A stretch of DNA of 64,000 nt from Aquabacterium sp. (GTDB lineage: Bacteria; Pseudomonadota; Gammaproteobacteria; Burkholderiales; Burkholderiaceae_C), in contig NZ_JAUSAR010000079.1 in assembly GCF_030652515.1 (NCBI RefSeq), positions 1 through 64,000 on the forward strand, given 5' to 3'. Positions 1 to 64,000 of this stretch are shown piece by piece. The notes beneath the pieces were generated by a model, which did not search any database, had not been told where the DNA came from, and worked only from the letters and a program-made list of their open reading frames with translations. Each line of letters begins with the position of its first letter. Position 1 is the stretch's first letter. Made by a program: the position numbers and the translations under genes.

Positions 1-11
1 CCATCGCCCGC

Positions 12-32
12 AAGGGCCTGAAGGCCCTTTTT
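12..32 (+). terminator. Rho-independent terminator of a gene upstream of the window
   Basis: A 7-bp stem (AAGGGCC / GGCCCTT) with a TGAA loop runs into five T on the plus strand. It would end a plus-strand gene lying left of the window. There is no T run on the minus-strand side, so it does not serve the GGDEF remnant. Bases 33-97 hold no gene I can recognise. Confidence 0.7.
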
Positions 33-97
33 GCGCCTGTTTTATGGCTGGCCGTGCTGGCCGCATGGTTCGTCTCAGAGCTAGGGCAGGCCCGCGA

Positions 98-1093
98 TCA
101 TGCAGTTATGGCCTCAAATTGAATTTTGCAAGGCCGACTAACCAGCATCACGATAACGACTGCACCTGAGCCGCGGGCCTGTTGAGGCGAGAACGAAGGA
201 AACCCGAATGCCTGCACCTGGCACAGCACGCCCAACAGCGCGCCCTTGCCGATCGGTGAAAAAAAGTGCGCCGCCACCAGCATCAAGTTGGCCCAGATGC
301 ATTGCTCCATCAAGCAGATGGGATCTTTGAAGCGCTTGGACCAGCCGCTTCGGATGACCACCAGCGGTGCAATGGCCCCGATCGTCAGATGGCCCAACAA
401 AACAAGCTCCAACCAATCGGGGAACATGTGCTTTGGGATCGCATAGAAGATGACGACGAGAAGCCAGAAAACATACATGCCGGAGACGGCAGATGCCAGC
501 TTCATGAAAGTGCGTGTCTTTGGATCGTCGGTCCACAACAGCCTGGACAGCGAACTTGAGGTGACATGGCTTGCGGTCAGCTCTATGGGTTTCTTGGCCT
601 TGGTGCTGGACATGACCATGGGGGCAGCAGCAGGTGCCGGTGCAGGAAGCGGCCCTCTTCCTGACAACGAATGAGCATCGACATGGACAAACTCAGGGCT
701 GATTCGGTCTCTGCCTGCATGCTTGGCGTCGTACAAGGCCTGATCGGCCAGCTCCATCAGAGGTTGGACGGCGCCATCGCGGTAGGTTGCCAGGCCCGCC
801 GAAAACGTGATGCGCAGGCCAGGGTGCACGGCGCTCCAATCATGCTGGTGAATGGCCGCCCGTAGATCCTGCAAGCGGCGATAGGCCGAACGCCCATCGG
901 CCTCCGGCATCAGCACGACAAACTCTTCCCCACCCCAACGGGCCACTGTTTCGAATGGCTCGAACACCGATGAAGCGATCTCGGAAAAGCGTTTGAGTAC
1001 GGCATCTCCCACGGCGTGGCCGTGCTGATCATTCACACGTTTGAAGAAGTCGATGTCCAGCATCCCCACCGTGAATGGCACACCAAAGCGCAC
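98..1093 (-). pseudogene. GGDEF domain fragment fused in frame to the membrane domain of a second GGDEF gene
   Basis: This frame begins inside a GGDEF domain. It has the metal-binding DIDFFK segment and an intact GGEEF signature, but lacks the first 40 or so residues, where DGLTxLxNRRxF normally sits. After the GGDEF end (about residue 135) a linker leads straight into a multi-helix membrane domain (about residues 182-318). That domain resembles the N-terminus of the second GGDEF gene at the right end of the window. Homology stops near base 138, and a short unrelated tail reaches the stop at 98, so the second gene's own GGDEF domain is missing. The whole looks like a decayed tandem pair: first gene frameshifted, inter-gene stop lost, second gene truncated. 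Cyclase activity is unlikely. Confidence 0.75.
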
Positions 1094-1697
1094 CGTCTTG
1101 CTGCTTGCGGCGCTTCACCAAGGTACGCGCGTGGGTCGAAACCATGGCCAGCGTCGGAAGCAGCAATGCCAGGCAGCCGAGGTTCAACAACTCATCGATC
1201 AGCTTGGGCCCGTTCGGGTGCGCCACCCAAATGCTGATGGAGTTGGCGAGCTGGAGCACGGTCGCTGCAGCGATGACTAACCTCACTTGCTTCACGGGCA
1301 AGCGACGCATGTCGTAGACCACGATCACGGCCAGCCACATGAAGGCCACGCCTCGGCTGATTTCAATCAGGTGATACGACAGTGCGACAACCACCACGCT
1401 GAACAACACCTGTGGAAGGACCGCCAATGGATCGCGCCACCGAAGCGTGAGTCCTGACCAGATCAATCCCCCGAAGGTACCGAGGCCACCTGCAATGACC
1501 ACGGCAATCAAATGCGCTCGCTCTATCGGGAACAGATTGAGCCATGCGCCGATATAAAGCACGACCAGCGCCAGCACGTAGCTTGGCAGCGTCAGAACAA
1601 ACCGGCGCATCGCCTGGCCGTGCACTGTTGCCGAAGAAGCGTGAATGCTGCTTTCGTCAGGCCCTGCGCTTAGGGTGGCCGGAGAGGTTGTCAACAC
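1029..1697 (-). pseudogene. N-terminal membrane half of a frameshifted GGDEF protein
   Basis: The frame encodes a multi-helix sensor region. The likely true start is the Met at 1610 (MRRFVLTLPSY), matching the same segment of the right-end gene at 61546. After the cytoplasmic KRRKQQ at the end of the last helix, the frame leaves the GGDEF reading and stops at 1029. The next frame resumes at VRFGVPF. Compared with the right-end homologue, the stretch between QQ and PF is about 113-116 nt shorter, not a multiple of three, so an internal deletion caused the frameshift. Bases 1698-1996 upstream hold no convincing gene; they are locally AT-rich and contain a run of nine G at 1897-1905. Confidence 0.75.
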
Positions 1698-1996
1698 GGC
1701 TTGACGGGGTTCACGATGTCGAATTTTCGTTCGATTTCATTTCCATCGCATCATCATCTTAAGTTGCATAGGCGTGACCTGGCGAATCAGCCATTCGTGT
1801 GTTTACGTCTTCGCTCGCTGTTTATGAAATGCAGCAACTGAACGAATCGAAAAGGCGGAAAATTTTCACGAAACATCTTTCAAAGCCCAGAAAAACGGGG
1901 GGGGGCAGTTCACAGCGACCAATCTGGGGTGGACGAGCAATTGGCACTCGAGACTGCACCGACAAGGGCATGTCTTCCGTCCATGTTGGGCCATGC

Positions 1997-3289
1997 CTAC
2001 AGCTGCGACCCCATCAACGAGGCCACGCGTTCCATCAAGCGCTCGTGCCACGGCCTTTTTTGCCATTGCGCCAGCGTGATCTGTCGGGCGCGCGCCAGGT
2101 CTTGTTCAAACACCTCGGTCTGCTGAGCGGCGAAGCCCGCATCCATGATGTTGAGGGTGGCCTCGTCATTCAGGCTGAAGGAACGGTTGTCGAAATTGGT
2201 CGAGCCCACAGACACCATGCGGCCATCCACGATCATCACCTTGCAGTGGTACATGGTGGGCTGGTATTCGGCGATGACGGCGCCCGCCGCCAACAGCGGC
2301 CCCCATTGGGCCCGCGACGCCTGGCGCACGGCATCGGTGTCGATGTGTTCGCCAGGCACGATGATGCGCAGCTTCACGCCCCGTTTCAACGCGGCCACGA
2401 GTGCATTGGATGTCAACTCGTCCGGCACAAAATAAGCGGCCGACAGATCAATGGAATGCGATGCCGCAGCAATGGACAAGAGGTACATCAGCTGCATGTT
2501 CTCGCTGCCGCCAGAAGGCGAGCTGCTGAACATCTGTGCCCAGACATCGCCCCGCGCCTGGATGTCGGGGAAATAGATCGGCCCGTGCAGCACCTCGCCG
2601 CTGACTTTGATCCAGTTGTCGAGGAACACGGATTGCATCTGCGCCACCACGGGGCCTTCGATGCGGAAATGGGTGTCGCGCCAGTGATCGGGATCCTGGG
2701 CATGGCCAGTCCATGGCGGCGCAATGCCGACCCCGCCGGTGTAGCCAACGCGGCCATCCACCACCAGGAGCTTGCGGTGGGTCCGGTTGTTCATGCGGCC
2801 AAGGTGCGTCCAATGGGGTGGGTGGAAGCGGCGGATCTGCACACCAGCTTGGCGCATCTCATCAAGAAGCTCATCTTCCATTTTGGCGCTGCCCACCCAA
2901 TCCAGCAGCACATGCACCTTCACGCCATGCTTGGCTCGCTCGGCCAGTGCGTCAGCGAACTGCTGCCCAATGGCACCCGACCAATAGATGTAGGTTTCAA
3001 AGGTGATGGAGGCTTGCGCAGACCGGATGTCCGCCAACATGGCGGGGAAGATCTCATCGCCATTGATCAAGGCCTGCGCGCGGTTGCCACCCACGAATGG
3101 TGGCCCCAGCATCACGCCAAGTTCTTTCATGAACCCGGCATCGCTCAGTGCGTGAATGCGGTCGATGCGGCGCTCGACGTTGGTTTCGTTGCCTTTGAAG
3201 TTGAAAGCGATGAGCACCACGGCCAGGGTGGAGAGCACTGTCAACAGGATGATTCCGACGGTTCGTTGGATGGGTGGCTGAATGGGCAT
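1997..3289 (-). CDS. cls: Cardiolipin synthase, phospholipase D superfamily
   Basis: The 430-residue protein makes cardiolipin or related phospholipids by phosphatidyl transfer at the inner membrane. It has one N-terminal membrane helix (about residues 10-30) and two HKD catalytic motifs: H171-x-K173-x4-D178 and H348-x-K350-x4-D355. Both are complete, so a single polypeptide can form the active site. A single helix and about 430 residues suit the ClsB/ClsC-like bacterial branch better than the two-helix ClsA branch. It stands alone, divergent from the PEP-CTERM gene. A long plus-strand frame across the same bases is a shadow. Confidence 0.85.
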   Translation of the reverse strand: MPIQPPIQRTVGIILLTVLSTLAVVLIAFNFKGNETNVERRIDRIHALSDAGFMKELGVMLGPPFVGGNRAQALINGDEIFPAMLADIRSAQASITFETYIYWSGAIGQQFADALAERAKHGVKVHVLLDWVGSAKMEDELLDEMRQAGVQIRRFHPPHWTHLGRMNNRTHRKLLVVDGRVGYTGGVGIAPPWTGHAQDPDHWRDTHFRIEGPVVAQMQSVFLDNWIKVSGEVLHGPIYFPDIQARGDVWAQMFSSSPSGGSENMQLMYLLSIAAASHSIDLSAAYFVPDELTSNALVAALKRGVKLRIIVPGEHIDTDAVRQASRAQWGPLLAAGAVIAEYQPTMYHCKVMIVDGRMVSVGSTNFDNRSFSLNDEATLNIMDAGFAAQQTEVFEQDLARARQITLAQWQKRPWHERLMERVASLMGSQL

Positions 3290-3467
3290 CTGAGACTCAA
3301 GGCTGGCGCAAGCGAGTCGTCTTACTGAGCAAACGGCGTTCCCAGCGTGGCCACCACTGAAAGAAATGTTTCCAGTCGTTCAAGGCTGTACTGCACGCTG
3401 CACCACTCCGCTATGGTGGAGGACGCGCACCCAAAGCGCGGGTCAAACTCAAACAGTGGAGCACTTC

Positions 3468-4127
3468 ATGCGTTCATCCAGCTTACTCACCGCGGCCTCC
3501 TTGGGCCTGGCAGCTTTGGTGTCTCAAGCCCAGGCCGTGCCCCTCAGCTACAACTTCGATGCCATCGCAACAGGCGACATCGACGGCCCCATCAGCGGCT
3601 CGTTCACCGTGGACTTGGCCCGCGTGTGGAACAGCTACGATCTGACCACCCCCGAAGGCCAGCCACTCTTCGTTCAATTCGAAGACCCAGAAGGCGGCTT
3701 TGGCATGATCGACTGGACGCTGCCCGGCGACCAACGCACCACCGGTTCGATCTGGGGCGCCACCATCAGCCGGGCCAAGCTGGCCAACGGCGGCAGCACC
3801 CTCACCGTGGCCACATCGGCCGCCTTCAGCCGGGGTGCGAGTGGCGAACAGGTGTTCTCACTGACTTACACCAGTGACACCGACATCCTCTACACCCTGC
3901 GCCATCCCTTCCTGTCCTTGAACGACATCACGTCAGCCACGGGCAGCTACAAACACTACTACGCCTTGTTCGGCGAGGTGTCCATCGACCGGGAATTTTC
4001 CTTCACCGTGAGCTCCACCTCGGCGGTACCCGAACCATCGGCCATCGCCCTGCTGCTGGCGGGGGTGGCGATGTCGGGCCTGCTGATCATCGCAGGGCGC
4101 CAAAGGCGCACCGTGCGGCGCGGCTGA
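3468..4127 (+). CDS. PEP-CTERM sorting domain protein
   Basis: A secreted protein of 219 residues. The start at 3468 has GGAG six bases upstream and gives a clean signal peptide ending at AQA (residues 1-23 or so). The middle is a beta-rich region I cannot assign. The C-terminus is a textbook PEP-CTERM signal: VPEPS, a hydrophobic helix and an RQRR cluster. Exosortase is known to cleave such tails, generally in bacteria that export extracellular polysaccharide. No exosortase gene lies in the window; the nearest related function is the Wza-type export gene at 9668-10477. The actual substrate or matrix role is unknown. Confidence 0.85.
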   Translation: MRSSSLLTAASLGLAALVSQAQAVPLSYNFDAIATGDIDGPISGSFTVDLARVWNSYDLTTPEGQPLFVQFEDPEGGFGMIDWTLPGDQRTTGSIWGATISRAKLANGGSTLTVATSAAFSRGASGEQVFSLTYTSDTDILYTLRHPFLSLNDITSATGSYKHYYALFGEVSIDREFSFTVSSTSAVPEPSAIALLLAGVAMSGLLIIAGRQRRTVRRG

Positions 4128-4194
4128 ATGTCATAGCTGACTTGCCGATGGGGAACGCCGATTGCCACTGTGGATGAACACCATGGAGACCCCT

Positions 4195-4743
4195 ATGAGC
4201 ACCACTGCCCTCAACCCCCTGCCCACCATCACCGACCTGATCCGCGAGGACCATGCCCAGGTGGCGGACATTTTCCGCCGCTACCAAACCGAGGCCCCCG
4301 CCCATGCCAAACAGAAATTGGTGGGTGCCGTGAGCCAGATGCTGGAAATCCAAACCCGGCTCAAAGACGAAATCTTTTTTCCGGCCCTGCGTGCCTTGGC
4401 CACGGACGAGACAATCCTGGCTCGAAGTGAAGCGGCGCACCACCAGATGCACAGCCTGATCGGGCAATTGCGCGACATGCGACCCACCGCAACCCTGTAC
4501 GACGACACCGTCACCACCTTGAACAAGGTTTTCAACGTCCACGCGACCGAGGAGGAGGCCGTGCTGTTGCACGCCGAACGCCTCCTGCCGGATCAACTGA
4601 TCAAGCTCGGCGCCAGGATGCGCACTCGCCGCCGGGTGCTGAGCAGACCTCGCATGGGCCAGGTGGGCGCCCTGCTGCTGACCGCAGGGAGCCTTGTGGC
4701 GGGCGGCTACCTGATCAAGCGCGCTCTGGAGCGCCGCCTCTGA
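4195..4743 (+). CDS. Hemerythrin HHE-domain protein with C-terminal membrane anchor
   Basis: The 182-residue protein has a four-helix HHE cation-binding domain (about residues 10-145) and a C-terminal hydrophobic segment (about 155-175) that probably anchors it to the membrane. The start at 4195 is chosen for GGAG six bases upstream. Family members bind a di-iron centre and sense or carry O2, or protect against NO and peroxide. Helix 1 keeps its His (REDH) and helices 3-4 keep His and Glu residues. In helix 2 the usual HxxxE iron ligands appear to be replaced (EIQTRLKDEIFFP has Gln and Lys there), so metal loading is uncertain. No regulator is adjacent. Confidence 0.75.
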   Translation: MSTTALNPLPTITDLIREDHAQVADIFRRYQTEAPAHAKQKLVGAVSQMLEIQTRLKDEIFFPALRALATDETILARSEAAHHQMHSLIGQLRDMRPTATLYDDTVTTLNKVFNVHATEEEAVLLHAERLLPDQLIKLGARMRTRRRVLSRPRMGQVGALLLTAGSLVAGGYLIKRALERRL

Positions 4744-4752
4744 ACACGTGAC

Positions 4753-5793
4753 TCACCACCTGGAGCGGTGATCCTCGGTCACGCCCAACAAGCCTGAGAC
4801 CTGGCGCGCCACGGCACCTCGCGAGGCCCTGACGGTGCCATTGAAGGTGCCCACCGGCTGCACATAGTGGCTGGACGCGAGCCAGACATCGCGGTCTTCC
4901 TGGCGGGCACCTTCCGGCGTGAACATCAGGTCGAGCAGGCCGTCGTCGGTGTGCACACGCCACGGCGCCATCGGCCGCTTTGGATTGAACTCGAAGTGGG
5001 CGGCCCCCAAGGGGATCAACTGGCCATCCAGCCAAAGCGCGTTTTCATTCACGCCGAAATAGCCTTGCTGCAGGTTGAACCCCACCTCGGCACTGTGCGC
5101 GCAAGCCCAGCGCCAATCGGTGTTGCGCGCCAGCAAGCCGTTGGAGCTGTCCAGGCAAGCCACCGCGTTTGACAAGTCAAAGCGCCGCCCCCTCACGTTC
5201 AGCCAACCAGTCACCGGCAAGGCCGACGACTTCTGAGTGGCGTGCGCCACGCCCCCCGTCACCGGGCCCACGCCCAGCAAGAAGGGCGCTGCCTCGGCCA
5301 GTGACAAGTCCACCTGCACTTTCATGGCGCGGGTTCGCACGCTCAGCTCCAGCACATCGCCATCAGCGGCCTCCCCGTCTTCATCCGAAGCGCCATGTTG
5401 CAGCAGCAAGCGGGCGAAAGGCCCTTTGAACCAGGCCCGCGCGCCTTGCACCGGCTCGTCAGACACCCCGCCCTGCCAACCCGGCAAACCATCTTGCCGC
5501 CAGTTGGCGACCATCTCGCCGCGCATGCGGTCAAACGCGTAGGCAAACGCGGTGCACATCCACCCCAGGTCCACGATGGCCACCCCGACGAACACCTCCT
5601 CATTGCCGATGCCCACGTATTGCCAGCGCTTGTGGTGCAAGTGGCGCCACAGCCAGGACCGCGCGTGCGGCCCCTCCAGGGCTTGCCAGTCAATCCGGTC
5701 GATCCGACCCGCGTAGCGGCCAAACAATGGCGCGCCATCGGACACGATTTCAGGGGGTGTGGGCGGCAGCATGGGCAGGGCATCTCGCTTCAT
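4753..5793 (-). CDS. DUF2804 family protein
   Basis: The 346-residue protein matches what I know of the DUF2804 family: an all-beta, lipocalin-like layout rich in Trp and Gly, with an HFEFNPKRP-type segment near the C-terminus. No signal peptide or membrane helix is visible. Its biochemical role is not known to me. It is convergent with the hemerythrin gene (9-base gap) and divergent from the dicarboxylate transporter, so it is probably a single-gene unit. Confidence 0.7.
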   Translation of the reverse strand: MKRDALPMLPPTPPEIVSDGAPLFGRYAGRIDRIDWQALEGPHARSWLWRHLHHKRWQYVGIGNEEVFVGVAIVDLGWMCTAFAYAFDRMRGEMVANWRQDGLPGWQGGVSDEPVQGARAWFKGPFARLLLQHGASDEDGEAADGDVLELSVRTRAMKVQVDLSLAEAAPFLLGVGPVTGGVAHATQKSSALPVTGWLNVRGRRFDLSNAVACLDSSNGLLARNTDWRWACAHSAEVGFNLQQGYFGVNENALWLDGQLIPLGAAHFEFNPKRPMAPWRVHTDDGLLDLMFTPEGARQEDRDVWLASSHYVQPVGTFNGTVRASRGAVARQVSGLLGVTEDHRSRW

Positions 5794-5945
5794 GAGGCGA
5801 AGCCTGGACTGAAAATGGGGGTTGGCGACTCAGTGTTTTCCAACAGGACGGGTGACAAATCACCGCTCTGGGCGCCTGACGACCAAAGCAGGCGTGGCAT
5901 GCAAGTTGCACGATGCAAAAGCACGGCACACAGCGGAGAGTCCCC

Positions 5946-7238
5946 ATGCCTCGATTCCTCAAATCCATTTTTGGCCAGGTGGTGCTGGCACTGGTGTTGG
6001 GTGTGGTGCTCGGCGTGGCCTGGCCTGACACGGCCGTGAAGCTCAAGCCCCTGGGCGACGGCTTCATCAAGCTGGTCAAGATGCTCATCCCCCTGATTGT
6101 GTTTTGCGTGGTGGTGCACGGCATCGCGGGCACGGGTGATCTGAAGCGCGTGGGCCGCGTGGGCATCAAGGCCTTGATCTACTTCGAAGTGCTGACCACC
6201 TTGGCCCTGGGGCTCGGCTTGGTCCTGGCCTACTGGCTGCAGCCCGGCGTCGGCATGAACGTGGACCCCAAGGCGCTGGACGCCTCGGCCCTGGGCACGT
6301 ACGCGGCCAATGCCGACAAGCTCAGCAGCGGCGGGCTCCCGGAGTTCCTGCTCAAGCTCATCCCGACCACCGCGGTCAGCGCCTTTGCCAATGGCGACGT
6401 GCTCCAGGTGCTGCTGTTCTCCATTCTGTTCGGATGCGCCCTGGCCTTGATCGGCGAGCGCGGGCAGCGCGTGAGCAGCCTCATCGAAGACCTCTCGCAC
6501 GTGCTGTTCAAGATCATGGGCATCATCATCAAGCTGGCGCCACTGGGCGTGCTGGGCGCCATCGCCTTCACGGTGGGCAAATACGGCATCGGGTCATTGC
6601 AGCAACTGGCCATGCTGGTGCTGGTGTTCTACGCAGCGGTGCTGATGTTCGTGGTGGTGGTGCTTGGCGGCATCATGCGGATGTCGGGCCTGAGCCTGTT
6701 CAAGCTGTTGCGCTATTTGCGTGAGGAGCTGATGGTGGTGTTTGCCACCACCTCGTCGGACAGCGTCCTGCCACAGATCATGGCCAAACTTCGGGCCCTG
6801 GGCATCCGCGACTCCACCGTCGGGCTGGTCATCCCCACCGGCTACTCGTTCAACCTCGATGCCTTTTCCATCTACATCACCCTGGCCGCCGTGTTCATCG
6901 CGCAAGCCACCAACACGCCCATCACCATGACCGACCTGCTGGCGATCCTGGCCATCTCGCTGGTGACGTCCAAAGGCGCGCATGGCGTGCCCGGCTCGGC
7001 CATCGTGGTGCTGGCCGCGACCCTGCATGCCATCCCGGCCATCCCTGCCATCGGGCTGGTGCTGGTGCTCTCGGTCGACTGGTTCATGGGCATCGCCCGT
7101 GCCCTGGGCAACCTGATTGGCAACTGCGTGGCCACCGTGGCCATTGCCCGCTGGGAGGGTGACATCGACATGGCACATGCGCGCATAATGCTCGACGGGC
7201 AGGCCCCAGCATCGGAGACGAGCTTTAAGCCGAGTTGA
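5946..7238 (+). CDS. dctA: Dicarboxylate/amino acid:cation symporter (DAACS family)
   Basis: An inner-membrane secondary transporter of 430 residues that takes up C4-dicarboxylates (or acidic amino acids) with H+ or Na+. The start at 5946 has GGAG seven bases upstream. About eight hydrophobic helices and re-entrant loops are visible. The conserved substrate-site elements are present: FATTSSDSVLP (serine-rich hairpin), PTGYSFNLD (cation-site NxD) and TSKGAHGVPGS. The Ser-Ser-Asp context favours DctA-like specificity over GltP, but substrate is inferred. A porin follows 49 bases downstream on the same strand, so the two may share a transcript for outer- and inner-membrane uptake. Malic enzyme, further along, uses a C4 acid. 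Confidence 0.85.
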   Translation: MPRFLKSIFGQVVLALVLGVVLGVAWPDTAVKLKPLGDGFIKLVKMLIPLIVFCVVVHGIAGTGDLKRVGRVGIKALIYFEVLTTLALGLGLVLAYWLQPGVGMNVDPKALDASALGTYAANADKLSSGGLPEFLLKLIPTTAVSAFANGDVLQVLLFSILFGCALALIGERGQRVSSLIEDLSHVLFKIMGIIIKLAPLGVLGAIAFTVGKYGIGSLQQLAMLVLVFYAAVLMFVVVVLGGIMRMSGLSLFKLLRYLREELMVVFATTSSDSVLPQIMAKLRALGIRDSTVGLVIPTGYSFNLDAFSIYITLAAVFIAQATNTPITMTDLLAILAISLVTSKGAHGVPGSAIVVLAATLHAIPAIPAIGLVLVLSVDWFMGIARALGNLIGNCVATVAIARWEGDIDMAHARIMLDGQAPASETSFKPS

Positions 7239-7287
7239 TCCTGTTTTTTGCAGTACGTTTGTTTTGCCACTTGACGGAGCAACCACC

Positions 7288-8364
7288 ATGCACAACAGCA
7301 ATTCTCGCGCTCGCCCTTGGGGCGCCTTGATCGTTTTGTCGGGCACCCTGGCCATGCCAGCCCTGGCTCAATCGTCCGTGACCCTCTATGGCATCGTTGA
7401 TGTCTCCATCGAGCGCGTCGAGGGCATCGACAACCTGACACGGGTCAGTTCGGGCAACCTGAGCGGCTCCCGCCTGGGGTTTCGCGGCATCGAAGACCTG
7501 GGCGCCGGCCTGAAAGCCAAATTCACCCTCGAGTCCGCCATCCGGGTCGACACTGGCGCCAACGGCGGCGGCAGCGACCGTTTCTGGGACCGCCAGGCCT
7601 GGGTGGGCCTGAGTTCGGACCTGGGCGAGTTGCGCCTGGGCCGCACCGACTCGTCATTGGCCCTGGTCACCGACATGATCGGCACCCAGGCCTACGACGA
7701 CCTGACCATCGTGGGCACGCGCGGCGCGAACAGCTACCGCCGCATGGACAACACCATCACCTACCTGATCCCCGCCGTGCTGCCCGGCCTGACGGGCCAA
7801 CTGCAGTACTCGCTGGCCAACAGTGGATTTTCATCAACGGGCGTCCTGACCACCACGCCTGGCACCGAGTCCTCGGTTGACAACGCGGGCAAGGTGTGGA
7901 GCGCCAACCTGGCGTACACGACCGGGCCCTTCGCCGCCGCCTTGGGTTACCTGGACGCCGCTGATGAAAGCCGTGCCCTGGCTGGCAAGCAGCGCGCGCG
8001 CGCAGCCATGGGCCTGGCCAGCTGGGACTTCGGCGTCGCCAAGGTCACGGGGTACTACAACACCGAAACCAGTTTCGGCCCCGACCGGCTGTCCACCTGG
8101 GGCGGCAAAGTGGCGGTCCCCCTCGGGGCCTTCACCGTCATTGGCGGCGTGTCGCACACCGAGGGCACCACCATCGCCGACAACGACGACGATGCCGTCA
8201 GGATTTACTCACTGAAAGGTGTGTACGCCTTGTCCAAGCGCACCTCGGTGTACGCCTGGTACGACTACATCGACAACGACACCGTGGCCAGCAAGGGCAT
8301 CGTCACCACGGCGGCAGGACAGAGCGGCCAAGGGCTGGCCATCGGGGTGCGCCACCTGTTCTGA
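7288..8364 (+). CDS. Gram-negative porin, Burkholderia/Neisseria type
   Basis: An outer-membrane trimeric diffusion pore of 358 residues. The start at 7288 (GGAG eight bases upstream) gives a signal peptide ending ALA at about residue 27. The mature protein opens QSSVTLYGIVD, the hallmark of betaproteobacterial general porins. It continues with alternating beta-strands and ends in a terminal Phe (GVRHLF), the Bam recognition residue. Loop 3 and pore selectivity cannot be judged by eye. It lies just downstream of dctA in the same direction. Confidence 0.9.
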   Translation: MHNSNSRARPWGALIVLSGTLAMPALAQSSVTLYGIVDVSIERVEGIDNLTRVSSGNLSGSRLGFRGIEDLGAGLKAKFTLESAIRVDTGANGGGSDRFWDRQAWVGLSSDLGELRLGRTDSSLALVTDMIGTQAYDDLTIVGTRGANSYRRMDNTITYLIPAVLPGLTGQLQYSLANSGFSSTGVLTTTPGTESSVDNAGKVWSANLAYTTGPFAAALGYLDAADESRALAGKQRARAAMGLASWDFGVAKVTGYYNTETSFGPDRLSTWGGKVAVPLGAFTVIGGVSHTEGTTIADNDDDAVRIYSLKGVYALSKRTSVYAWYDYIDNDTVASKGIVTTAAGQSGQGLAIGVRHLF

Positions 8365-8396
8365 GGCGCGTGCGGGATCTGAGGCGGGTGCGGGAT
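8362..8396 (+). repeat. Imperfect 17-bp tandem duplication
   Basis: Two copies of TGAGGCGSGTGCGGGAT (8362-8378 and 8380-8396) are separated by one base. The first copy contains the porin stop codon; the second ends just before the start of the next gene. It looks like a small replication-slippage duplication. Confidence 0.7.
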
Positions 8397-8405
8397 AATC
8401 CCCCC

Positions 8406-9671
8406 ATGCATCCTCAAGCCCTCCTCGAACTCACCGGCGCCCTGCTGCGTGACATCCTCAAGCTCGACGCCCCGGCCGACACCCTGGTATCGCTTTTTTT
8501 CCGCAAGAACAAAAACCTGGGCCAGCGCGAGCGCCACGCCCTGGCCGAGACGGCCTACGCCGTGCTGCGCCAGAAGCTGCTTTGGCAGCATTTGGCGCAG
8601 TCCGGCTTCGGTCCGATGGACCGCCGTCTGACCTTGCTGGCCTGGCAGGGCCAGGAACACGTGCTGAAGCTGGGCATCAACCCGGACGAAGCCGCCTGGC
8701 TGGACCGAATCAAGAAGATCGACCGCACCACCCTGCCCGACAAGCTGCGCCACAACCTGCCCGACTGGCTGGCCAACCGCCTGCGCGAGCAACTCAGCCC
8801 GGAAGAGTTCTGGGCTTTTGTCGAGACCATGTCGGGTGGCGCCCCGCTGGATTTGCGCGTCAACCCCTTGAAATCCAAGCGCGAAGCCGTGCTGGAAGCC
8901 TTGGCCGCCGCCGAAATCCCCGCCACCGAAACCCCGTTCTCGCCCTGGGGCATCCGCATCGAGGGCAAGCCTGCCCTGCAGAAAATGGATTTGTACACCG
9001 GCGGCCATGTCGAGGTGCAGGACGAGGGCAGCCAGTTGCTGGCCCTGATGACCGGCGCCAAGCGCGGCGAGATGATCGTGGACTTTTGCGCGGGCGCAGG
9101 CGGCAAGACGCTGGCCCTGGGCGCCATGATGCGCAACACCGGCCGCCTTTATGCCTTTGACATCTCAGGCCACCGCCTGGAGGCCCTGAAGCCCCGGCTG
9201 GCGCGCAGCGGGCTGTCGAACGTGTACCCCACGCAGATCGCGCACGAGCGCGACGACCGCATCAAGCGCCTGTCGGGCAAGATCGACCGCGTGCTGGTCG
9301 ATGCCCCGTGCACCGGCCTGGGCACCCTGCGGCGCAACCCCGACCTGAAATGGCGTCAAAGCCCCAAGGGCGTTGAAGAAATGCAGGTCAAGCAGAAAGC
9401 CATCTTGCACAGCGCTGCGCGTTTGCTGAAACCCGGCGGCCGACTGGTCTATGCCACGTGCAGCCTGATGCCCGGCGAGAACGAAGTCGTGGCCGATGCC
9501 TTCACGGCGGAGCACCCGGAATTTGTGCAGCTCGACGCACGCCAGGTGCTGGAGCAAGGTGGGGTGGCGCAGGCCGAATCGCTGACCACCCCGGCGGGCC
9601 ACCTCAGGTTGTGGCCCCACCGGCACCACACCGACGGCTTCTTCGCCGTGGCGTGGGAAAAGAAAGCTTAG
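8406..9671 (+). CDS. RsmB/NOP-type rRNA (cytosine-5) methyltransferase
   Basis: The 421-residue SAM-dependent RNA m5C methyltransferase has an N-terminal NusB-like helical domain (about residues 1-140) and a Rossmann methyltransferase domain. Motif I is DFCAGAGGKT. The catalytic region has the two cysteines of the family, in DAPCTGLG (motif IV) and YATCSL (motif VI, nucleophile). The layout suggests 16S rRNA modification as for RsmB. Burkholderiales often carry more than one such enzyme, so the exact target is not assigned. It is convergent with, and overlaps by four bases, the next gene. Confidence 0.85.
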   Translation: MHPQALLELTGALLRDILKLDAPADTLVSLFFRKNKNLGQRERHALAETAYAVLRQKLLWQHLAQSGFGPMDRRLTLLAWQGQEHVLKLGINPDEAAWLDRIKKIDRTTLPDKLRHNLPDWLANRLREQLSPEEFWAFVETMSGGAPLDLRVNPLKSKREAVLEALAAAEIPATETPFSPWGIRIEGKPALQKMDLYTGGHVEVQDEGSQLLALMTGAKRGEMIVDFCAGAGGKTLALGAMMRNTGRLYAFDISGHRLEALKPRLARSGLSNVYPTQIAHERDDRIKRLSGKIDRVLVDAPCTGLGTLRRNPDLKWRQSPKGVEEMQVKQKAILHSAARLLKPGGRLVYATCSLMPGENEVVADAFTAEHPEFVQLDARQVLEQGGVAQAESLTTPAGHLRLWPHRHHTDGFFAVAWEKKA

Positions 9672-10477
9672 AACAAGCTTTCCTTGACGTAGACCACGTC
9701 ATTGGCCAGGAGCTTGTCATTCATGCCAGGCTCCAGGATCTGCACGGTGCCACCAGCGTCACGGCGGTGAACCTTGATGCCCTTGGCCGTGCCACGTTGC
9801 GTCAGGCCGCCCACCGAGGCCAGGGCCTGCAGCAAGGTCATGTCGCGTTCCAGGCGCATGGAGCCGCCGCGCAGCACTTCACCATAGATGTAGATGGTGG
9901 GCGCGCGGTCCACCCAGATGGCGTCGTTGTTTTCCAGCGGGAAGTCTTCGGTCGTGCCCGAGGCAGCGAACACCTGCGGGAAGTCAATCTCCTTGCGGAA
10001 AGGCTTGCCATTGCGCTTGCCAGAGACCACCACCGTGTCAGAACCCTGGATGGGCACGATGCCGCCAGCCTGGGCCAACAGATCGCTCAAGCGGTTGGAG
10101 CCCGACTCCAGCGGATAACGCCCTGGGCGGTTGACCAGGCCCAGCACCGACACCTGGTTGCTCTTGACCGAGGTCAACAGGATGGAAACCTGGGGTTGCT
10201 TGAGGAAGTTGCCGGTCTTCAAGCCATCGGCGATTTTCTTTTCGGCATCGGAGACCGACAGGCCACCCAGCTTGACCGTGCCCAGCAGCGGGTAGGAGAT
10301 GGTGCCAGCTTCGGAGACGCGGGCATCCAGTGTCAGATCGACGTTCTGGAACACCGTGATGCGGATGATGTCGCCGGGACCGAGCACATAGTCGCCTTGC
10401 GATGCCGCGTGGGCATGGCCAGCGGCCATCAGGGTCACCGACAGCAGCCATTGAGCGATGAGACGCATCCACTTCAT
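9668..10477 (-). CDS. Wza/EpsE-type polysaccharide export protein
   Basis: The 269-residue periplasmic or outer-membrane component of polysaccharide export starts at 10477 (the AGGA upstream on the minus strand supports this). Its signal peptide ends near AHAA. The Poly_export domain begins at GDYVLGPGDIIRI, and at least two SLBB domains follow (around VLGLVNRPGRYPL and IYIYGEVLRGGSMRL). There is no lipobox Cys, so unlike classical Wza it is probably not acylated. No glycosyltransferases or tyrosine autokinase lie next to it, so it is an isolated member of a pathway encoded elsewhere. It may serve the exopolysaccharide that PEP-CTERM proteins usually accompany. Confidence 0.85.
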   Translation of the reverse strand: MKWMRLIAQWLLSVTLMAAGHAHAASQGDYVLGPGDIIRITVFQNVDLTLDARVSEAGTISYPLLGTVKLGGLSVSDAEKKIADGLKTGNFLKQPQVSILLTSVKSNQVSVLGLVNRPGRYPLESGSNRLSDLLAQAGGIVPIQGSDTVVVSGKRNGKPFRKEIDFPQVFAASGTTEDFPLENNDAIWVDRAPTIYIYGEVLRGGSMRLERDMTLLQALASVGGLTQRGTAKGIKVHRRDAGGTVQILEPGMNDKLLANDVVYVKESLF

Positions 10478-10610
10478 GTTGAAAGATCCTCTGGTCAGGT
10501 AAATGTAGGAGCAGGCAACCTGGCTGGCGCCTCGCGAACGTGTCAATGTATCACTTGGCCCGGCGCTACTGGGTAACCCCAAGAGCGCCCCAAGGTCCAG
10601 GCACGACAGC

Positions 10611-13022
10611 TCAGTAGAGTCCGTTTTCGCGGACTGGTTCCATGCGGGCCAGAAATGCGGCGATCTCGGTGGCCGGCATGGGCCGGGCCATCCAGAAGCC
10701 CTGCACCAGGTCGCAACCCAGCGCGCGCAACATCACCATCTGCTCGGGCAGTTCCACGCCTTCGGCGGTGGTTTCCAGGCGCAAGGCCTTGGCCAGGCTG
10801 ATGATGGCGGTCACCACGGCCTGGGCGTCGGGGTCGCTGTCCAGCGATCGCACGAACATGCCGTCGATCTTGAGCTGGTCCATCGGAAAGCGGCGCAAAT
10901 AGGCCAACGATGAATAGCCGGTGCCAAAGTCGTCCAGGGCCACGCGGATGCCCCGGCTGCGCAAGGCCGCCAGCGTGGCCTGTGCGCCCTCGTGGTCATC
11001 GATCAGGGCCGATTCGGTGATTTCCAGCTCCAGCCTTTCGGCAGGCAAACCGCTGTCGGCCAGCGCCTGCTCCACGATGTCCACCACCGAATGGCTGCGG
11101 AACTGCACCGCCGACAGGTTGACCGCCACGCGGATCCCGTCAGGCCATTGCATGGCCACCTTGCAGGCCTGGCGCAGCACCCAGGTGCCCAGGGGCACGA
11201 TCTGGCCGGTTTCTTCGGCCACGGGGATGAACTCGTTGGGGCCGATCAGGCCGCGTTCCTGGTGCTGCCAGCGCACCAGGGCCTCGAAGCCCACCACCTG
11301 CCCGGTCCGGGTGCTGACCTGGGGTTGGTAGTGCACGGCGAATTGTTCATCGGCCAGCGCCACGCCCATTTCCTGCTGCAGGCGGGCACGCGCCCTGGCG
11401 CTCTCGCCCATCACGGGCACGAAAAAGCGGTGTGTGTTGCGCCCACCGGCCTTGGCCGCGTACAGGGCCAGGTCGGCGCTTTGCAGCAAGGTCTGGGGGC
11501 TGGTGCCATCGCGCGGGGCCAGCGCCATGCCAATGCTGGCACGCACTTCCACGCGCACATCTTCCAGCTGGCAAGGCGTGGCCAGGGCCGCCAGCAGGCG
11601 ATCGCCCAGCTCGGCCGCCGAGGCTTCATCACCAGCCTGCCAGCTCAGCAAGGCGAACTCGTCACCGCCCAGGCGCGCCAGCAGATCGCCGGGCGCCACG
11701 CAGGCCTTGATGCGCGCGGCCACACTGCGCAGCAACTGGTCGCCCACGGCGTGGCCCAGTGAATCGTTGATGCCCTTGAAGTTGTCCAGGTCCACGAACA
11801 ACAAGGCGCAGCCGCGCTGCGAGGTCTCAACGCTGGCGCAGACCCGCGCCAGCTCCAGGCTGAAGCAATGGCGGTTGGCCAGCCCGGTCAAGGCATCGAC
11901 ATTGGCCAGGCGCGCCATTTCGTCACGCGCAATGCGCCCCTGCGTCACATCGGCGCCCACGCCGCGCCAGCCAGCGGCACGGCCCCGGTCGTCAAACAGC
12001 GGCTTGGCCATCAAGGACCACCAGCGCAATTCACCATCGACCTGCACGGGCAATTCCAGATCGCGGAAAGGCCTCCCCAAGCGCAAATGGGACTGGAGTT
12101 GTTCGAAAGCGCTGGCCGCCTCGGTCGATTCGGCGGGCAGCATGGTGGACACCAGGTCGGTGAACGAGTGCTTGAGCAACTGGTGGGCCGACAGGCCAAA
12201 GGACTGCGCCAGGCGCGCGGACACGTGGCGGAAATGCCCAGTGTGCGAGATCTCCCAAAGCCAATCGCTGGCGTGTTCTTCAAAATCGCGCAGCAAGAGG
12301 TCGATCAGTTGCCGCTGGCGGTCGGCTTCGGCCTCGGTCCGCAGGCGGCTGAAGAACATGCGCGCGTTGGCCATGGTCACGCCCATGACCGTGACCGACC
12401 AGATGCCCAGCAGGCCCAGGATCGACACGTTGTTGATGTAGACGGACCGCTGCAGGGCCATGGCCGTGGCCCCGGCCATGACCAGCACATATGCGCAAGC
12501 CGCGATCGGGATCGAGCTGAGGATCAGCCCCCCGCCGCACATCATGCCCACCAGGACCGATGAGATCAACAACTGCCCCAGGTGGTCGGAGATCGGGAAC
12601 ATCATGACCGGGATCGCAGCCCAGATGACCGCGAAAGCCGAAACGCTCCAGGTCACCACGTGCAAGCTCCCCCGGCTGGCCACGGGCTTGGCTTTGCCCG
12701 TCAGCAAAAGGCGCATGCCCCGGTCCAGCATCACCAGGCTCAGCACGGCCAACACCACCCACAGGCACAGCGACCACGCGGGCATCTGCCCCCAGAAAGT
12801 GGCGGCGATGGTGACCGTGGCGATGAGGTTGCCCATGAACACCATGGGCAGCAAGCCCACGACGGCCAGGATCTGGCGCGCCCGGAAGTGGCGGGCGTTG
12901 TGGCCGTCCACGTGCTCACTGGCAGACGCCTCACGCCACAAGGTCGTCAGGCGCTGACGCCAGTTGCTCGGCGGCAGCGGAGCAGGTTTGCCCTTCTTCA
13001 ATGGGACGGAAAGCTCGGTCAT
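10611..13022 (-). CDS. Membrane PAS-GGDEF-EAL cyclic di-GMP protein
   Basis: The protein is about 803 residues if it starts at the Met at 13022; an upstream Met at 13091 would add 23 poorly conserved residues, and neither has a clear ribosome site. It has an N-terminal array of about five to seven membrane helices, a PAS-like domain (DWLWEISHTGHFRHVS onward), a GGDEF domain with intact RLGGDEF, and an EAL domain. EAL motifs seen are FEALVRW, VNLSAVQF, ELEITES, DDFGTGYSS, KIDGMFV and TAEGVE, so phosphodiesterase activity is likely. The position of the inhibitory RxxD site before GGDEF reads APGD, so product inhibition of the cyclase is not expected. The sensed signal is unknown. Confidence 0.9.
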   Translation of the reverse strand: MTELSVPLKKGKPAPLPPSNWRQRLTTLWREASASEHVDGHNARHFRARQILAVVGLLPMVFMGNLIATVTIAATFWGQMPAWSLCLWVVLAVLSLVMLDRGMRLLLTGKAKPVASRGSLHVVTWSVSAFAVIWAAIPVMMFPISDHLGQLLISSVLVGMMCGGGLILSSIPIAACAYVLVMAGATAMALQRSVYINNVSILGLLGIWSVTVMGVTMANARMFFSRLRTEAEADRQRQLIDLLLRDFEEHASDWLWEISHTGHFRHVSARLAQSFGLSAHQLLKHSFTDLVSTMLPAESTEAASAFEQLQSHLRLGRPFRDLELPVQVDGELRWWSLMAKPLFDDRGRAAGWRGVGADVTQGRIARDEMARLANVDALTGLANRHCFSLELARVCASVETSQRGCALLFVDLDNFKGINDSLGHAVGDQLLRSVAARIKACVAPGDLLARLGGDEFALLSWQAGDEASAAELGDRLLAALATPCQLEDVRVEVRASIGMALAPRDGTSPQTLLQSADLALYAAKAGGRNTHRFFVPVMGESARARARLQQEMGVALADEQFAVHYQPQVSTRTGQVVGFEALVRWQHQERGLIGPNEFIPVAEETGQIVPLGTWVLRQACKVAMQWPDGIRVAVNLSAVQFRSHSVVDIVEQALADSGLPAERLELEITESALIDDHEGAQATLAALRSRGIRVALDDFGTGYSSLAYLRRFPMDQLKIDGMFVRSLDSDPDAQAVVTAIISLAKALRLETTAEGVELPEQMVMLRALGCDLVQGFWMARPMPATEIAAFLARMEPVRENGLY

Positions 13023-13200
13023 GGACAAGACATGGGCAACATCCAGGTGAGATCGGCTTTTGAGCGTGCAACTTGAGCGCGCCAGGGCCATTCTGGGCTC
13101 GTTTGCTCAGGGTTGCCCCCAGGAAGGGGAATGCCTCACGACGGACGGCATCAACTCGCAAGGCAATTGGCTTACCATGGCCGCCCTTGCCGTGCCCTGA

Positions 13201-15525
<2,325 letters not shown>

Positions 15526-15529
15526 TTTC

Positions 15530-15885
15530 GCTTTGTCCTGGCAGCGCGGGGCGCGGGCTGGGGCGGTCTCCGGCCCTTTGTTCGCCCCGCTGGTGGCACG
15601 CCACCTCCCCCTAACCGTGCCACGCCACCAGCGGGGCGATCAGGGATGAGGCGGAGGCGGGCGGGGCGACTTCGGGGGCGTCGAGGCGCGCAGGCCACGG
15701 CGGGTTGCCCCTCGCACAGCGAGGGGTCGGCGAGGACTGTCTGAGCTGGCCGCAGGCCAGCGAGTTCCGCAGCCGCCCGCCGTGGCCGAGCACCGCAGAG
15801 CAGTCCTTTGCTACGCGGTGGACCGCCACCATAGGAGCCCTGCCCGCCTCCGCCTCATCCCCGCCCCGCGCTGCCACGACAAAGC
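15530..15885. repeat. Nested inverted-repeat element filling the maeB-SCO gap
   Basis: No gene is convincing in the 425 bases between maeB and the SCO gene. Instead there is a set of nested inverted repeats. The outer arms are 15530-15553 and 15862-15885 (24 bp, one mismatch). Next in are 15643-15662 and 15842-15861 (20 bp, perfect), then 15693-15704 and 15776-15787 (12 bp, perfect). Small hairpins lie inside at 15708-15726 and 15745-15761, with another at 15583-15597 / 15624-15638 (15 bp, perfect). Transcribed from either strand it would fold into one long branched structure. I recall similar intergenic sequence in Comamonadaceae genomes but cannot confirm this here. Confidence 0.8.
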
Positions 15886-15950
15886 AAACCGCCCAACGCA
15901 AGCCCACACCACCACCCGCGCCAACTCAAAACCCAGGGCCAAACAGAACA

Positions 15951-16625
15951 TCAGCTCCCTGAGCCCGAAGCCAACAACTGCTTGATGTCCGAGGTCAGCG
16001 CATCCGCCCCCAAGCCATAGCGCACAAACAAACGCACCTGCCCACTCGGATCAAACACGAAGCCACCCGCGGTGTGGTCCATCGTGTAGCCCTTGCCATC
16101 CTGCGTCGGCACCTTCTGGTAAAACACCTTGAAGTCACGCGACGCCGCGTTGATCTCTTCCAGCGAGCCGCGCAGGCCGATGAAGCTGGGATCCATGCCC
16201 GTCAGGTAAGCCTTGAGCACCTCGGCCGTGTCGCGCTCCGGGTCGATGGTGATGAACACACCCTGCACGCGCTCACCATCCTTGCCCAGCCGACGCTTGA
16301 CCTCGGCCAGCTCGGCCATGGTCGTGGGGCAAACTTCGGGGCACTGCGTGAAGCCGAAGAACACGAACACCACCTTGCCCTTGAAATCGGCCAGCGTGCG
16401 CTTCTTGCCATCGAAATCGGTCAGCGAAAACTGCTTGGCATAGTCCGCGCCGGTGATGTCCACCGATTTGAATGACGATGACGACGGCTTGGCAACTGCC
16501 GCAGCCTGTGGCTGGCTGCTGCTCGGATCGGTGCTCTCAGCACGCTGATCACAGCCCACCAGGAGCATCGACGATGCCAGCACCCACGTGCAGGCCACGG
16601 CCACAGAAGACTTGATGTTGCGCAT
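15951..16625 (-). CDS. SCO1/SenC family copper chaperone for cytochrome oxidase
   Basis: A lipoprotein of 224 residues with a thioredoxin fold that delivers copper to, or reduces, the CuA site of oxidase subunit II. The signal peptide ends in lipobox LVGC (Cys25). The copper ligands of the family are present: CPEVC (Cys95, Cys99) and His184 in DHTAGGF. It is the last gene of the minus-strand cox cluster, nine bases after ctaB, consistent with co-transcription. Confidence 0.9.
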   Translation of the reverse strand: MRNIKSSVAVACTWVLASSMLLVGCDQRAESTDPSSSQPQAAAVAKPSSSSFKSVDITGADYAKQFSLTDFDGKKRTLADFKGKVVFVFFGFTQCPEVCPTTMAELAEVKRRLGKDGERVQGVFITIDPERDTAEVLKAYLTGMDPSFIGLRGSLEEINAASRDFKVFYQKVPTQDGKGYTMDHTAGGFVFDPSGQVRLFVRYGLGADALTSDIKQLLASGSGS

Positions 16626-16633
16626 GAGGTGTC

Positions 16634-17548
16634 TCAGATCGGCACGTAGTGGTCCACCAGCAAAGCCGCGAACAGCAGCATCAGGTAGATGATGGAAAAC
16701 TTGAAGGTCTGGCGGGCCAGCTCATCGCTGTAGTGGCGCCAAAGGCGAAAAGCATAGGCCACGAACCACAAGCCCAGCACCAAGGCCGACACCAGGTAAA
16801 TCCAGCCGCTCATGTGATAGATGAAGGGCAGCAAGGTGCCCGCCAGCAGCACGAAGGTGTAAAGCAACACGTGCAAGCGCGTGAACTCGTTGCCGTGCGT
16901 GACCGGCAACATCGGCAGACCGGCGCGGGCGTAGTCCTCGACCCGGTACAAAGCCAGGGCCCAGAAATGCGGCGGCGTCCACAAGAAGATGATCAGGCAG
17001 AGCATCCAGGCTTCTGGATCGACCGAGCCGCGCATCGCGGCCCAGCCCAGCACGGGCGGCATGGCGCCTGACGCGCCCCCGATGACGATGTTCTGCGGCG
17101 TCAGGGGCTTGAGCACCACGGTGTAGATGATGGCGTAGCCCACGAAGGTGGCCAGGGTGAGCCACATCGTCAGGGCATTGACCCACAGGATCAGGATGGC
17201 CATGCCCAAGATGCACAGGCCCGCGCTGAACAACAGGGTTTGCGTCTTGGTGAGCTCTCCACGCGCCGTGGGGCGCCAGGACGTGCGTTTCATGCGCGAA
17301 TCGATCTCTTGCTCGATCAGGCAGTTGAACGCCGCCGCCGCCCCCGCCACCAACCAGATGCCGATGCAGGCGGCCAGGGCCGTCAAGGCTTCGGCTTGGG
17401 AGGGCATGCCCGGCACGGCCAGCAACATGCCGATCACCGCGCAAAACACGATCAGTTGCACCACGCGCGGCTTGGTCAGCACGTAAAACTGCTTGAAACG
17501 CGAGGGCAAGCTCATCGCGGGCGGGCTGGAGGCAACGGATTCAGTCAT
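16634..17548 (-). CDS. ctaB: Haem O synthase (protoheme IX farnesyltransferase)
   Basis: The 304-residue inner-membrane UbiA-family prenyltransferase attaches farnesyl to protohaem to give haem O, the precursor of haem A. About eight or nine membrane helices are visible. The Asp-rich prenyl diphosphate motif is [15 protein letters not shown], and a second conserved segment lies near the middle (SVDPEAW to HFWALAL). It lies between ctaA (28-base gap) and the SCO gene, the usual betaproteobacterial order. Confidence 0.92.
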
Positions 17549-17576
17549 GTGGGGGATCGCTAGGTCAGGCCCGATT

Positions 17577-18707
17577 TTAAGAGGTGCGCGGAGAAATCAG
17601 GGCCCCGCGCGGTTGTACCAGCAAACGCACCAACCACCACACCAGCAGGGCCGCGCCCAGGGTGTGGCCCAAGGCGGCCACCAGCGGCCAGCCCAGCACC
17701 ACATTGCTCAGCCCCGTGATCAATTGCCAGGCCGCCAGGGCCCACAGGCCCATGGCTTCGCGCCGCCACCAGCGCGCCCGCCACAAGCCCCAGGCCAGTG
17801 CCACCATGGCGGCCAACACCAACACAGCCGCCAGGCGGTGAACCATGTGGATGGCGGTCAAACCCGCCAGGGTGATGTGCGCCCCCAGGCCATCACCCCC
17901 CAAGGGGCGCAACAGGCGAAAACCGGTTTCGAAATCCATGTCGGGCCACCATTGCCCCTGGCACAGCGGCACTTCGCTGCAGGCCAGCACCGCCGAATTG
18001 GTGCTGACCCAACCGCCCAAGGCCATCTGAACCACCGCCAGGGCCAGCACCAACAGGGCCCCGTGCCTGAGCGAAGAGCGGCGCCAAGCCTGGGCCACAG
18101 CGGGATTCACCTGGTCCAGCGCCCGCGCCTGCGCGGTCAACAAGCCCACCCCCAGCAAGCCGCCCAGCAAATGCCCGGTGACCACCAGCGGATAAAGCTT
18201 CAGCGTGACCGTCAAGGCGCCGAACGCGCCCTGTGCGCACACCCACACGAAAGTCAGCGTGGGCCACCAAGGCGACAGGCTGCCCCGCTTGTGGCGGCCC
18301 CACCAGGCCGCGATCATCAAACCCGTGATCAAGGCACCCACGCCGGAGGCCAGGTAACGGTGGATCATCTCGATCCACGCCTTGCCATGCGTGACCGGGC
18401 CGCTGGGCAGGATGGCCTGCGCTTCTTCGATCAGCGAGCGGGCGCCCACCGGGCTGTTGTGCCCATAGCAACCCGGCCAATCCGGGCAACCCAGGCCAGA
18501 ATCCGTCAGGCGCGTGAAGGCGCCAAACACCACGAGGTCCAAGGTCAGGAAAAGCGTGGCCAGGGTCAGGGCGCGTTGCCAGGCGGGCCAGCCTTGCAGC
18601 CCCTCGCGGCGCCCTTTCACCACCACCCACAGCAGCGGCAACACCGCCAGCAAAGCGCCCACCAGGGCGATCTCCAACGCCGGGTTCCAGTCGATCCAAC
18701 CACCCAT
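17577..18707 (-). CDS. ctaA: Haem A synthase, COX15/CtaA family
   Basis: The 376-residue, eight-helix membrane enzyme oxidises the C8 methyl of haem O to formyl, yielding haem A. Conserved features are visible: [21 protein letters not shown], the EMIHRY histidine segment, the TGHLLGG histidine, and IHMVHRLAA near the C-terminus. Paired His residues in these helices are the haem ligands of the family. It is followed directly by ctaB and preceded by the SCO-like gene, all on one strand. Confidence 0.92.
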
Positions 18708-18725
18708 GTCGTGCCCCAGCCCGCC

Positions 18726-19430
18726 TCAGCGGCCCGCCTCGTCCCAGGAATCGTTGGCCTTCATCAGGCGGCTGAGGTCACGTTTGACCTTGCTCATGTC
18801 GGGCTGCGCCGGAAAACGCATCATCCAGGCCCCGTTGGGATCGACCAGGTACAAATGGGCGCTCAAGGGCTGCCCCGCCTCGGGGCTGAGCCACTTGGCC
18901 AGCTCAGCGGCGGATGTGCGCAACACCGTCGTGCCCTCCAGGCCTGGCTTGATGGCATCGCGCACCGGTGCGTCATCGGTGATGAGCCAGACGCGGTCCA
19001 CCCGGTCCTTGTCCCGGCCCAGCGTCTCGCGCACCTGGCGCTGCCAGTACAGGTGCTGCTCGCAGGCAGCATCACAGGCGCCGTCGGCCACCGTCACCAG
19101 GAGCCACTGCCCTTTGAGCGAAGACGCGGTCACGGGCCGATTTTGCGGATCCTTGAGCGGCAACGCCGCGTCGGCGGGCATGTCACGCATGGGCAGGATC
19201 AGGCTGCCGTAGTTGGCGCGCCCCTCAGGCCGGATCACGTAATAGGTCAGGTACGAGGCCACCACCGGCGTGGCACAGATGGCCCACACCAGCAGCATCT
19301 TGATCCGGCCAAGGCGCGTGCGCTGCCCCTGCTCGGCCTGCGGTGCCGAGGGCAAGCTGTGCACGCTCATTTGCACCAGGGGGTCACCGCGTTCGGCGGC
19401 GGAGGGGGCTGAGGAGTTGGAACCAGACAT
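18726..19430 (-). CDS. Membrane-anchored SCO-like thioredoxin-fold protein of the cox operon
   Basis: This 234-residue protein has one membrane helix (about 45-64) and a periplasmic domain resembling a diverged SCO or thioredoxin fold. It has a CDAAC pair (Cys119, Cys123), spaced as the CxxxC of SCO proteins. AHLYLVDPNG follows, where SCO proteins have HxxGGFxxDPxG (His192 is the candidate third ligand). Burkholderiales cox operons commonly carry such a protein between surf1 and ctaA. A role in copper insertion or thiol reduction during oxidase assembly is inferred. Its start overlaps the 3' end of surf1 by 47 bases. Confidence 0.7.
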   Translation of the reverse strand: MSGSNSSAPSAAERGDPLVQMSVHSLPSAPQAEQGQRTRLGRIKMLLVWAICATPVVASYLTYYVIRPEGRANYGSLILPMRDMPADAALPLKDPQNRPVTASSLKGQWLLVTVADGACDAACEQHLYWQRQVRETLGRDKDRVDRVWLITDDAPVRDAIKPGLEGTTVLRTSAAELAKWLSPEAGQPLSAHLYLVDPNGAWMMRFPAQPDMSKVKRDLSRLMKANDSWDEAGR

Positions 19431-20181
19431 ACAGTCCTGTGATCAAGGCGGCCAGGGCGAACCACTGAGCCGCGTAAGCATGGTGTTTTCCGACATCGGA
19501 GGCCGGTGCAGGCCAATCGCGCCGCAAAGGAAAGCCCGACGCGTCGGGGGGAAAGGCCTGGCCAGACGCCGATGTCTCGGGCTGCAACTGGAGCACCACG
19601 GTGGGCGCCACCGTCACCGCCTTGCCCAGCAGGGCCGTCACGGCCGCGAAGTCGATATTCTGGACGATGCGGGGGCTGGACGCGGCCAGTGAGGCCATGT
19701 CGGCCCCCAAACTGTAGGAGCGGGACAATTCAGGCAGCACACGCCCGACCAGTTGAACAGGGCCCACGGGGGTCAGGAATGGCGGAATCTGGGCGCGGTC
19801 TTGCGCGTTGCGGGGCACCCATCCGCGTTGCACCAAGAGCAGCTGCGCAGCACAAGGCCCGGGGCCTTCGAGTTGCATCGCGGTGATGACATAGAACCCG
19901 GCCCGGCCACCCATGGCACGGTTGTCCAGCAACCAGGTGCGCTGAGGCAACCACTGGCCGCGCAGCACCACGCGGCGGTTCACCAGCAAGGCATCGGCCT
20001 GCGCGTCACAATGCAAGGCCTCATTGCCGAGAATGGGCAAGGCATCGCGCTCGGCCACCGCCGCTTGCCGGGCGAGTTTTTCGTCTGCGCGGTGCAGTTG
20101 CCAGCGCCCCAGAGACGCGGTCAGCCCCACCGCCAGCATGGCGGCCACCAAAACCAGGGCCCGGCGCCAACGCGGGCTCAT
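19384..20181 (-). CDS. SURF1 family cytochrome oxidase assembly protein
   Basis: The 265-residue protein has the SURF1 layout: an N-terminal membrane helix (about 8-25), a periplasmic domain, and a C-terminal helix (about 235-255). It contains the family signatures GRWQLHRADEK near the start, LLVQRGWVPR in the middle, and HHAYAAQWFALA before the last helix. SURF1 helps insert haem A into subunit I. The start at 20181 is the Met of MSPRWRR; the frame stays open far upstream but without similarity. The DUF2909 gene diverges 43 bases upstream. Confidence 0.85.
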   Translation of the reverse strand: MSPRWRRALVLVAAMLAVGLTASLGRWQLHRADEKLARQAAVAERDALPILGNEALHCDAQADALLVNRRVVLRGQWLPQRTWLLDNRAMGGRAGFYVITAMQLEGPGPCAAQLLLVQRGWVPRNAQDRAQIPPFLTPVGPVQLVGRVLPELSRSYSLGADMASLAASSPRIVQNIDFAAVTALLGKAVTVAPTVVLQLQPETSASGQAFPPDASGFPLRRDWPAPASDVGKHHAYAAQWFALAALITGLYVWFQLLSPLRRRTR

Positions 20182-20223
20182 CGGCCCCTCATCCGTGCCA
20201 CGCCACCGACATAATGTCTCACC

Positions 20224-20439
20224 ATGAAAATCATCATCACCTTTGCATTGCTGGCCATCATCGTTGCGCTCGCCCTGGCCGGCCGGGCTCTGCTCAAGGA
20301 CGGCCGTGACGGCGCCCCTAAAAGCAACCGCATGCTGCATGCCCTGGCCTTGCGCGTGGCCCTGTCCGTGGGCTTGTTCGTGTTCATCCTCATCAGCTAC
20401 AAGATGGGTTGGATTCAACCCACGGGCATCCCGTTGTGA
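20224..20439 (+). CDS. DUF2909 twin-transmembrane small protein
   Basis: The 71-residue protein has two membrane helices (about 3-21 and 44-64) joined by a short basic loop, ending GWIQPxGIP. This matches the DUF2909 family, found in betaproteobacteria and gammaproteobacteria next to cytochrome oxidase genes. It is on the plus strand between surf1 and coxC, opposite to the cox genes. Its function is unknown; an oxidase-related role rests only on position. Confidence 0.75.
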   Translation: MKIIITFALLAIIVALALAGRALLKDGRDGAPKSNRMLHALALRVALSVGLFVFILISYKMGWIQPTGIPL

Positions 20440-20466
20440 ACCGCAGCAAGCGGCCCTGAAGTCAAA

Positions 20467-20493
20467 AGAGCGCCACTTGGGCGCTCTTTTTTT
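20467..20493 (+). terminator. Bidirectional terminator between DUF2909 gene and coxC
   Basis: An 8-bp stem (AGAGCGCC / GGCGCTCT) with a five-base loop is followed by a T run on the plus strand. The complementary strand has a shorter run (TTTT). It can end both the plus-strand DUF2909 transcript and the minus-strand cox transcript after coxC. That would place surf1, the SCO-like gene, ctaA, ctaB and SCO partly under a separate promoter or readthrough. Confidence 0.8.
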
Positions 20494-20510
20494 GGGGCCC
20501 AGCGGCTTGC

Positions 20511-21395
20511 CTACATCCAGTAAACCACGATGTACAGACCCAACCAGACCACGTCCACGAAGTGCCAATACCAGGCGGCGCCTTCGAAACCGAAATGGCG
20601 TTGCGCCGTGAAGTGGCCCTTGTGCAGACGCAGGGTGATGAACAGCAGCATCAGCGTGCCAACCAGCACGTGGAAACCGTGGAAGCCCGTCAGCATGAAG
20701 AAGGTCGACCCGTAGATGCCCGAGGACAGCTTCAGGTTGTAGTGAACGTATGCCTCGTAGTACTCGTAGGCCTGGAAGCACAGGAACACCGTGCCCAGCA
20801 ACACCGTGAGCCACATGAAGGCGATGGTCTTGCCGCGGTGGTCTTCACGCAGGGCGTGGTGGGCGATGGTCAGGGTGACGCCTGAGGTGAGCAGCAAGGC
20901 GGTGTTGATGGTGGGGATGGGCCAGGGGCCCATGGTGCGGAAGGCTTCCACCGTGCCAGCAGGCGAGGCGGTGGCGCCCGCGACAGCGCTGGGCCACAAG
21001 GCCTTGAAGTCGGGCCACAGCAGCGCGTTCTCGATGCTGCCCAGGTCTGGCAAGGCATACACGCGGGCCCAGAACAAGGCCCCGAAGAAGGACGCGAAGA
21101 ACATCACTTCCGAGAAGATGAACCAGGCCATGCTCCAACGGAAAGACACGTCGATGCGGTCGCTGTACTGGCCGCTCTCGCTTTCATGGATGGCATCGCC
21201 AAACCAGCGCTTGAGCGTGAACAGCCACCATGCCATGCCGAGGGCCACCGAGTAAGGCCCCCATTCCACGCCATTGACCCACTGCCCAGCACCCAACGCG
21301 ACAAAGAACAGGCCGATGGCGGCCATGACGGGATGGCTCGACGGGCCTGGCACGAAGTAGTAGGGAGCTTGCCCTTTGGGAACCGCTGCCGACAT
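20511..21395 (-). CDS. coxC: Cytochrome c oxidase subunit III
   Basis: The 294-residue integral subunit of the aa3-type oxidase starts at 21395, where AGGAG lies just upstream; the frame is open 14 codons further. Seven membrane helices are visible. Conserved elements include WFIFSEVMFFASFFGAL (with the conserved Glu), FQAYEYYEA, and the C-terminal WHFVDVVWLGLY. It is downstream of DUF2970 and ctaG in the same direction. Confidence 0.93.
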   Translation of the reverse strand: MSAAVPKGQAPYYFVPGPSSHPVMAAIGLFFVALGAGQWVNGVEWGPYSVALGMAWWLFTLKRWFGDAIHESESGQYSDRIDVSFRWSMAWFIFSEVMFFASFFGALFWARVYALPDLGSIENALLWPDFKALWPSAVAGATASPAGTVEAFRTMGPWPIPTINTALLLTSGVTLTIAHHALREDHRGKTIAFMWLTVLLGTVFLCFQAYEYYEAYVHYNLKLSSGIYGSTFFMLTGFHGFHVLVGTLMLLFITLRLHKGHFTAQRHFGFEGAAWYWHFVDVVWLGLYIVVYWM

Positions 21396-21443
21396 GTTGT
21401 TCTCCTGGATACCGTTACTTGAAAAATTGGAAGACAAAAACCA

Positions 21444-21659
21444 TCAACTCGCCACGCCGCTCGTCACGACCCAGCGCACGAGCAAAACCAGCACCGCCAC
21501 GAACACCGCACCGCCCAACAAACCGGCCACGATCAGGTGCGCGGGCTTGATCCGGGCAATGTCTTGCGCCTGCCCGGACGACTTGCGAATGCCGAAGAAA
21601 GACCAGGCCACGGCTTTGACCGTTTGAGTGAAGGAGCCCTTGGGCTGATGAGCGCTCAC
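21444..21659 (-). CDS. DUF2970 small membrane protein
   Basis: The 71-residue protein starts from a GTG at 21659 that overlaps the ctaG stop in a GTGA arrangement, so translation is coupled. Its N-terminal half carries KGSFTQTVKAVAWSFFGIRK, typical of DUF2970. One membrane helix follows (about 45-66). The family is almost always placed between ctaG and coxC in betaproteobacteria; its biochemical role is unknown. Confidence 0.8.
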   Translation of the reverse strand: MSAHQPKGSFTQTVKAVAWSFFGIRKSSGQAQDIARIKPAHLIVAGLLGGAVFVAVLVLLVRWVVTSGVAS

Positions 21660-22261
21660 ACGCCCCCCTTTGGCGCCGCAGGCACCTTGCCACCCACCTC
21701 GAAGAAGGTGTAGGACAAGGTGATCGTGGCCACATCCTTGGGCAACTGAGGATCGATCACGAACACCACCGGCCAGCGTTTGGTTTCGCCCGGCTTGAGG
21801 ATGTACTCGTTGAAGCAAAAGCACTGCAATTTGTTGAAATGCGCCGTGGCCTGCTTGGGCGCGTAACTGGGGATCGCTTGCGCGGCCATGGTGCGGTTCT
21901 GCGTGTTGCGGAACTCGTACATCACCGTGGTCATCTGCCCCGGGTGCACCTGCATGGAACTCACCTCGGGCTTGAACTCCCACACGCCCCGGGCATTGGC
22001 ATCGAACTCAACCGAAATGGTGCGGCTGGTGTCCACCTGGGTGTTGGGACGGCTCTTGGCCGAAGCACCCGGGATCACCTGCTCGGTCAGGGACAGCACA
22101 TTGATGCCCAGCGCTTTGCAGATCGACTTGTACATGGGCACCATGGCGTAGCCAAAGGCGAACATGAGGCAGGTCACCACCACCAGCTTGCCCACCATGC
22201 CCAGATTGGCTTGGCGCAGATGCAGCATCCGGGCAGACAGGGTGGCGGGCGTGGCGCTCAT
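21656..22261 (-). CDS. ctaG: Cytochrome c oxidase assembly protein CtaG/Cox11
   Basis: The 201-residue protein has one N-terminal membrane helix (about 25-45) and a periplasmic immunoglobulin-like copper-binding domain. The copper motif of the family, CFCFNE, is present near residue 147. Cox11 proteins deliver copper to the CuB site of subunit I. It lies between the 43-residue protein and DUF2970 on the minus strand. Confidence 0.92.
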   Translation of the reverse strand: MSATPATLSARMLHLRQANLGMVGKLVVVTCLMFAFGYAMVPMYKSICKALGINVLSLTEQVIPGASAKSRPNTQVDTSRTISVEFDANARGVWEFKPEVSSMQVHPGQMTTVMYEFRNTQNRTMAAQAIPSYAPKQATAHFNKLQCFCFNEYILKPGETKRWPVVFVIDPQLPKDVATITLSYTFFEVGGKVPAAPKGGV

Positions 22262-22267
22262 GGTGCG

Positions 22268-22399
22268 TCAGTGCTTGAGCAAAACCAGCCGCGTGATGAA
22301 GCCCACGAAAAAGACCAGGGCCACCGAGCCCAGGATCAATCCCAGGCGCAGGTTGCGCGAGCGCATGGCTTTCTGGCTGTCAGTGGTGGGCCGGGTCAT
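22268..22399 (-). CDS. 43-residue cytochrome oxidase small assembly protein
   Basis: A short frame of 43 codons lies between ctaD (13-base gap) and ctaG (6-base gap). Reading: MTRPTTDSQKAM, basic RSRNLR, one hydrophobic helix (about residues 19-40), ending LLKH. Burkholderiales genomes carry a one-helix protein of this size at this exact place, usually called cytochrome oxidase small assembly protein. It is easily missed by gene callers. Confidence 0.75.
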   Translation of the reverse strand: MTRPTTDSQKAMRSRNLRLGLILGSVALVFFVGFITRLVLLKH

Positions 22400-22412
22400 C
22401 TTGATCACCTGC

Positions 22413-24038
22413 TCAGCCAATCACACGGGTAGCCGTGGGATCCAGCTTGGGCGGATTCTCGAAGGTGTGGAAAGGTGCTGGCGAGGGGATTTCCCATTCC
22501 AGGCCCTCGGCACCTTCCCAGGGGCGGGCCGGGGCTGGCACGCCCTTGCCACGCATGGCAGGGATCATCACGCCAAAGATGAAGTACACCTGCGCCAGGC
22601 CGAAGGCGAAGGAGCCGATGGATGCGATCTCGTTGAAATCGGCGAACTGCATGGGGTAGTCGGCGTAACGACGCGGCATGCCCGCCAGACCCAGGAAGTG
22701 CATCGGGAAGAAGGTGACGTTGAAGGCGATCAGCGACCACCAGAAGTGCAGTTGGCCCTTCCAGTCGGGGATCATCACGCCGGTCCACTTGGGGGCCCAG
22801 TAGTAGAAGCCTGCGAACAGCGCGAACAGCGAGCCCGCCACCAGCACGTAGTGGAAGTGGGCCACCACGTAATACGTGTCTTGCAGTTGCGTGTCGATCG
22901 GGGCCATCGACAAGATCAGGCCGGTGAAGCCGCCCATCGTGAACACGAAGATGAAGCCCACGGCCCATACCATCGGTGCTTCAAAGGTCATGGAGCCGCG
23001 CCACATGGTGGCCACCCAGTTGAAGATCTTCACGCCCGTGGGGACCGAGATCAGCATGGTGGCGTACATGAAGAACAGCTGGCCAGTGACCGGCATGCCG
23101 GTGGCGAACATGTGGTGGGCCCACACGATGAAGCTCAGGATGGCGATGGAGGCCGTGGCATACACCATGGACTCGTAGCCGAACAGCTTCTTGCGGGCAA
23201 AGGCCGGGATGATCTGGCTGACGATGCCGAAGGCGGGCAAGATCATGATGTAGACCTCGGGGTGGCCGAAGAACCAGAAGATGTGCTGGTACATCACCGG
23301 ATCGCCGCCGCCAGCGGGGTTGAAGAAGCTGGTGCCGAAGTGGCGGTCGGTCAGCGTCATGGTGATGGCGCCGGCCAGCACGGGCATCACGGCGATCAGC
23401 AGGTAGGCCGTGATCAGCCAGGTCCACGAGAACATGGGCATCTTCATCAAGGTCATGCCGGGAGCGCGCATGTTCAGGATGGTGACGATGATGTTGATCG
23501 AGCCCATGACCGAACTGGCACCCATGATGTGCATGGCGAAAATACCAGCGTCCATCGAGGGGCCCATCTGCAGGGTCAGCGGTGCGTACAGCGTCCAGCC
23601 CGCGGCGGGTGCGCCGCCGGGCATGAAGAAAGAGCCAACCAGCAGCAGTGAAGCGGGAATCAACAGCCAGAAGCTGAAGTTGTTCATCCGCGCGAAGGCC
23701 ATGTCGGAGGCGCCAATCTGCAGCGGGATCATCCAGTTGGCCATGCCCACGAAGGCCGGCATGATCGCGCCGAACACCATGATGATGCCGTGCATGGTGG
23801 TGAACTGGTTGAACAGCTCGGGGTTGAACAACTGCAGACCTGGCTTGAACAGCTCGGCGCGGATGCACAGGGCCAGCACGCCGCCGATCATCAGCATGGT
23901 CAACGAGAACAGCAGGTAGAGCGTTCCGATGTCCTTGTGGTTGGTGGCGAACACCCAGCGGCGCCAGCCGTGGGGGTGGTCGTGGGCGTGATCGTCGTGC
24001 CCGTGGGCGTGACCGCCGTGATCAATGACTGCGCTCAT
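22413..24038 (-). CDS. ctaD: Cytochrome c oxidase subunit I
   Basis: The 541-residue catalytic subunit of the aa3-type oxidase has twelve membrane helices that hold haem a and the haem a3-CuB centre. Visible hallmarks are HGIIMVFGAIMP (haem a His), WFFGHPEVYIMILPAFG (CuB His and cross-linked Tyr), VWAHHMF (CuB His pair) and HFHYVLVAGS (haem a3 and haem a His). The HPEVY motif marks an A-type oxidase with the Tyr of the K pathway. The N-terminus is His-rich (HGGHAHGHDDHAHDH), possibly metal-binding. It follows ctaC by 38 bases. Confidence 0.96.
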   Translation of the reverse strand: MSAVIDHGGHAHGHDDHAHDHPHGWRRWVFATNHKDIGTLYLLFSLTMLMIGGVLALCIRAELFKPGLQLFNPELFNQFTTMHGIIMVFGAIMPAFVGMANWMIPLQIGASDMAFARMNNFSFWLLIPASLLLVGSFFMPGGAPAAGWTLYAPLTLQMGPSMDAGIFAMHIMGASSVMGSINIIVTILNMRAPGMTLMKMPMFSWTWLITAYLLIAVMPVLAGAITMTLTDRHFGTSFFNPAGGGDPVMYQHIFWFFGHPEVYIMILPAFGIVSQIIPAFARKKLFGYESMVYATASIAILSFIVWAHHMFATGMPVTGQLFFMYATMLISVPTGVKIFNWVATMWRGSMTFEAPMVWAVGFIFVFTMGGFTGLILSMAPIDTQLQDTYYVVAHFHYVLVAGSLFALFAGFYYWAPKWTGVMIPDWKGQLHFWWSLIAFNVTFFPMHFLGLAGMPRRYADYPMQFADFNEIASIGSFAFGLAQVYFIFGVMIPAMRGKGVPAPARPWEGAEGLEWEIPSPAPFHTFENPPKLDPTATRVIG

Positions 24039-24076
24039 GTCGAATCCTTTACGTATCTTGTCAGGTCAGCGCCGCG

Positions 24077-25276
24077 TCACTGACGGGCAGTGCGCACTTC
24101 AGCAGGCTGCACGACCTGCCCGGTCTTGTTGGACCAATGATTCTTGGTGTAGGTGATGACCGCAGCGATCTCCGTGTCGGAGAGTTGCTTCCAGGCGGGC
24201 ATGATGTTGTTCTGCCCATTGAGCAACACCTTGATCTCCAGGCTCTTGTCGGCATTGAGCACGACGGCCGCGCCGTCCAGCGGCTTGATCGCACCACCGC
24301 CCTTGCCATTGGGCAAGTGGCAGGCGGCACAGTTGGCGGTGTAGACCTTTTCGCCACGGGCGATCAACTCATCCTGCGTCCAGACCTTGTTGGGATCGTC
24401 GGCCTTGGCCTGCATTTCCTTGAGCTGGCCTTGCACCCAGACGCTGTAGTCGGCTTCGGAGACGACCTTCACGTGGATAGGCATGTAGGCGTGTTCCTTG
24501 CCGCACAGCTCGACGCACTGGCCGTAGTAGTCGCCGATTTTTTCAGCGCGGAACCAGGTGTCGCGCACGAAGCCGGGGATGGCGTCCTGCTTGATGCCGA
24601 AGGCCGGCACCATGAAGGAATGGATCACGTCGTTGGCGGTGGTGATGATGCGCACTTTTTTGTTGACGGGTACCACCAGAGCGTTGTCGACCTTCAGCAG
24701 GTAGTTGTCACCTTGAGGCGTACCGGCATCGGACAGCGCACGCTGCGAAGCATCGAGTGTGGACAGGAAACCAATGCCCTCACCCTCGCCCCGGAGGTAG
24801 TCGTAACCCCATTTCCATTGGTAGCCGGTGGCCTTGATGGTCAGGTCGGCGTTGGTGGTGTCTTTCTGGGCCACGACCACCTTGGTGGCAGGCAGGGCCA
24901 TGCCGATCACGATGATGAAGGGGATCACCGTCCAGATGATTTCAACCGTGGTCGATTCGTGGAAATCGGCAGACTTGGCGCCCTTGGACTTGCGGTGCTT
25001 GAAGATGGAATAGAACATCACCCCAAACACTGCGACGAAGATGATGGTGCAGATCCACAGCAGCAGATAGTGCAGGTTTTGCTGCTCCAGGGCGATTTTG
25101 GTGACCGCGGGATGCATGTCCAGCTGATTGACCGCGGGGCCGCCTGGCAGGTCGTTGACAGCCCAAGCCGCGGAACTGGCCGCCAAAGACGCCAGCGCCA
25201 CAGCACCGCCGACCGCACAACCGACCGCCCGTCCTGCGGACCACCGACTCACCTGATGCCCAAGATCCTTGATCAT
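24077..25276 (-). CDS. ctaC: Cytochrome c oxidase subunit II with fused cytochrome c domain
   Basis: The 399-residue protein has a signal peptide, two membrane helices (about 68-90 and 110-130), and a cupredoxin domain with the CuA ligands in GQCVELCGKEHAYM. A C-terminal cytochrome c domain carries haem motif CAACH and a later Met ligand (NNIMPAW). It accepts electrons from soluble cytochrome c. The extra haem domain (caa3-like layout) is common in Burkholderiales. It is the first gene of the cox operon; GAGCGAAGAA precedes the start. Confidence 0.94.
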   Translation of the reverse strand: MIKDLGHQVSRWSAGRAVGCAVGGAVALASLAASSAAWAVNDLPGGPAVNQLDMHPAVTKIALEQQNLHYLLLWICTIIFVAVFGVMFYSIFKHRKSKGAKSADFHESTTVEIIWTVIPFIIVIGMALPATKVVVAQKDTTNADLTIKATGYQWKWGYDYLRGEGEGIGFLSTLDASQRALSDAGTPQGDNYLLKVDNALVVPVNKKVRIITTANDVIHSFMVPAFGIKQDAIPGFVRDTWFRAEKIGDYYGQCVELCGKEHAYMPIHVKVVSEADYSVWVQGQLKEMQAKADDPNKVWTQDELIARGEKVYTANCAACHLPNGKGGGAIKPLDGAAVVLNADKSLEIKVLLNGQNNIMPAWKQLSDTEIAAVITYTKNHWSNKTGQVVQPAEVRTARQ

Positions 25277-25374
25277 TTCTTCGCTCGTCTATGGTTGAAC
25301 TTGTTGTTTGAGAGGTCTGTTTGCGAGGGAGCTGCCTGGCGCAGGAACGCGACACATGGTCACGGTCAGGCGCC

Positions 25375-26034
25375 TCAGTCCTCCAGGTGCTTGAGCGCCC
25401 AGCGGAACTCGTCCGCCAGTTGGCGCCGGTGCTGGCGCTGAACGAATTCACCCACCACCACGCTGCGACCTTGCCCGGACAAACGCACCAGGGAGCCGTC
25501 GTCCCGATCGGGCTCGACGCGCACCCAGCGCGGGTTGAATTCGACACAGTTGGTGCGACCACCGCTTCGGCGCTCGACCCGCAGCAAATTGGGGCGCATC
25601 GCAATGTACTCGCGATCGGCGGCATGGCGGGAATACATCAGCACCGCGGCCATGACCGCCAGCATTTCCATGAATGCAAAGGGCAGCACGAAGGCTGCCC
25701 CGAAATACCAGAATCCACCCGCCAGGCCGACCGACACCAGGCAGAGCGCGGCGTACACCGACCACACCTGACGGGCGCTGAGCGCGCCATCACGTTGAAG
25801 GAGCCATTCGACCCGCCAGCCGGAGGCATCGGGCGCCGCCATGGACGCCGCACCCTGCACCAGATTCAGCAAAGGGCGCCACACCCCAAAGCGCAGGGCG
25901 GCTGAGGACATCAGGGGGACTGGGGACAAGGTGGCAGGCATTGACGCCACGACTCCAAGGCCACAAAGGGCGGAAACGGGCGATACACCCGGAAAAAGGT
26001 CAGCTTCGTGGGCCGGCCTCAATGATCGAACCAT
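25375..26034 (-). CDS. DUF2244 integral membrane protein
   Basis: Up to 219 residues if started at 26034. Inner Met codons at 25911 and 25842 give sizes nearer the family's usual 160 or so, and none has a clear ribosome site. Two membrane helices (about residues 94-112 and 115-132) form a hairpin, followed by a soluble C-terminal domain with WVRVEPD and FVQRQHRRQLADEFRWAL, typical of DUF2244. The family is found near cytochrome oxidase genes in proteobacteria; function is unknown. Confidence 0.65.
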   Translation of the reverse strand: MVRSLRPAHEADLFPGVSPVSALCGLGVVASMPATLSPVPLMSSAALRFGVWRPLLNLVQGAASMAAPDASGWRVEWLLQRDGALSARQVWSVYAALCLVSVGLAGGFWYFGAAFVLPFAFMEMLAVMAAVLMYSRHAADREYIAMRPNLLRVERRSGGRTNCVEFNPRWVRVEPDRDDGSLVRLSGQGRSVVVGEFVQRQHRRQLADEFRWALKHLED

Positions 26035-26119
26035 TTTAGCCGGGGTCTGTCGCTATCTCAACTCGCCGGGAATTTACTTTTGCTATGGCTAACCCGTGAT
26101 TTTGCGGGATTCGCAACGT

Positions 26120-27052
26120 TCAGGTTTTGGGCGAGCCGCGCCGGATCATCGCTTTCATGTCATCCAGGGATACCCGGGTCTCGGCCGCAAGTGGCGGGCG
26201 GGGGGCAGGCTTGACCGCGTGGCCGTACACCAGCTCGATCGTGAGGCCCAGGCGGCCATCGGGGCGCATCAAACCCTGGGTGAGCGCCTTGAGCAAGCGC
26301 GCTCGCCAGCGCGGTGTCCGCAAACCTGCGATTCGGCCATGCGCCACATTGCCGCCCCAGGTGCGCCATTCGGCCAGCATCTCTTCGGCGCTGGCCCAGG
26401 TCAGGGTGATTTGCTCCATGTCCATGACCGGATCGGCAAAACCGGCTTCAACCAGGGCATCGCCCAGGTCGTGCATGTCGATGAAGCTGATGGTGGGCAA
26501 GGGCCAGCCCAGCTCACGGTAGATCTGGCGCAGCTCACGGGCGGTGTCGGGCCCCAGGCCGGAGCACATCAGGAAGCCGTCCACGGCCAGGGCCTGATGC
26601 CATTGCTTCATCAATTGAGGCAGGTCCGGGTGGGCGTGCAGCGCCATGTTGGCCCACAACATCTGGACGCCCTGCGCGGACCATGGAGCAGGCCCGGTGG
26701 AACTTGCCATCACGACCGGGTCAATCTCGCGGCGCCAGGGGGCCCACCAGACCCTGGGCGCCTGAGCCTGCCATTGCTCACGGCTGCGTTGCTGCAATTC
26801 GGGCACGGGCTCCATCACCCAGCGCTGAGCTTGCGGATAGCGGGCTTGCACTTCGGCCAATCCGCCACCCAGAAAGCCCCCCCAATCCAGCCACTGCAAA
26901 GGCTGCAAGAGGATGATGTCCAGCTTGGAGGCCAGTCGGCGAGCCACTTCCTTGTAAAGCCAAGGTGCCTCAGGCAGGCCCGCCAGGCGGCGCGCCTGAT
27001 GCAGCAAAGCCTGGGATTGAGGCGCGACGGGATTGGGCAAAGGGGCGGACAT
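26120..27052 (-). CDS. bioC: BioC-like malonyl-ACP O-methyltransferase
   Basis: The 310-residue SAM-dependent methyltransferase is placed as BioC, which caps malonyl-ACP to start biotin synthesis. Support is the overall layout and the head-to-head position with comF (74-base gap), frequent in Burkholderiales. The SAM motif I is unusual: LDWGGFLGGG where most members have LDxGCGxG. Later segments (LWANMALHAHPDLPQLMKQW, FIDMHDLGDALVEAGF) fit BioC-type enzymes. No other biotin gene is in the window, so function is moderately sure. The start at 27052 gives MSAPLPN. Confidence 0.65.
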   Translation of the reverse strand: MSAPLPNPVAPQSQALLHQARRLAGLPEAPWLYKEVARRLASKLDIILLQPLQWLDWGGFLGGGLAEVQARYPQAQRWVMEPVPELQQRSREQWQAQAPRVWWAPWRREIDPVVMASSTGPAPWSAQGVQMLWANMALHAHPDLPQLMKQWHQALAVDGFLMCSGLGPDTARELRQIYRELGWPLPTISFIDMHDLGDALVEAGFADPVMDMEQITLTWASAEEMLAEWRTWGGNVAHGRIAGLRTPRWRARLLKALTQGLMRPDGRLGLTIELVYGHAVKPAPRPPLAAETRVSLDDMKAMIRRGSPKT

Positions 27053-27126
27053 GGGGCACCAGGTGACAGCAAAAGCCCCTCCACTGGGCGATGGCCTGCG
27101 GGCGGGGCGCTCAGTATATTGACTGG

Positions 27127-27849
27127 ATGCATTCTTTGCCCGGCTCTTCTCGTCGCTGGCGCTTGCCATGGCCCGGGCTGTGTCTGGTGTGCCAGCGGGC
27201 GCAATGGCAAGCCATCTGCCACCACTGCCTCTTGGCGTTCGCCCCACCGCGCCTGCGCTGCCAGCGCTGCGCCTTGGCATTGAACGTCAGCCAGCCCGAC
27301 TGCGCGGCTTGTGAAGACTATCCGCCGGAGTTTGACCGTGCGATGGCCGCCGTGGACTACACCTCGCCTTGGCGCGAGCTGATCGCACGGTTCAAATTCC
27401 AGGGCGATGTGGCGCTGGCCAGGCCTTTGGCCACCTTGATGGCGACCCAGATGAACGCACTGCCGCCTCGGGCCCGGCCTCAATGGATCATCCCCACCCC
27501 CTTGTCGGCGCCGCGTTTGCGCGAACGTGGTTACAACCAGTCGTGGCAACTGGCCCGGCACTTGTCCAGCCTGACGAGCATCCCCACCCTGCCGCAGGCC
27601 TTGCGCCGCGTGAAAGACACGCCCCGGATGATGACCCTGGAGGCGGACGATCGCCGAAATCAGATCCGGGGGGCATTCGAGGTCAACACAGCCTGTCGCC
27701 GCGCCTTGGCCGGGCGCCGTGTGGCGCTGGTCGATGACGTGCTGACCACCGGCGCCACGGTCGATGAGGTGACGCGGACCTTGCAGGCCGCAGGTGTGCG
27801 CAGCGTGTCAGTGTGGGTGGTGGCCCGGACACCCGCGCCGGGAGCATGA
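27127..27849 (+). CDS. ComF family phosphoribosyltransferase-like protein
   Basis: The 240-residue protein has an N-terminal zinc-binding region with four CxxC-type pairs (CLVC, CHHC, CQRC, CAAC). A C-terminal type I phosphoribosyltransferase fold carries the PRPP loop VALVDDVLTTGAT. ComF/GntX proteins are needed for DNA uptake in competent species, but many non-competent bacteria keep them, with unclear activity. The start at 27127 gives MHSLPGSSR. It is divergent from bioC. Confidence 0.85.
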   Translation: MHSLPGSSRRWRLPWPGLCLVCQRAQWQAICHHCLLAFAPPRLRCQRCALALNVSQPDCAACEDYPPEFDRAMAAVDYTSPWRELIARFKFQGDVALARPLATLMATQMNALPPRARPQWIIPTPLSAPRLRERGYNQSWQLARHLSSLTSIPTLPQALRRVKDTPRMMTLEADDRRNQIRGAFEVNTACRRALAGRRVALVDDVLTTGATVDEVTRTLQAAGVRSVSVWVVARTPAPGA

Positions 27850-28055
27850 GCCGAATCGCCCTTTGGCGCGAATGGGACGTGCGCATGGGCTTGAACCATG
27901 GCTTGAACAAAGTTAGATTCAATTGTCCGTTGGTATTTTTGAAGTGATTTCTTGATGTAACGGGAGGTGGGCACGCTGGTTGCCCTGTCATGCACGGCAC
28001 TGCGCTCACATGAGTTGCAGCGATGTTGTCATTGATCCACCAGGAAGCCCCTCCC

Positions 28056-28490
28056 ATGCGCGCCGTCATCTTCTCGATCCTTGCGGTGGCCGCCAGTGCA
28101 TCGCATGCGGCTCAACCCGACTGCCTGCCTGCGGCCCTGGCTTTGTCCAGCACCCCGATTGGGCAGCCCATTGCGCGGCACACGGACAGGCCCAGCCTGT
28201 TCCTCGCCTCCAATCACGGACTGGCGGCTTATTGGTACTGCCAGGGCCCCAATGGCCAGATCACCTACTGGGAAGTTCACGGCACGCCAAAAGCCATCCT
28301 GGAAGCGGGTGGAGCCAGCGTGCTGGAAATGCTCTACATCAAGGATCGTGATGCATCTTTGAGCAAACTGTCGGCAACGCCCTGCAACCGCGCGGACATT
28401 GCCGACCCCGATGAGCAACAACTTTGCAAGGAGTTGCTGGATGAGGTCAGGGCCCAATGGCCCCAATCCTCGGTCACCAAGTCTCCTTGA
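28056..28490 (+). CDS. Small secreted protein of unknown function
   Basis: The 144-residue protein starts at 28056 with AGGAAG eight bases upstream. It has a clear signal peptide (MRAVIFSILAVAASASHAA) cleaved near residue 19. The mature part has four Cys (DCLPA, YWYCQGP, TPCNRAD, QLCKELL), enough for two disulfides. No family is recognised. It is convergent with the glycine-zipper gene. Bases 27850-28055 hold no other gene. Confidence 0.6.
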   Translation: MRAVIFSILAVAASASHAAQPDCLPAALALSSTPIGQPIARHTDRPSLFLASNHGLAAYWYCQGPNGQITYWEVHGTPKAILEAGGASVLEMLYIKDRDASLSKLSATPCNRADIADPDEQQLCKELLDEVRAQWPQSSVTKSP

Positions 28491-28498
28491 GAGGAGAC
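28481..28498. terminator. Hairpin between convergent genes
   Basis: A 7-bp stem (GTCTCCT / AGGAGAC) with a TGAG loop spans the stop codon of the upstream gene. There is no proper T run on either side, so it is only a possible bidirectional terminator. Confidence 0.4.
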
Positions 28499-28509
28499 CT
28501 CGAAGCTTT

Positions 28510-29037
28510 TCAGCGGTAGATCTGCTCGCCGTTGTAGCTTTTCCAGCTTTGCTCGATGTGAACAGCATCGTCATCCGAACGAGGCTTCACGCCCATCAGG
28601 ATGCCGCCGTCCTTGATACCGGCCTCGTACTTCTTGACCCGCTCTTCAGGGATGCCCAAGCCAATCAGGGCACCGATCAAGCCGCCACCGGCCGCACCCG
28701 CACCCGCGCCAGCCAAAGCGGCTGCCAGAGGCCCGGCCACCACCACACCCAAACCTGGGATGAGCAGCGTCGTCCCGATGGCTGCGACCGCTGCCGCGAT
28801 GGCACCCACGGTGCCGCCAATGGCCCCGCCGATGCTCGCGCCCTCTGCGGCCTTGCTGCCCAACTCGGTTTCGCGCACGGTGGAGGTTGAGAAATGGCGA
28901 CTGCGCGTGTCGTCAGACATCACTAAATTCACGTCGTCCTTGGTGTAGCCACGCTCGGACAGTGATTGGTAAGCGCGTTCTGCGCTGTCGCGGTCCTTGA
29001 ACAGACCGGTGACGTAAGGGGTGTTGGTGTTGGCCAT
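28510..29037 (-). CDS. Glycine-zipper stress-type protein
   Basis: The 175-residue protein has an N-terminal domain (about 1-55: VTGLFKDRDSAERAYQSLSERGY) like the general-stress domain of YsnF/GsiB-type proteins. A long Gly/Ala-rich stretch follows (about 60-130: IGGAIGGTVGAIAAAVAAIG and similar) that reads as glycine-zipper membrane segments. A short charged tail ends the protein. Such proteins are usually stress-induced, but the function is not established. It is a single-gene unit. Confidence 0.65.
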   Translation of the reverse strand: MANTNTPYVTGLFKDRDSAERAYQSLSERGYTKDDVNLVMSDDTRSRHFSTSTVRETELGSKAAEGASIGGAIGGTVGAIAAAVAAIGTTLLIPGLGVVVAGPLAAALAGAGAGAAGGGLIGALIGLGIPEERVKKYEAGIKDGGILMGVKPRSDDDAVHIEQSWKSYNGEQIYR

Positions 29038-29227
29038 GGTGGCTCCTCAGCGTTGAGTTATTGACACCTCATGTCTGGCAAATGGCGAGCCCACGCGCCT
29101 GAAATGCACCAATAGACCTCGCCAACGGCCTCATCTGCCCCGATCAGGGTGGCGGCAGACCACCCAAAATCACGGCAAGGCGGTCGAAACCCACCAAGTC
29201 GCCTTCTTCTGAAAGCGATGGTAAAAA

Positions 29228-29443
29228 ATGCCGACCAATGCAGCATCTACCCAAGGTCATGCAGTGCCCTTGTACTTCCTGGGCCTGGGTTTCATCATGC
29301 TGGGCGCCTGCCTGATGGACTACTTTGATTCCCTGGTGCCCATGGCCGCCTGCGCCTCCGCCGGGCTGATGCTCAGCGCGCCTTTGATCAAGCAGCGGGT
29401 GCAGCGCTTCATGGGCCGCACCCTGGACCGTTCTGCCGAGTGA
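29228..29443 (+). CDS. Small two-helix membrane protein
   Basis: The 71-residue protein has two hydrophobic stretches (about 13-31 and 36-52) and a basic C-terminal tail (KQRVQRFMGRTLDR). Only a weak purine-rich stretch precedes the ATG. I do not recognise the family. It is convergent with the monooxygenase gene (13-base gap). Confidence 0.5.
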   Translation: MPTNAASTQGHAVPLYFLGLGFIMLGACLMDYFDSLVPMAACASAGLMLSAPLIKQRVQRFMGRTLDRSAE

Positions 29444-29456
29444 ATGACCGGCTGGG

Positions 29457-30599
29457 CTATTGCTTGTGCGATCGGGCGATCAGTTGCCCAAGCTGCTGCG
29501 CCTCCTGGGCGATTTCACGCAGCATGCCGGTGGGCGAGACGTAGTAGCCACAGAAGTACAAGCCGCGAGCCTGGCTCAAGGCCTGGCCGCTGAGCACAGG
29601 CAACCCACCTTCGCCGAACACACCCTCGCCAGCCTCCAGCCATGACTGGACATTGGGCCGGTAGCCCGTGGCGAGCACCACGGCATCAAAGGCCTCGGCG
29701 CGGCCATCGCTGAAGACCACACCCTGCTCGGTGAAGCGCTCAATGCCCGGCCGGACCTGGACCAGGCCCTGCTTGATCAAGGCGATGGTGCCCACATCGA
29801 TGAAGGGCACGCGCCCGTGCTTGCGAATCTGCGTGACCGGGCCTTCAGCGGGCTGACGCAATCCGTACTTGGACAAGTCGCCGGTGAGCAAGCGCATCAC
29901 CGGGGCGTTCAAGGCATCGGCCAGTTGGGGCGGCAAACCTTTCTGCAGGATGCCGATGGTCAGGAATGGGATGCCGAACACCTCGCGCCGGATGACGTTG
30001 ACGGGGCTGCGCACCGCCAGGGTGGGCTGCGCGCCATGCTCGTGAAGATCGATGGCGATCTCGCCGCCCGAGTTGCCCAGGCCGACCACCAGCACGCGTT
30101 GGCCCTTGAAAGCGACGCCGTTGGCATAGGCCGAACTGTGCAGGATCTGGCCTTGAAAAGTGCCCATGCCCGGCCAGGTGGGGCGTTGTGGCTCGCGGTT
30201 GTAGCCAGCGGCCACGACCAGCGAACGCGCACGGTACACGGTGTCCTGCGAATGGACTTCCCAGCCGTTGTCGCTTTGGCACGCGCGGACGATCTTCTGC
30301 CCATAAAAAGGCTGGATCTGGTGGTGCCGCGTGTAGGCGTTCAGGTAGTCCACCACCTGCTGGCGCGAGGGGTAGCGCGGGTAGGACTTGGGGAAGTCAA
30401 AGAAGGGTAAAGCCGAGTGGGCCTTGTCGGTGTGCAGGTGCAGGCGGTGATAGTGGCCCACCCAGGACGAGCCCACGTGGTCGTGCTGCTCCAGCACGAT
30501 GCAGGGCACCTTCTCTTTTTGCAGGCAGGCCGCCATGGCCAGACCCGCCGGGCCGGCGCCCACCACGATGACGGGCGAGGCCTGGACCGACGAGCTCAT
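29457..30599 (-). CDS. Flavin-containing monooxygenase-like oxidoreductase
   Basis: The 380-residue FAD/NADPH enzyme is of the FMO/YUCCA/CzcO type. The FAD site GAGPAGLA is at residues 14-21, and a second GxGxxG for NADPH reads VVGLGNSGGEIA near the middle. LATGYRPN near the C-terminus is the usual ATG motif. Family members oxygenate N or S of amines and sulfides, or convert indole-3-pyruvate. Its ATG overlaps the stop of the amine oxidase gene (ATGA), so the two are translationally coupled and probably act on related substrates. Confidence 0.85.
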   Translation of the reverse strand: MSSSVQASPVIVVGAGPAGLAMAACLQKEKVPCIVLEQHDHVGSSWVGHYHRLHLHTDKAHSALPFFDFPKSYPRYPSRQQVVDYLNAYTRHHQIQPFYGQKIVRACQSDNGWEVHSQDTVYRARSLVVAAGYNREPQRPTWPGMGTFQGQILHSSAYANGVAFKGQRVLVVGLGNSGGEIAIDLHEHGAQPTLAVRSPVNVIRREVFGIPFLTIGILQKGLPPQLADALNAPVMRLLTGDLSKYGLRQPAEGPVTQIRKHGRVPFIDVGTIALIKQGLVQVRPGIERFTEQGVVFSDGRAEAFDAVVLATGYRPNVQSWLEAGEGVFGEGGLPVLSGQALSQARGLYFCGYYVSPTGMLREIAQEAQQLGQLIARSHKQ

Positions 30600-32074
30600 G
30601 TGTTCAGGATCTCCTGGGCCACCCGTTCACCGGAGCGCACCGCACCTTCCATGTACCCAGTCCAGATGGACGAGGTTTCGGTGCCTGCCCAGTGCAGCTT
30701 GCCGCAGGGGGCGCGCAGGCTGGGGCCGAAGCCAGTCAACACACCAGGCGGGAAGACGCCGGTGGGCGCACCACCGCTGAAGTTCTCGGCCTGCCAGTTG
30801 TTCTCCATGTAGGCCAGCGGCGTGGCGGCCTTGGGGCCGAAGAACACGGCCAGGGCCTGAAGCACCTTGGCCTTGCGCACCGCCGGTGTCATCAAGGCGG
30901 CGTCGCGCGCATCCTGGCCATCGATGAAGGCCATGATCACGCCAGGCGCGCCAGCCGTGGGCTGGGTGGTGTCGAACACGATCTTGGGCAGGAAGGCATC
31001 GCTGGTGACCTGGCCGCTTAGGCCCTCGTCACGCCAGAAGGGGCGGTCGTACACCACGTGCACCTTCCAGGCCGATCCCATGGGCACGCGCTGCATCATC
31101 TGCAGGCGCACCTGGGTGGGGCCATCAAGCGGCTCGTAGCTCAGGCGCGAGGCCATCCAGGGCGACATGGCCACGACAGCCCGCTGAGCCCGCACGGTGA
31201 AGCCATCGCCCGACACCGCGATGCCGCCGCCATCCTGCTTGACCGAGTGGGCCGCAGCACGGAAGAGGATGCGGCCGCTCAACTGGCGGGCCATGCCCAG
31301 CGCGATGGATTGCGATCCACCCACGATGCGGTCCTGCTGTGCGCCACCTTGCGTGCTGAGCAGGCTGGTGAGGCCACCGCCCGAGTGGACGTAGTGCAGC
31401 ATGTACAGGAAGGAGATGTCGCGCGGCTCGGTCGACACCAGGGACAGCACACACAGACGCAGCAGGTTCTTGGCATCGGCCGTGAGCAGGTTGCGGTCCA
31501 TCCAGGTCTGCATGCTTTGCGAGTCCCACTCGGCGGCCTTGGCGGCGGTCCACGGGGCATCGAGCGGCACCTGTTTGGCCATGGCGTCGATCTTGAGCAT
31601 GGTGATCGCCGTCTCGCCGGTGGCCAGCAGGTTGGACCAGGGCAACACGCCGGTATAAGTGCTGCGCTTGCCGTTGGCGTAGTTGATCAGCTTGCCGGTG
31701 TCGTAGACGGGATAGGTTTTCAGGCCCAGTTGCTGGACCAAGGCGTACATGCGGTCTTGCGTGGGGCCGATGAAGGCCGCGCCACCCTCGACCACGTAAT
31801 TGCTGAAGGGAGCGGGCAGGTTCTGGTTCCAGCAGCGTCCGCCCACGCGGTCACGGGCTTCGAGCAAAAGCACCTGGCGACCAGCGGCCACCAGCGCACG
31901 GGCGCAGGCCAGGCCGGAGTAGCCGCCACCAATGATGACCACGTCGGTGTTGTAGTCGCCGCTGGCAGTGGGGCCGGTGGCGGCCTGGGCCTGCCCGCCC
32001 GTCATCAGGGTGGAGGCGGCCGAAGCCGTGAGGGCGGCCAGGACGTTGCGGCGGTGGATGGTGGGTTGGGTCAT
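30596..32074 (-). CDS. Flavin monoamine oxidase family protein, probable Tat export
   Basis: The 492-residue FAD amine oxidase would convert a primary or secondary amine to an aldehyde or imine, releasing H2O2. The N-terminus HRRNVLAALTASAAS is a Tat-like signal, so the enzyme may be periplasmic. The FAD motifs are IIGGGYSGL, DRVGGRCWN and the C-terminal HWAGTETSSIWTGYMEGAVRSG. The substrate cannot be told. It is coupled to the monooxygenase gene and lies between it and DUF1353, on the strand opposite the DyP-P450 gene. Confidence 0.88.
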   Translation of the reverse strand: MTQPTIHRRNVLAALTASAASTLMTGGQAQAATGPTASGDYNTDVVIIGGGYSGLACARALVAAGRQVLLLEARDRVGGRCWNQNLPAPFSNYVVEGGAAFIGPTQDRMYALVQQLGLKTYPVYDTGKLINYANGKRSTYTGVLPWSNLLATGETAITMLKIDAMAKQVPLDAPWTAAKAAEWDSQSMQTWMDRNLLTADAKNLLRLCVLSLVSTEPRDISFLYMLHYVHSGGGLTSLLSTQGGAQQDRIVGGSQSIALGMARQLSGRILFRAAAHSVKQDGGGIAVSGDGFTVRAQRAVVAMSPWMASRLSYEPLDGPTQVRLQMMQRVPMGSAWKVHVVYDRPFWRDEGLSGQVTSDAFLPKIVFDTTQPTAGAPGVIMAFIDGQDARDAALMTPAVRKAKVLQALAVFFGPKAATPLAYMENNWQAENFSGGAPTGVFPPGVLTGFGPSLRAPCGKLHWAGTETSSIWTGYMEGAVRSGERVAQEILNT

Positions 32075-32158
32075 GGCATGCTCAGAAAAAATACACTGTT
32101 TTTATTATTGGCAATGGCTGAGCACGCACCATCGATGGAAACCCTGCTCACACTTGGC

Positions 32159-32626
32159 TCATTCGCCAAGCAAAAGATCCAGTGCCACCTCGATGTCATC
32201 AATGCCGCGCATGGGCCGTGCTTGCGCATCCGCAAAATTGGAGAATGGTTCGTCCAGGGCCCAATCCGGGCCGAACAGACGCACGGCCGCATAAAACTCC
32301 ATCGCCTCGTGCTGATCCACACCGTCACACACCATGGCGTCGTAGAACATGCGGTGCACGTCTTTCGAGGGCCGCGCACGCTCATCGCAAGCCACCTCGT
32401 GCAGCACGCTGGCGCGGCGATGGTTGCCGGTGTAAGGACTGCCTGCCAACGCCCACAGCATGCGCGGGATGCTGGATCCATCGACCACCCTGCCAGCCGA
32501 GGCCAACCAACGATGACCTTTGGAGTCGACGAAAGCAAAATCCTCCAACAGCCGCATCCGCCGGTCTGGCCCGCTTTGCATCAGCCACTCGGTACGCACT
32601 TCACCTTCAAAATGGCACTGGGTCAT
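32159..32626 (-). CDS. DUF1353 family protein
   Basis: The 155-residue protein has the DUF1353 pattern: GRVVDGSSIPRMLW, then SVLHEVACDE, and DVHRMFYDAMVCDGV. Conserved Asp, Ser and His residues suggest a hydrolase-like or metal site, but no activity is established; related proteins occur in phages and bacterial accessory regions. It is 84 bases upstream of the amine oxidase gene and 46 bases downstream of the LuxR gene, all on the minus strand, so it is likely in the same operon. Confidence 0.7.
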   Translation of the reverse strand: MTQCHFEGEVRTEWLMQSGPDRRMRLLEDFAFVDSKGHRWLASAGRVVDGSSIPRMLWALAGSPYTGNHRRASVLHEVACDERARPSKDVHRMFYDAMVCDGVDQHEAMEFYAAVRLFGPDWALDEPFSNFADAQARPMRGIDDIEVALDLLLGE

Positions 32627-32672
32627 GGTGGGTCTCCTTCTTGTTCGCAGGTCAGGGCATCAGGCCAAGGAA

Positions 32673-33347
32673 CTAGGCGCACGCCATCGCGGCATCCATC
32701 CGGTTCAGCGCGGGCACCACGGGGGGCAGGATGGTCACCATGCGCACCAAGTCTGCAATGCTCGACGCATTGGTCTTGACCCGCACGCATGAAATCTGAG
32801 TTCTCACGGTCGAGATGGCCACGCCGGATTGTTGGGCGATGGCGGCAGGGCGAAGGCCCAGACACAAGCCCTTCAGCACCACGGTCTCGGCGGTGGTCAG
32901 CCGGTTGGCCATGGCAAAAAAATCAATGCTCAGTGGCTCGCAGGCCTGAGTCTTCCCCAGCAGCAAGAGCACTTTCGGCTCACCGGCTTCACTCGGCGAT
33001 GCGGGCAAAGGCACCACGGCCAAAGACAAAGTAGCGCCCTCGAACTGGAGTGAAAACATGGCGCGCCTTCCGCGGCCGGCCGCTGCCAGTGCCCTGAAGA
33101 ATGGCTCTCGATCGAGGGCTTTGCGTGGTGCGACATGCCCGCCCTGCACCTGCATGGGGCGGCTTGCACCGCACTCCCGCAGCGCCCGGTGGTTGGCATG
33201 GCAGATGCGGGCATTGGCCGTCACCAACATCACGCCATAGTCGATTTCTTCAAGGACGCACTCCATGAGGGCATCCATCGCAGGCACCGGCAGCAGCCGA
33301 CTGGTGGCCGCCGCCACACCCGATAGCGCATGCAAAGACTCGTTCAT
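32673..33347 (-). CDS. LuxR-type transcriptional regulator
   Basis: The 224-residue protein has an N-terminal PAS-like sensor region (about 20-130; IDYGVMLVTANARICHAN) and a C-terminal LuxR HTH (about 148-205; LTTAETVVLKGLCLGL, IAQQSGVAISTVRTQIS). There is no phospho-receiver domain. It heads the minus-strand cluster and diverges from the DyP-P450 gene across a gap of 192 bases (33348-33539), where both promoters must lie. It is the obvious candidate to control both directions. Confidence 0.8.
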   Translation of the reverse strand: MNESLHALSGVAAATSRLLPVPAMDALMECVLEEIDYGVMLVTANARICHANHRALRECGASRPMQVQGGHVAPRKALDREPFFRALAAAGRGRRAMFSLQFEGATLSLAVVPLPASPSEAGEPKVLLLLGKTQACEPLSIDFFAMANRLTTAETVVLKGLCLGLRPAAIAQQSGVAISTVRTQISCVRVKTNASSIADLVRMVTILPPVVPALNRMDAAMACA

Positions 33348-33539
33348 GAAAGCCCCAAGAAGCGGCCACCGTGCCGCCTTGATTCAAGTGTGGGCGAGCT
33401 GAGGCCTTCAGTTCCTTGGTGCGTTCTTAAACGTTCTGAATCTCCGATGGCCCTGGGTGGGGACAGATGCATTTTTCACTTGCAAACCCTACACTTCGAA
33501 ACACTGTATGAAAGCGTGATTGATGCAAGGGAGGCCGAC

Positions 33540-36500
33540 ATGGCTGAGGTTTCGCATGGACTGAATCTGTTCCTGAAGCTCAAAAACCCCTCGGAAATGG
33601 AAGCGTTGTCAAGGCTGATCTTGAGCATTCAGCCAGACATCTACAAGGCCCTCGACAGCCTGCACTACGTTCATTTCGCGCGGTTTTTGCCATCGCCCGA
33701 TGGGTCCATGCTGATGGTCATCACCGAGTTCGACGGCGAGAAAAAGCCCTATGTGATGGATTTCGCCGCCGTCATCGGCACCGAGTTCACCAAAATTCTG
33801 GAGTTCATCGAAGACGCCCCGCCCTTGCCGGTGCAAAAGCACCCCCGAGAGTTTTGGGACTTTGTTGAACGAAACAGCCAGCAACGGGTACCGCTGTGGT
33901 CCGCCTACAAGGACAAGACGGTGCTCGACATCTTGCGGTCAGAGAATCGCCCACCTTCGCCGATCGTTGATGCCCGCCCAGCGCACGTCGAGGTCGATGA
34001 CATCCAGGGCAATGTCTTGCGCGGTTATGGGTCGGCGGGCCAGCATGCGCACCACCTCGCGCTGTCCATCAGTGATGCGCAGGCCGCGCGGGCATTCATT
34101 GGCGAGTTGAGCAATGGCGGCAACGCAGAGCAGGCCTGGCAGGTGACCTCAGGCCAGGACTGGCCTGACAACAAGACCGATCAGCTCCTGCTGAACATCG
34201 GCCTGACCCACCTGGGTCTGGAGGCGATCGGGGTGGCGCCAGCCACCTTGCGGCTGTTTCCCGAGGCGTTTCGGATGGGCCCGGCCGACCCGCAGCGCGC
34301 AAGGCCGAACGGGGACACCGATGACAGCGCCCCCAAAACCTGGCGCCTGGGCAATCCGGATCAGCAACATGTGCACCTCATGCTGTCGCTGTATGCCAGA
34401 AGCGAAGGGCTGCTGAACGCCAAGCTGGCCGACCTGGAACAACGCCTGGTCAGCGCAGGACTGAACAAGGTGTTCGAGCAGCGAACGCAGGCCCTGCCCA
34501 ACAAGCAACTGCACTTCGGTTACCGCGACAGCATCGCGCAGCCCAACCTGGCGATGGTGGGCGCCAAGGCCGCCATGCCCGACCAGCAACCCACCACGGC
34601 CGTGGGCGATTTCCTGCTCGGCAAGGAGTACGTCAACCATGCCGGCGGCAACTTCATTGACCGATTGCCCGCCGCGCTGTGCGACAACGGCACCTACGCG
34701 GCGGTGCGGATCATGGAGCAGGACGTGAAAGCGTTCGAGAAGCTGATCACCGAGCTCGGTCAAACACTGGATCTCGACCCCGAACTGATCGCCGCGAAGT
34801 TGATGGGCCGCTGGCGCAACGGTGCGCCTCTGTCGGTCTGGCCCGACAGTGATGGGGGCACGGCCCCGGCCGACGAAGACATCAACAACTTCGACTTCAG
34901 GCCAAACACGCGAGATCCCAATCTGTACGACGACGCCGAGGGATTGCGCTGCCCGGTCGGCGCGCACATCCGCCGAATGAACCCGCGAAGTGCCTTGGTG
35001 GCCGGCAAGCCTCACAGCCACCGCCTGATCCGCCGTGGCATGCCGTATGGGCCGCTTTACGACCCCGAAGCCCACAGTGACCAGGACAACGTGAAGCGTG
35101 GCCTGTTCGGGATCTTCATCTGCGGTGACCTTGAAAGCCAGTTCGAGTTCCTGCTGCAGGTGTGGGCCAATGGCGATCTGGCGAGCACCGGCATCCGCGG
35201 CACGCATGATCCGATCATTGGCTCCCAGCATCACGGTGGCCGTTTCGTCTTCACCAAGCCCGGGTCGGCTCAGCCGATCGAGATCACCGTGCCCAAGATG
35301 GTCCGCACCGTGGGCAGTGTCTACCTGTTCATGCCCAGCATCTCTGGCTTGCAGCACCTGGCGGCCATGACGCAGCCAACCCCCCCACCCCAGCACCGCC
35401 CGCTTCCCTCCCCCGCAAGCCAGGAGCCGCCCATGCCCACCCCCCTTGATGCCTCGTTCAACCCCAGCACCTTCAATCCTCATGACAAGGCTTTCGTGGC
35501 GGACCCTTACCCCACCTACGCCTGGTTCCGCCAAAACAAGCCGGTGCACCTGGTGGGCGGCCAGCATGGCAGCCATTGGGTGTTCAGCCATGAACTCGTG
35601 TCCCAGGTGCTGTCGCAAAAAGACGTCTTCTTGAAAAACCGACATCCCCCCAAGCTTGAAAACAAGATTGGCGATGTGCTGTTCAACCTCACGGAAAATG
35701 GCCTGTTCTTCATGGATCCGCCACGGCACACCGAAGTGCGCGAAATGCTTGATCCGCTGTTCGCCAAAGCCATTGAGGGCGTCGAGACCAAGGTGAATGA
35801 CATCGCGGCTGATCTGATTGGCAAGATCGCCAGGCCCAGCTCATTCGATCTGGTGGGGGCCTATGCGCAAAGCCTGACGGCCCAGGTGTTCGCAGACATG
35901 TTTGGCATCCCGCTCAGCCAGCTCAAGCCCGTGGTTGGTTGGACGAACAGCGCCATGGCCTCCAACAACAAGGGGCTCACGGACCTGGAGCGCTTCCCGG
36001 GCTTCACGTCTCGCCTGGCATTGGGCGGCTACATGCAGGCCCTGCGCCCCGGGTGCCCCATGGGGGCACAGCACATGATGAGCCAGATGCGCACCCACGC
36101 CGAAGCCCCAGCCAATCCGATGGGCCTGAGCCCGATCGAGTTTCAGCAAACCGCCGTGCACTTCGCGCTGGGAGGCTACCTGTCCACCCAGTTCCTGATC
36201 AGCACAGGCATCTTGAATCTTTTGAAGAACCCCACGCAGCTTGGCAAGCTGATCAGCACGCCAGGGCACATGTCCAATGCCGTTCAGGAGATGCTGCGCT
36301 TTGACGCGGCCTTCGCGGCAGCAGACCGCTACGTGGCCCAGGAGACCCAGCTGGGCGACGTGGTGCTGATGCCTGGTGACAAAGTGACGCTGGCCTATGG
36401 TTCGGCCAACCGTGACGAGAAGGTCTACGCGAACCCCGATGCCTTCGACATCACACGCCAGCCCGACAAAGCCAAACCTCACTTCGCCCTGGGGGGTGGC

Positions 36501-36668
36501 ATCCACTACTGCATCGGCGCGCCCTTGGTGGAGATCGTTGTGCCGCTGGCCATCTCCAAGCTGATCACCACCTTGAGCCGCCTGGAAATCGACACCAGCC
36601 AAGCCCTTGACTGGGGCACCGACCCCTACTTCCGCGCCCCCAGCCGACTGATGTTGCTCACTGATTGA
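33540..36668 (+). CDS. DyP-type haem peroxidase fused to cytochrome P450
   Basis: One open frame of 1042 residues. The start at 33540 has AAGGGAGG just upstream; earlier in-frame Met codons lack such a site. Residues 1-140 are a small alpha-beta domain I cannot name. Residues 146-620 are a DyP peroxidase: GYRDSIAQP (Asp330, normally GxxDG), CPVGAHIRRMNPR (His476, proximal haem ligand), HRLIRRG (candidate distal Arg498), and DLESQFEFLLQVW. A Pro-rich linker leads to a P450 (632-1042). The P450 has ExxR in EMLR, GSANRDE, and the haem loop FALGGGIHYCIG with Cys991. The I-helix reads GGYLST (878-883), lacking the usual acid-Thr pair. An AGGAG at 35422 precedes Met632, so free P450 may also be made. 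No ferredoxin or reductase is nearby; peroxide-driven catalysis is inferred. Confidence 0.88.
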   Translation: MAEVSHGLNLFLKLKNPSEMEALSRLILSIQPDIYKALDSLHYVHFARFLPSPDGSMLMVITEFDGEKKPYVMDFAAVIGTEFTKILEFIEDAPPLPVQKHPREFWDFVERNSQQRVPLWSAYKDKTVLDILRSENRPPSPIVDARPAHVEVDDIQGNVLRGYGSAGQHAHHLALSISDAQAARAFIGELSNGGNAEQAWQVTSGQDWPDNKTDQLLLNIGLTHLGLEAIGVAPATLRLFPEAFRMGPADPQRARPNGDTDDSAPKTWRLGNPDQQHVHLMLSLYARSEGLLNAKLADLEQRLVSAGLNKVFEQRTQALPNKQLHFGYRDSIAQPNLAMVGAKAAMPDQQPTTAVGDFLLGKEYVNHAGGNFIDRLPAALCDNGTYAAVRIMEQDVKAFEKLITELGQTLDLDPELIAAKLMGRWRNGAPLSVWPDSDGGTAPADEDINNFDFRPNTRDPNLYDDAEGLRCPVGAHIRRMNPRSALVAGKPHSHRLIRRGMPYGPLYDPEAHSDQDNVKRGLFGIFICGDLESQFEFLLQVWANGDLASTGIRGTHDPIIGSQHHGGRFVFTKPGSAQPIEITVPKMVRTVGSVYLFMPSISGLQHLAAMTQPTPPPQHRPLPSPASQEPPMPTPLDASFNPSTFNPHDKAFVADPYPTYAWFRQNKPVHLVGGQHGSHWVFSHELVSQVLSQKDVFLKNRHPPKLENKIGDVLFNLTENGLFFMDPPRHTEVREMLDPLFAKAIEGVETKVNDIAADLIGKIARPSSFDLVGAYAQSLTAQVFADMFGIPLSQLKPVVGWTNSAMASNNKGLTDLERFPGFTSRLALGGYMQALRPGCPMGAQHMMSQMRTHAEAPANPMGLSPIEFQQTAVHFALGGYLSTQFLISTGILNLLKNPTQLGKLISTPGHMSNAVQEMLRFDAAFAAADRYVAQETQLGDVVLMPGDKVTLAYGSANRDEKVYANPDAFDITRQPDKAKPHFALGGGIHYCIGAPLVEIVVPLAISKLITTLSRLEIDTSQALDWGTDPYFRAPSRLMLLTD
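35422..35435 (+). promoter_or_regulatory. Internal ribosome-binding site and ATG in front of the P450 domain
   Basis: AGGAG at 35422-35426 lies six bases before an in-frame ATG at 35433. Initiation here would give a 411-residue protein, the normal length of a free bacterial P450. It sits in the Pro-rich linker between the two haem domains. It may be a relic of two separate genes or a working second start. Confidence 0.6.
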
Positions 36669-36686
36669 CCCAACCCGCCCCACGCC

Positions 36687-39197
36687 GTGCAAACTTTGAG
36701 TTTTGGCCGCTTTGAAGTACGCCCGACGGAAAGACGCCTGCTGATCGATCAACAGGCCGTCACCATCGGGGCACGCGCCTTTGATGTCCTGCTGACCTTG
36801 ATCGAACGCCGAGGCCGCGCGGTCACCAAGAGCGAACTGCTCGACGCGGTCTGGCCCCACCTCGTCGTCGAAGAGAACAACCTGCACGTGCACATCTCGG
36901 CGCTGCGCAAGTTGCTTGGCGCCGACGTGATCGCCACCATCCCTGGCCTGGGTTACCGCTTTGCAGTCTTGCTGGACTGCGAGCTGACGGCTGCCGCGGT
37001 GCCCGAAGCCGCCAGGCACAACCTGCCGGAAAAACTGCCCGCTCTGTATGGCCGTGAACAAGACCTTCAATCACTGCTGGCCCTGATCCGGCAGCATGCG
37101 CTGGTGACCATCGTTGGCGCAGGTGGCATTGGCAAAACAAGGCTCGCGATGGCCGCCGCCCATGAGCTGCGCAACGCATATCCCCACGGCGCATGGGCCG
37201 TCGAGATGGCGGCCATCAACGACCCCTCTCATGTGCTGCCCACCATCGCCAAAAGCCTGCAGATCACGCTGCCGGGCAACAGCTCGGCACGGCAGGAACT
37301 CATCACCGCGCTGAAATCACAAACCCTGCTGCTGGTGCTGGACAACTGCGAGCATGTGCTCGACGTGGTCAGCGATCTGGCCTGCGGCCTTCTTCACGAA
37401 GCGCCCGGGGTTCGCTTGCTGGCCACCAGCCAGGAATTGCTGCGCGTCCATGGCGAGCAACTCTTCCGACTGTCGCCATTGGCCGTGCCGACATTGGGCC
37501 AGGCCGACCACGCCGCCGATTTTGGGGCCGTGCAATTGTTTGTCGAACGGGTCCGCGCACTCGATGCCAGCTTCGAGCTGAACGCCGACAACACCAGCGC
37601 GATCATCGACATCTGCGGCCGACTCGATGGAATTGCGCTGGCGCTCGAACTGGCGGCAGCGCGCGTTCCCCTGTTGGGGATCACGGGCATGCGCGAGCGC
37701 CTCAGCGAACGCTTTCACATGCTGACGGGGGGCGCGCGCGTGTCCTTGCGGCGCCATCAAACCCTGCGTGCTGCGCTGGACTGGAGCCACAACCTGCTGG
37801 CCGCCAAAGAGCAGAAGGTTTTCCGCCGCCTTGGCGTGTTCTCTGGCGGCTTCACCCTGGACAACGCCCAACGGGTGGTCACCGACGACCAACTGGACGA
37901 ATGGGCCGTGATTGACCAACTGAGCGCATTGGCCGACAAATCCTTGCTGATGGTGGAGGTCGGCCCCAGACCCAGGTACCGCATGCTGGAGACCGCGCGC
38001 AGCTATGCGGTTGAGAAGCTGGCCGAGGCCGGGGAGACCGACACCTTGTTGCGTCGGCACGCCCTGGCCACCCAGGCCGTGATGACGCGCGCCGTCAAGC
38101 GCCGCGACATGGCACTGCTGGCGCAAGAGATGAACAACGTGCGCGCCGCCTTCGCCTGGGCCATCGGCCCGCATGGCGACGCCCCCATCGCTGTCGCGCT
38201 GGCCACGGCCTCCTCGGTCGTGCTGGCCGTGGAAGGCTTCGTGGTCGAAGCGCTGGACCGCTTGCTGCGTGTGGAGCCGCTGGTGAACGACGCCACGCCG
38301 CCGCCGCTGGCGGCCCAGTATTGGCAATGGCTGGGCCGCCATGGCGTGGATGGCAGATTGCCGGTATCGCGCTGCATCGACGCCTTCCTCCGATCCGAAA
38401 GCATGTTCAGGCAGCAGGGCAACGCGCGGCACCTGCATGCCTGCCTGCGCATGCGGGCCGAAGCCATGCTGGAGACCACGGACATGGCGGATGCGCAAGC
38501 CGCGCTGGACGAGGCCGAGCGCATGGAAGGCGCCGGGTGGCCCGTCGCCGACCGCATGCGCCGCCTCCGCGTGCAAGGCATGCTGCTGGCCGCGACCAAC
38601 CAACCAGAGAAAGCACTGGCGACCTTCGAGATGGCCTATCAGCTGGCCGAGTCCGCCAGCATCGACCGGTATGTGCTGAATCTGCTGTCGGACATGGCAG
38701 GCACCCACCTCACCATGGGTCATGCGGACACGGCGGCCCAGCAGTTCCTGGCACTCGCCAGGATGGCCAGGATGCGGCCCACCGGCGGCTTGACGCTGTG
38801 CTATGCCTTGTCGGGGTTGACAGCCGCCCTGATCGCCAGCAACCGACTGGACCAAGCCCGCCAGGTCGCCGCAGAAGCGATCCCCTTGCTGCGACGCTCC
38901 GGGATATTCATCTCACGCAGCGACATCTTCGCGTGGCTGCTCGCCCGTGAACACCACTTCCCAGCCGCTGCGCGACTGCTCGGGGCGTCCGATGCGCTGC
39001 GCGAGCGCTGCGAGAGCTCGCGGGGCACCATCGAACGCCATGTGCGGGCTGAAACTCAGTCGCTGTTGCAGGCCGCGCACCCCGACCGGACCATCCGGGA
39101 CTGGATGGCCGAGGGGGCCCTGGCCAGCGAGGATGAGCTGGCAGAGCTTGTATTGGAGACCACGCCACCTGCACGACTCAAACCAGCGGCGCTTTGA
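36687..39197 (+). CDS. Winged-helix regulator with NB-ARC-type ATPase and helical repeats
   Basis: The 836-residue STAND-type regulator starts at a GTG, 18 bases after the P450 stop. Residues 1-95 are an OmpR-type winged helix (FGRFEVRPTERRLLI, ISALRKLLG, IPGLGYRF). Residues 115-400 are a P-loop ATPase with Walker A GAGGIGKT and Walker B LLLVLDNCEHVLD. The rest is helical, probably TPR-like. Such proteins integrate a signal through nucleotide-driven oligomerisation and activate nearby genes. Co-transcription with the DyP-P450 gene is likely. The 3' end overlaps the convergent subtilase gene by 20 bases. Confidence 0.85.
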   Translation: MQTLSFGRFEVRPTERRLLIDQQAVTIGARAFDVLLTLIERRGRAVTKSELLDAVWPHLVVEENNLHVHISALRKLLGADVIATIPGLGYRFAVLLDCELTAAAVPEAARHNLPEKLPALYGREQDLQSLLALIRQHALVTIVGAGGIGKTRLAMAAAHELRNAYPHGAWAVEMAAINDPSHVLPTIAKSLQITLPGNSSARQELITALKSQTLLLVLDNCEHVLDVVSDLACGLLHEAPGVRLLATSQELLRVHGEQLFRLSPLAVPTLGQADHAADFGAVQLFVERVRALDASFELNADNTSAIIDICGRLDGIALALELAAARVPLLGITGMRERLSERFHMLTGGARVSLRRHQTLRAALDWSHNLLAAKEQKVFRRLGVFSGGFTLDNAQRVVTDDQLDEWAVIDQLSALADKSLLMVEVGPRPRYRMLETARSYAVEKLAEAGETDTLLRRHALATQAVMTRAVKRRDMALLAQEMNNVRAAFAWAIGPHGDAPIAVALATASSVVLAVEGFVVEALDRLLRVEPLVNDATPPPLAAQYWQWLGRHGVDGRLPVSRCIDAFLRSESMFRQQGNARHLHACLRMRAEAMLETTDMADAQAALDEAERMEGAGWPVADRMRRLRVQGMLLAATNQPEKALATFEMAYQLAESASIDRYVLNLLSDMAGTHLTMGHADTAAQQFLALARMARMRPTGGLTLCYALSGLTAALIASNRLDQARQVAAEAIPLLRRSGIFISRSDIFAWLLAREHHFPAAARLLGASDALRERCESSRGTIERHVRAETQSLLQAAHPDRTIRDWMAEGALASEDELAELVLETTPPARLKPAAL

Positions 39198-40491
39198 CCA
39201 GGTCACTGGCGGCAGGCAACGGGGCTTGCAGCAAGGCCTCGATGTCCAGGATGCCCGCGCCGAAGGAGCCCGGATTCCACAGCGAGGGCACCCGTGCGGT
39301 CGAACTGGCCAACTGCACGAACGCCGCCACCCGCTGCCAGGGCTGGGCATAGGCCGCGGCGATCTCGGCCTGCCGATGCACGAGCCACAACGCAGCCGCG
39401 CCCGTGGTCAAGGCCGTGGCATACGATGTGCCGTCGCCACCCGCTGCGTAGCTGAAGCGGCCGCCTTCCTTCGTGTTAGCCCGTCGAAGGTCAGCCGCCG
39501 GTGCGCTGAAATCGACTTCAGGCCCATAGCTGCTGCCCGACCAGGGCTGATCCAGCGCCGTGATGCCCCCCACCGCGATGGTGCGCGCCAACCGGGCCGG
39601 CGCCACCACCGAGTTCACATGGTTGCCCGCGGCGCAAACAACGATGACGCCCATGTCATAAGCCCGGTTGATGGCCTGCTTCAGGGCCTTGACGACCCCC
39701 CCACCCACAATGCCCAGGCTGATGTTGATGACCTGCACGCCACCGGTGTCGACGGCATAGTTCATGGCCTGCGCCAATTCAAACTCCGCATGGTTGATCC
39801 AGACAATGTCGGTGACGCGCAGCGGCAACAAGGGCACCTTGGGCGCCACCCCGAAGAAGGCCCCGCCTTGGGCTTGGGGCGCATGGCCGCAGATCGTGCT
39901 GGCGATCCGTGTGCCGTGCCCTGCGCTCACCCCCTTGAGGTTGTCGCGGCCCTGGCCCAGTTCAGGGTCGAACATCGTGACCTCATTGAACGCCTGGCTT
40001 GGCATGAAGGACTGGGCACGCGCCACATCAATCCAGGTCACCCCCGGAAAGCCGAACACCGGATGTGGGGTGTAGCCGGTGTCAATGTGACCGACGCGAA
40101 CCTGCCCCCAATCAATGTGACCTGGCCCCCCCAACAACTGCCAGGCAGCCGGCGCCCGCACCAGGTCCAGGTGCCAATCCAAGCCCGCCACTGGCGGGAT
40201 GACGGCCACCGGCCGGACAGCAAGTTGCTCGACATCGCGGCCCGACAAAAGCGCAACGGTGGCCTCATCAGAGACAGCGCGAATCTCCTGGATGCCCAGG
40301 ACATTGAGCAAGGGGCCTGCCCCGATCTGCGGGTACTCGGTCTCCAGCGCGTGCACCAGCGGCGCACGGATGATGGCCTGCGTCGGGCTGTGAGGCCACA
40401 GGCGCACATCCAGCCCGGGCAGGTACTTTCGCAAGCCCCTCTCAACCTCTTGAAGGCTGCGGCCATCGGTTTTGAGCGTGAAGTTGTTCAT
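39178..40491 (-). CDS. S8 family serine peptidase (subtilase)
   Basis: The 437-residue subtilisin-like protease has a complete triad: Asp137 (GHIDTGY), His192 (SAGHGTRIAS) and Ser356 (GDGTSYATA), with oxyanion Asn290 (AAGN). About 100 residues precede the catalytic domain. No signal peptide is visible, so it may stay in the cytoplasm or leave by an unusual route. It is the last of three minus-strand genes, 12 bases after the beta-barrel-like protein gene. Substrate and role are unknown. Confidence 0.85.
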   Translation of the reverse strand: MNNFTLKTDGRSLQEVERGLRKYLPGLDVRLWPHSPTQAIIRAPLVHALETEYPQIGAGPLLNVLGIQEIRAVSDEATVALLSGRDVEQLAVRPVAVIPPVAGLDWHLDLVRAPAAWQLLGGPGHIDWGQVRVGHIDTGYTPHPVFGFPGVTWIDVARAQSFMPSQAFNEVTMFDPELGQGRDNLKGVSAGHGTRIASTICGHAPQAQGGAFFGVAPKVPLLPLRVTDIVWINHAEFELAQAMNYAVDTGGVQVINISLGIVGGGVVKALKQAINRAYDMGVIVVCAAGNHVNSVVAPARLARTIAVGGITALDQPWSGSSYGPEVDFSAPAADLRRANTKEGGRFSYAAGGDGTSYATALTTGAAALWLVHRQAEIAAAYAQPWQRVAAFVQLASSTARVPSLWNPGSFGAGILDIEALLQAPLPAASDLVKAPLV

Positions 40492-40503
40492 GCGGTTTGC
40501 CCT

Positions 40504-41691
40504 TCAGAAGTTGAGCAAAGCTTTGGGGCTGTAGCTGACACTCAACGACGAACCAACCTCATCCCCTTGATTATCGATTCTGCGCTGCTTGCCAAATCTC
40601 AGGTTGAGCCACCAGCCCTCGGCCAGCTTGGCATCCAGGCCAATGGCGCGCTTGTAAGTGCGCTCGGAAGCCGTGGGCAAGTCCTTGTGCGTGTTGCTCG
40701 CTTCGAGCAAGACCCGCAGCTTTGGGGAGCCCATGCTGCCTCGAAGGGTGACCAGGCTGACATCCCTGAGTGTGGGGGAAGCCGCGCCGAATGTCGACAG
40801 CACGGGCTCGCCCGAACTGCGCTTGAAAGCGATGGTGATGGCCGCAGGCATCCTGGCACCAAGATCGCCGATGCCGTACGTGCCACCCAGTACCAGGGTG
40901 CGCCCCAGACTGTGGCTGCCCTGGCCGCCCAAGGCAGCGCGGTAGCTGCCGCTCGCCCACGATGCCCACACGCGCGAAGCGTTCCAACGTGCTTTGGCCA
41001 GCGCCATGCGACGGCATTCGGCCGCACGCTGGTTCGACACCTGAACCTCCGACTCCTTGGCAGCCGCAGGTACGCCAGGCCCGGATGCCGCGGCCTCGGC
41101 AGGCACAGCAGCTCGGGCGGCTGGCGGCTCACCCGCGGGAAGCTGCACGGTGAAGTTGAGGCAAGGATTCGAGTCATCTGGCACGCCCTCGGTGGCCGTC
41201 GCGTCGATCGACTTCCAGTGGATGATCAAAGGGTCGTCCTTCTCAGCTTCGACGAAATAGCTCGTTTCGATGGAAAAGGCCCGCTGGCGATAGTCCTTGT
41301 CCTCCACGGACACCGTGCCCTGGGCAAAGCTGAAGGTCGTGTTGGCCCACACGCGTGCCCAACGACTTTCGTTGTACGCCCTGACGCTGAGCGGGAGCAA
41401 GGAGGTCCGGGCTGGGGTGATGGACAGCCCGAAGTTGTTGCTGCGATCAAGGGCCTTCAAGGCCAGCGTCAGGTCGCCCGGATTCTCGATCGGGCTGATC
41501 TGGTCGCCCGCCAGGCCAACCATGGCCAGAGCAGACACCGTCCCCGGCGCGGTGTCCACCGCCATGGTGGCCAATGCCGCCGGGCCTGCCTTTTTCTGAA
41601 ACAAGAGGGTGCGCTCTGTCGGCGCCTCCTGGCCCCAGGCCGACAGGGCAATCAACATCAAGGCCAGCGTGACAAAGCTGTTGTTGTTCAC
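40504..41691 (-). CDS. Secreted protein with probable C-terminal beta-barrel
   Basis: The 395-residue protein starts from a GTG at 41691 with GAGGAG six bases upstream. This gives a clean signal peptide (NNNSFVTLALMLIALSAWGQ); an in-frame ATG at 41709 would instead overlap the previous gene. The second half (about 225-395) alternates short amphipathic strands (RTLVLGGTYGIG, KLRVLLEAS, WWLNLRFGKQRR) and ends SYSPKALLNF, with a terminal Phe. It is therefore likely an outer-membrane protein. A Pro/Ala-rich stretch (about 170-205) separates the halves. No family is recognised. It is the middle gene of the subtilase operon. Confidence 0.6.
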   Translation of the reverse strand: MNNNSFVTLALMLIALSAWGQEAPTERTLLFQKKAGPAALATMAVDTAPGTVSALAMVGLAGDQISPIENPGDLTLALKALDRSNNFGLSITPARTSLLPLSVRAYNESRWARVWANTTFSFAQGTVSVEDKDYRQRAFSIETSYFVEAEKDDPLIIHWKSIDATATEGVPDDSNPCLNFTVQLPAGEPPAARAAVPAEAAASGPGVPAAAKESEVQVSNQRAAECRRMALAKARWNASRVWASWASGSYRAALGGQGSHSLGRTLVLGGTYGIGDLGARMPAAITIAFKRSSGEPVLSTFGAASPTLRDVSLVTLRGSMGSPKLRVLLEASNTHKDLPTASERTYKRAIGLDAKLAEGWWLNLRFGKQRRIDNQGDEVGSSLSVSYSPKALLNF

Positions 41692-41701
41692 GGCGTGCTC
41701 C

Positions 41702-42055
41702 TCAAACAACGTTCAGAACAAACTGGTCTTTGTAGACCTTGGCATCGTGCGGATCGGGGGTGGTGTTGACATTGCCCTTGTCCGCGTAAATGGCCACGCC
41801 GTTCACGTCAAATTCGAACTCGAACTTCCCGTTGACAGACTCTTCCACGCGGCAGGAGAACACGGCCGTGTACTGCCCCTTGGCCAGCTTGGCGCTCTGC
41901 TGCTCAACAGGCTTGGTGACACGCTGAAAGACATCGCTGCTGGCCAGTTGCCATCCGTTGGGCGTGGCGGACCAGAAGTCGATCCGGCTTTGGATGACCG
42001 TGCCGCCTTGGCGCTTGAGCTGCAAAGAGACCGGTGATGTTGACGTGACTTGCAT
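41702..42055 (-). CDS. Small beta-rich protein of the subtilase operon
   Basis: The 117-residue protein starts at 42055 with GGAG seven bases upstream. It appears to be all beta (QLKRQGGTVIQSRIDFW, YTAVFSCRVEE, FEFEFDVNGVAIY). No signal peptide is visible and no family is recognised. It is the first gene of a three-gene minus-strand unit with the barrel-like protein (10-base gap) and the subtilase. A partner or substrate role is possible but not shown. Confidence 0.55.
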   Translation of the reverse strand: MQVTSTSPVSLQLKRQGGTVIQSRIDFWSATPNGWQLASSDVFQRVTKPVEQQSAKLAKGQYTAVFSCRVEESVNGKFEFEFDVNGVAIYADKGNVNTTPDPHDAKVYKDQFVLNVV

Positions 42056-42264
42056 GCGATTGCTCCTGGAGTCCATGGCCCCGGGACCATCCCGGTGCTT
42101 GTTGAACTCTAGAAGTGCGCAAGGTGTCTGTCGTCATCAACTTTGACGACAAGCGCCTGGCGCCGTCATCACTGAAAACGTGACGTAGTGGACAAGGACG
42201 ACCTTGAGACCGACACCCGCCCGCGTCCTTGGGACATGATGGGGAACGAGGCCCAGCACATCCC

Positions 42265-42888
42265 ATGGCGCAGAAAGATCGACGTTCATCCCCACCCCTC
42301 GCCAGATGGTTCACGCCCCTGGTGAGCTTGGCGCGTGGCATCTTCGTGGCGCAGGTGCAGCTGAAACGCCGCGAAGGCAAGCTGCATGTGGTGCTGCAAG
42401 ACTCCAGAAGCACCTCACCGAACGCGGACGCGAAAGCACCTCTCGCCTCAGACAAACCCAGCGCACCCGCGCCTCCGCCCGTGATGGGCGTGGACGCCGC
42501 CCAGCTTCAGCGCATGCAGGAAGCGCTGGCCCAGGTTCTGGACCGTCACGCCGGGGCACGCCAGGTGCTCAAACACCTGGGCTATCTGGAGCACGCCCTC
42601 AAGCGCAAGGGCGCACGGTGCTTTCTGGATCTGCCGATCGAGGTGCTCAAGCCCGCATTGCTGCAGCTTGCTTCGGTGATGGGCCCTCAGCCCAGCCAGG
42701 GCTTGACCGAAGTGCATGCCTGCCTGGTGGTGACCGTGGTTGATCGCGATGTGGACGAAGACAGCGATTCCAGTGGCCGACGCTCCGAGTTCAACGTTGG
42801 CGACAAGTTGCAGGTGCGCGAGATCAGCCATTCAGACTTCGTGAATGCCGATCAGTCATGGCCCCTGGAGGAAGAGGCCGCAGGCTGA
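42265..42888 (+). CDS. Hypothetical protein
   Basis: The 207-residue protein (start at 42265, MAQKDRR; weak ribosome site; an earlier Met at 42229 is also in frame) has a basic N-terminus, a Pro/Ala-rich stretch (about 55-75), and a helical segment with RMQEALAQVLDRHAGARQVLKHLGYLEHALKRKG. The C-terminal part is acidic (DRDVDEDSDSSG). It has no membrane helix and no recognised family. It diverges from the subtilase operon. Confidence 0.5.
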   Translation: MAQKDRRSSPPLARWFTPLVSLARGIFVAQVQLKRREGKLHVVLQDSRSTSPNADAKAPLASDKPSAPAPPPVMGVDAAQLQRMQEALAQVLDRHAGARQVLKHLGYLEHALKRKGARCFLDLPIEVLKPALLQLASVMGPQPSQGLTEVHACLVVTVVDRDVDEDSDSSGRRSEFNVGDKLQVREISHSDFVNADQSWPLEEEAAG

Positions 42889-42918
42889 GCACTGCGCAGC
42901 CCGTCCAGCGCGCCACAG

Positions 42919-43257
42919 CTAACGCAAGGTGCCCACATAGCGCTTGCGCAAAGCGGCCGAGTCCGCCCCAGGCGTTGGAAAGCCCGACGCCGGGCCGGAC
43001 TGGCTGGCCACGAACGCAGGCCGGGCAGGCGGCACGGCCTGCACCCTCGGGGTCGGCATGGGGGGCTGCAAGGCGGCCTCCAGCTTGTCGGCCAGGCGCA
43101 GCAGATCGGGGTGCGTTTCCGTGCGGGCCACGCGGATGATCTCTCGGGCGTAGTCGGGGCTCTTGACCATCCACTCCACATCGGTGACTCGCCCGTTGAT
43201 TCGGCGCAAATGCACGTGCAGGTGCGCGGCAATGGCGAACTTCTCGCTTTCCAGCAT
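42919..43257 (-). CDS. Small hypothetical protein
   Basis: The 112-residue protein starts at 43257 with AGGAG six bases upstream. Its first half is ordered (HLHVHLRRINGRVTDVEWMV, PDYAREIIRVARTETHPDLLRLADKLEAAL) and its second half is Pro/Ala-rich. I do not recognise the family. It follows the ammonium transporter by 34 bases in the same direction. Confidence 0.55.
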   Translation of the reverse strand: MLESEKFAIAAHLHVHLRRINGRVTDVEWMVKSPDYAREIIRVARTETHPDLLRLADKLEAALQPPMPTPRVQAVPPARPAFVASQSGPASGFPTPGADSAALRKRYVGTLR

Positions 43258-43291
43258 CACGGTCTCCTGAAAGACAAACACGCATTGAGGT

Positions 43292-44662
43292 TCATTCGAC
43301 ACGCTCGCCATGCAAGCTCAGGTCGAGCCCATCCACTTCCTGCTGAGCGGTCACGCGCAACCCGACCAGGCCATCCACCAACCACAGGATGAGCGTCGTG
43401 ACCACACCGCTGTAGGCCAGCGTGGCCAGCACCCCCACCGCCTGATTGGCCACCGCCCCTTCGACGCCGCCCATGGCAGGCGAGGCCAAAGCACCGGTCA
43501 GCAAGGCCCCGATGGCACCACCCACACCATGCACGCCGAACACATCCAGCGAGTCATCAGCACCCAGCAAGCGCTTCAGGCCGGTGGCTCCCCAATAGCA
43601 CCCCACCCCGGCGATCACGCCGATCAGCAAGGCGGCTTTGGGATCGACAAAGCCCGAGGCGGGGGTGATGGCCACCAGGCCCGCCACCGCGCCACTGCAC
43701 ATGCCCAACAAGGTGGGCGTGCCACGCACCGCCCATTCGGCCACCATCCAGCTGAGGGCCGCACCAGCCGCGCCGAGTTGGGTCACCAGCATGGCCATGC
43801 CGGCCCGGCCATCTGCCGCGCCGGCCGAGCCACCGTTGAAGCCCATCCACCCCACCCACAGCAAGGAGGCTCCGATCATGGTGTAGCCGAGGTTGGAGGG
43901 CATCAAGGGCTCTTGCCCAAAGCCCACGCGTCGGCCCAGCATCCAGGCGCAGGCCAGCCCGGCGATGCCCGCGTTCAGGTGCACCACGGTGCCCCCCGCA
44001 AAGTCCAGCACGCCCCGTTTGGCCAACCAGCCGGTGGGCTCCCACACCCAATGCGCCACCGGGGCATAGACCAGCAAGGACCACAAGGCCATGAACAGCA
44101 GCATGGCTGAAAAGCGCATGCGCTCGGCAAACGCCCCGGTGATCAGGGCCGGGGTGATGATGGCGAAGGTGAGCTGGAACATCACGAACACCGACTCGGG
44201 CACCGTGGGCGCCAGGTGGTGAACCGACACCTGGCCCAAGCCTTTGTTGAAGAACAGGCTGTCCAGGAACAGGGCCTGCGTGCCGCCAATCCAGTCCGAA
44301 CCGGGCATGAAGGCCAGGCTGTAGCCCACGGCGAACCACAGCACGGTGACCAAGGCGCACACCGCGAAGGTTTGCGCCATCGTGGCCAGGATGTTCTTCT
44401 TGCGCACCATGCCGGCGTAGAACAACGCCAGGCCGGGGATGGTCATGAGCAGGACCAAGACACAGGCCATGATCATCCAGGCCGTGTCGCCCGAATTGAT
44501 CTGCGCAAAAGGCACCCGGTGCGGGTTGGCCGAGGCCATCGACAGGCTCAAGGCACCAGAAGAAGCCGTGTCCAGCGAAGCGGATTGGGCATGCGCACCA
44601 AAGTGAAACAGGAAACCGGCCAGAACGATCATGGCACGGCGAATTTTGGGAAATGGCGTCAT
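43292..44662 (-). CDS. amt: Ammonium transporter, Amt/MEP family
   Basis: The channel-like NH3/NH4+ transporter has about 456 residues, with eleven or so membrane helices after a signal peptide (FLFHFGAHAQ). Conserved parts include MVRKKNILATMAQ, DFAGGTVVHLNAG (first pore His) and DSLDVFGVHGVGG (second pore His). The start is uncertain: Met at 44662 is chosen for the signal peptide, and the frame is open to 44710. No glnK lies beside it, which is atypical, so PII control would come from elsewhere. Bases 44711-44837 hold no gene. Confidence 0.88.
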   Translation of the reverse strand: MTPFPKIRRAMIVLAGFLFHFGAHAQSASLDTASSGALSLSMASANPHRVPFAQINSGDTAWMIMACVLVLLMTIPGLALFYAGMVRKKNILATMAQTFAVCALVTVLWFAVGYSLAFMPGSDWIGGTQALFLDSLFFNKGLGQVSVHHLAPTVPESVFVMFQLTFAIITPALITGAFAERMRFSAMLLFMALWSLLVYAPVAHWVWEPTGWLAKRGVLDFAGGTVVHLNAGIAGLACAWMLGRRVGFGQEPLMPSNLGYTMIGASLLWVGWMGFNGGSAGAADGRAGMAMLVTQLGAAGAALSWMVAEWAVRGTPTLLGMCSGAVAGLVAITPASGFVDPKAALLIGVIAGVGCYWGATGLKRLLGADDSLDVFGVHGVGGAIGALLTGALASPAMGGVEGAVANQAVGVLATLAYSGVVTTLILWLVDGLVGLRVTAQQEVDGLDLSLHGERVE

Positions 44663-44837
44663 CGGTACTGCGAGATTCAGCGGAAACCCTGAAAGCATCG
44701 CAAGAAACAAACCCGCTCACGCCATCATCGCTCAATGCGGCAGCCACCCCGACCCGGCCCCGCTCGGTGAACTTCACCGCCTTGCCGTGCAGACGGGGCG
44801 CTCGGGCTGGTGAAGCCCGCTGACTTGCAGGAGAGGC

Positions 44838-47657
44838 TCAGCAGCCCAACTCGTTGGCACCCCGCAAGCTCACGTCCGTGCCCGAACACGAATCACGCCC
44901 GTTGGGCACGCCATCCGCGTCAGAGTCAAGCCAGTACTGGGCGTTCAAGCCAATGACCCTGGCGCCCCAGGCTGGGACCGACAAGGGGAAGCTCACGGCG
45001 GCCTTGGTCTTCACATCGATGTAGCTGCCACACGCGGAGGAATCCGGGTTCGGGCAAGCGATGCCCGTCCGGGCCGTTGGTGAGGCGTTGTAGTAACCCA
45101 CGGGGGCTGCGTTGCCGGTGAACACCTGTGCCTTGCGAAGCGACACATTGGCCAGCTTGAAGGGCGCACCGCCAAAGAACTTGAAGTACAACATGGCGTT
45201 GTTGCTCATCAACTCCTCGACCGTCAAGAGGCGACTGTAGGTGGCCACGCCCAAGGAACCCATCACCGGGGATTCACCCGTCTGCGCCAGAACGGGCACG
45301 GCCACATCGTCCCAAGGGGTGTTGCTGCGCAGGATCGATGCCAGCAAAGGAGAACCCGGCGCACCTGCAAAGTTGAAGGACAGCCAGTACTTGACGTTCT
45401 TCTCCAGCGACATCGGCGCGCCCGTGTTGACCGCGAACGAAGCGCCCTGAGCACTGCTCGGGTTGGTCGGCGTGACCGTCAGGAAGTTTTCACCGGTGAG
45501 CACACTGAGGGTGGCATCACCCGTCCACCAACCGTTGGTGTTGCCCGGCGCGAACACCCCGTTGAGGATCAACTCCGGGGCCCCTGCCGCCGCGCCAATG
45601 CCATAGGAGGTGGCATGCAAGGAACTGCCGGAGCTGGCCAGGTCACGTCCGCTGGCCTGCCATTGCTTGAAGGTCATGAAGCGGCGCGTGCTGGCAGGCG
45701 TATCATTTTCTGCGAACTCGGCAGAGCGGTAGCTGGCGTACGTGTTGTTCGTGAAGCTGCCCAGGTTGGTGGTCGCCCGGTACAAGCTTTGTTGGTAGAC
45801 CAGCGGCTCGGACGAGTTCGAGGCAAACACGTTGCCAGTGAAGGCGTTGTTGGTCATCGGGTGGGTGCTGGAGATGTTCTCCTGCAGCCAGACCTGATGC
45901 CGGTTATTGACCACCGTGTTGGCCGAGGTGGTGTTGTTGCTGCCTTGGTGGATCAGCACCCCCATGTCGGCGCCCGACACAAAGTTGTTGCTCACCTGGT
46001 TCGAGCTGGCGTAATCATCCAGGTAGATGCCGGCCGCATACGTTTTGCGAACACCATCATTGAAGCCGTTGCTCATGGCCGAGCCGTCGAGCCGGGTATC
46101 GGCCACCAGGGTGCCTTCAACAAAGTTGTTGGAAATCGTTGATCCGACATCGAACTCGGTCCACGCCGGCGTGCTGGGTTCATCGGTGATGCTGTACAAA
46201 TCGCCTTTAAGGTAGATGGCAGCGCAGTCGTCATAGCCCAGGCAGGCGTTCTTGACCACGTTGTAAGAGATCGTGTTGAGCTTGCCACCATGGATGCCGA
46301 TGTAGGACGGGTTCTCCACCAGGTTGCTGGTGGCATTGCCCTTGCGCCCCAGCAAAATGGCCCCCCTGGCGTAGGAGTTCACTCCGGCGTTCACCACCGT
46401 GTTGTTGCTGATGTTGATGTTCCGGGTGATGCTGTTGGCCCAACGACGGTCGCCGCTCACATCAATGCCTTCGTTGACGCTGTTCTCGACGCGGGACTGG
46501 TTGATGGAGCCCGTGCCCGCGCTGGACGACGACGTGTTGTTGACCACGTTGATGCCCTTGCGCCCGGCATGATTGACGACGACGTTGTTGATCGTGACGC
46601 TGGCGCCAGCCTTCCAGCCGTGATCGATCACGATGCCATCGCCCCGCGTTTCGCGCACCTCCAGCCCGTTGATGTTCACCGACGCGACCTGGTCAGCCTG
46701 GATGCCGTGCATGCGCACCGCCGCGGTCAAAGCCTTACCTTGGGGAGAGGTGCCATCGGGCAGCCAGACGTAGAGCTTCTTGGTGACCGGGTCGTAAGAC
46801 CATTCACCGGGCGTGTCCAGCATCCAGCGCTTGTTCTCCAGCCAGTAGCCGTAGCCGCCATAGATGGGGTAGGTGCCCACGCCGGGCCAGTCGCCATCCC
46901 GCGCTTTCAGGATGTCCGCCGCGTAGCCGACAGTGGGTTGCAGGTCGGCCGTGATGTTGACCTTGCCGCCCGCCACCCCCGACGACGTGGACACATACCG
47001 GGTCAGGTACCAGTCATTGTTCTTGACGTACACCAGCGCGTTGAGCAGATCCTTGTTGGCCAGGCCCGCGGCATCCGGAGACACGTCCAGCTCGTGCGAA
47101 TACTGGTCGGCGAGCTGCACATTGGCGGTCCCCGTGCGCAAGAATCGGCGTTGCCCCTTCTTGAACGTTCCAAAGCCGACATTGGGATGCCGCGCCCTGG
47201 TCAGCCGCACGCCATTCAGGAACAGCTGGCTGACGCCATCGGCGATGGTGTTGCCATGGACATTCGACTCGCTGACCAGAAGGCTTGACGCGTTGGCAAC
47301 CCAGACATTGCCGCCGTCTTGCGCCCAGGCTAGGGTGCCAGCAGGCACCGAACCACTGAGGATGGGCCGGGCGGTGGAGACGAAAGGTGGCGTGTAGCTG
47401 TTGTAGGTGACACCCGATTTGACCTTCAAGGTCTCGTTCCAACGGTCGCCTGTTTTGAAGGAGACGATGTCGCCCGGCAAAAGATTGGCGCCATTGACCT
47501 TGGCAATGGATTTCCATGGCGTGGTAGTCCAGCTACCACTGTTGCCATCGTTGCCTGCGCTACCGCTGGAAACGTAGTACTGAGCGGCCCAGGCCGTCTG
47601 GGACAGGACCAAGCCTGTGGCCAAGCCCAATGCGGCGGCTGTCTTTTTGATTGGCAT
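44838..47657 (-). CDS. Secreted right-handed parallel beta-helix protein
   Basis: The 939-residue protein starts at 47657 with a strong GGGAGGAAAT site. The signal peptide is MPIKKTAAALGLATGLVLS...AWA. The middle (about 320-640) is a run of beta-helix turns (GLEVRETRGDGIVID, NINISNNTVVNAG, STISNNFVEG, SNQVSNNFVSG), the fold of polysaccharide lyases and related enzymes. The C-terminal third holds a carbohydrate-binding-like beta domain. It ends DSDADGVPNGRDSCSG, a calcium-type Asp repeat. Substrate is unknown. Its promoter region contains an AT-rich palindrome at 47746-47766. Confidence 0.75.
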   Translation of the reverse strand: MPIKKTAAALGLATGLVLSQTAWAAQYYVSSGSAGNDGNSGSWTTTPWKSIAKVNGANLLPGDIVSFKTGDRWNETLKVKSGVTYNSYTPPFVSTARPILSGSVPAGTLAWAQDGGNVWVANASSLLVSESNVHGNTIADGVSQLFLNGVRLTRARHPNVGFGTFKKGQRRFLRTGTANVQLADQYSHELDVSPDAAGLANKDLLNALVYVKNNDWYLTRYVSTSSGVAGGKVNITADLQPTVGYAADILKARDGDWPGVGTYPIYGGYGYWLENKRWMLDTPGEWSYDPVTKKLYVWLPDGTSPQGKALTAAVRMHGIQADQVASVNINGLEVRETRGDGIVIDHGWKAGASVTINNVVVNHAGRKGINVVNNTSSSSAGTGSINQSRVENSVNEGIDVSGDRRWANSITRNINISNNTVVNAGVNSYARGAILLGRKGNATSNLVENPSYIGIHGGKLNTISYNVVKNACLGYDDCAAIYLKGDLYSITDEPSTPAWTEFDVGSTISNNFVEGTLVADTRLDGSAMSNGFNDGVRKTYAAGIYLDDYASSNQVSNNFVSGADMGVLIHQGSNNTTSANTVVNNRHQVWLQENISSTHPMTNNAFTGNVFASNSSEPLVYQQSLYRATTNLGSFTNNTYASYRSAEFAENDTPASTRRFMTFKQWQASGRDLASSGSSLHATSYGIGAAAGAPELILNGVFAPGNTNGWWTGDATLSVLTGENFLTVTPTNPSSAQGASFAVNTGAPMSLEKNVKYWLSFNFAGAPGSPLLASILRSNTPWDDVAVPVLAQTGESPVMGSLGVATYSRLLTVEELMSNNAMLYFKFFGGAPFKLANVSLRKAQVFTGNAAPVGYYNASPTARTGIACPNPDSSACGSYIDVKTKAAVSFPLSVPAWGARVIGLNAQYWLDSDADGVPNGRDSCSGTDVSLRGANELGC

Positions 47658-47745
47658 ATTTCCTCCCTGTGGGTGTGTGAAAGACCGTGTCATGACGCGG
47701 ATCATCACCAATGACCGCAAAATTGCAGCCATATAAGTGCAAATA

Positions 47746-47766
47746 AATTGCTACTTTATAGCAATT
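47746..47766. promoter_or_regulatory. AT-rich palindrome upstream of the beta-helix gene
   Basis: AATTGCTA and TAGCAATT (8-bp perfect arms, five-base spacer) lie about 90 bases before the beta-helix start, in a locally AT-rich stretch unlike the rest of the window. It could be an operator for a dimeric regulator. I do not recognise the motif. Confidence 0.45.
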
Positions 47767-47942
47767 AATCAAACACCCACTCCCCACAAGTGAAGGCCGT
47801 GGAAACCCTTGAACCAACCCGCAGCCCGGCGCACTTGCAGAAAACTCAGAGGGGGTCATCCCAACAGTTGAGGATGGGCCTCGATCCAGGCTGGTGATAA
47901 AAAAATGCCTGTGGCAACCAGCTCATTCACAGGGGGATCACC

Positions 47943-48014
47943 ATGGCAAACGGCCCATCGTCGCATTTCAATCAGGCCCCGGACACCACCAGCTCGAAAA
48001 TGCCCGCGCCATGA
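47943..48014 (+). CDS. 23-codon leader frame coupled to the patatin gene
   Basis: ATG at 47943 follows a strong AGGGGGA (47931-47937). The frame runs 23 codons (MANGPSSHFNQ...KMPAP) and stops at TGA 48012-48014, overlapping the patatin ATG at 48011 in an ATGA arrangement. The patatin ATG has no good ribosome site of its own. A coupling leader peptide is the simplest reading; the peptide itself may have no function. Confidence 0.5.
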   Translation: MANGPSSHFNQAPDTTSSKMPAP

Positions 48015-50284
48015 AACCACCCACACGCCTGCACCTGCTGGCGCGCCTGCTGTGGCTGTGCTTCTACAGCGTGGCGATGGTCGCGGGCGGCAACGCGATG
48101 CTGGCGCTGCCGCAGATTCGGGAGGGCCTGTGGGCGTTCGACGATGGTGCTGGCGACATGGTGCGGCGCCAAGTCATCTTCGTGCTCGCCTTCCTGTACT
48201 GGGCCGCCACGACCTGGTACGTCGCCCGGCTGACCCTGGGGCGCCAGTTCCCGTACGACACCATCGGCTCATCCGGGCCTTTCGTGCAAGGCGTCGCGCA
48301 GTGGCTGCCGCGACTGCTGGCACTGGCCGCCTGCGTGCCGCTGACGTTGTTCCTCCTGGGCACCGGCAAGCACCCCGTGCTGTCGCTGGTGTTGCTGCTG
48401 GTCTCCGGGCTCTTCATCGTGTTCACTTGGCAAAGGCGCAAGTTGATCGGCCAGGCCGATCGCGGCAGTTACTACGGCTACTACGACAAGCTCCAGCCCA
48501 GCTCATGGCATGCGCTGTGGGCCGGGTTCGCGGTGCCACACCTGATGCTGCTGGCCATCATCGTGGCCCCCATCCCCACGGCCCGCATGATCGGAGCGCC
48601 AGCATTGATGCTGCTGGCCATGGGCGCGTGGTCGCTGGTGGGCGGCATGCTGCTGTCGTACTGGCCCAGAACACGCGGCTGGATCACCCTGAGCTGGCTG
48701 CCGGTCATCCCGCTGCTGGCCTTCAGCGGGTGCAATGACAACCACCCCATCGACTGGCGAGGGAAACCAGGCAGCAGCCCTGCCCCTGCCGAAAGGCCGT
48801 CGCTGCAGGCTCACTACGAAAACTGGATCAAAGATCGCCCACACGGCGAACCCGTCTATCTGGTCGCCTCGGCCGGGGGCGCCAGTCGCGCTTCGTACTG
48901 GGCCGGGGTCACGCTCGGTCGGCTTGAAGACGAGGCCCGCGCCCAGGGGAAGCGGTTCGGCAACAACATCTTCATGATGAGCGGCATCTCCGGCGGCAGC
49001 GTTGGCATTGCGGCCTACGCTGCCGCCCTGCGCGCATGGCCTGCACCATTGCCTGGCGCCGACAGGCCGAAGGCGGCCTGCATCCGGCTTGCGATGGACA
49101 CCATGCTGGGTGCAGACGTCCTGTCGCCGATCGGGGCCCTGATGCTCTACCCAGACCTGCTGCAGCGCTTCTTGCCCGTCGTTCCCGCATCCCAGTGCAT
49201 TGACCGCTCCCGGGGGCTTGAAGAGGCCTGGGATCAGGACTGGCGGGCCCTGATGATGAATCCCCCAGCCGGCTGCAGTGCGCCGCCAGACGAGATGAAA
49301 AACCTCTGGAGCCAGCCATTCGCCACAAAGCTGGCCGCCAGGGCCGAAGCACCCGCGCTGGTGTTGAACACGGTGCGCCTCGAAGACGGCCGCCGCGTCC
49401 TGCAGTCCAACCTCGGCTTCGACCTCCCGGATGCCGATGACCTGCTCGGCGTCGGCTTCGAAGCCCGCGCGCGCGCACTGACCCTGGCCGGTGCCGCCCA
49501 CAACAGTGCCCGGTTCCCGTTCATCAGCCCGCCAGGCAGCGTGCGAAAGGACAATGGCAAGGTGTGGGGGCACCTGGGTGACGGCGGCTACCACGAAGTC
49601 ACCGGTGCCGCCACATTGGCGGATGTCGTCGAGCATTTGATCGACCTGGGTTGCCTGCGGCAAGACCCTCCTCGTCCAAGCAAACAGCAGCCCACTCGCC
49701 TGTACGCCCGGCCGACGTGCCAGCCAATGGCGCCGGGGAGGCCAGCACCGCCCCAGCCACCTGATGCGCGCGTTGTGGTCATTCTGCTCGACAACACCCC
49801 CACAGGTTTCCCGGCCGAGTGGCGGCGCGATCTTGAGGGCCACCCACCAGAAAAACCGCGCCATGAACGCGATGAGGCCAAGGTGAAGCAACCGGTCGAG
49901 ATCACCGGCCCGATCATGGGGCTGCGCTCGAACATCAGCCAGGAGACCCGAACGGCCGAGCAGCGCCTGGTTGCACTGGCCGGCACCGACCCGCTCTCGG
50001 TGATAGAGCTGCGCCTGCCGCGCTACCGTGGCGTGCGCGAACCATCGATGAACTGGCAGCTTGACGACGACTCGCGACGCGCAATGATGTGCGCTGCCGA
50101 TTCTTTTGATCGGCCCGCCGTGCCCGTGCTGGGCATCGACAGCGCAGACCGCCACTGCAACGACGGCAAGAATGACATCTTGCCTCGGCGCCTGGGCGTG
50201 CCGGCCAACCTCGCCGACGAAGCCTTGCTGCGCAACCTCGAACGACTGCGCGCCTGGATCGGCGGCAAAGGCACGCTTCCATGA
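48011..50284 (+). CDS. Membrane-bound patatin-like phospholipase
   Basis: The 757-residue protein has about six N-terminal membrane helices (residues 10-245) and a patatin-like catalytic domain. The family elements are present: oxyanion loop SAGGASRASYW, nucleophile Ser327 in SGISGGSVG, and Asp524 in GDGGYHE, making the Ser-Asp dyad. Acyl hydrolase activity on lipids is expected; the membrane-helix architecture is less usual than soluble patatins. Start at 48011 (MKPPTRLH). The downstream membrane protein overlaps by ATGA, so they form a coupled pair. Confidence 0.75.
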   Translation: MKPPTRLHLLARLLWLCFYSVAMVAGGNAMLALPQIREGLWAFDDGAGDMVRRQVIFVLAFLYWAATTWYVARLTLGRQFPYDTIGSSGPFVQGVAQWLPRLLALAACVPLTLFLLGTGKHPVLSLVLLLVSGLFIVFTWQRRKLIGQADRGSYYGYYDKLQPSSWHALWAGFAVPHLMLLAIIVAPIPTARMIGAPALMLLAMGAWSLVGGMLLSYWPRTRGWITLSWLPVIPLLAFSGCNDNHPIDWRGKPGSSPAPAERPSLQAHYENWIKDRPHGEPVYLVASAGGASRASYWAGVTLGRLEDEARAQGKRFGNNIFMMSGISGGSVGIAAYAAALRAWPAPLPGADRPKAACIRLAMDTMLGADVLSPIGALMLYPDLLQRFLPVVPASQCIDRSRGLEEAWDQDWRALMMNPPAGCSAPPDEMKNLWSQPFATKLAARAEAPALVLNTVRLEDGRRVLQSNLGFDLPDADDLLGVGFEARARALTLAGAAHNSARFPFISPPGSVRKDNGKVWGHLGDGGYHEVTGAATLADVVEHLIDLGCLRQDPPRPSKQQPTRLYARPTCQPMAPGRPAPPQPPDARVVVILLDNTPTGFPAEWRRDLEGHPPEKPRHERDEAKVKQPVEITGPIMGLRSNISQETRTAEQRLVALAGTDPLSVIELRLPRYRGVREPSMNWQLDDDSRRAMMCAADSFDRPAVPVLGIDSADRHCNDGKNDILPRRLGVPANLADEALLRNLERLRAWIGGKGTLP

Positions 50285-51207
50285 ACACCGCATCGCAAGC
50301 GCCGGTCATGCCCCGATCGCACCCCGCACTGCGCGCGTTGCGGTTCGCGCTGCCGTCGCTCCTGGTGCTGGGCCTGGTCGCACTGCTGACCGTTCAATCG
50401 CGGATCAACGACCGTGCCAGGTTCACTGGCTGTCCGCCTGCAACGCCAGAGGCCTTGGCATGCCTGGGCGGACTCCAACCCTCCTCGCTGACCTTGGAGC
50501 TGGCCGGCAGCGGCCACCAGCTGGCCTGTCAGTTGCGTTCAGTTGCAGGCTCGGCAGCATCGTCGATGCCAACGCCATCCGAACGATTCTGCATTGAAGC
50601 CCAGGTGCAGACGCGGTGGGACGAACTGGAAACGCTCGACGCACGCCTGTTCATGCCGATCTATGGGCTGTACTCATTGCTGGTGGCCGCGTGGATCGCA
50701 TTGCAGTCGCGGGCCGGATCAGGCGCCCTGGAACGCCGCCCTTTGGTGGCGGCTATGGGGATCGTGGTCACGACGATCCTGCTGCTTGTACTCGACGCGC
50801 GCGAGAACGCCCATGCGCTGGCCTTGCTGGTCGATGCCGAACGCGGCCCACTGTCCGCACCGCACCATGCCGCCATGGACGCGGCCGCATCGGCGGCCCG
50901 CTCGGCGTCGCTGCACAAATGGGCGGCATCGGCGGTGTGGGCAGCAATGCTCGCCTGGGGGCTGGCACAGTGGAAGGAGGCCCGCCGCCCCCTGCAGCGT
51001 TGGCCTCGGCTGGTGGCCATCTTGGCCGCCGCTGCGGCCGCATCTCTCTTCGCCGTGGCCGTCGTGGTGGCCGCCTGCCAACCCGAAGCCCTGGAGGGGC
51101 CGGTGCACCACCTGCAAAACGGCCTGGTCTTGGCATTCCTGTCGATGGCTGCAGTGGCGGTGGCGGCCGCAGCGACCCGCGATCCCGCTCAGGCTCATAC
51201 AGACTGA
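50281..51207 (+). CDS. Membrane protein paired with the patatin-like gene
   Basis: The 308-residue protein has about five membrane helices: one near residues 22-40, one near 125-142, one near 155-170, and two near the C-terminus. A periplasmic loop (about 45-115) carries four Cys (FTGCPP, LACLGG, QLACQL, RFCIEA). I do not recognise the family. Its ATG overlaps the patatin stop codon, and a strong terminator follows, so the two genes make one transcript. It may be an immunity, chaperone or regulatory partner; nothing shows which. Confidence 0.6.
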   Translation: MNTASQAPVMPRSHPALRALRFALPSLLVLGLVALLTVQSRINDRARFTGCPPATPEALACLGGLQPSSLTLELAGSGHQLACQLRSVAGSAASSMPTPSERFCIEAQVQTRWDELETLDARLFMPIYGLYSLLVAAWIALQSRAGSGALERRPLVAAMGIVVTTILLLVLDARENAHALALLVDAERGPLSAPHHAAMDAAASAARSASLHKWAASAVWAAMLAWGLAQWKEARRPLQRWPRLVAILAAAAAASLFAVAVVVAACQPEALEGPVHHLQNGLVLAFLSMAAVAVAAAATRDPAQAHTD

Positions 51208-51236
51208 ATTCCATTTGGGGAGCGGGCAAGAAAAAA

Positions 51237-51268
51237 GCACTTGGCCGCAAGGCCAAGTGCTTTTTTTT
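51237..51268 (+). terminator. Strong Rho-independent terminator
   Basis: A perfect 10-bp stem (GCACTTGGCC / GGCCAAGTGC) with a GCAA loop is followed by eight T; on the other strand the stem is followed by six to seven T. It ends the patatin operon on the plus strand and can also stop the tRNA-Val transcript from the minus strand. Confidence 0.9.
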
Positions 51269-51270
51269 AC

Positions 51271-51345
51271 TGGTGGGCGGTGCAGGGTTCGAACCTGCGA
51301 CCCCTGCCGTGTGAAGGCAGTGCTCTACCACTGAGCTAACCGCCC
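51271..51345 (-). tRNA. tRNA-Val (anticodon CAC)
   Basis: A 75-nt cloverleaf with encoded CCA. Acceptor stem GGGCGGT pairs with ACCGCCC, with discriminator A. The D arm is AGCTCAGTGGTAGAGC. The anticodon stem CTGCC/GGCAG encloses TTCACAC, giving anticodon CAC (codon GUG). The T arm contains GGTTCGAACC. It lies just upstream of the bidirectional terminator and downstream of dnaQ. Confidence 0.96.
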
Positions 51346-51392
51346 GAAATTTGGTATTTCGGCTCCGCCCGGGTGTTTGGCGAAGACCAAGA

Positions 51393-52115
51393 CTATAGCA
51401 CAGCTTCCAGCGATTTCCAAATCGCTTTGCCGCCACTGGCTTTGTCGATGTCGGCCAGCGCCTTGTCAAAGGCCTCGGCCTCGGCGGCGCTGGGCTCGAT
51501 CACCCGCAAGTCGAACTGGCTCAAATCCACCGCCGCCGCGTCCAGGGCGGCCTGGCTGCCCTCTTCCTCGCCCCCTGCGTCGATCAACAGCGCGTCCTGG
51601 CCGCGCGTCATGTTGATGTAGACGGTGGCCAGCAACTCAGCGTCCATCAAGGCGCCGTGCAAGGTCCGGTGGGTGTTGTCCACCTCCAGCCGTTTGCACA
51701 GGGCGTCCAGCGAATTGGACTTGCCCGGGAACATCTCCCGCGCCATCACCAGGGTGTCGAGCACGCCCTCGATGTGGTCCGCCATCACGCCCTTGTTCAC
51801 GCGGCGCAACTCGGCATTCAGGAAGCCAATGTCGAAGCTGGCGTTGTGGATGATCAGCTCGGAGCCAGCCACGTAGTCCAGAAACTCATCGACCACGGCC
51901 GCGAACAAGGGCTTGTCGGCCAGGAACTCGTCGGTCAAGCCGTGGATGCGAACGGCGTCTTCGTGGTTGGGACGCTGCGGATTCAAATAGAAATGCAGGT
52001 GCCGACCAGTCAGGCGGCGGTTCACCATCTCCACGCAGCCGATTTCAATGATGCGGTCCCCTGATTCAGGGCTCAGGCCGGTGGTTTCAGTGTCAAGAAA
52101 GATCTGGCGAGACAT
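51393..52115 (-). CDS. dnaQ: DNA polymerase III epsilon subunit (3'-5' proofreading exonuclease)
   Basis: The 240-residue DEDDh exonuclease proofreads for the replicative polymerase. The exonuclease motifs are DTETTG (Exo I), NASFDIGFLN (Exo II) and HGALMDAELLA (Exo III with catalytic His and Asp). The C-terminal tail (SQFDLRVIEPSAAEAEAF) fits the part that contacts the alpha subunit. The start is the Met at 52115 (MSRQIF). The neighbouring tRNA-Val is a common Burkholderiales arrangement. Confidence 0.93.
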   Translation of the reverse strand: MSRQIFLDTETTGLSPESGDRIIEIGCVEMVNRRLTGRHLHFYLNPQRPNHEDAVRIHGLTDEFLADKPLFAAVVDEFLDYVAGSELIIHNASFDIGFLNAELRRVNKGVMADHIEGVLDTLVMAREMFPGKSNSLDALCKRLEVDNTHRTLHGALMDAELLATVYINMTRGQDALLIDAGGEEEGSQAALDAAAVDLSQFDLRVIEPSAAEAEAFDKALADIDKASGGKAIWKSLEAVL

Positions 52116-52191
52116 GGGGCACAACTCAAAAAGCGTGGAGGCAGCGGCTGACCACTGTATCAGCCCCCGCCCCCACGGCGCCCGCCTCAGA

Positions 52192-52863
52192 TCAGACGGC
52201 TTGGTAGCAGGTGAAACCGTTCAGTTGCAGCTCTGGGGCCACCGAAGTACCGGCGTTGTTCAACAGGTCGGTCACCGAGGTCAGGTCGCCAGCCCCCGGT
52301 GCACAGGCCAGGGTACCGTTGCTGTTCAGAGCCGGTGCCTTGGCGCGCTCCAGCGTGTTCACGCCCACAAAAGGCTGCCACTTGAAATCGCTGAGGGTCA
52401 GGTCCGTCCCCACGTTGAAGTAGTCGGTCTGCAAGGCACTGGACAGCAAAAATCCCTTGCCGACAAACGAATAGCCACCACCCAGCTCGTACATGCCAGA
52501 GCGGTGACCGCCCACCAGGCGCAGGCGCAGTTTGTCAAAAGTGATGCTTTGCATGCTGAACGGGAAGGTGGTTTCCAGTCGGGCGCCTTCCACCCGGCGG
52601 CGGGCATCGGTGCGCAAAGAGCGCACACCCAGCACCATCTCAGGGCCAGCGCCAAAGGCCCAGTTGATGCCGGCGAAGGCCTCGGTGGTGTCGCGCTTGC
52701 CGCCGCCAGTGGTGGCGCCAGACAAGGTGGGCAAAACGCACGAGGTGCCGGAATTCCCGCAGATCAGCGCGCCTGCGCTCACCGACGTGGCGGACAACCC
52801 AGCGGCGAGCCCACTGAGCACCAGCATCGAAAAGCGCAATGCGCCGGAACACTTCTTCATCAT
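52192..52863 (-). CDS. Probable outer-membrane protein of unknown function
   Basis: The 223-residue protein starts at 52863 with AGGAG seven bases upstream. The signal peptide is cleaved near SVSAG. The mature part has amphipathic strands (INWAFGAGPEMVLGVRSL, FDKLRLRLVGGHRSGMYELGGGYSF) and four Cys (ALICGNS, SCVLP, TLACAPG, FTCYQAV). The family is not recognised. It follows the GMC dehydrogenase gene by 27 bases and may share its transcript. Confidence 0.55.
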   Translation of the reverse strand: MMKKCSGALRFSMLVLSGLAAGLSATSVSAGALICGNSGTSCVLPTLSGATTGGGKRDTTEAFAGINWAFGAGPEMVLGVRSLRTDARRRVEGARLETTFPFSMQSITFDKLRLRLVGGHRSGMYELGGGYSFVGKGFLLSSALQTDYFNVGTDLTLSDFKWQPFVGVNTLERAKAPALNSNGTLACAPGAGDLTSVTDLLNNAGTSVAPELQLNGFTCYQAV

Positions 52864-52890
52864 GGAAATTCTCCTGACAGACAACAAAAA

Positions 52891-54552
52891 TCAGCCCGCC
52901 TGGAGAACTCGGTCAATCGATCGCAACGCCACAGCCTGAATGGTGAGGGACGGCGACTCTCCCCCTCCAGAGCTGGGAAACGTGCTTCCATCACATATTA
53001 GTAAGCTGCCCCAGCCATGAACTTGCGCCAGATCATTCGTGACGCTTGTTTCTGGCAACTCGCCCATGCGGCAGGTGCCAAAAACATGGGTGCTGCTGAA
53101 ATCGTCGTAGCTGCCCAACTCCTGGCGCAACTCGCCACACCCGGCGGCCTTGAGCAAGGCGCGGCAGGTCTGCGCCATGAAACGCAGACGCCGACAGGCC
53201 ATGTCATCAACCTGCGAATGGATGCGGGCCAAGGGCAGGCCATGAGCATCGCGTTGCGTCAGGTCCAGGGCAATGAAGGAGCCTGGGTTGGGCAGACTCT
53301 CGCCGATCGCCCCGACCGCCAGACCACGGCCCACCACCTCACGCAGGCGGCGCTTGTGATCGGCGCCCCACCCTTCAAGCATGCGCGTGGCGTAAGAGAC
53401 CGGGCCTTGCAGGCCGGTGTCGAGCGTGGCCGCATAAAAGCGTGCCCCGCCGATGACACCCGGGATCGCATCGGGCCGATTGAAATCCCAGCAGATGGCG
53501 TCGGCCGGCAGGCCTGCAAAACTGGACTGCGGCTGTGGATGAAGCGCCAGGGATGTCCAGTGCAAGGTTTCCAGAAAGTGTTGCCCGACCTGGCCATGGT
53601 CGTTGCCGATGCCTTGCGGCGCCACGCGCGAGCGGTTGGCAAGCAGCAGGCGCGGGGTTTCGATCGCGCCTGCTGCCAACACCACCAGGCCTGCGCGCTC
53701 GGTGCGCTGGCGGCCCTGGGCGTCCACATAGCGCACCCCCGTCACCACGCGTTGCCGCGAATGCTGCAACTCGAGCACCGTGCAGCGGGCCCGCACCTCG
53801 CAACGCCCTGATTGCAGGGCATGGCGGATGAAGGTCTGATCGACCGAGCCTTTGTCACGCCGCGGGCAACCGCGTGAGCACCCGCCACAGTAGTTGCAGG
53901 GCGGGCGCCCATCGTAGGCTTCAGACAGCGCTGCCCTGGCGTTGGGCACCCAGCGCTGCCCCAGACTGTGCGCGGCCGAGGCCAAGGTGCGCGAGGCGAG
54001 GCACAGTGGGTGCGCTGGCAAGGGGTAAGGCTGGCTGCGCCAACGGTCCCCCGCCTCTGGCGGGCCCGCCACCCCGATGAGGCGCTCGGCCTCCACGTAA
54101 TAGGGCTCCAGTTCGTCGTAGTCGAAGGGCCAGTCGGCGCCCATGCCATGCTGACTGTGCAGTTTCATGGCATGCGGATTGAGCCGGTGCGCCTCCCCAA
54201 CGTAATGCAAGGTGCTGCCGCCCACACCGCGAACATGGCTGTAACCACCACGCACGGCCCGGCGCTCGGTCTGGACCAGGCGGCCCGTTTCGTGGTGCCA
54301 ACTGCGCAGGTCGTCCCATTGCGGATCGAGCTTCTGCATGGCGCCGTAAGCGTAGCGCCCCGTGCTGCCTGGCTTGCTGGGAAAGTAGCGCGTCTCCCAG
54401 TCTGGCTGGGTCAGGCCATAGTCCTTGTCGGGATCAAACCATGGCCCCGCCTCCAGCACCAGCACGCGGGCGCCTTTCTGGGTAAGGCGCCAGGCGGCAG
54501 CGGCCCCGCCCGCACCGGCACCCACCACGATGGCATCAAAGTTGGCCGCCAT
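52891..54552 (-). CDS. GMC-type FAD dehydrogenase (gluconate 2-dehydrogenase large-subunit type)
   Basis: The 553-residue FAD enzyme would oxidise a sugar, sugar acid or alcohol. The FAD site is GAGAGGAAAA (residues 11-20), with RGVGGSTLHY around 108-117. A conserved C-terminal region contains STHVFGTCRMG (active-site His) and ends SPSLTIQAVAL. Cys219, Cys222, Cys225 and Cys229 (CNYCGGCSRGC) match the place where FAD-glucose dehydrogenase alpha subunits hold a 3Fe-4S cluster. The gamma-like subunit gene is five bases upstream. No cytochrome c subunit gene is present. The isc operon lies directly upstream. Confidence 0.82.
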   Translation of the reverse strand: MAANFDAIVVGAGAGGAAAAWRLTQKGARVLVLEAGPWFDPDKDYGLTQPDWETRYFPSKPGSTGRYAYGAMQKLDPQWDDLRSWHHETGRLVQTERRAVRGGYSHVRGVGGSTLHYVGEAHRLNPHAMKLHSQHGMGADWPFDYDELEPYYVEAERLIGVAGPPEAGDRWRSQPYPLPAHPLCLASRTLASAAHSLGQRWVPNARAALSEAYDGRPPCNYCGGCSRGCPRRDKGSVDQTFIRHALQSGRCEVRARCTVLELQHSRQRVVTGVRYVDAQGRQRTERAGLVVLAAGAIETPRLLLANRSRVAPQGIGNDHGQVGQHFLETLHWTSLALHPQPQSSFAGLPADAICWDFNRPDAIPGVIGGARFYAATLDTGLQGPVSYATRMLEGWGADHKRRLREVVGRGLAVGAIGESLPNPGSFIALDLTQRDAHGLPLARIHSQVDDMACRRLRFMAQTCRALLKAAGCGELRQELGSYDDFSSTHVFGTCRMGELPETSVTNDLAQVHGWGSLLICDGSTFPSSGGGESPSLTIQAVALRSIDRVLQAG

Positions 54553-54557
54553 GTCCG

Positions 54558-55106
54558 TCAGTCCAGCGCAAAGCCCATGGGCTGCGGCGGCCGGTCAAAC
54601 GGGAACCCTTTGAGCGCCGCTGGTTGCGTGTAATAGAGCGTGAAGGCCTGCTCGCGCACCAGGTGGAAGAATCGGCGCTGTGGCGACTCCCAGGGCGCTT
54701 GGGACATCCAGCGCACCAGCACTTCGCGCTCGCTGTCATCCAGCGATGCAAAGCCCTCGCCATACTGGTCAAGCCATTGACACACCCGCTCCACCAGCAT
54801 CCGCCCGTCAGGCGTGGCCATGGCGTCGTTCCAGATACGTTGCGCCACGCCCAGCGCCGAGGCGGCTGGGCTCAGCTCATCGGCAGGGATCAGGTGATCG
54901 ATGAAGGGCGACAAAGCCACTGGCATGGCAGACGGCCCTGGGCGACGCCTAGAAGGCCTGGCGCGGCGAGTGCTCCTGGTTGTGCCTGCGGCATCGGCAC
55001 GGGCCAACCAACCCAACAGCCCCCCAGCCAACAAGGCCCCCAGCAACCAGCGGCGCCGCAACTGAGGCAGCACGGGCCAGGTGCGCGGCGACCGACCACC
55101 GGACAT
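54558..55106 (-). CDS. Gluconate 2-dehydrogenase subunit 3 family protein
   Basis: The 182-residue small (gamma) subunit has an N-terminal RRRWLLGALLAGG that reads as a Tat-type signal, probably carrying the folded GMC partner to the periplasm. The rest is helical with the family pattern IPADELSPAASALGV and YYTQPAALKGFPF near the C-terminus. It starts two bases after the fdx stop codon, so it is almost surely co-transcribed with the isc operon. Confidence 0.78.
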   Translation of the reverse strand: MSGGRSPRTWPVLPQLRRRWLLGALLAGGLLGWLARADAAGTTRSTRRARPSRRRPGPSAMPVALSPFIDHLIPADELSPAASALGVAQRIWNDAMATPDGRMLVERVCQWLDQYGEGFASLDDSEREVLVRWMSQAPWESPQRRFFHLVREQAFTLYYTQPAALKGFPFDRPPQPMGFALD

Positions 55107-55108
55107 GG

Positions 55109-55447
55109 TCAGTGGTTCTCGCGCGCGTGGTTGATCGTGTACTTGGGGATGTCCACGACCAGGTCCTGGCCAGCGACGATGGCCTGGCAGCTCAAGCGCG
55201 AGTTGGGCTCCAGGCCCCAGGCGCGGTCCAGCAGGTCTTCTTCGGTCTCGTCCATCTCGTTCAGGCTGTTGAAGCCTTCGCGGACGATGACGTGGCAGGT
55301 GGTGCAGGCCGCGCTCATGTCGCAGGCGTGCTCGATGGCGATGTTGTTCTCAAGCAGCGCCTCGCACACCGACGTGCCGGGTGCAACGGTGAGGCTGGCG
55401 CCTTGTGGGCACAACTCGGCGTGGGGCAGGATCTTGATGATGGGCAT
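55109..55447 (-). CDS. fdx: ISC-type [2Fe-2S] ferredoxin
   Basis: The 112-residue ferredoxin donates electrons for Fe-S cluster assembly. Cluster ligands follow the adrenodoxin-like pattern: CDMSAACTTC gives three Cys and RLSCQ the fourth. The start at 55447 gives MPIIKILPH, the usual length. It is the last canonical gene of the isc operon, seven bases after hscA. Confidence 0.92.
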   Translation of the reverse strand: MPIIKILPHAELCPQGASLTVAPGTSVCEALLENNIAIEHACDMSAACTTCHVIVREGFNSLNEMDETEEDLLDRAWGLEPNSRLSCQAIVAGQDLVVDIPKYTINHARENH

Positions 55448-55454
55448 ACGGTGG

Positions 55455-57323
55455 TTAAACCTGATCAATGGTGCGGCCGGCCAAGGCCTGGCGGATGCCG
55501 CGGTTCATGCGTTCGGCGGCGAAGCCTTCGGTGCCCTGGGCCAGGGCCTTGGTGGCGGCTTCAAGCGCGTCCACATCACCCCAGTCGCAGCGCTGGCCGA
55601 CCTTGCCCATCAGGGCGTCGATCTCGGCGCGTTGTTCGGCACTGAGCAGATCACCATCGGCGGCCAGCGCAGTGCGGGTGGCTTCCAGCATGCGCTCGGC
55701 CTCCACGCGCGCTTCGCGCAGCGAGCGGTCTTTCATGTCGGCCTCGGCCGTGGTGAAGCCTTCGCGCAGCATGTGGGCCACCTGGTCGTCGCTCAAGCCA
55801 TAACTGGGCTTGACGACCACCGAGGCTTCGACGCCCGAATGCTGCTCGCGCGCCGTGACGCTGAGCAGGCCATCCGCATCGACCTGGAAGGTGACGCGGA
55901 TGCGCGCGGCACCCGCGGCCATGGGCGGGATGCCACGCAGCTCGAAGCGCGCCAGCGAGCGGCAATGCTCGACCTGCTCGCGCTCACCTTGCAGCACGTG
56001 CACGGCCAAGGCCGTCTGGCCATCCTTGAAGGTGGTGAAATCTTGTGCCAGCGCACAGGGGATCGGCGTGTTGCGCGGGATGATGCGCTCGACCAGGCCG
56101 CCCATGGTTTCCAAGCCCAGCGACAGGGGCAGCACGTCCAGCAAGAGGTGATCTCCCTTGTCGTTGTTGCCCGCCAGTTGATTGGCCTGGATGCCCGCAC
56201 CCAGGGCCACCACCTCGTCGGGGTTCAGGTCGGTCAAGGGCGTCTGGCCAAAGAAAGTGCCCACGGCATCGCGCACGGCGGGCATGCGCGTGGAGCCCCC
56301 CACCATGACCACGCCTTTGACCTCGTCGGGCTTGACCTTGGCATCGCGCAGCACACGCTTGACTGCGACCAGGGTGCGGTCGATCAAGGGCTTGGACAGA
56401 CCTTGCAGACGTTCGCGGGTGATGCTGGTGGACAGCATGCCGCCCGACAACTTGCAGGACAAATGCGCGTGCCCATCGGTGGAGAGCTTCTCCTTGATCG
56501 CGCGCGCAGCCACCAGCACCGCGCGCTTGTCCTGCGGCGTCACCGCCTCCATCTGAGCATCCAGCAAGGCGGCTTCGGCCAGGGCATGATCGATGTCATC
56601 GCCGCCCAAGGCGGAATCACCGCCGGTGGCTACCACCTCGAACACGCCACGGCTGAGTTGCAGCAAGGAAATGTCGAAGGTGCCACCGCCCAGGTCGTAG
56701 ATGGCATAGAGGCCTTCGGAGCGGTTGTCCAGGCCATAGGCGATGGCGGCCGCCGTGGGCTCGTTCAACAAACGCAGCACGTTCAGGCCGGCCATCTGCG
56801 CCGCATCTTTGGTGGCCTGGCGTTGGGCGTCGTCGAAGTAGGCGGGCACCGTGATGACGGCGCCGAACAGGTCGTCGTTGAAGGTGTCTTCGGCGCGCTG
56901 GCGCAAGGTGGCCAGGATCTCGGCCGACACCTCGACGGGTGACTTCACACCCGCCACCGTGACCACGCCCACCATGCCGGGCTGGTCTTCAAACTGGTAA
57001 GGCAGGCTCTTGGCATCGGCCAGGTCGGCCAGTTGGCGCCCCATGAAACGCTTGACCGACACGATGGTGTTCTGCGGGTCTTCGGCCTGCTGGGCCAAGG
57101 CGTCGAAGCCAATCGCACGGCGCGTCTTGCCTTGCGCGTCGAGCAGGTAGCGCACGGCCGACGGCAGGATCACGCGGCCCTGCTCATCAGGCAGGCACTC
57201 GGCCACGCCACTGCGCACGGAAGCGACCAGCGAATGCGTGGTGCCCAGGTCAATGCCCACCGCGATGCGGCGCTGGTGCGGGTTGGGCGATTGCCCGGGT
57301 TCGGAAATTTGCAGCAAGGCCAT
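55455..57323 (-). CDS. hscA: Fe-S cluster assembly chaperone HscA (Hsp70 family)
   Basis: The 622-residue Hsp70-type ATPase binds the LPPVK motif of IscU and promotes cluster release. The nucleotide-binding domain shows [26 protein letters not shown] and [13 protein letters not shown]; the substrate-binding domain follows from about residue 395. Length fits HscA (about 620), and the isc context separates it from DnaK. The gap to hscB is 18 bases. Confidence 0.95.
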
Positions 57324-57341
57324 GGGGGTCTCAAACGCAGC

Positions 57342-57866
57342 TCAGAGGCCGTCTTCGTATCGTTCTAGTCGCAGGTTGATCTCATCGCTCAGGCGATCGA
57401 TGAACATCAGGGCGCGCACTTCGAGTGCGGCTTGCGTGGGGTTGGATTGGGCGTCCAGCAATTGGGTGATCTTGGCCAAGCGGGCTTGGCGCTGGCCAGA
57501 GACCTCAGCCTCCAGCACCTGCACATCGTCTGCCGAGCCCGCATCTTCCAGGGCTTCGCGCCATTCCATCTGCTGGATCAGAAAATCCGAAGGCATCGCC
57601 GTGTTGCTCTCGCTTTGCACCGGCACGCCCGCCAACTCGCACAGGTAAGCCGCACGCTTGAGCGGGTCCTTCAGGCGCTGATAGGCCTCGTTGACGCGCA
57701 CGGCCCACTGCATGGCCACACGCTGCGCGGCACCACCTTCGGCCGCGAAACGATCGGGGTGGACTTTGGCCTGCAAGGCCTTCCACTGAGCGTCGAGCGT
57801 GGCGCGGTCCAGGGCGAAGGACCTGGGCAAGCCCAGCAGGGTGAAGTCGTCAGCATCCAGGTTCAT
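57342..57866 (-). CDS. hscB: Fe-S cluster co-chaperone HscB (J-protein)
   Basis: The 174-residue protein has an N-terminal J domain with the HPD motif (KVHPDRF) and a C-terminal three-helix bundle that contacts IscU. It stimulates HscA. The start at 57866 gives MNLDADDFTLLGL. It follows iscA after a gap of 70 bases that contains a perfect palindrome. Confidence 0.93.
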   Translation of the reverse strand: MNLDADDFTLLGLPRSFALDRATLDAQWKALQAKVHPDRFAAEGGAAQRVAMQWAVRVNEAYQRLKDPLKRAAYLCELAGVPVQSESNTAMPSDFLIQQMEWREALEDAGSADDVQVLEAEVSGQRQARLAKITQLLDAQSNPTQAALEVRALMFIDRLSDEINLRLERYEDGL

Positions 57867-57892
57867 GGCGATGAGCTCAGGTCACAAAGCAA

Positions 57893-57914
57893 AACCCCAC
57901 CACGTGGTGGGGTT
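57893..57914 (-). terminator. Palindrome between iscA and hscB, possible attenuator
   Basis: A perfect 22-bp palindrome (arm AACCCCACCAC) is followed on the minus strand by TTTTGCTTTG. As RNA it makes a strong stem with a short interrupted U tract. It may terminate or pause part of the transcripts, or protect the 3' end of iscRSUA mRNA, lowering hscBA-fdx output. Confidence 0.5.
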
Positions 57915-57936
57915 GGCGGCCAGGGCAAATGGCATG

Positions 57937-58371
57937 TCAGACGCGGAAGGACTCGCCACAACCACAGCGGTCACGCTCTTTCGGGTTGTTGAACTTGAAG
58001 CCTTCGTTCAGGCCTTCACGCGCGAAGTCCAGCTCGGTGCCATCGATGTAAGGCAGGCTTTTCGGGTCCACCAGAATCTTCACGCCCTGGTTCTCGAAGA
58101 CGATGTCTTCAGGGGCCACCTCATCGGCGAACTCGATCTTGTAGGCCAGGCCCGAGCAACCCGTGGTCTTGACGCCCAGGCGCACACCCACGCCCTTGCC
58201 GCGGCGGCCGAGGTAGCGGTTGATGTGGCGGGCGGCGGCTTCAGTCAGCGAGACCGACATGCCGGGTGCACCCGCCTGGCCAGCGGAAGCCAGCTCGGGC
58301 AAAGGCCCGTTGCCGGGCCCGCTGGTGCACGAACCGGAGGCGGTGCTGGCGGTGGCTTGGTCAGGCTGCAT
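57937..58371 (-). CDS. iscA: A-type Fe-S carrier IscA
   Basis: The protein is an Fe-S cluster carrier or iron donor. The conserved Cys are in GCSGLAY and the C-terminal CGCGESF. The Met at 58260 would give the standard 107 residues but has no ribosome site. The ATG at 58371 has AAGG upstream, overlaps the end of iscU by 11 bases, and adds a 37-residue Gly/Pro/Ala-rich extension with one Cys. Coupled initiation at 58371 is preferred, with some doubt. Confidence 0.88.
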
Positions 58372-58747
58372 GTTTGGCCTTGTAGTCGTTCACCGCCGCC
58401 TTGATGGCGTCTTCGGCCAGGATCGAACAGTGGATCTTGACCGGGGGCAAGGCCAGCTCTTCGGCGATGTGGGTGTTCTTGATGCCCAGGGCTTCGTCCA
58501 GCGTCTTGCCGCGCACCCATTCGGTGACCAACGAGCTGGACGCGATGGCCGAACCGCATCCGTAGGTTTTGAAGCGCGCGTCTTCGATCACACCGGTTTG
58601 CGGGTTGACCTTGATCTGCAACTTCATCACGTCGCCGCAAGCCGGAGCGCCGACCATGCCGGTGCCCACGGACTCGTCGCCCTTTTCAAAAGCGCCCACG
58701 TTGCGGGGGTTTTCGTAGTGGTCAATGACCTTGTCGCTGTATGCCAT
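58361..58747 (-). CDS. iscU: Fe-S cluster scaffold IscU
   Basis: The 128-residue scaffold on which IscS builds [2Fe-2S] clusters has the three cluster Cys in [18 protein letters not shown] and IHCSILAED. The HscA-binding LPPVK motif is present just before the third Cys. Spacing to iscS is 45 bases. Length and motifs are typical. Confidence 0.96.
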
Positions 58748-58792
58748 GGTAGTACTCCAAGAACGAGATGAGCGTAGCGCGTTGACGGGAAG

Positions 58793-60013
58793 TCAGTGCG
58801 CGGCCCATTGAATAGTGCTGATGTCAATGCCGTCTTTGAACATGTCCCACAAGGGTGACAGCTCGCGCAGCTTGGCCACGCGTTCTTTCAAGGTCGACAC
58901 GGCGTAATCGATTTCTTCTTCGGTCGTGAAACGGCCGATGGTCATGCGCAGCGAGCTGTGCGCCAACTCGTCGCTGCGGCCCAGGGCGCGCAGCACGTAG
59001 CTGGGCTCCAGGCTGGCAGACGTGCAGGCCGAGCCCGAGGACACGGCGATGCCCTTGATGCCCATGATCAGCGACTCGCCCTCAACATAGTTGAAGGAGA
59101 TGTTCAGGTTGTGCGGCACGCGGTGTTCCACATCACCGTTGATGAAGATCTGCTCGATGTCTTGCAGGCCCTTGAGCAGGCGCTGCTGCAAGGCCAGGAT
59201 GCGCGGACCCTCGGTGTGCATTTCTTCCTTGGCGATGCGGAAGGCTTCGCCCATGCCGACGATCTGGTGCGTGGGCAAGGTGCCCGACCGCATGCCACGT
59301 TCGTGGCCACCACCGTGCATTTGCGCTTCCAGGCGCACGCGCGGCTTGCGGCGCACGTACAGCGCACCGATGCCTTTGGGGCCATAAGTCTTGTGCGAGG
59401 CCAGGCTCAGCAAGTCAACCGGCAATTTGGCCATGTCGATGTCGACCTTGCCCGTGGCTTGCGCGGCATCGACGTGGAAGATCACGCCCTTTTCGCGGCA
59501 CAGATTGCCCAAAGCGGTGATGTCCTGGATCACGCCGATCTCGTTGTTCACGAACATGACCGAGGCCAGGATGGTGTCGGGGCGGATGGCGGCCTTGAAT
59601 TTCTCAAAATCGAGCAGGCCGTTCTCTTCGACATCAAGGTAAGTGGCCTCAAAGCCTTGGCGCTCCAGCTCGCGGAAGGTGTCGAGCACGGCTTTGTGCT
59701 CGGTCTTGACCGTGATGATGTGTTTACCGCGGCTTTGGTAAAAATGGGCCGCACCCTTGATGGCCAGGTTGTTGGACTCGGTCGCGCCGGAGGTCCACAC
59801 GATTTCGCGCGGATCGGCACCGATCAAATCGGCCACTTGCTTGCGGGCGTTTTCAACGGCCTCTTCAGCGTCCCAACCATAAGCGTGGGTGCGCGAAGCC
59901 GGGTTGCCGAAGCGCTCGCGTAGCCAGGGGATCATGGCGTCCACCACGCGCGGGTCCACCGGGGTGGTCGCGCCGTAGTCCATGTAAATCGGGAAGTGCG
60001 GGGTCATGTCCAT
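58793..60013 (-). CDS. iscS: Cysteine desulfurase IscS
   Basis: The 406-residue PLP enzyme releases sulfur from cysteine for Fe-S clusters and tRNA thiolation. The PLP lysine is in [12 protein letters not shown]; the mobile-loop active Cys is in [14 protein letters not shown], as in IscS rather than SufS. The C-terminal IscU-contact tail ends ISTIQWAAH. The start is the Met at 60013; the frame is open to 60085 without similarity. Confidence 0.96.
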
Positions 60014-60115
60014 AGTGGGGACTCTTGGGAACTCAGCTGTGCCGCCCACACGCCTGCTGTGGCAGGCCGGGGCTGGCAGGTACATCAGAAAAGCCTGCGA
60101 TTATCGCCGGGCGAC

Positions 60116-60652
60116 TTACTTGGCGAGCGTTGACCCCAGTGCGAACACCGAATTGGGGGCCGTGATCTTGATCGGCTTGACCACAGGTTGTGTCGAGATG
60201 GCCCGCTTGATGGGTTGGGCTTCGATCGACACGCCCTTGGCCAGCTGGTCTTCGACCAATTTGCGCAGGCTGATGGAATCGAGGTACTCGATCATCTTGT
60301 TGTTCAGGCTGGTCCATAGATCGTGGGTCATGCAACGACCACCGTCATCGGTGCCCATGCAATTTTCCTTGCCCCCACAACCGGTGGCGTCAATGGGCTC
60401 ATCGACGGCCACGATGATGTCGGCCACGGTGATGTCCTCGGCCTTGCGGCCCAGCGAGTAACCGCCGCCAGGGCCACGGGTGCTTTCCACCAGCTCGTGG
60501 CGGCGCAGCTTGCCGAACAGTTGCTCAAGGTAGGACAGTGAAATCTGCTGACGCTGGCTGATCGCGGCCAGGGCGACGGGCCCCGTGTGCTCGCGCAGGG
60601 CCAGATCGATCATGGCGGTGACGGCAAAACGCCCCTTGGTGGTCAAACGCAT
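60116..60652 (-). CDS. iscR: Fe-S cluster regulator IscR (Rrf2 family)
   Basis: The 178-residue regulator has an N-terminal winged helix (MRLTTKGRFAVTAMIDLAL) and three cluster Cys in the pattern CGGKENC then RC, with a nearby His (MTHDLW) as fourth ligand. Holo-IscR represses the isc promoter. It is the first gene of the operon; the promoter upstream carries a matching IscR-like box. Confidence 0.95.
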   Translation of the reverse strand: MRLTTKGRFAVTAMIDLALREHTGPVALAAISQRQQISLSYLEQLFGKLRRHELVESTRGPGGGYSLGRKAEDITVADIIVAVDEPIDATGCGGKENCMGTDDGGRCMTHDLWTSLNNKMIEYLDSISLRKLVEDQLAKGVSIEAQPIKRAISTQPVVKPIKITAPNSVFALGSTLAK

Positions 60653-60773
60653 GGCTCTTCTCCTTGTGGTCAGAATCTAGACGCCTCAGTCCTGGTCAGG
60701 GTAAACCAGAAACGACACCGACCGGGGATAACCGGCTGGCCCGGGGCGTGGTCAATCCCGAGTGAATGAGTCA

Positions 60774-60802
60774 ATTATAGAGAAACCTACTAATTTAGTC
60801 AA
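60774..60802 (-). promoter_or_regulatory. isc operon sigma-70 promoter overlapping an IscR box
   Basis: On the minus strand TTGACT (60802-60797) and TATAAT (60779-60774) are separated by exactly 17 bases, a near-perfect sigma-70 promoter. The -35 element is part of TTGACTAAATTAGTAGG (60802-60786), whose near-palindromic ACTAAATTAGT core resembles type 1 IscR sites. IscR binding here would block RNA polymerase and give feedback repression. The leader to the iscR ATG is about 115 bases. The rest of 60653-60855 holds no gene. Confidence 0.85.
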
Positions 60803-60855
60803 CCAAAGGCCAGGGAATTCCCTGAGTTTCTGACCATGAAGGCCATCGCTTTTGA

Positions 60856-61407
60856 CTATGTCCGAACCGCCATGGCGCGCAGCCTTTGGTGCAGGTGATC
60901 GACCAGGCCTTCACAGGCTGATTCAATCAGGTCGAGCACGGCCTCGAAGCCGTCAGGGCCGCCGTAGTAGGGATCACCAACCACTTCGCTGCCGAGCAAG
61001 GGCGAGCGCGCCGGGATGAACTCGGTCAGGCGGCGCAGCTTGCTTTGAGCTTCCACGCCCGGGCAGTTTTTTTGCAGCGCCGCCAGGTTGTCCCAATCCA
61101 TGGCCAGGATCAGGTCGAAGTGATGGAAATCACTTTGCTGCACCTTGCGAGCGCGCAGATGGTTGAGCTTGTAGCCGCGGCGCAAGGCGTGGACCTGGCT
61201 GCGGTCATCGGGCGGGCTGCCCACGTGCGAGCCGAGCGTGCCGGCGGAATCAACCTCAACCAAGGCATCCAGGCCCGTCTGGACCAACTTCTGGCGCAAA
61301 ACGGCCTCGGCGGTGGGCGAACGGCAAATGTTGCCCATGCAGACCATCAGAACACGCAGCTTGGGGCCGCTGGGCGGGGCATCAAAAGAAGCATTCTCAA
61401 GGGACAC
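60856..61407 (-). CDS. Low-molecular-weight protein-tyrosine phosphatase
   Basis: The 183-residue phosphatase has the P-loop CMGNICRSP (C-x5-R-S) near residue 23 and the general-acid Asp in DPYYGG. About 16 extra residues precede the fold. Bacterial members often act on tyrosine kinases of exopolysaccharide export or on arsenate; no kinase gene is near, so the role is open. It is upstream of the isc promoter on the same strand, with its own transcript likely. Confidence 0.88.
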   Translation of the reverse strand: MSLENASFDAPPSGPKLRVLMVCMGNICRSPTAEAVLRQKLVQTGLDALVEVDSAGTLGSHVGSPPDDRSQVHALRRGYKLNHLRARKVQQSDFHHFDLILAMDWDNLAALQKNCPGVEAQSKLRRLTEFIPARSPLLGSEVVGDPYYGGPDGFEAVLDLIESACEGLVDHLHQRLRAMAVRT

Positions 61408-61545
61408 AGCGGGCGAACAATGCAGTCAACAAGTTGAGATTGTCGCCCCCTTTGATGGCCCTTGCACAAGGCGGGATGCTCAATGTTCACGCAAAACGGC
61501 CGATATGGCACCCAGGGGCCGTGGGGCTCCGATTGATCGTGCCCG

Positions 61546-62688
61546 ATGTTTTTCGCACCGCCCGCTTTATTTGATGCATCTCAAGGATCCGCGTTCGCGC
61601 GAATGATCATGGGGCCGCTCGGGCCTGTGCATGACGGTGTGCGGCGCCTGATGCTGACCCTGCCCAGCTACGCCTTCATCTCGGTGCTGCTGGTGGCATG
61701 TGCCAGCATGGGTTTCGTGCAGCCCTGGCAGTCCACCTTGGTGATTGGCTACAACGTGGTGGGGATCGGGGTGTTTTATGGGCTGGTGCGCAGCGGCATG
61801 GCCAGCGCGCTCGCCAAAGAGCCCTCCCTGGCCTTTCAGCGGGTGCTGTTCAACGCCAGCATGGTGATGCTGGCCTACGCCCTGATCCCCATGGCCCGAG
61901 GGCTGGCCTTGCAATGGCTGTGCCTCACGATCCTGTTCGACATGCGGCGGATGAGCCGGGCGCAGGTCCGATTGGCGGCAGCCAGCGCCTATGCCATGCT
62001 GATCGGCACCGTGTTGCTCATCCTGGAATACTCGCCATCGTCCATCGACATGAGCGCCGAGTTCGTCAATGTGGCCATGGCCGGTGTCACGCTGTGCGTG
62101 CTATTGGTGGTCACGCAGATCGGGCAAGGCGTGAACCAGCACCGCAAACAGCAGCAACTTGAACTGGAGCGCACAGTGGCGCAATTGAATGCGCTGTCGA
62201 TCCGCGATGGGCTGACGCAGCTGTTCAACCGGCGCCATTTCCAGACCTTGCTGGACGAGGAGGTGCGTCGCAGCCACCGCTGCCGCCGCCCCTTTTGCGT
62301 GGCGATCCTGGACATCGATTTTTTCAAGCGTGTGAACGATCAGCATGGCCATGCCATTGGCGATGTGGTGCTGCGCGAGGTGTCGCGCCTGGCCCAGGGC
62401 GCCATCGGCCCGACCCATGCGCTGGCCCGCTGGGGTGGCGAGGAGTTCTTGCTGCTGATGCCTGAAACACCGCTGTCGGCGGCCATGGACACCCTGGAAG
62501 CGGTTCGCCGGACCATCAGCGAACACGACTGGGGCCAGCACGCAGCGGGTTTGAGTGTGACCCTGTCGGCTGGGGCCTGCGAACATGGCGGCGGCCTGAA
62601 CGTGAGCCCGACATTGGAGCGCGCCGACCGGGCGCTGTACCAGGCCAAGCATGGTGGGCGCAATCAGGTCATGGCGGCCAGCGCATGA
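61546..62688 (+). CDS. Membrane GGDEF diguanylate cyclase, first of a tandem pair
   Basis: A protein of up to 380 residues, with possible starts at 61546, 61603 or 61609, none having a clear ribosome site. About six membrane helices (residues 35-205) are followed by a short coiled segment and a complete GGDEF domain (from DGLTQLFNRRHF). The domain has DIDFFKRVND and active-site GGEEF. The inhibitory RxxD position reads GPTH, so product inhibition is unlikely. The gene overlaps the next by ATGA. Its sequence resembles the broken gene at 1029-1697. Confidence 0.88.
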   Translation: MFFAPPALFDASQGSAFARMIMGPLGPVHDGVRRLMLTLPSYAFISVLLVACASMGFVQPWQSTLVIGYNVVGIGVFYGLVRSGMASALAKEPSLAFQRVLFNASMVMLAYALIPMARGLALQWLCLTILFDMRRMSRAQVRLAAASAYAMLIGTVLLILEYSPSSIDMSAEFVNVAMAGVTLCVLLVVTQIGQGVNQHRKQQQLELERTVAQLNALSIRDGLTQLFNRRHFQTLLDEEVRRSHRCRRPFCVAILDIDFFKRVNDQHGHAIGDVVLREVSRLAQGAIGPTHALARWGGEEFLLLMPETPLSAAMDTLEAVRRTISEHDWGQHAAGLSVTLSAGACEHGGGLNVSPTLERADRALYQAKHGGRNQVMAASA

Positions 62689-63851
62689 TCGGCCGCTGGC
62701 TATCGGACCTGGTCGTGGGCAAGGATCCACGCATGAAGGCCAGGCTGGGCCTGTGCCTGGTGTCGATGGTGATCTACGTGTGCTGGATTGCCGTGCTGTT
62801 CGCTTACGCGCTGCCTCGGCAGCTGATATCAGAGGCGACCGCGCATTTCATGGTGACCTACATCAGCGTGGCGCTGTGCGTGTTCTACCCGCTGGTGCGC
62901 AGTGGGGTCACCCGCACCTGGTCCGACCCTGGTCTGGTATCACCGCAGATCTTGTGGGCCAGCGGCGCCATGATCATCGGTTATGCGGTGGCACCGATGG
63001 TGCGCTCGGTCGCTTTCCAGACCTTGTGCCTGATCCAGGTGTTTGGCTTTCTGAGCCTGCGGCCCAAGGTGGCCGCATGGACCGGCGGCCTGACCACCGC
63101 GATGCTGGTGATCGCCTGGATTGCCATGACCGTGCTGGGCCTGAGCGATGCGGATCCGCGCGCCGAGGCCCTGAAGATCTCGGCCTCCTGCTTTGTGCTG
63201 GTGTTGATGACGTTTCAATCGCGCAGCTTCGGGCTGATGCGCGAACGTGCTTTTCACGAGAAGAAATCATTGGCCGCCGCCGCCGAGGCGCTGCGCCGCA
63301 TCACCCTCCACGATGGCTTGACCGGCTTGTACAACCGGGCCCACATGCAAGAACGCCTGGAAGCGGAGGTGCAGCGGGCGCTGCTGAACGGGCACCATTT
63401 TTCGGTGGCCTTGATCGATCTGGATCACTTCAAGAGCATCAACGACACCCATGGGCACCCGGTGGGCGACGAGGTGTTGGTGAACTTCGCGCTTCAAGGC
63501 GGCGAGGTGCTGCGTGAAACCGATGTCATCGGGCGCTGGGGTGGCGAAGAGTTCCTGGTGCTGATGCCCGAAACCGAAGCGGCCAAGCAGGCCCAGATCG
63601 CCATGACGCGCCTGCGCGACCAACTGCGCTCGGCCCAGATGAGCCGCAGCGTGGCGGATCTGCGCGTGCGCTTTTCTTGCGGCGTGGCCACCTGGAGCAC
63701 CCAGGACACGATCGAACAAGTGCTGGAGCGGGCCGATCAGGCCTTGTACCGCGCCAAAGCCAACGGGCGCGACCGCACCGAGCTGGAGCCGCCGCTGAAC
63801 CCTGGCACTACTTTTGCCGGCCAGCCTGAATCGGCACAATGTGATCGCTGA
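62685..63851 (+). CDS. Membrane GGDEF diguanylate cyclase, second of a tandem pair
   Basis: The 388-residue protein has about six membrane helices (residues 20-190), then a full GGDEF domain ([27 protein letters not shown]). Here RETD sits five residues before GGEEF, a proper inhibitory I-site, so unlike its upstream partner it should show product feedback. Translation is coupled to the first gene. The membrane domain resembles the truncated second half of the left-end remnant. Its 3' end overlaps uvrB by 44 bases on the opposite strand. Confidence 0.88.
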
Positions 63852-64000
63852 CCACGGCGCCAAAGGCTTGTTCCTTCAACAGGCCCAACTGGTCTCTTAA
63901 ACGGGCCGCCTTCTCGAACTCCAGATTGCGCGCGTGCTCCAGCATCTGCTTTTCCAGTTGCTTGATGCGCTTGCCCAGGTCTTTCTCGTTCAAGGCAGGC
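63808..64000 (-). CDS. uvrB: UvrB C-terminal end (partial, runs out of the window)
   Basis: The visible 3' end encodes the C-terminal UVR domain of the excinuclease subunit UvrB, the helical hairpin that binds Uvr[30 protein letters not shown]. The frame continues through the right edge, so the start is outside. The sequence alone fits UvrB better than UvrC, since it lies at the very C-terminus followed by only about 25 residues. It converges on the GGDEF gene and overlaps it. Confidence 0.8.

Follow-up and report, generated by a model that had tools for sequence, protein, structure and literature searches.

A Gene Encoding a DyP-Type Peroxidase and a Cytochrome P450 on One Chain in Aquabacterium sp. 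Is One Branch of a Wider Bacterial Module

Introduction

Why would a bacterium encode a DyP-type haem peroxidase and a cytochrome P450 as a single polypeptide? DyPs are widespread, their reputation resting largely on dyes and lignin, and for few of them has a natural substrate been established. The question arises from a 64,000-nucleotide stretch of Aquabacterium sp. DNA (contig NZ_JAUSAR010000079.1; here called the window), in which an earlier note, made from the sequence alone, had seen both enzymes in one reading frame. Precedent for an oxygenase-P450 relay comes from the DOX-CYP enzymes, of which the C. cinerea members are 1066 and 1118 aa long (PMC13049297 and PMC9579011).

Results

The fusion-protein gene occupies positions 33540..36668 of the forward strand and encodes, in one frame from ATG to TGA, a 1042-aa protein consisting of an N-terminal domain (N-domain), a DyP domain, and a P450 domain; the proposal of two enzymes in one polypeptide was thereby confirmed, with Asp330, His476, and Cys991 where the earlier note had placed them. 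The open frame extends upstream as far as 33330; we take 33540 as the start because a ribosome-binding site (AAGGGAGG) lies at 33527..33534 on the same strand. The starts of homologues align near this ATG. A Pro-rich linker (residues 609-644; 35364..35471, forward strand), with pLDDT below 50 at residues 613-632, lies between the DyP and P450 domains. It contains AGGAG and an in-frame ATG (Met632; 35422..35435, forward strand), possibly a remnant start or a second start for a free P450; this reading of the sequence is suggestive only, because such AGGAG-ATG spacing is absent from the linkers of homologous loci L047, L048, and L049, and because the gene has three more SD-like internal starts besides Met632, all of them within domains.

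A stop codon at residues 620-632, hidden by a sequencing error, had been raised as a danger to the fusion. This is unlikely, because three homologues cross the junction in a single frame, as does L051, which has diverged further. For residues 601-660, which span the junction, GC3 is 0.80, and the gene ranges from 0.73 to 0.90. The one-frame homologues also make a chance join, frameshift, or sequencing artefact unlikely, although caution is due, as G000 is a draft assembly whose contamination stands at 8.99%.

The same one-frame architecture, sought in other genomes, was found in four further genera of its family (G570, G521, G552, and G604), at 34 to 47% identity. Full-length homologue matches were 47% and 42% identical, alignment A1 gave 47, 41, and 35%, and alignment A4 gave 34% for L051. 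In a fifth genus (L050), two overlapping genes stand in place of the fusion; we refer to these five and the window gene as clade A. With this one split locus beside fusions in four genera, the possibility that homologues are always two separate genes does not hold. Three genomes of the same genus gave no match, which is a further reason for caution, and a scan of genome contigs gave one weak, P450-only match.

The domain of about 140 residues that had been left unassigned ahead of the DyP is present at about residues 4-139 (33549..33956, forward strand), with a fold that is probably ferredoxin-like, of the dimeric alpha-beta-barrel (ABM-like) kind. The likeness would be one of fold only, as Pfam and NCBIfam gave no family match for the three N-domain proteins scanned; His45 and Tyr71 are invariant in all 20 rows of alignment A3.

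In the domain search that the earlier note had proposed, Pfam placed the P450 above its cutoff but gave no match to the DyP domain at E ≤ 1, so the DyP (residues 150-608; 33987..35363, forward strand) had to be recognized by other evidence. Its closest solved structure is the DyP of D. radiodurans (8re2/8re3; phmmer, 1.5e-53 over residues 150-608), and the AlphaFold model adopts a DyP fold (Foldseek TMt of 0.82/0.80 against 8re2/8re3). The window protein has the distal Asp330 (34527-34529) and Arg498 and the predicted proximal haem ligand His476 (34965-34967), both codons given being on the forward strand. In an alignment of 69 related DyP domains, the distal acid is Asp in all but two, which have Glu, and His and one Arg occur in every row. 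TIGR01413 matched at 5e-20 and 72 bits, short of its curated cutoff of 100.5, which other group members pass (L065, 101.7 bits; L083, 102.4 bits); we assign the domain to DyP on its residues, structural match, and fold despite this miss. The D. radiodurans enzyme was crystallized as a DyP alone and has GxxDM where the window DyP has GxxDS (GYRDS, the last Gly of GxxDG being replaced by Ser). According to PMC10820274, it oxidizes ABTS with H2O2 at low pH and is inactive at physiological pH, and its physiological substrate is an open question.

The P450 domain (residues 645-1039; 35472..36656, forward strand) was placed by Pfam (PF00067, 60.7 bits; cutoff, 22.8), Foldseek, and alignment. P450BioI was its best Foldseek match among P450s (TMt up to 0.93). 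By alignment it retains ExxR (E917-R920; 36288-36299) and the haem Cys991 (36510-36512), with Leu984 at the usual Phe position of the haem loop. Its I-helix reads GYLS (residues 879-882; 36174..36185, all on the forward strand) where monooxygenases of the O2/NAD(P)H type carry the acid-alcohol pair, AGx(D/E)T. Thus sequence, model, and homologues together support two predicted haem-enzyme domains on one chain.

The I-helix acid is absent from all six clade A P450s and from every P450 linked to the related systems described below (B, 0 of 9; C, 0 of 14; D, 0 of 14; total with clade A, 0 of 43), whereas it was present in every background P450 read, both in 12 of 12 aligned rows and in the 19 readable of 20 fetched (31 readings, with two genes occurring in both sets). 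L140 (no readable P450), L127, and L014 (unaligned in the I-helix) were dropped, and a motif match in L057 was discounted because it lies outside the aligned I-helix. Both Methylobacteriaceae P450s have the acid; one of their operons, with a canonical motif, is annotated with ferredoxin and FAD-oxidoreductase genes. Altered I-helix motifs occur in some true monooxygenases, and loss of the acid alone does not prove hydroperoxide use. Pfam p450 scored over its cutoff in L047-L050, L052, L057, L060, and L043, and under it in L051 (14.6 versus 22.8 bits); since P450C also seemingly lacks ExxR, degenerate roles are possible for some of these P450s. Two familiar P450 types were rejected for the window protein: CYP152 peroxygenases (FAProxCypC, E of 0.14, 10.7 bits against a cutoff of 600) and reductase-fused, self-sufficient enzymes (CYP102/CYP116), as the chain shows only N-domain, DyP, and P450, with no fused reductase.

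Directly downstream, on the same strand, lies a gene for a regulator with an OmpR-type DNA-binding domain and a STAND/AAA ATPase (plus weak TPR) by Pfam (36687..39197). A homologue, 42 to 56% identical, adjoins the gene in all five other clade members (thus 6 of 6 with the window), on the opposite strand in L048. A LuxR-type gene (32673..33347, reverse strand; GerE, 21.3 bits against a cutoff of 23.5) is divergently transcribed and may be a local regulator; homologues occur in L050 (40%, in the same divergent place) and L052 (43%), and none was found at E of 1e-8 in the stretches searched of L047-L049, L051, L057, and L059. The window neighbors at 29457-32074 (an FMO-like gene and a flavin amine oxidase gene) were set aside, because a search of eight related loci yielded no homologues of them.

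The window fusion belongs to a far more widespread module, whose fused forms make up no fewer than three clades (A, C, and D). An N-domain-only search, made without using DyP, found 35 loci besides the window's; each of the 34 fetched had a nearby DyP, while a P450 was nearby in 20, a catalase-like gene in 9, both in none, and neither in 5. The N-domain accompanies DyPs of this group almost invariably. The members of these loci are mostly fused, or encoded by genes that abut on the same strand. Were the P450 and catalase-like partners independent of each other, zero overlap would have a chance of 4e-5, a value that ignores close kinship among several loci. Weak partner assignments lean on the module HMMs, because these were rebuilt once from matches in the same loci; in addition, L045 and L071 have annotated DyP genes that the gene-calling script failed to pick up. 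Of 12 plasmid loci inspected, four (L045, L071, L072, and L074) showed neither a P450 nor a catalase-like partner. Gene coupling of DyP and N-domain with a P450 or catalase-like partner is strongly supported.

The P450 is C-terminal in clades A and C and N-terminal in clade D, whose proteins (P450D/N-domain/N-domain/DyP) are about 1410-1540 aa long. A patatin gene occurs in 7 of 10 P450B-type loci and is fused to DyP in L058; genes for oleate hydratase, 3-hydroxyacyl-CoA dehydrogenase, and thioesterase lie beside the catalase-like/N-domain/DyP operons of L046, L069, and L070, which are near-copies of one another. Class III cyclases adjoin the B (10 of 10) and C (13 of 14) systems. The one catalase-like protein scanned with Pfam (L043) matched Catalase below its cutoff, and the one compared with solved chains (L069) had no match at E of 0.1.

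In the P450 tree, clade A falls among ordinary bacterial P450s and B, C, and D fall elsewhere. A single origin of all 43 linked P450s was not rejected by the AU test (p = 0.088), nor was a grouping of the A and C DyPs into a single clade (p = 0.111); we therefore dropped independent P450 recruitments as an established result and, given the first value, consider repeated loss of the I-helix acid favored, not proven. A role in anti-phage defence was also set aside, PADLOC having found nothing in the fusion protein or its regulator, nor in the one patatin and the one P450B protein submitted; a match of the L065 cyclase to Pycsar cyclase models (best, 1.4e-15) probably reflects shared class III cyclase homology.

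Discussion

We favor, tentatively and with close to an even chance of being right, a relay enzyme with two haems, which would correspond in bacteria to the fungal dioxygenase-P450 fusions (Ppo/linoleate diol synthase) but start from an unrelated peroxidase. We infer its chemistry and substrate as follows. The DyP, helped by the N-domain, would convert an unsaturated fatty acid or other lipid to a hydroperoxide and pass it to the fused P450, which would itself split the O-O bond to yield a diol, epoxy-alcohol, allene oxide, or aldehyde, with no need of ferredoxin or NAD(P)H. In the sister systems, other P450 clades or the catalase-like haem protein would perform the second step and patatin lipases would supply the lipid; product or substrate may be sensed or regulated via the neighboring STAND regulator or class III cyclase. 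For the relay speaks the coupling in these sequences, both physical and genetic, of DyP and N-domain to a P450 without the acid-alcohol pair and, in clade A, to a STAND-type transcription regulator. The lipid link rests on the sister systems, since no patatin was found in the clade A locus stretches searched. We know of no DyP that acts as a fatty-acid dioxygenase, and retention of ordinary peroxidase residues by the window DyP runs against the relay, as do the H2O2-dependent oxidation of ABTS by the D. radiodurans enzyme and the N-domain loci with neither second-step partner. It is rather doubtful that the DyPs of this group are lipid dioxygenases acting with the N-domain. They would then add to lipoxygenase and COX-like dioxygenase another, independently arisen way of forming the hydroperoxides of oxylipin synthesis, coupled time and again to hydroperoxide-rearranging enzymes of the P450 or catalase-like kind, patatins, and STAND or cyclase receptors.

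The gene coupling that suggests a relay would also fit detoxification rather than synthesis: the DyP would reduce lipid hydroperoxides that arise from oxidative damage, and the P450 or catalase-like protein would isomerize or cleave them. The full set of DyP peroxidase residues, the catalase-like alternative partner, and patatins, which could free oxidized acyl chains, all suit such scavenging, as do the Fur-family regulator and katG genes about 4 kb downstream in L072. We consider it unlikely: oxidative-stress neighbors were recognized in L072 only, among partly annotated neighbors, and the STAND regulators and cyclases of clades A, B, and C resemble controlled signaling. Haem-ligand and catalytic residues in both domains, with the acid-alcohol pair lost, might instead mean that H2O2 feeds both, the DyP oxidizing one substrate and the P450 acting as a peroxygenase. 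The earlier note had supposed that both domains can use peroxide, which as regards H2O2 found no specific support: there is no CYP152-type match, the sister gene context points to lipids, and the possible local H2O2 source, the flavin amine oxidase (30596-32074), is among the neighbors without homologues at the related loci searched. We judge an H2O2-driven pair quite improbable.

Equally improbable, in our estimate, is an ordinary monooxygenase fed by a ferredoxin encoded elsewhere, with fusion merely co-localizing consecutive pathway steps. The nearest P450 folds are indeed bacterial enzymes such as P450BioI, in keeping with the tree; however, the acid-alcohol pair is missing throughout clade A, a Pfam scan of seven neighbors in the window revealed neither a ferredoxin nor a reductase for one, and the related operon that is annotated with redox partners has the canonical motif. 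That the P450 is a noncatalytic structural or substrate-binding partner of DyP is most improbable. The apparent ExxR loss in P450C and a match to an NCBIfam P450-derived activator model (95.8 bits, below the cutoff of 343) would fit, but the window P450 keeps Cys991 and ExxR, and a catalase-like protein can take the place of the P450 partner.

Returning to the relay, the analogy with fungal oxygenase-P450 fusions proved stronger than the earlier note had claimed, extending to both domain orders and to a catalase-like alternative partner. Fungal DOX-CYP enzymes (PpoA, linoleate diol synthase; CYP6001-6005) likewise place a haem peroxidase-type oxygenase N-terminal to a self-sufficient P450 (PMC13049297 and PMC9579011). 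Their first domain, however, is of the animal haem peroxidase/COX-like kind, for which the window protein has no Pfam match; it has instead a DyP, of a separate superfamily, and a putative ferredoxin-like domain. Oomycete P450-dioxygenase fusions (CYP5619) share the P450-first order of clade D, but their peroxidase/dioxygenase domain is annotated as another kind, with no DyP (PMC5919972). In corals, a catalase-related allene oxide synthase/hydroperoxide lyase fused to lipoxygenase offers a catalase-like haem domain as second-step enzyme (PMC5617202). The first enzyme is a lipoxygenase there and a DyP here. The P. aeruginosa diol synthases PA2077/PA2078 are haem enzymes that perform hydroperoxide-then-diol steps; they are periplasmic and encoded by separate genes with a LysR regulator, and are not known to involve a P450 or DyP. 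They resemble the present systems in pairing two oxygenating enzymes in an operon with an adjacent gene for an oxylipin-sensing regulator, OdsR (PMC6377657).

The earlier note knew of no characterized bacterial DyP-P450, and we recognized no description of such a fusion, or of a DyP/N-domain/catalase-like operon, in the open-access literature searched; one part of an octadecanoid review (PMC11719350) contains no mention of DyP. The DyP substrate question becomes testable in one group because its partners are fixed: either a catalase-like protein or a P450 that lacks the means of activating O2, joined in some systems by a lipase and in many by a regulator or cyclase. This conserved partnering suggests an undescribed two-step route to oxidized fats, perhaps signals. 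If the relay is real, it would be a bacterial oxylipin route on a peroxidase superfamily with no earlier known link to oxylipins, and a single polypeptide carrying both steps could be expressed and assayed directly. The parallel to the fusions of fungi, oomycetes, and corals would be clear, down to the two domain orders and the choice between P450 and catalase-like enzyme for the second step. Should the DyP group prove to be lipid dioxygenases, these loci would represent a large, undescribed bacterial oxylipin signaling system.

The fusion gene and its product

The frame at 33540 to 36668 on the forward strand, in which the earlier note saw a DyP peroxidase and a P450 on one polypeptide, is a real gene: sequence, domain, and structure comparisons all support a three-domain protein (N-domain/DyP/P450). 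A strong ribosome-binding site precedes the start at 33540, and the residues named previously (Asp330, His476, and Cys991) are all in place. Across 69 aligned DyP domains, the Asp position holds Asp in 67 and Glu in two, while the His and one Arg are invariant (69/69 each). The linker ahead of the P450 contains an internal AGGAG-ATG (Met632) that may be a two-gene relic or a second start; this is suggestive only, because the gene holds four SD-like internal starts. No AGGAG-ATG of that spacing was found in the linkers of the related loci L047, L048, and L049. With a pTM of 0.55, the full-length structure model does not allow the relative placement of the domains to be interpreted. The opposite strand upstream carries overlapping flavin amine oxidase (30596 to 32074) and FMO-like (29457 to 30599) genes; a search of eight related loci found no homologue of either. 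Among the five matches listed for the window's CtaD, plasmid copies from Comamonadaceae, Variovorax, and Caballeronia score best (77 to 80%; one more record, in the 90 to 95% band, fell outside that listing), which points tentatively to a burkholderialean host.

Recurrence and architectures

We found the same domain order, in one frame, in four other genomes among 299 from the same family: G570 (47% identity to the window protein), G521 (42%), G552 (35% overall and 43% over the DyP half; alignment A1), and the more divergent G604 (L051; 34%, alignment A4). The possibility that homologues are separate genes applies to G414 (L050), whose two genes overlap by four bases; the other four are fused. 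In quick trees, the six clade A members form one clade for both DyP (98*) and P450 (99*). Genes in relatives' genomes were called with a custom script, which missed some annotated genes.

Besides this layout (A), we distinguished four architectures. B is a P450/N-domain fusion followed by DyP, with a patatin gene in 7 of 10 loci. C has the A order in frames of ∼1150 to 1590 amino acids (14 loci, 11 of them in family genomes). D, P450/N-domain/N-domain/DyP, occurs as one frame of 1409 to 1536 amino acids (7 loci) or as separate genes; the L060 fusion gave no match for the first N-domain, and five of the fused D proteins checked have hydrophobic stretches between the N-domains. E is catalase-like protein, then N-domain, then DyP. 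Single cases of DyP fused to a catalase-like sequence (L098) and to patatin (L058) were also found. Fusions of type A or C are present in at least 15 of the 299 family genomes (5 A and 11 C, G604 having both), a lower bound since the N-domain matches include further ∼1200-amino-acid frames beyond those fetched. A tree test did not reject a single origin for the linked P450s, nor for the A and C fusions.

Several loci show further features. Hydrophobic, possibly membrane-spanning stretches lie beside or between two N-domains at L060, L083, L085, L086, L096, L097, and L101. A Tle1-like phospholipase-domain gene (L091, 4712 to 5740) adjoins a P450D/N-domain/DyP operon, and a glutathione-S-transferase-like gene (L066, 11663 to 12457) lies directly 3′ of the P450D gene. 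Catalase-like partners at L084, L090, and L109 have Asn in the RDAHAK stretch, where others have His (alignment A6).

The module surveyed by its N-domain

Searching with the N-domain alone gave matches in 27 of 398 phylum, 11 of 300 order, and 56 of 299 family genomes, in samples that overlap. We fetched 34 of the 35 non-window loci from the phylum and order searches; the 35th (G323) is L066, already in the set, which has both DyP and P450D. DyP was present at all 34 loci, which include close kin (e.g., L085 and L087); the second partner was a P450 at 20, catalase-like at nine, both at none, and neither at five (L081, L088, L097, L102, and L106). Module genes are mostly fused or abutting, on one strand.

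In the 12 plasmid loci viewed (L043 to L046 and L067 to L074), DyP and, where found, the N-domain are encoded separately. Eight of these loci have a catalase-family gene ahead of them, annotated as such in L043, L046, L067, L068, L069, L070, and L073 and detected with an HMM in L044, which is unannotated; L045, L071, L072, and L074 showed none. Divergent oleate hydratase, 3-hydroxyacyl-CoA dehydrogenase, and thioesterase genes lie alongside in L046, L069, and L070, which are near-copies of one another. The Methylorubrum L043 operon also encodes a P450 with a canonical AGHETT, a ferredoxin, and an FAD-dependent oxidoreductase, making it the one arrangement that combines a P450 with a catalase-like protein.

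Neighboring regulators and cyclases

The gene at 36687 to 39197 encodes a regulator with an OmpR-type DNA-binding domain, a STAND/AAA ATPase, and a weak TPR match; its best full-length homologue directly adjoins the DyP-P450 gene in all five other clade A genomes. Within the stretches examined, class III adenylate/guanylate cyclase-like genes occur close to all 10 B loci and 13 of the 14 C loci (L052, L057, L065, and L112 to L119 among them; the exception, L082, is a 6.5-kb contig), four of seven fused D loci plus L101, L103, L105, L108, and L111, four catalase-type loci (L062, L099, L123, and L124), and clade A locus L049. Pfam assigned Guanylate_cyc with AAA and TPR (L065 and L101) or with TPR (L083) to three of these genes. 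Ten B or C genomes, picked for having the system, contain 34 PF00211 matches (2 to 8 each), and each has one ≤7 kb from the system, abutting it in nine; B-type matches are weak, and two pass the cutoff only together with neighbors. Several D systems have CRP-type genes nearby. None of these turned up at the seven catalase-type plasmid loci searched.

Loss of the I-helix acid

Ordinary P450s recovered by the same searches have AGx(D/E)T or a near match in 12 of 12 aligned background rows and in all 19 readable members of a second set (20 fetched); the sets share two genes and are not random samples, nearly all having been chosen for a good match to P0001. The acid is absent from every linked P450 aligned: clade A has GYLS or AGQLAP (acid 0/6), B has GN(V/L)Q in 8 of 9 (0/9), and PT occupies the position in 13 of 14 C and 11 of 14 D P450s (0/14 each). 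Clade C P450s also appear to lack ExxR, and a Pfam scan at E 0.1 gave no p450 match for L059; annotation would therefore miss P450C domains. At L059, L064, L065, L107, L110, and L112 to L119, the haem loop of the P450C domain contains an insertion ahead of HAC(P/S)G.

The SRS4 helix region of fungal hydroperoxide-rearranging P450s departs from the monooxygenase pattern, with Asn in LDS/EAS and other residues in AOS (PMC13049297). The same helix region is altered in the DyP-linked P450s, although we do not claim the same residues.

A proposed role

The strongest rival reading is that the DyP/P450 module detoxifies lipid peroxides. We infer the step from gene context to chemistry, and a lipid hydroperoxide relay fits best, because the genes are fused or abutting in several orders, the second partner is interchangeable, the O2-activation motif is lost, and sister systems have lipase or fatty-acid neighbors; no patatin was found near clade A systems. 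Fungal dioxygenase-P450 enzymes (PMC13049297 and PMC9579011), oomycete P450-dioxygenase proteins (PMC5919972), and coral catalase-related fusions (PMC5617202) share this logic or layout, with a different first-step domain.
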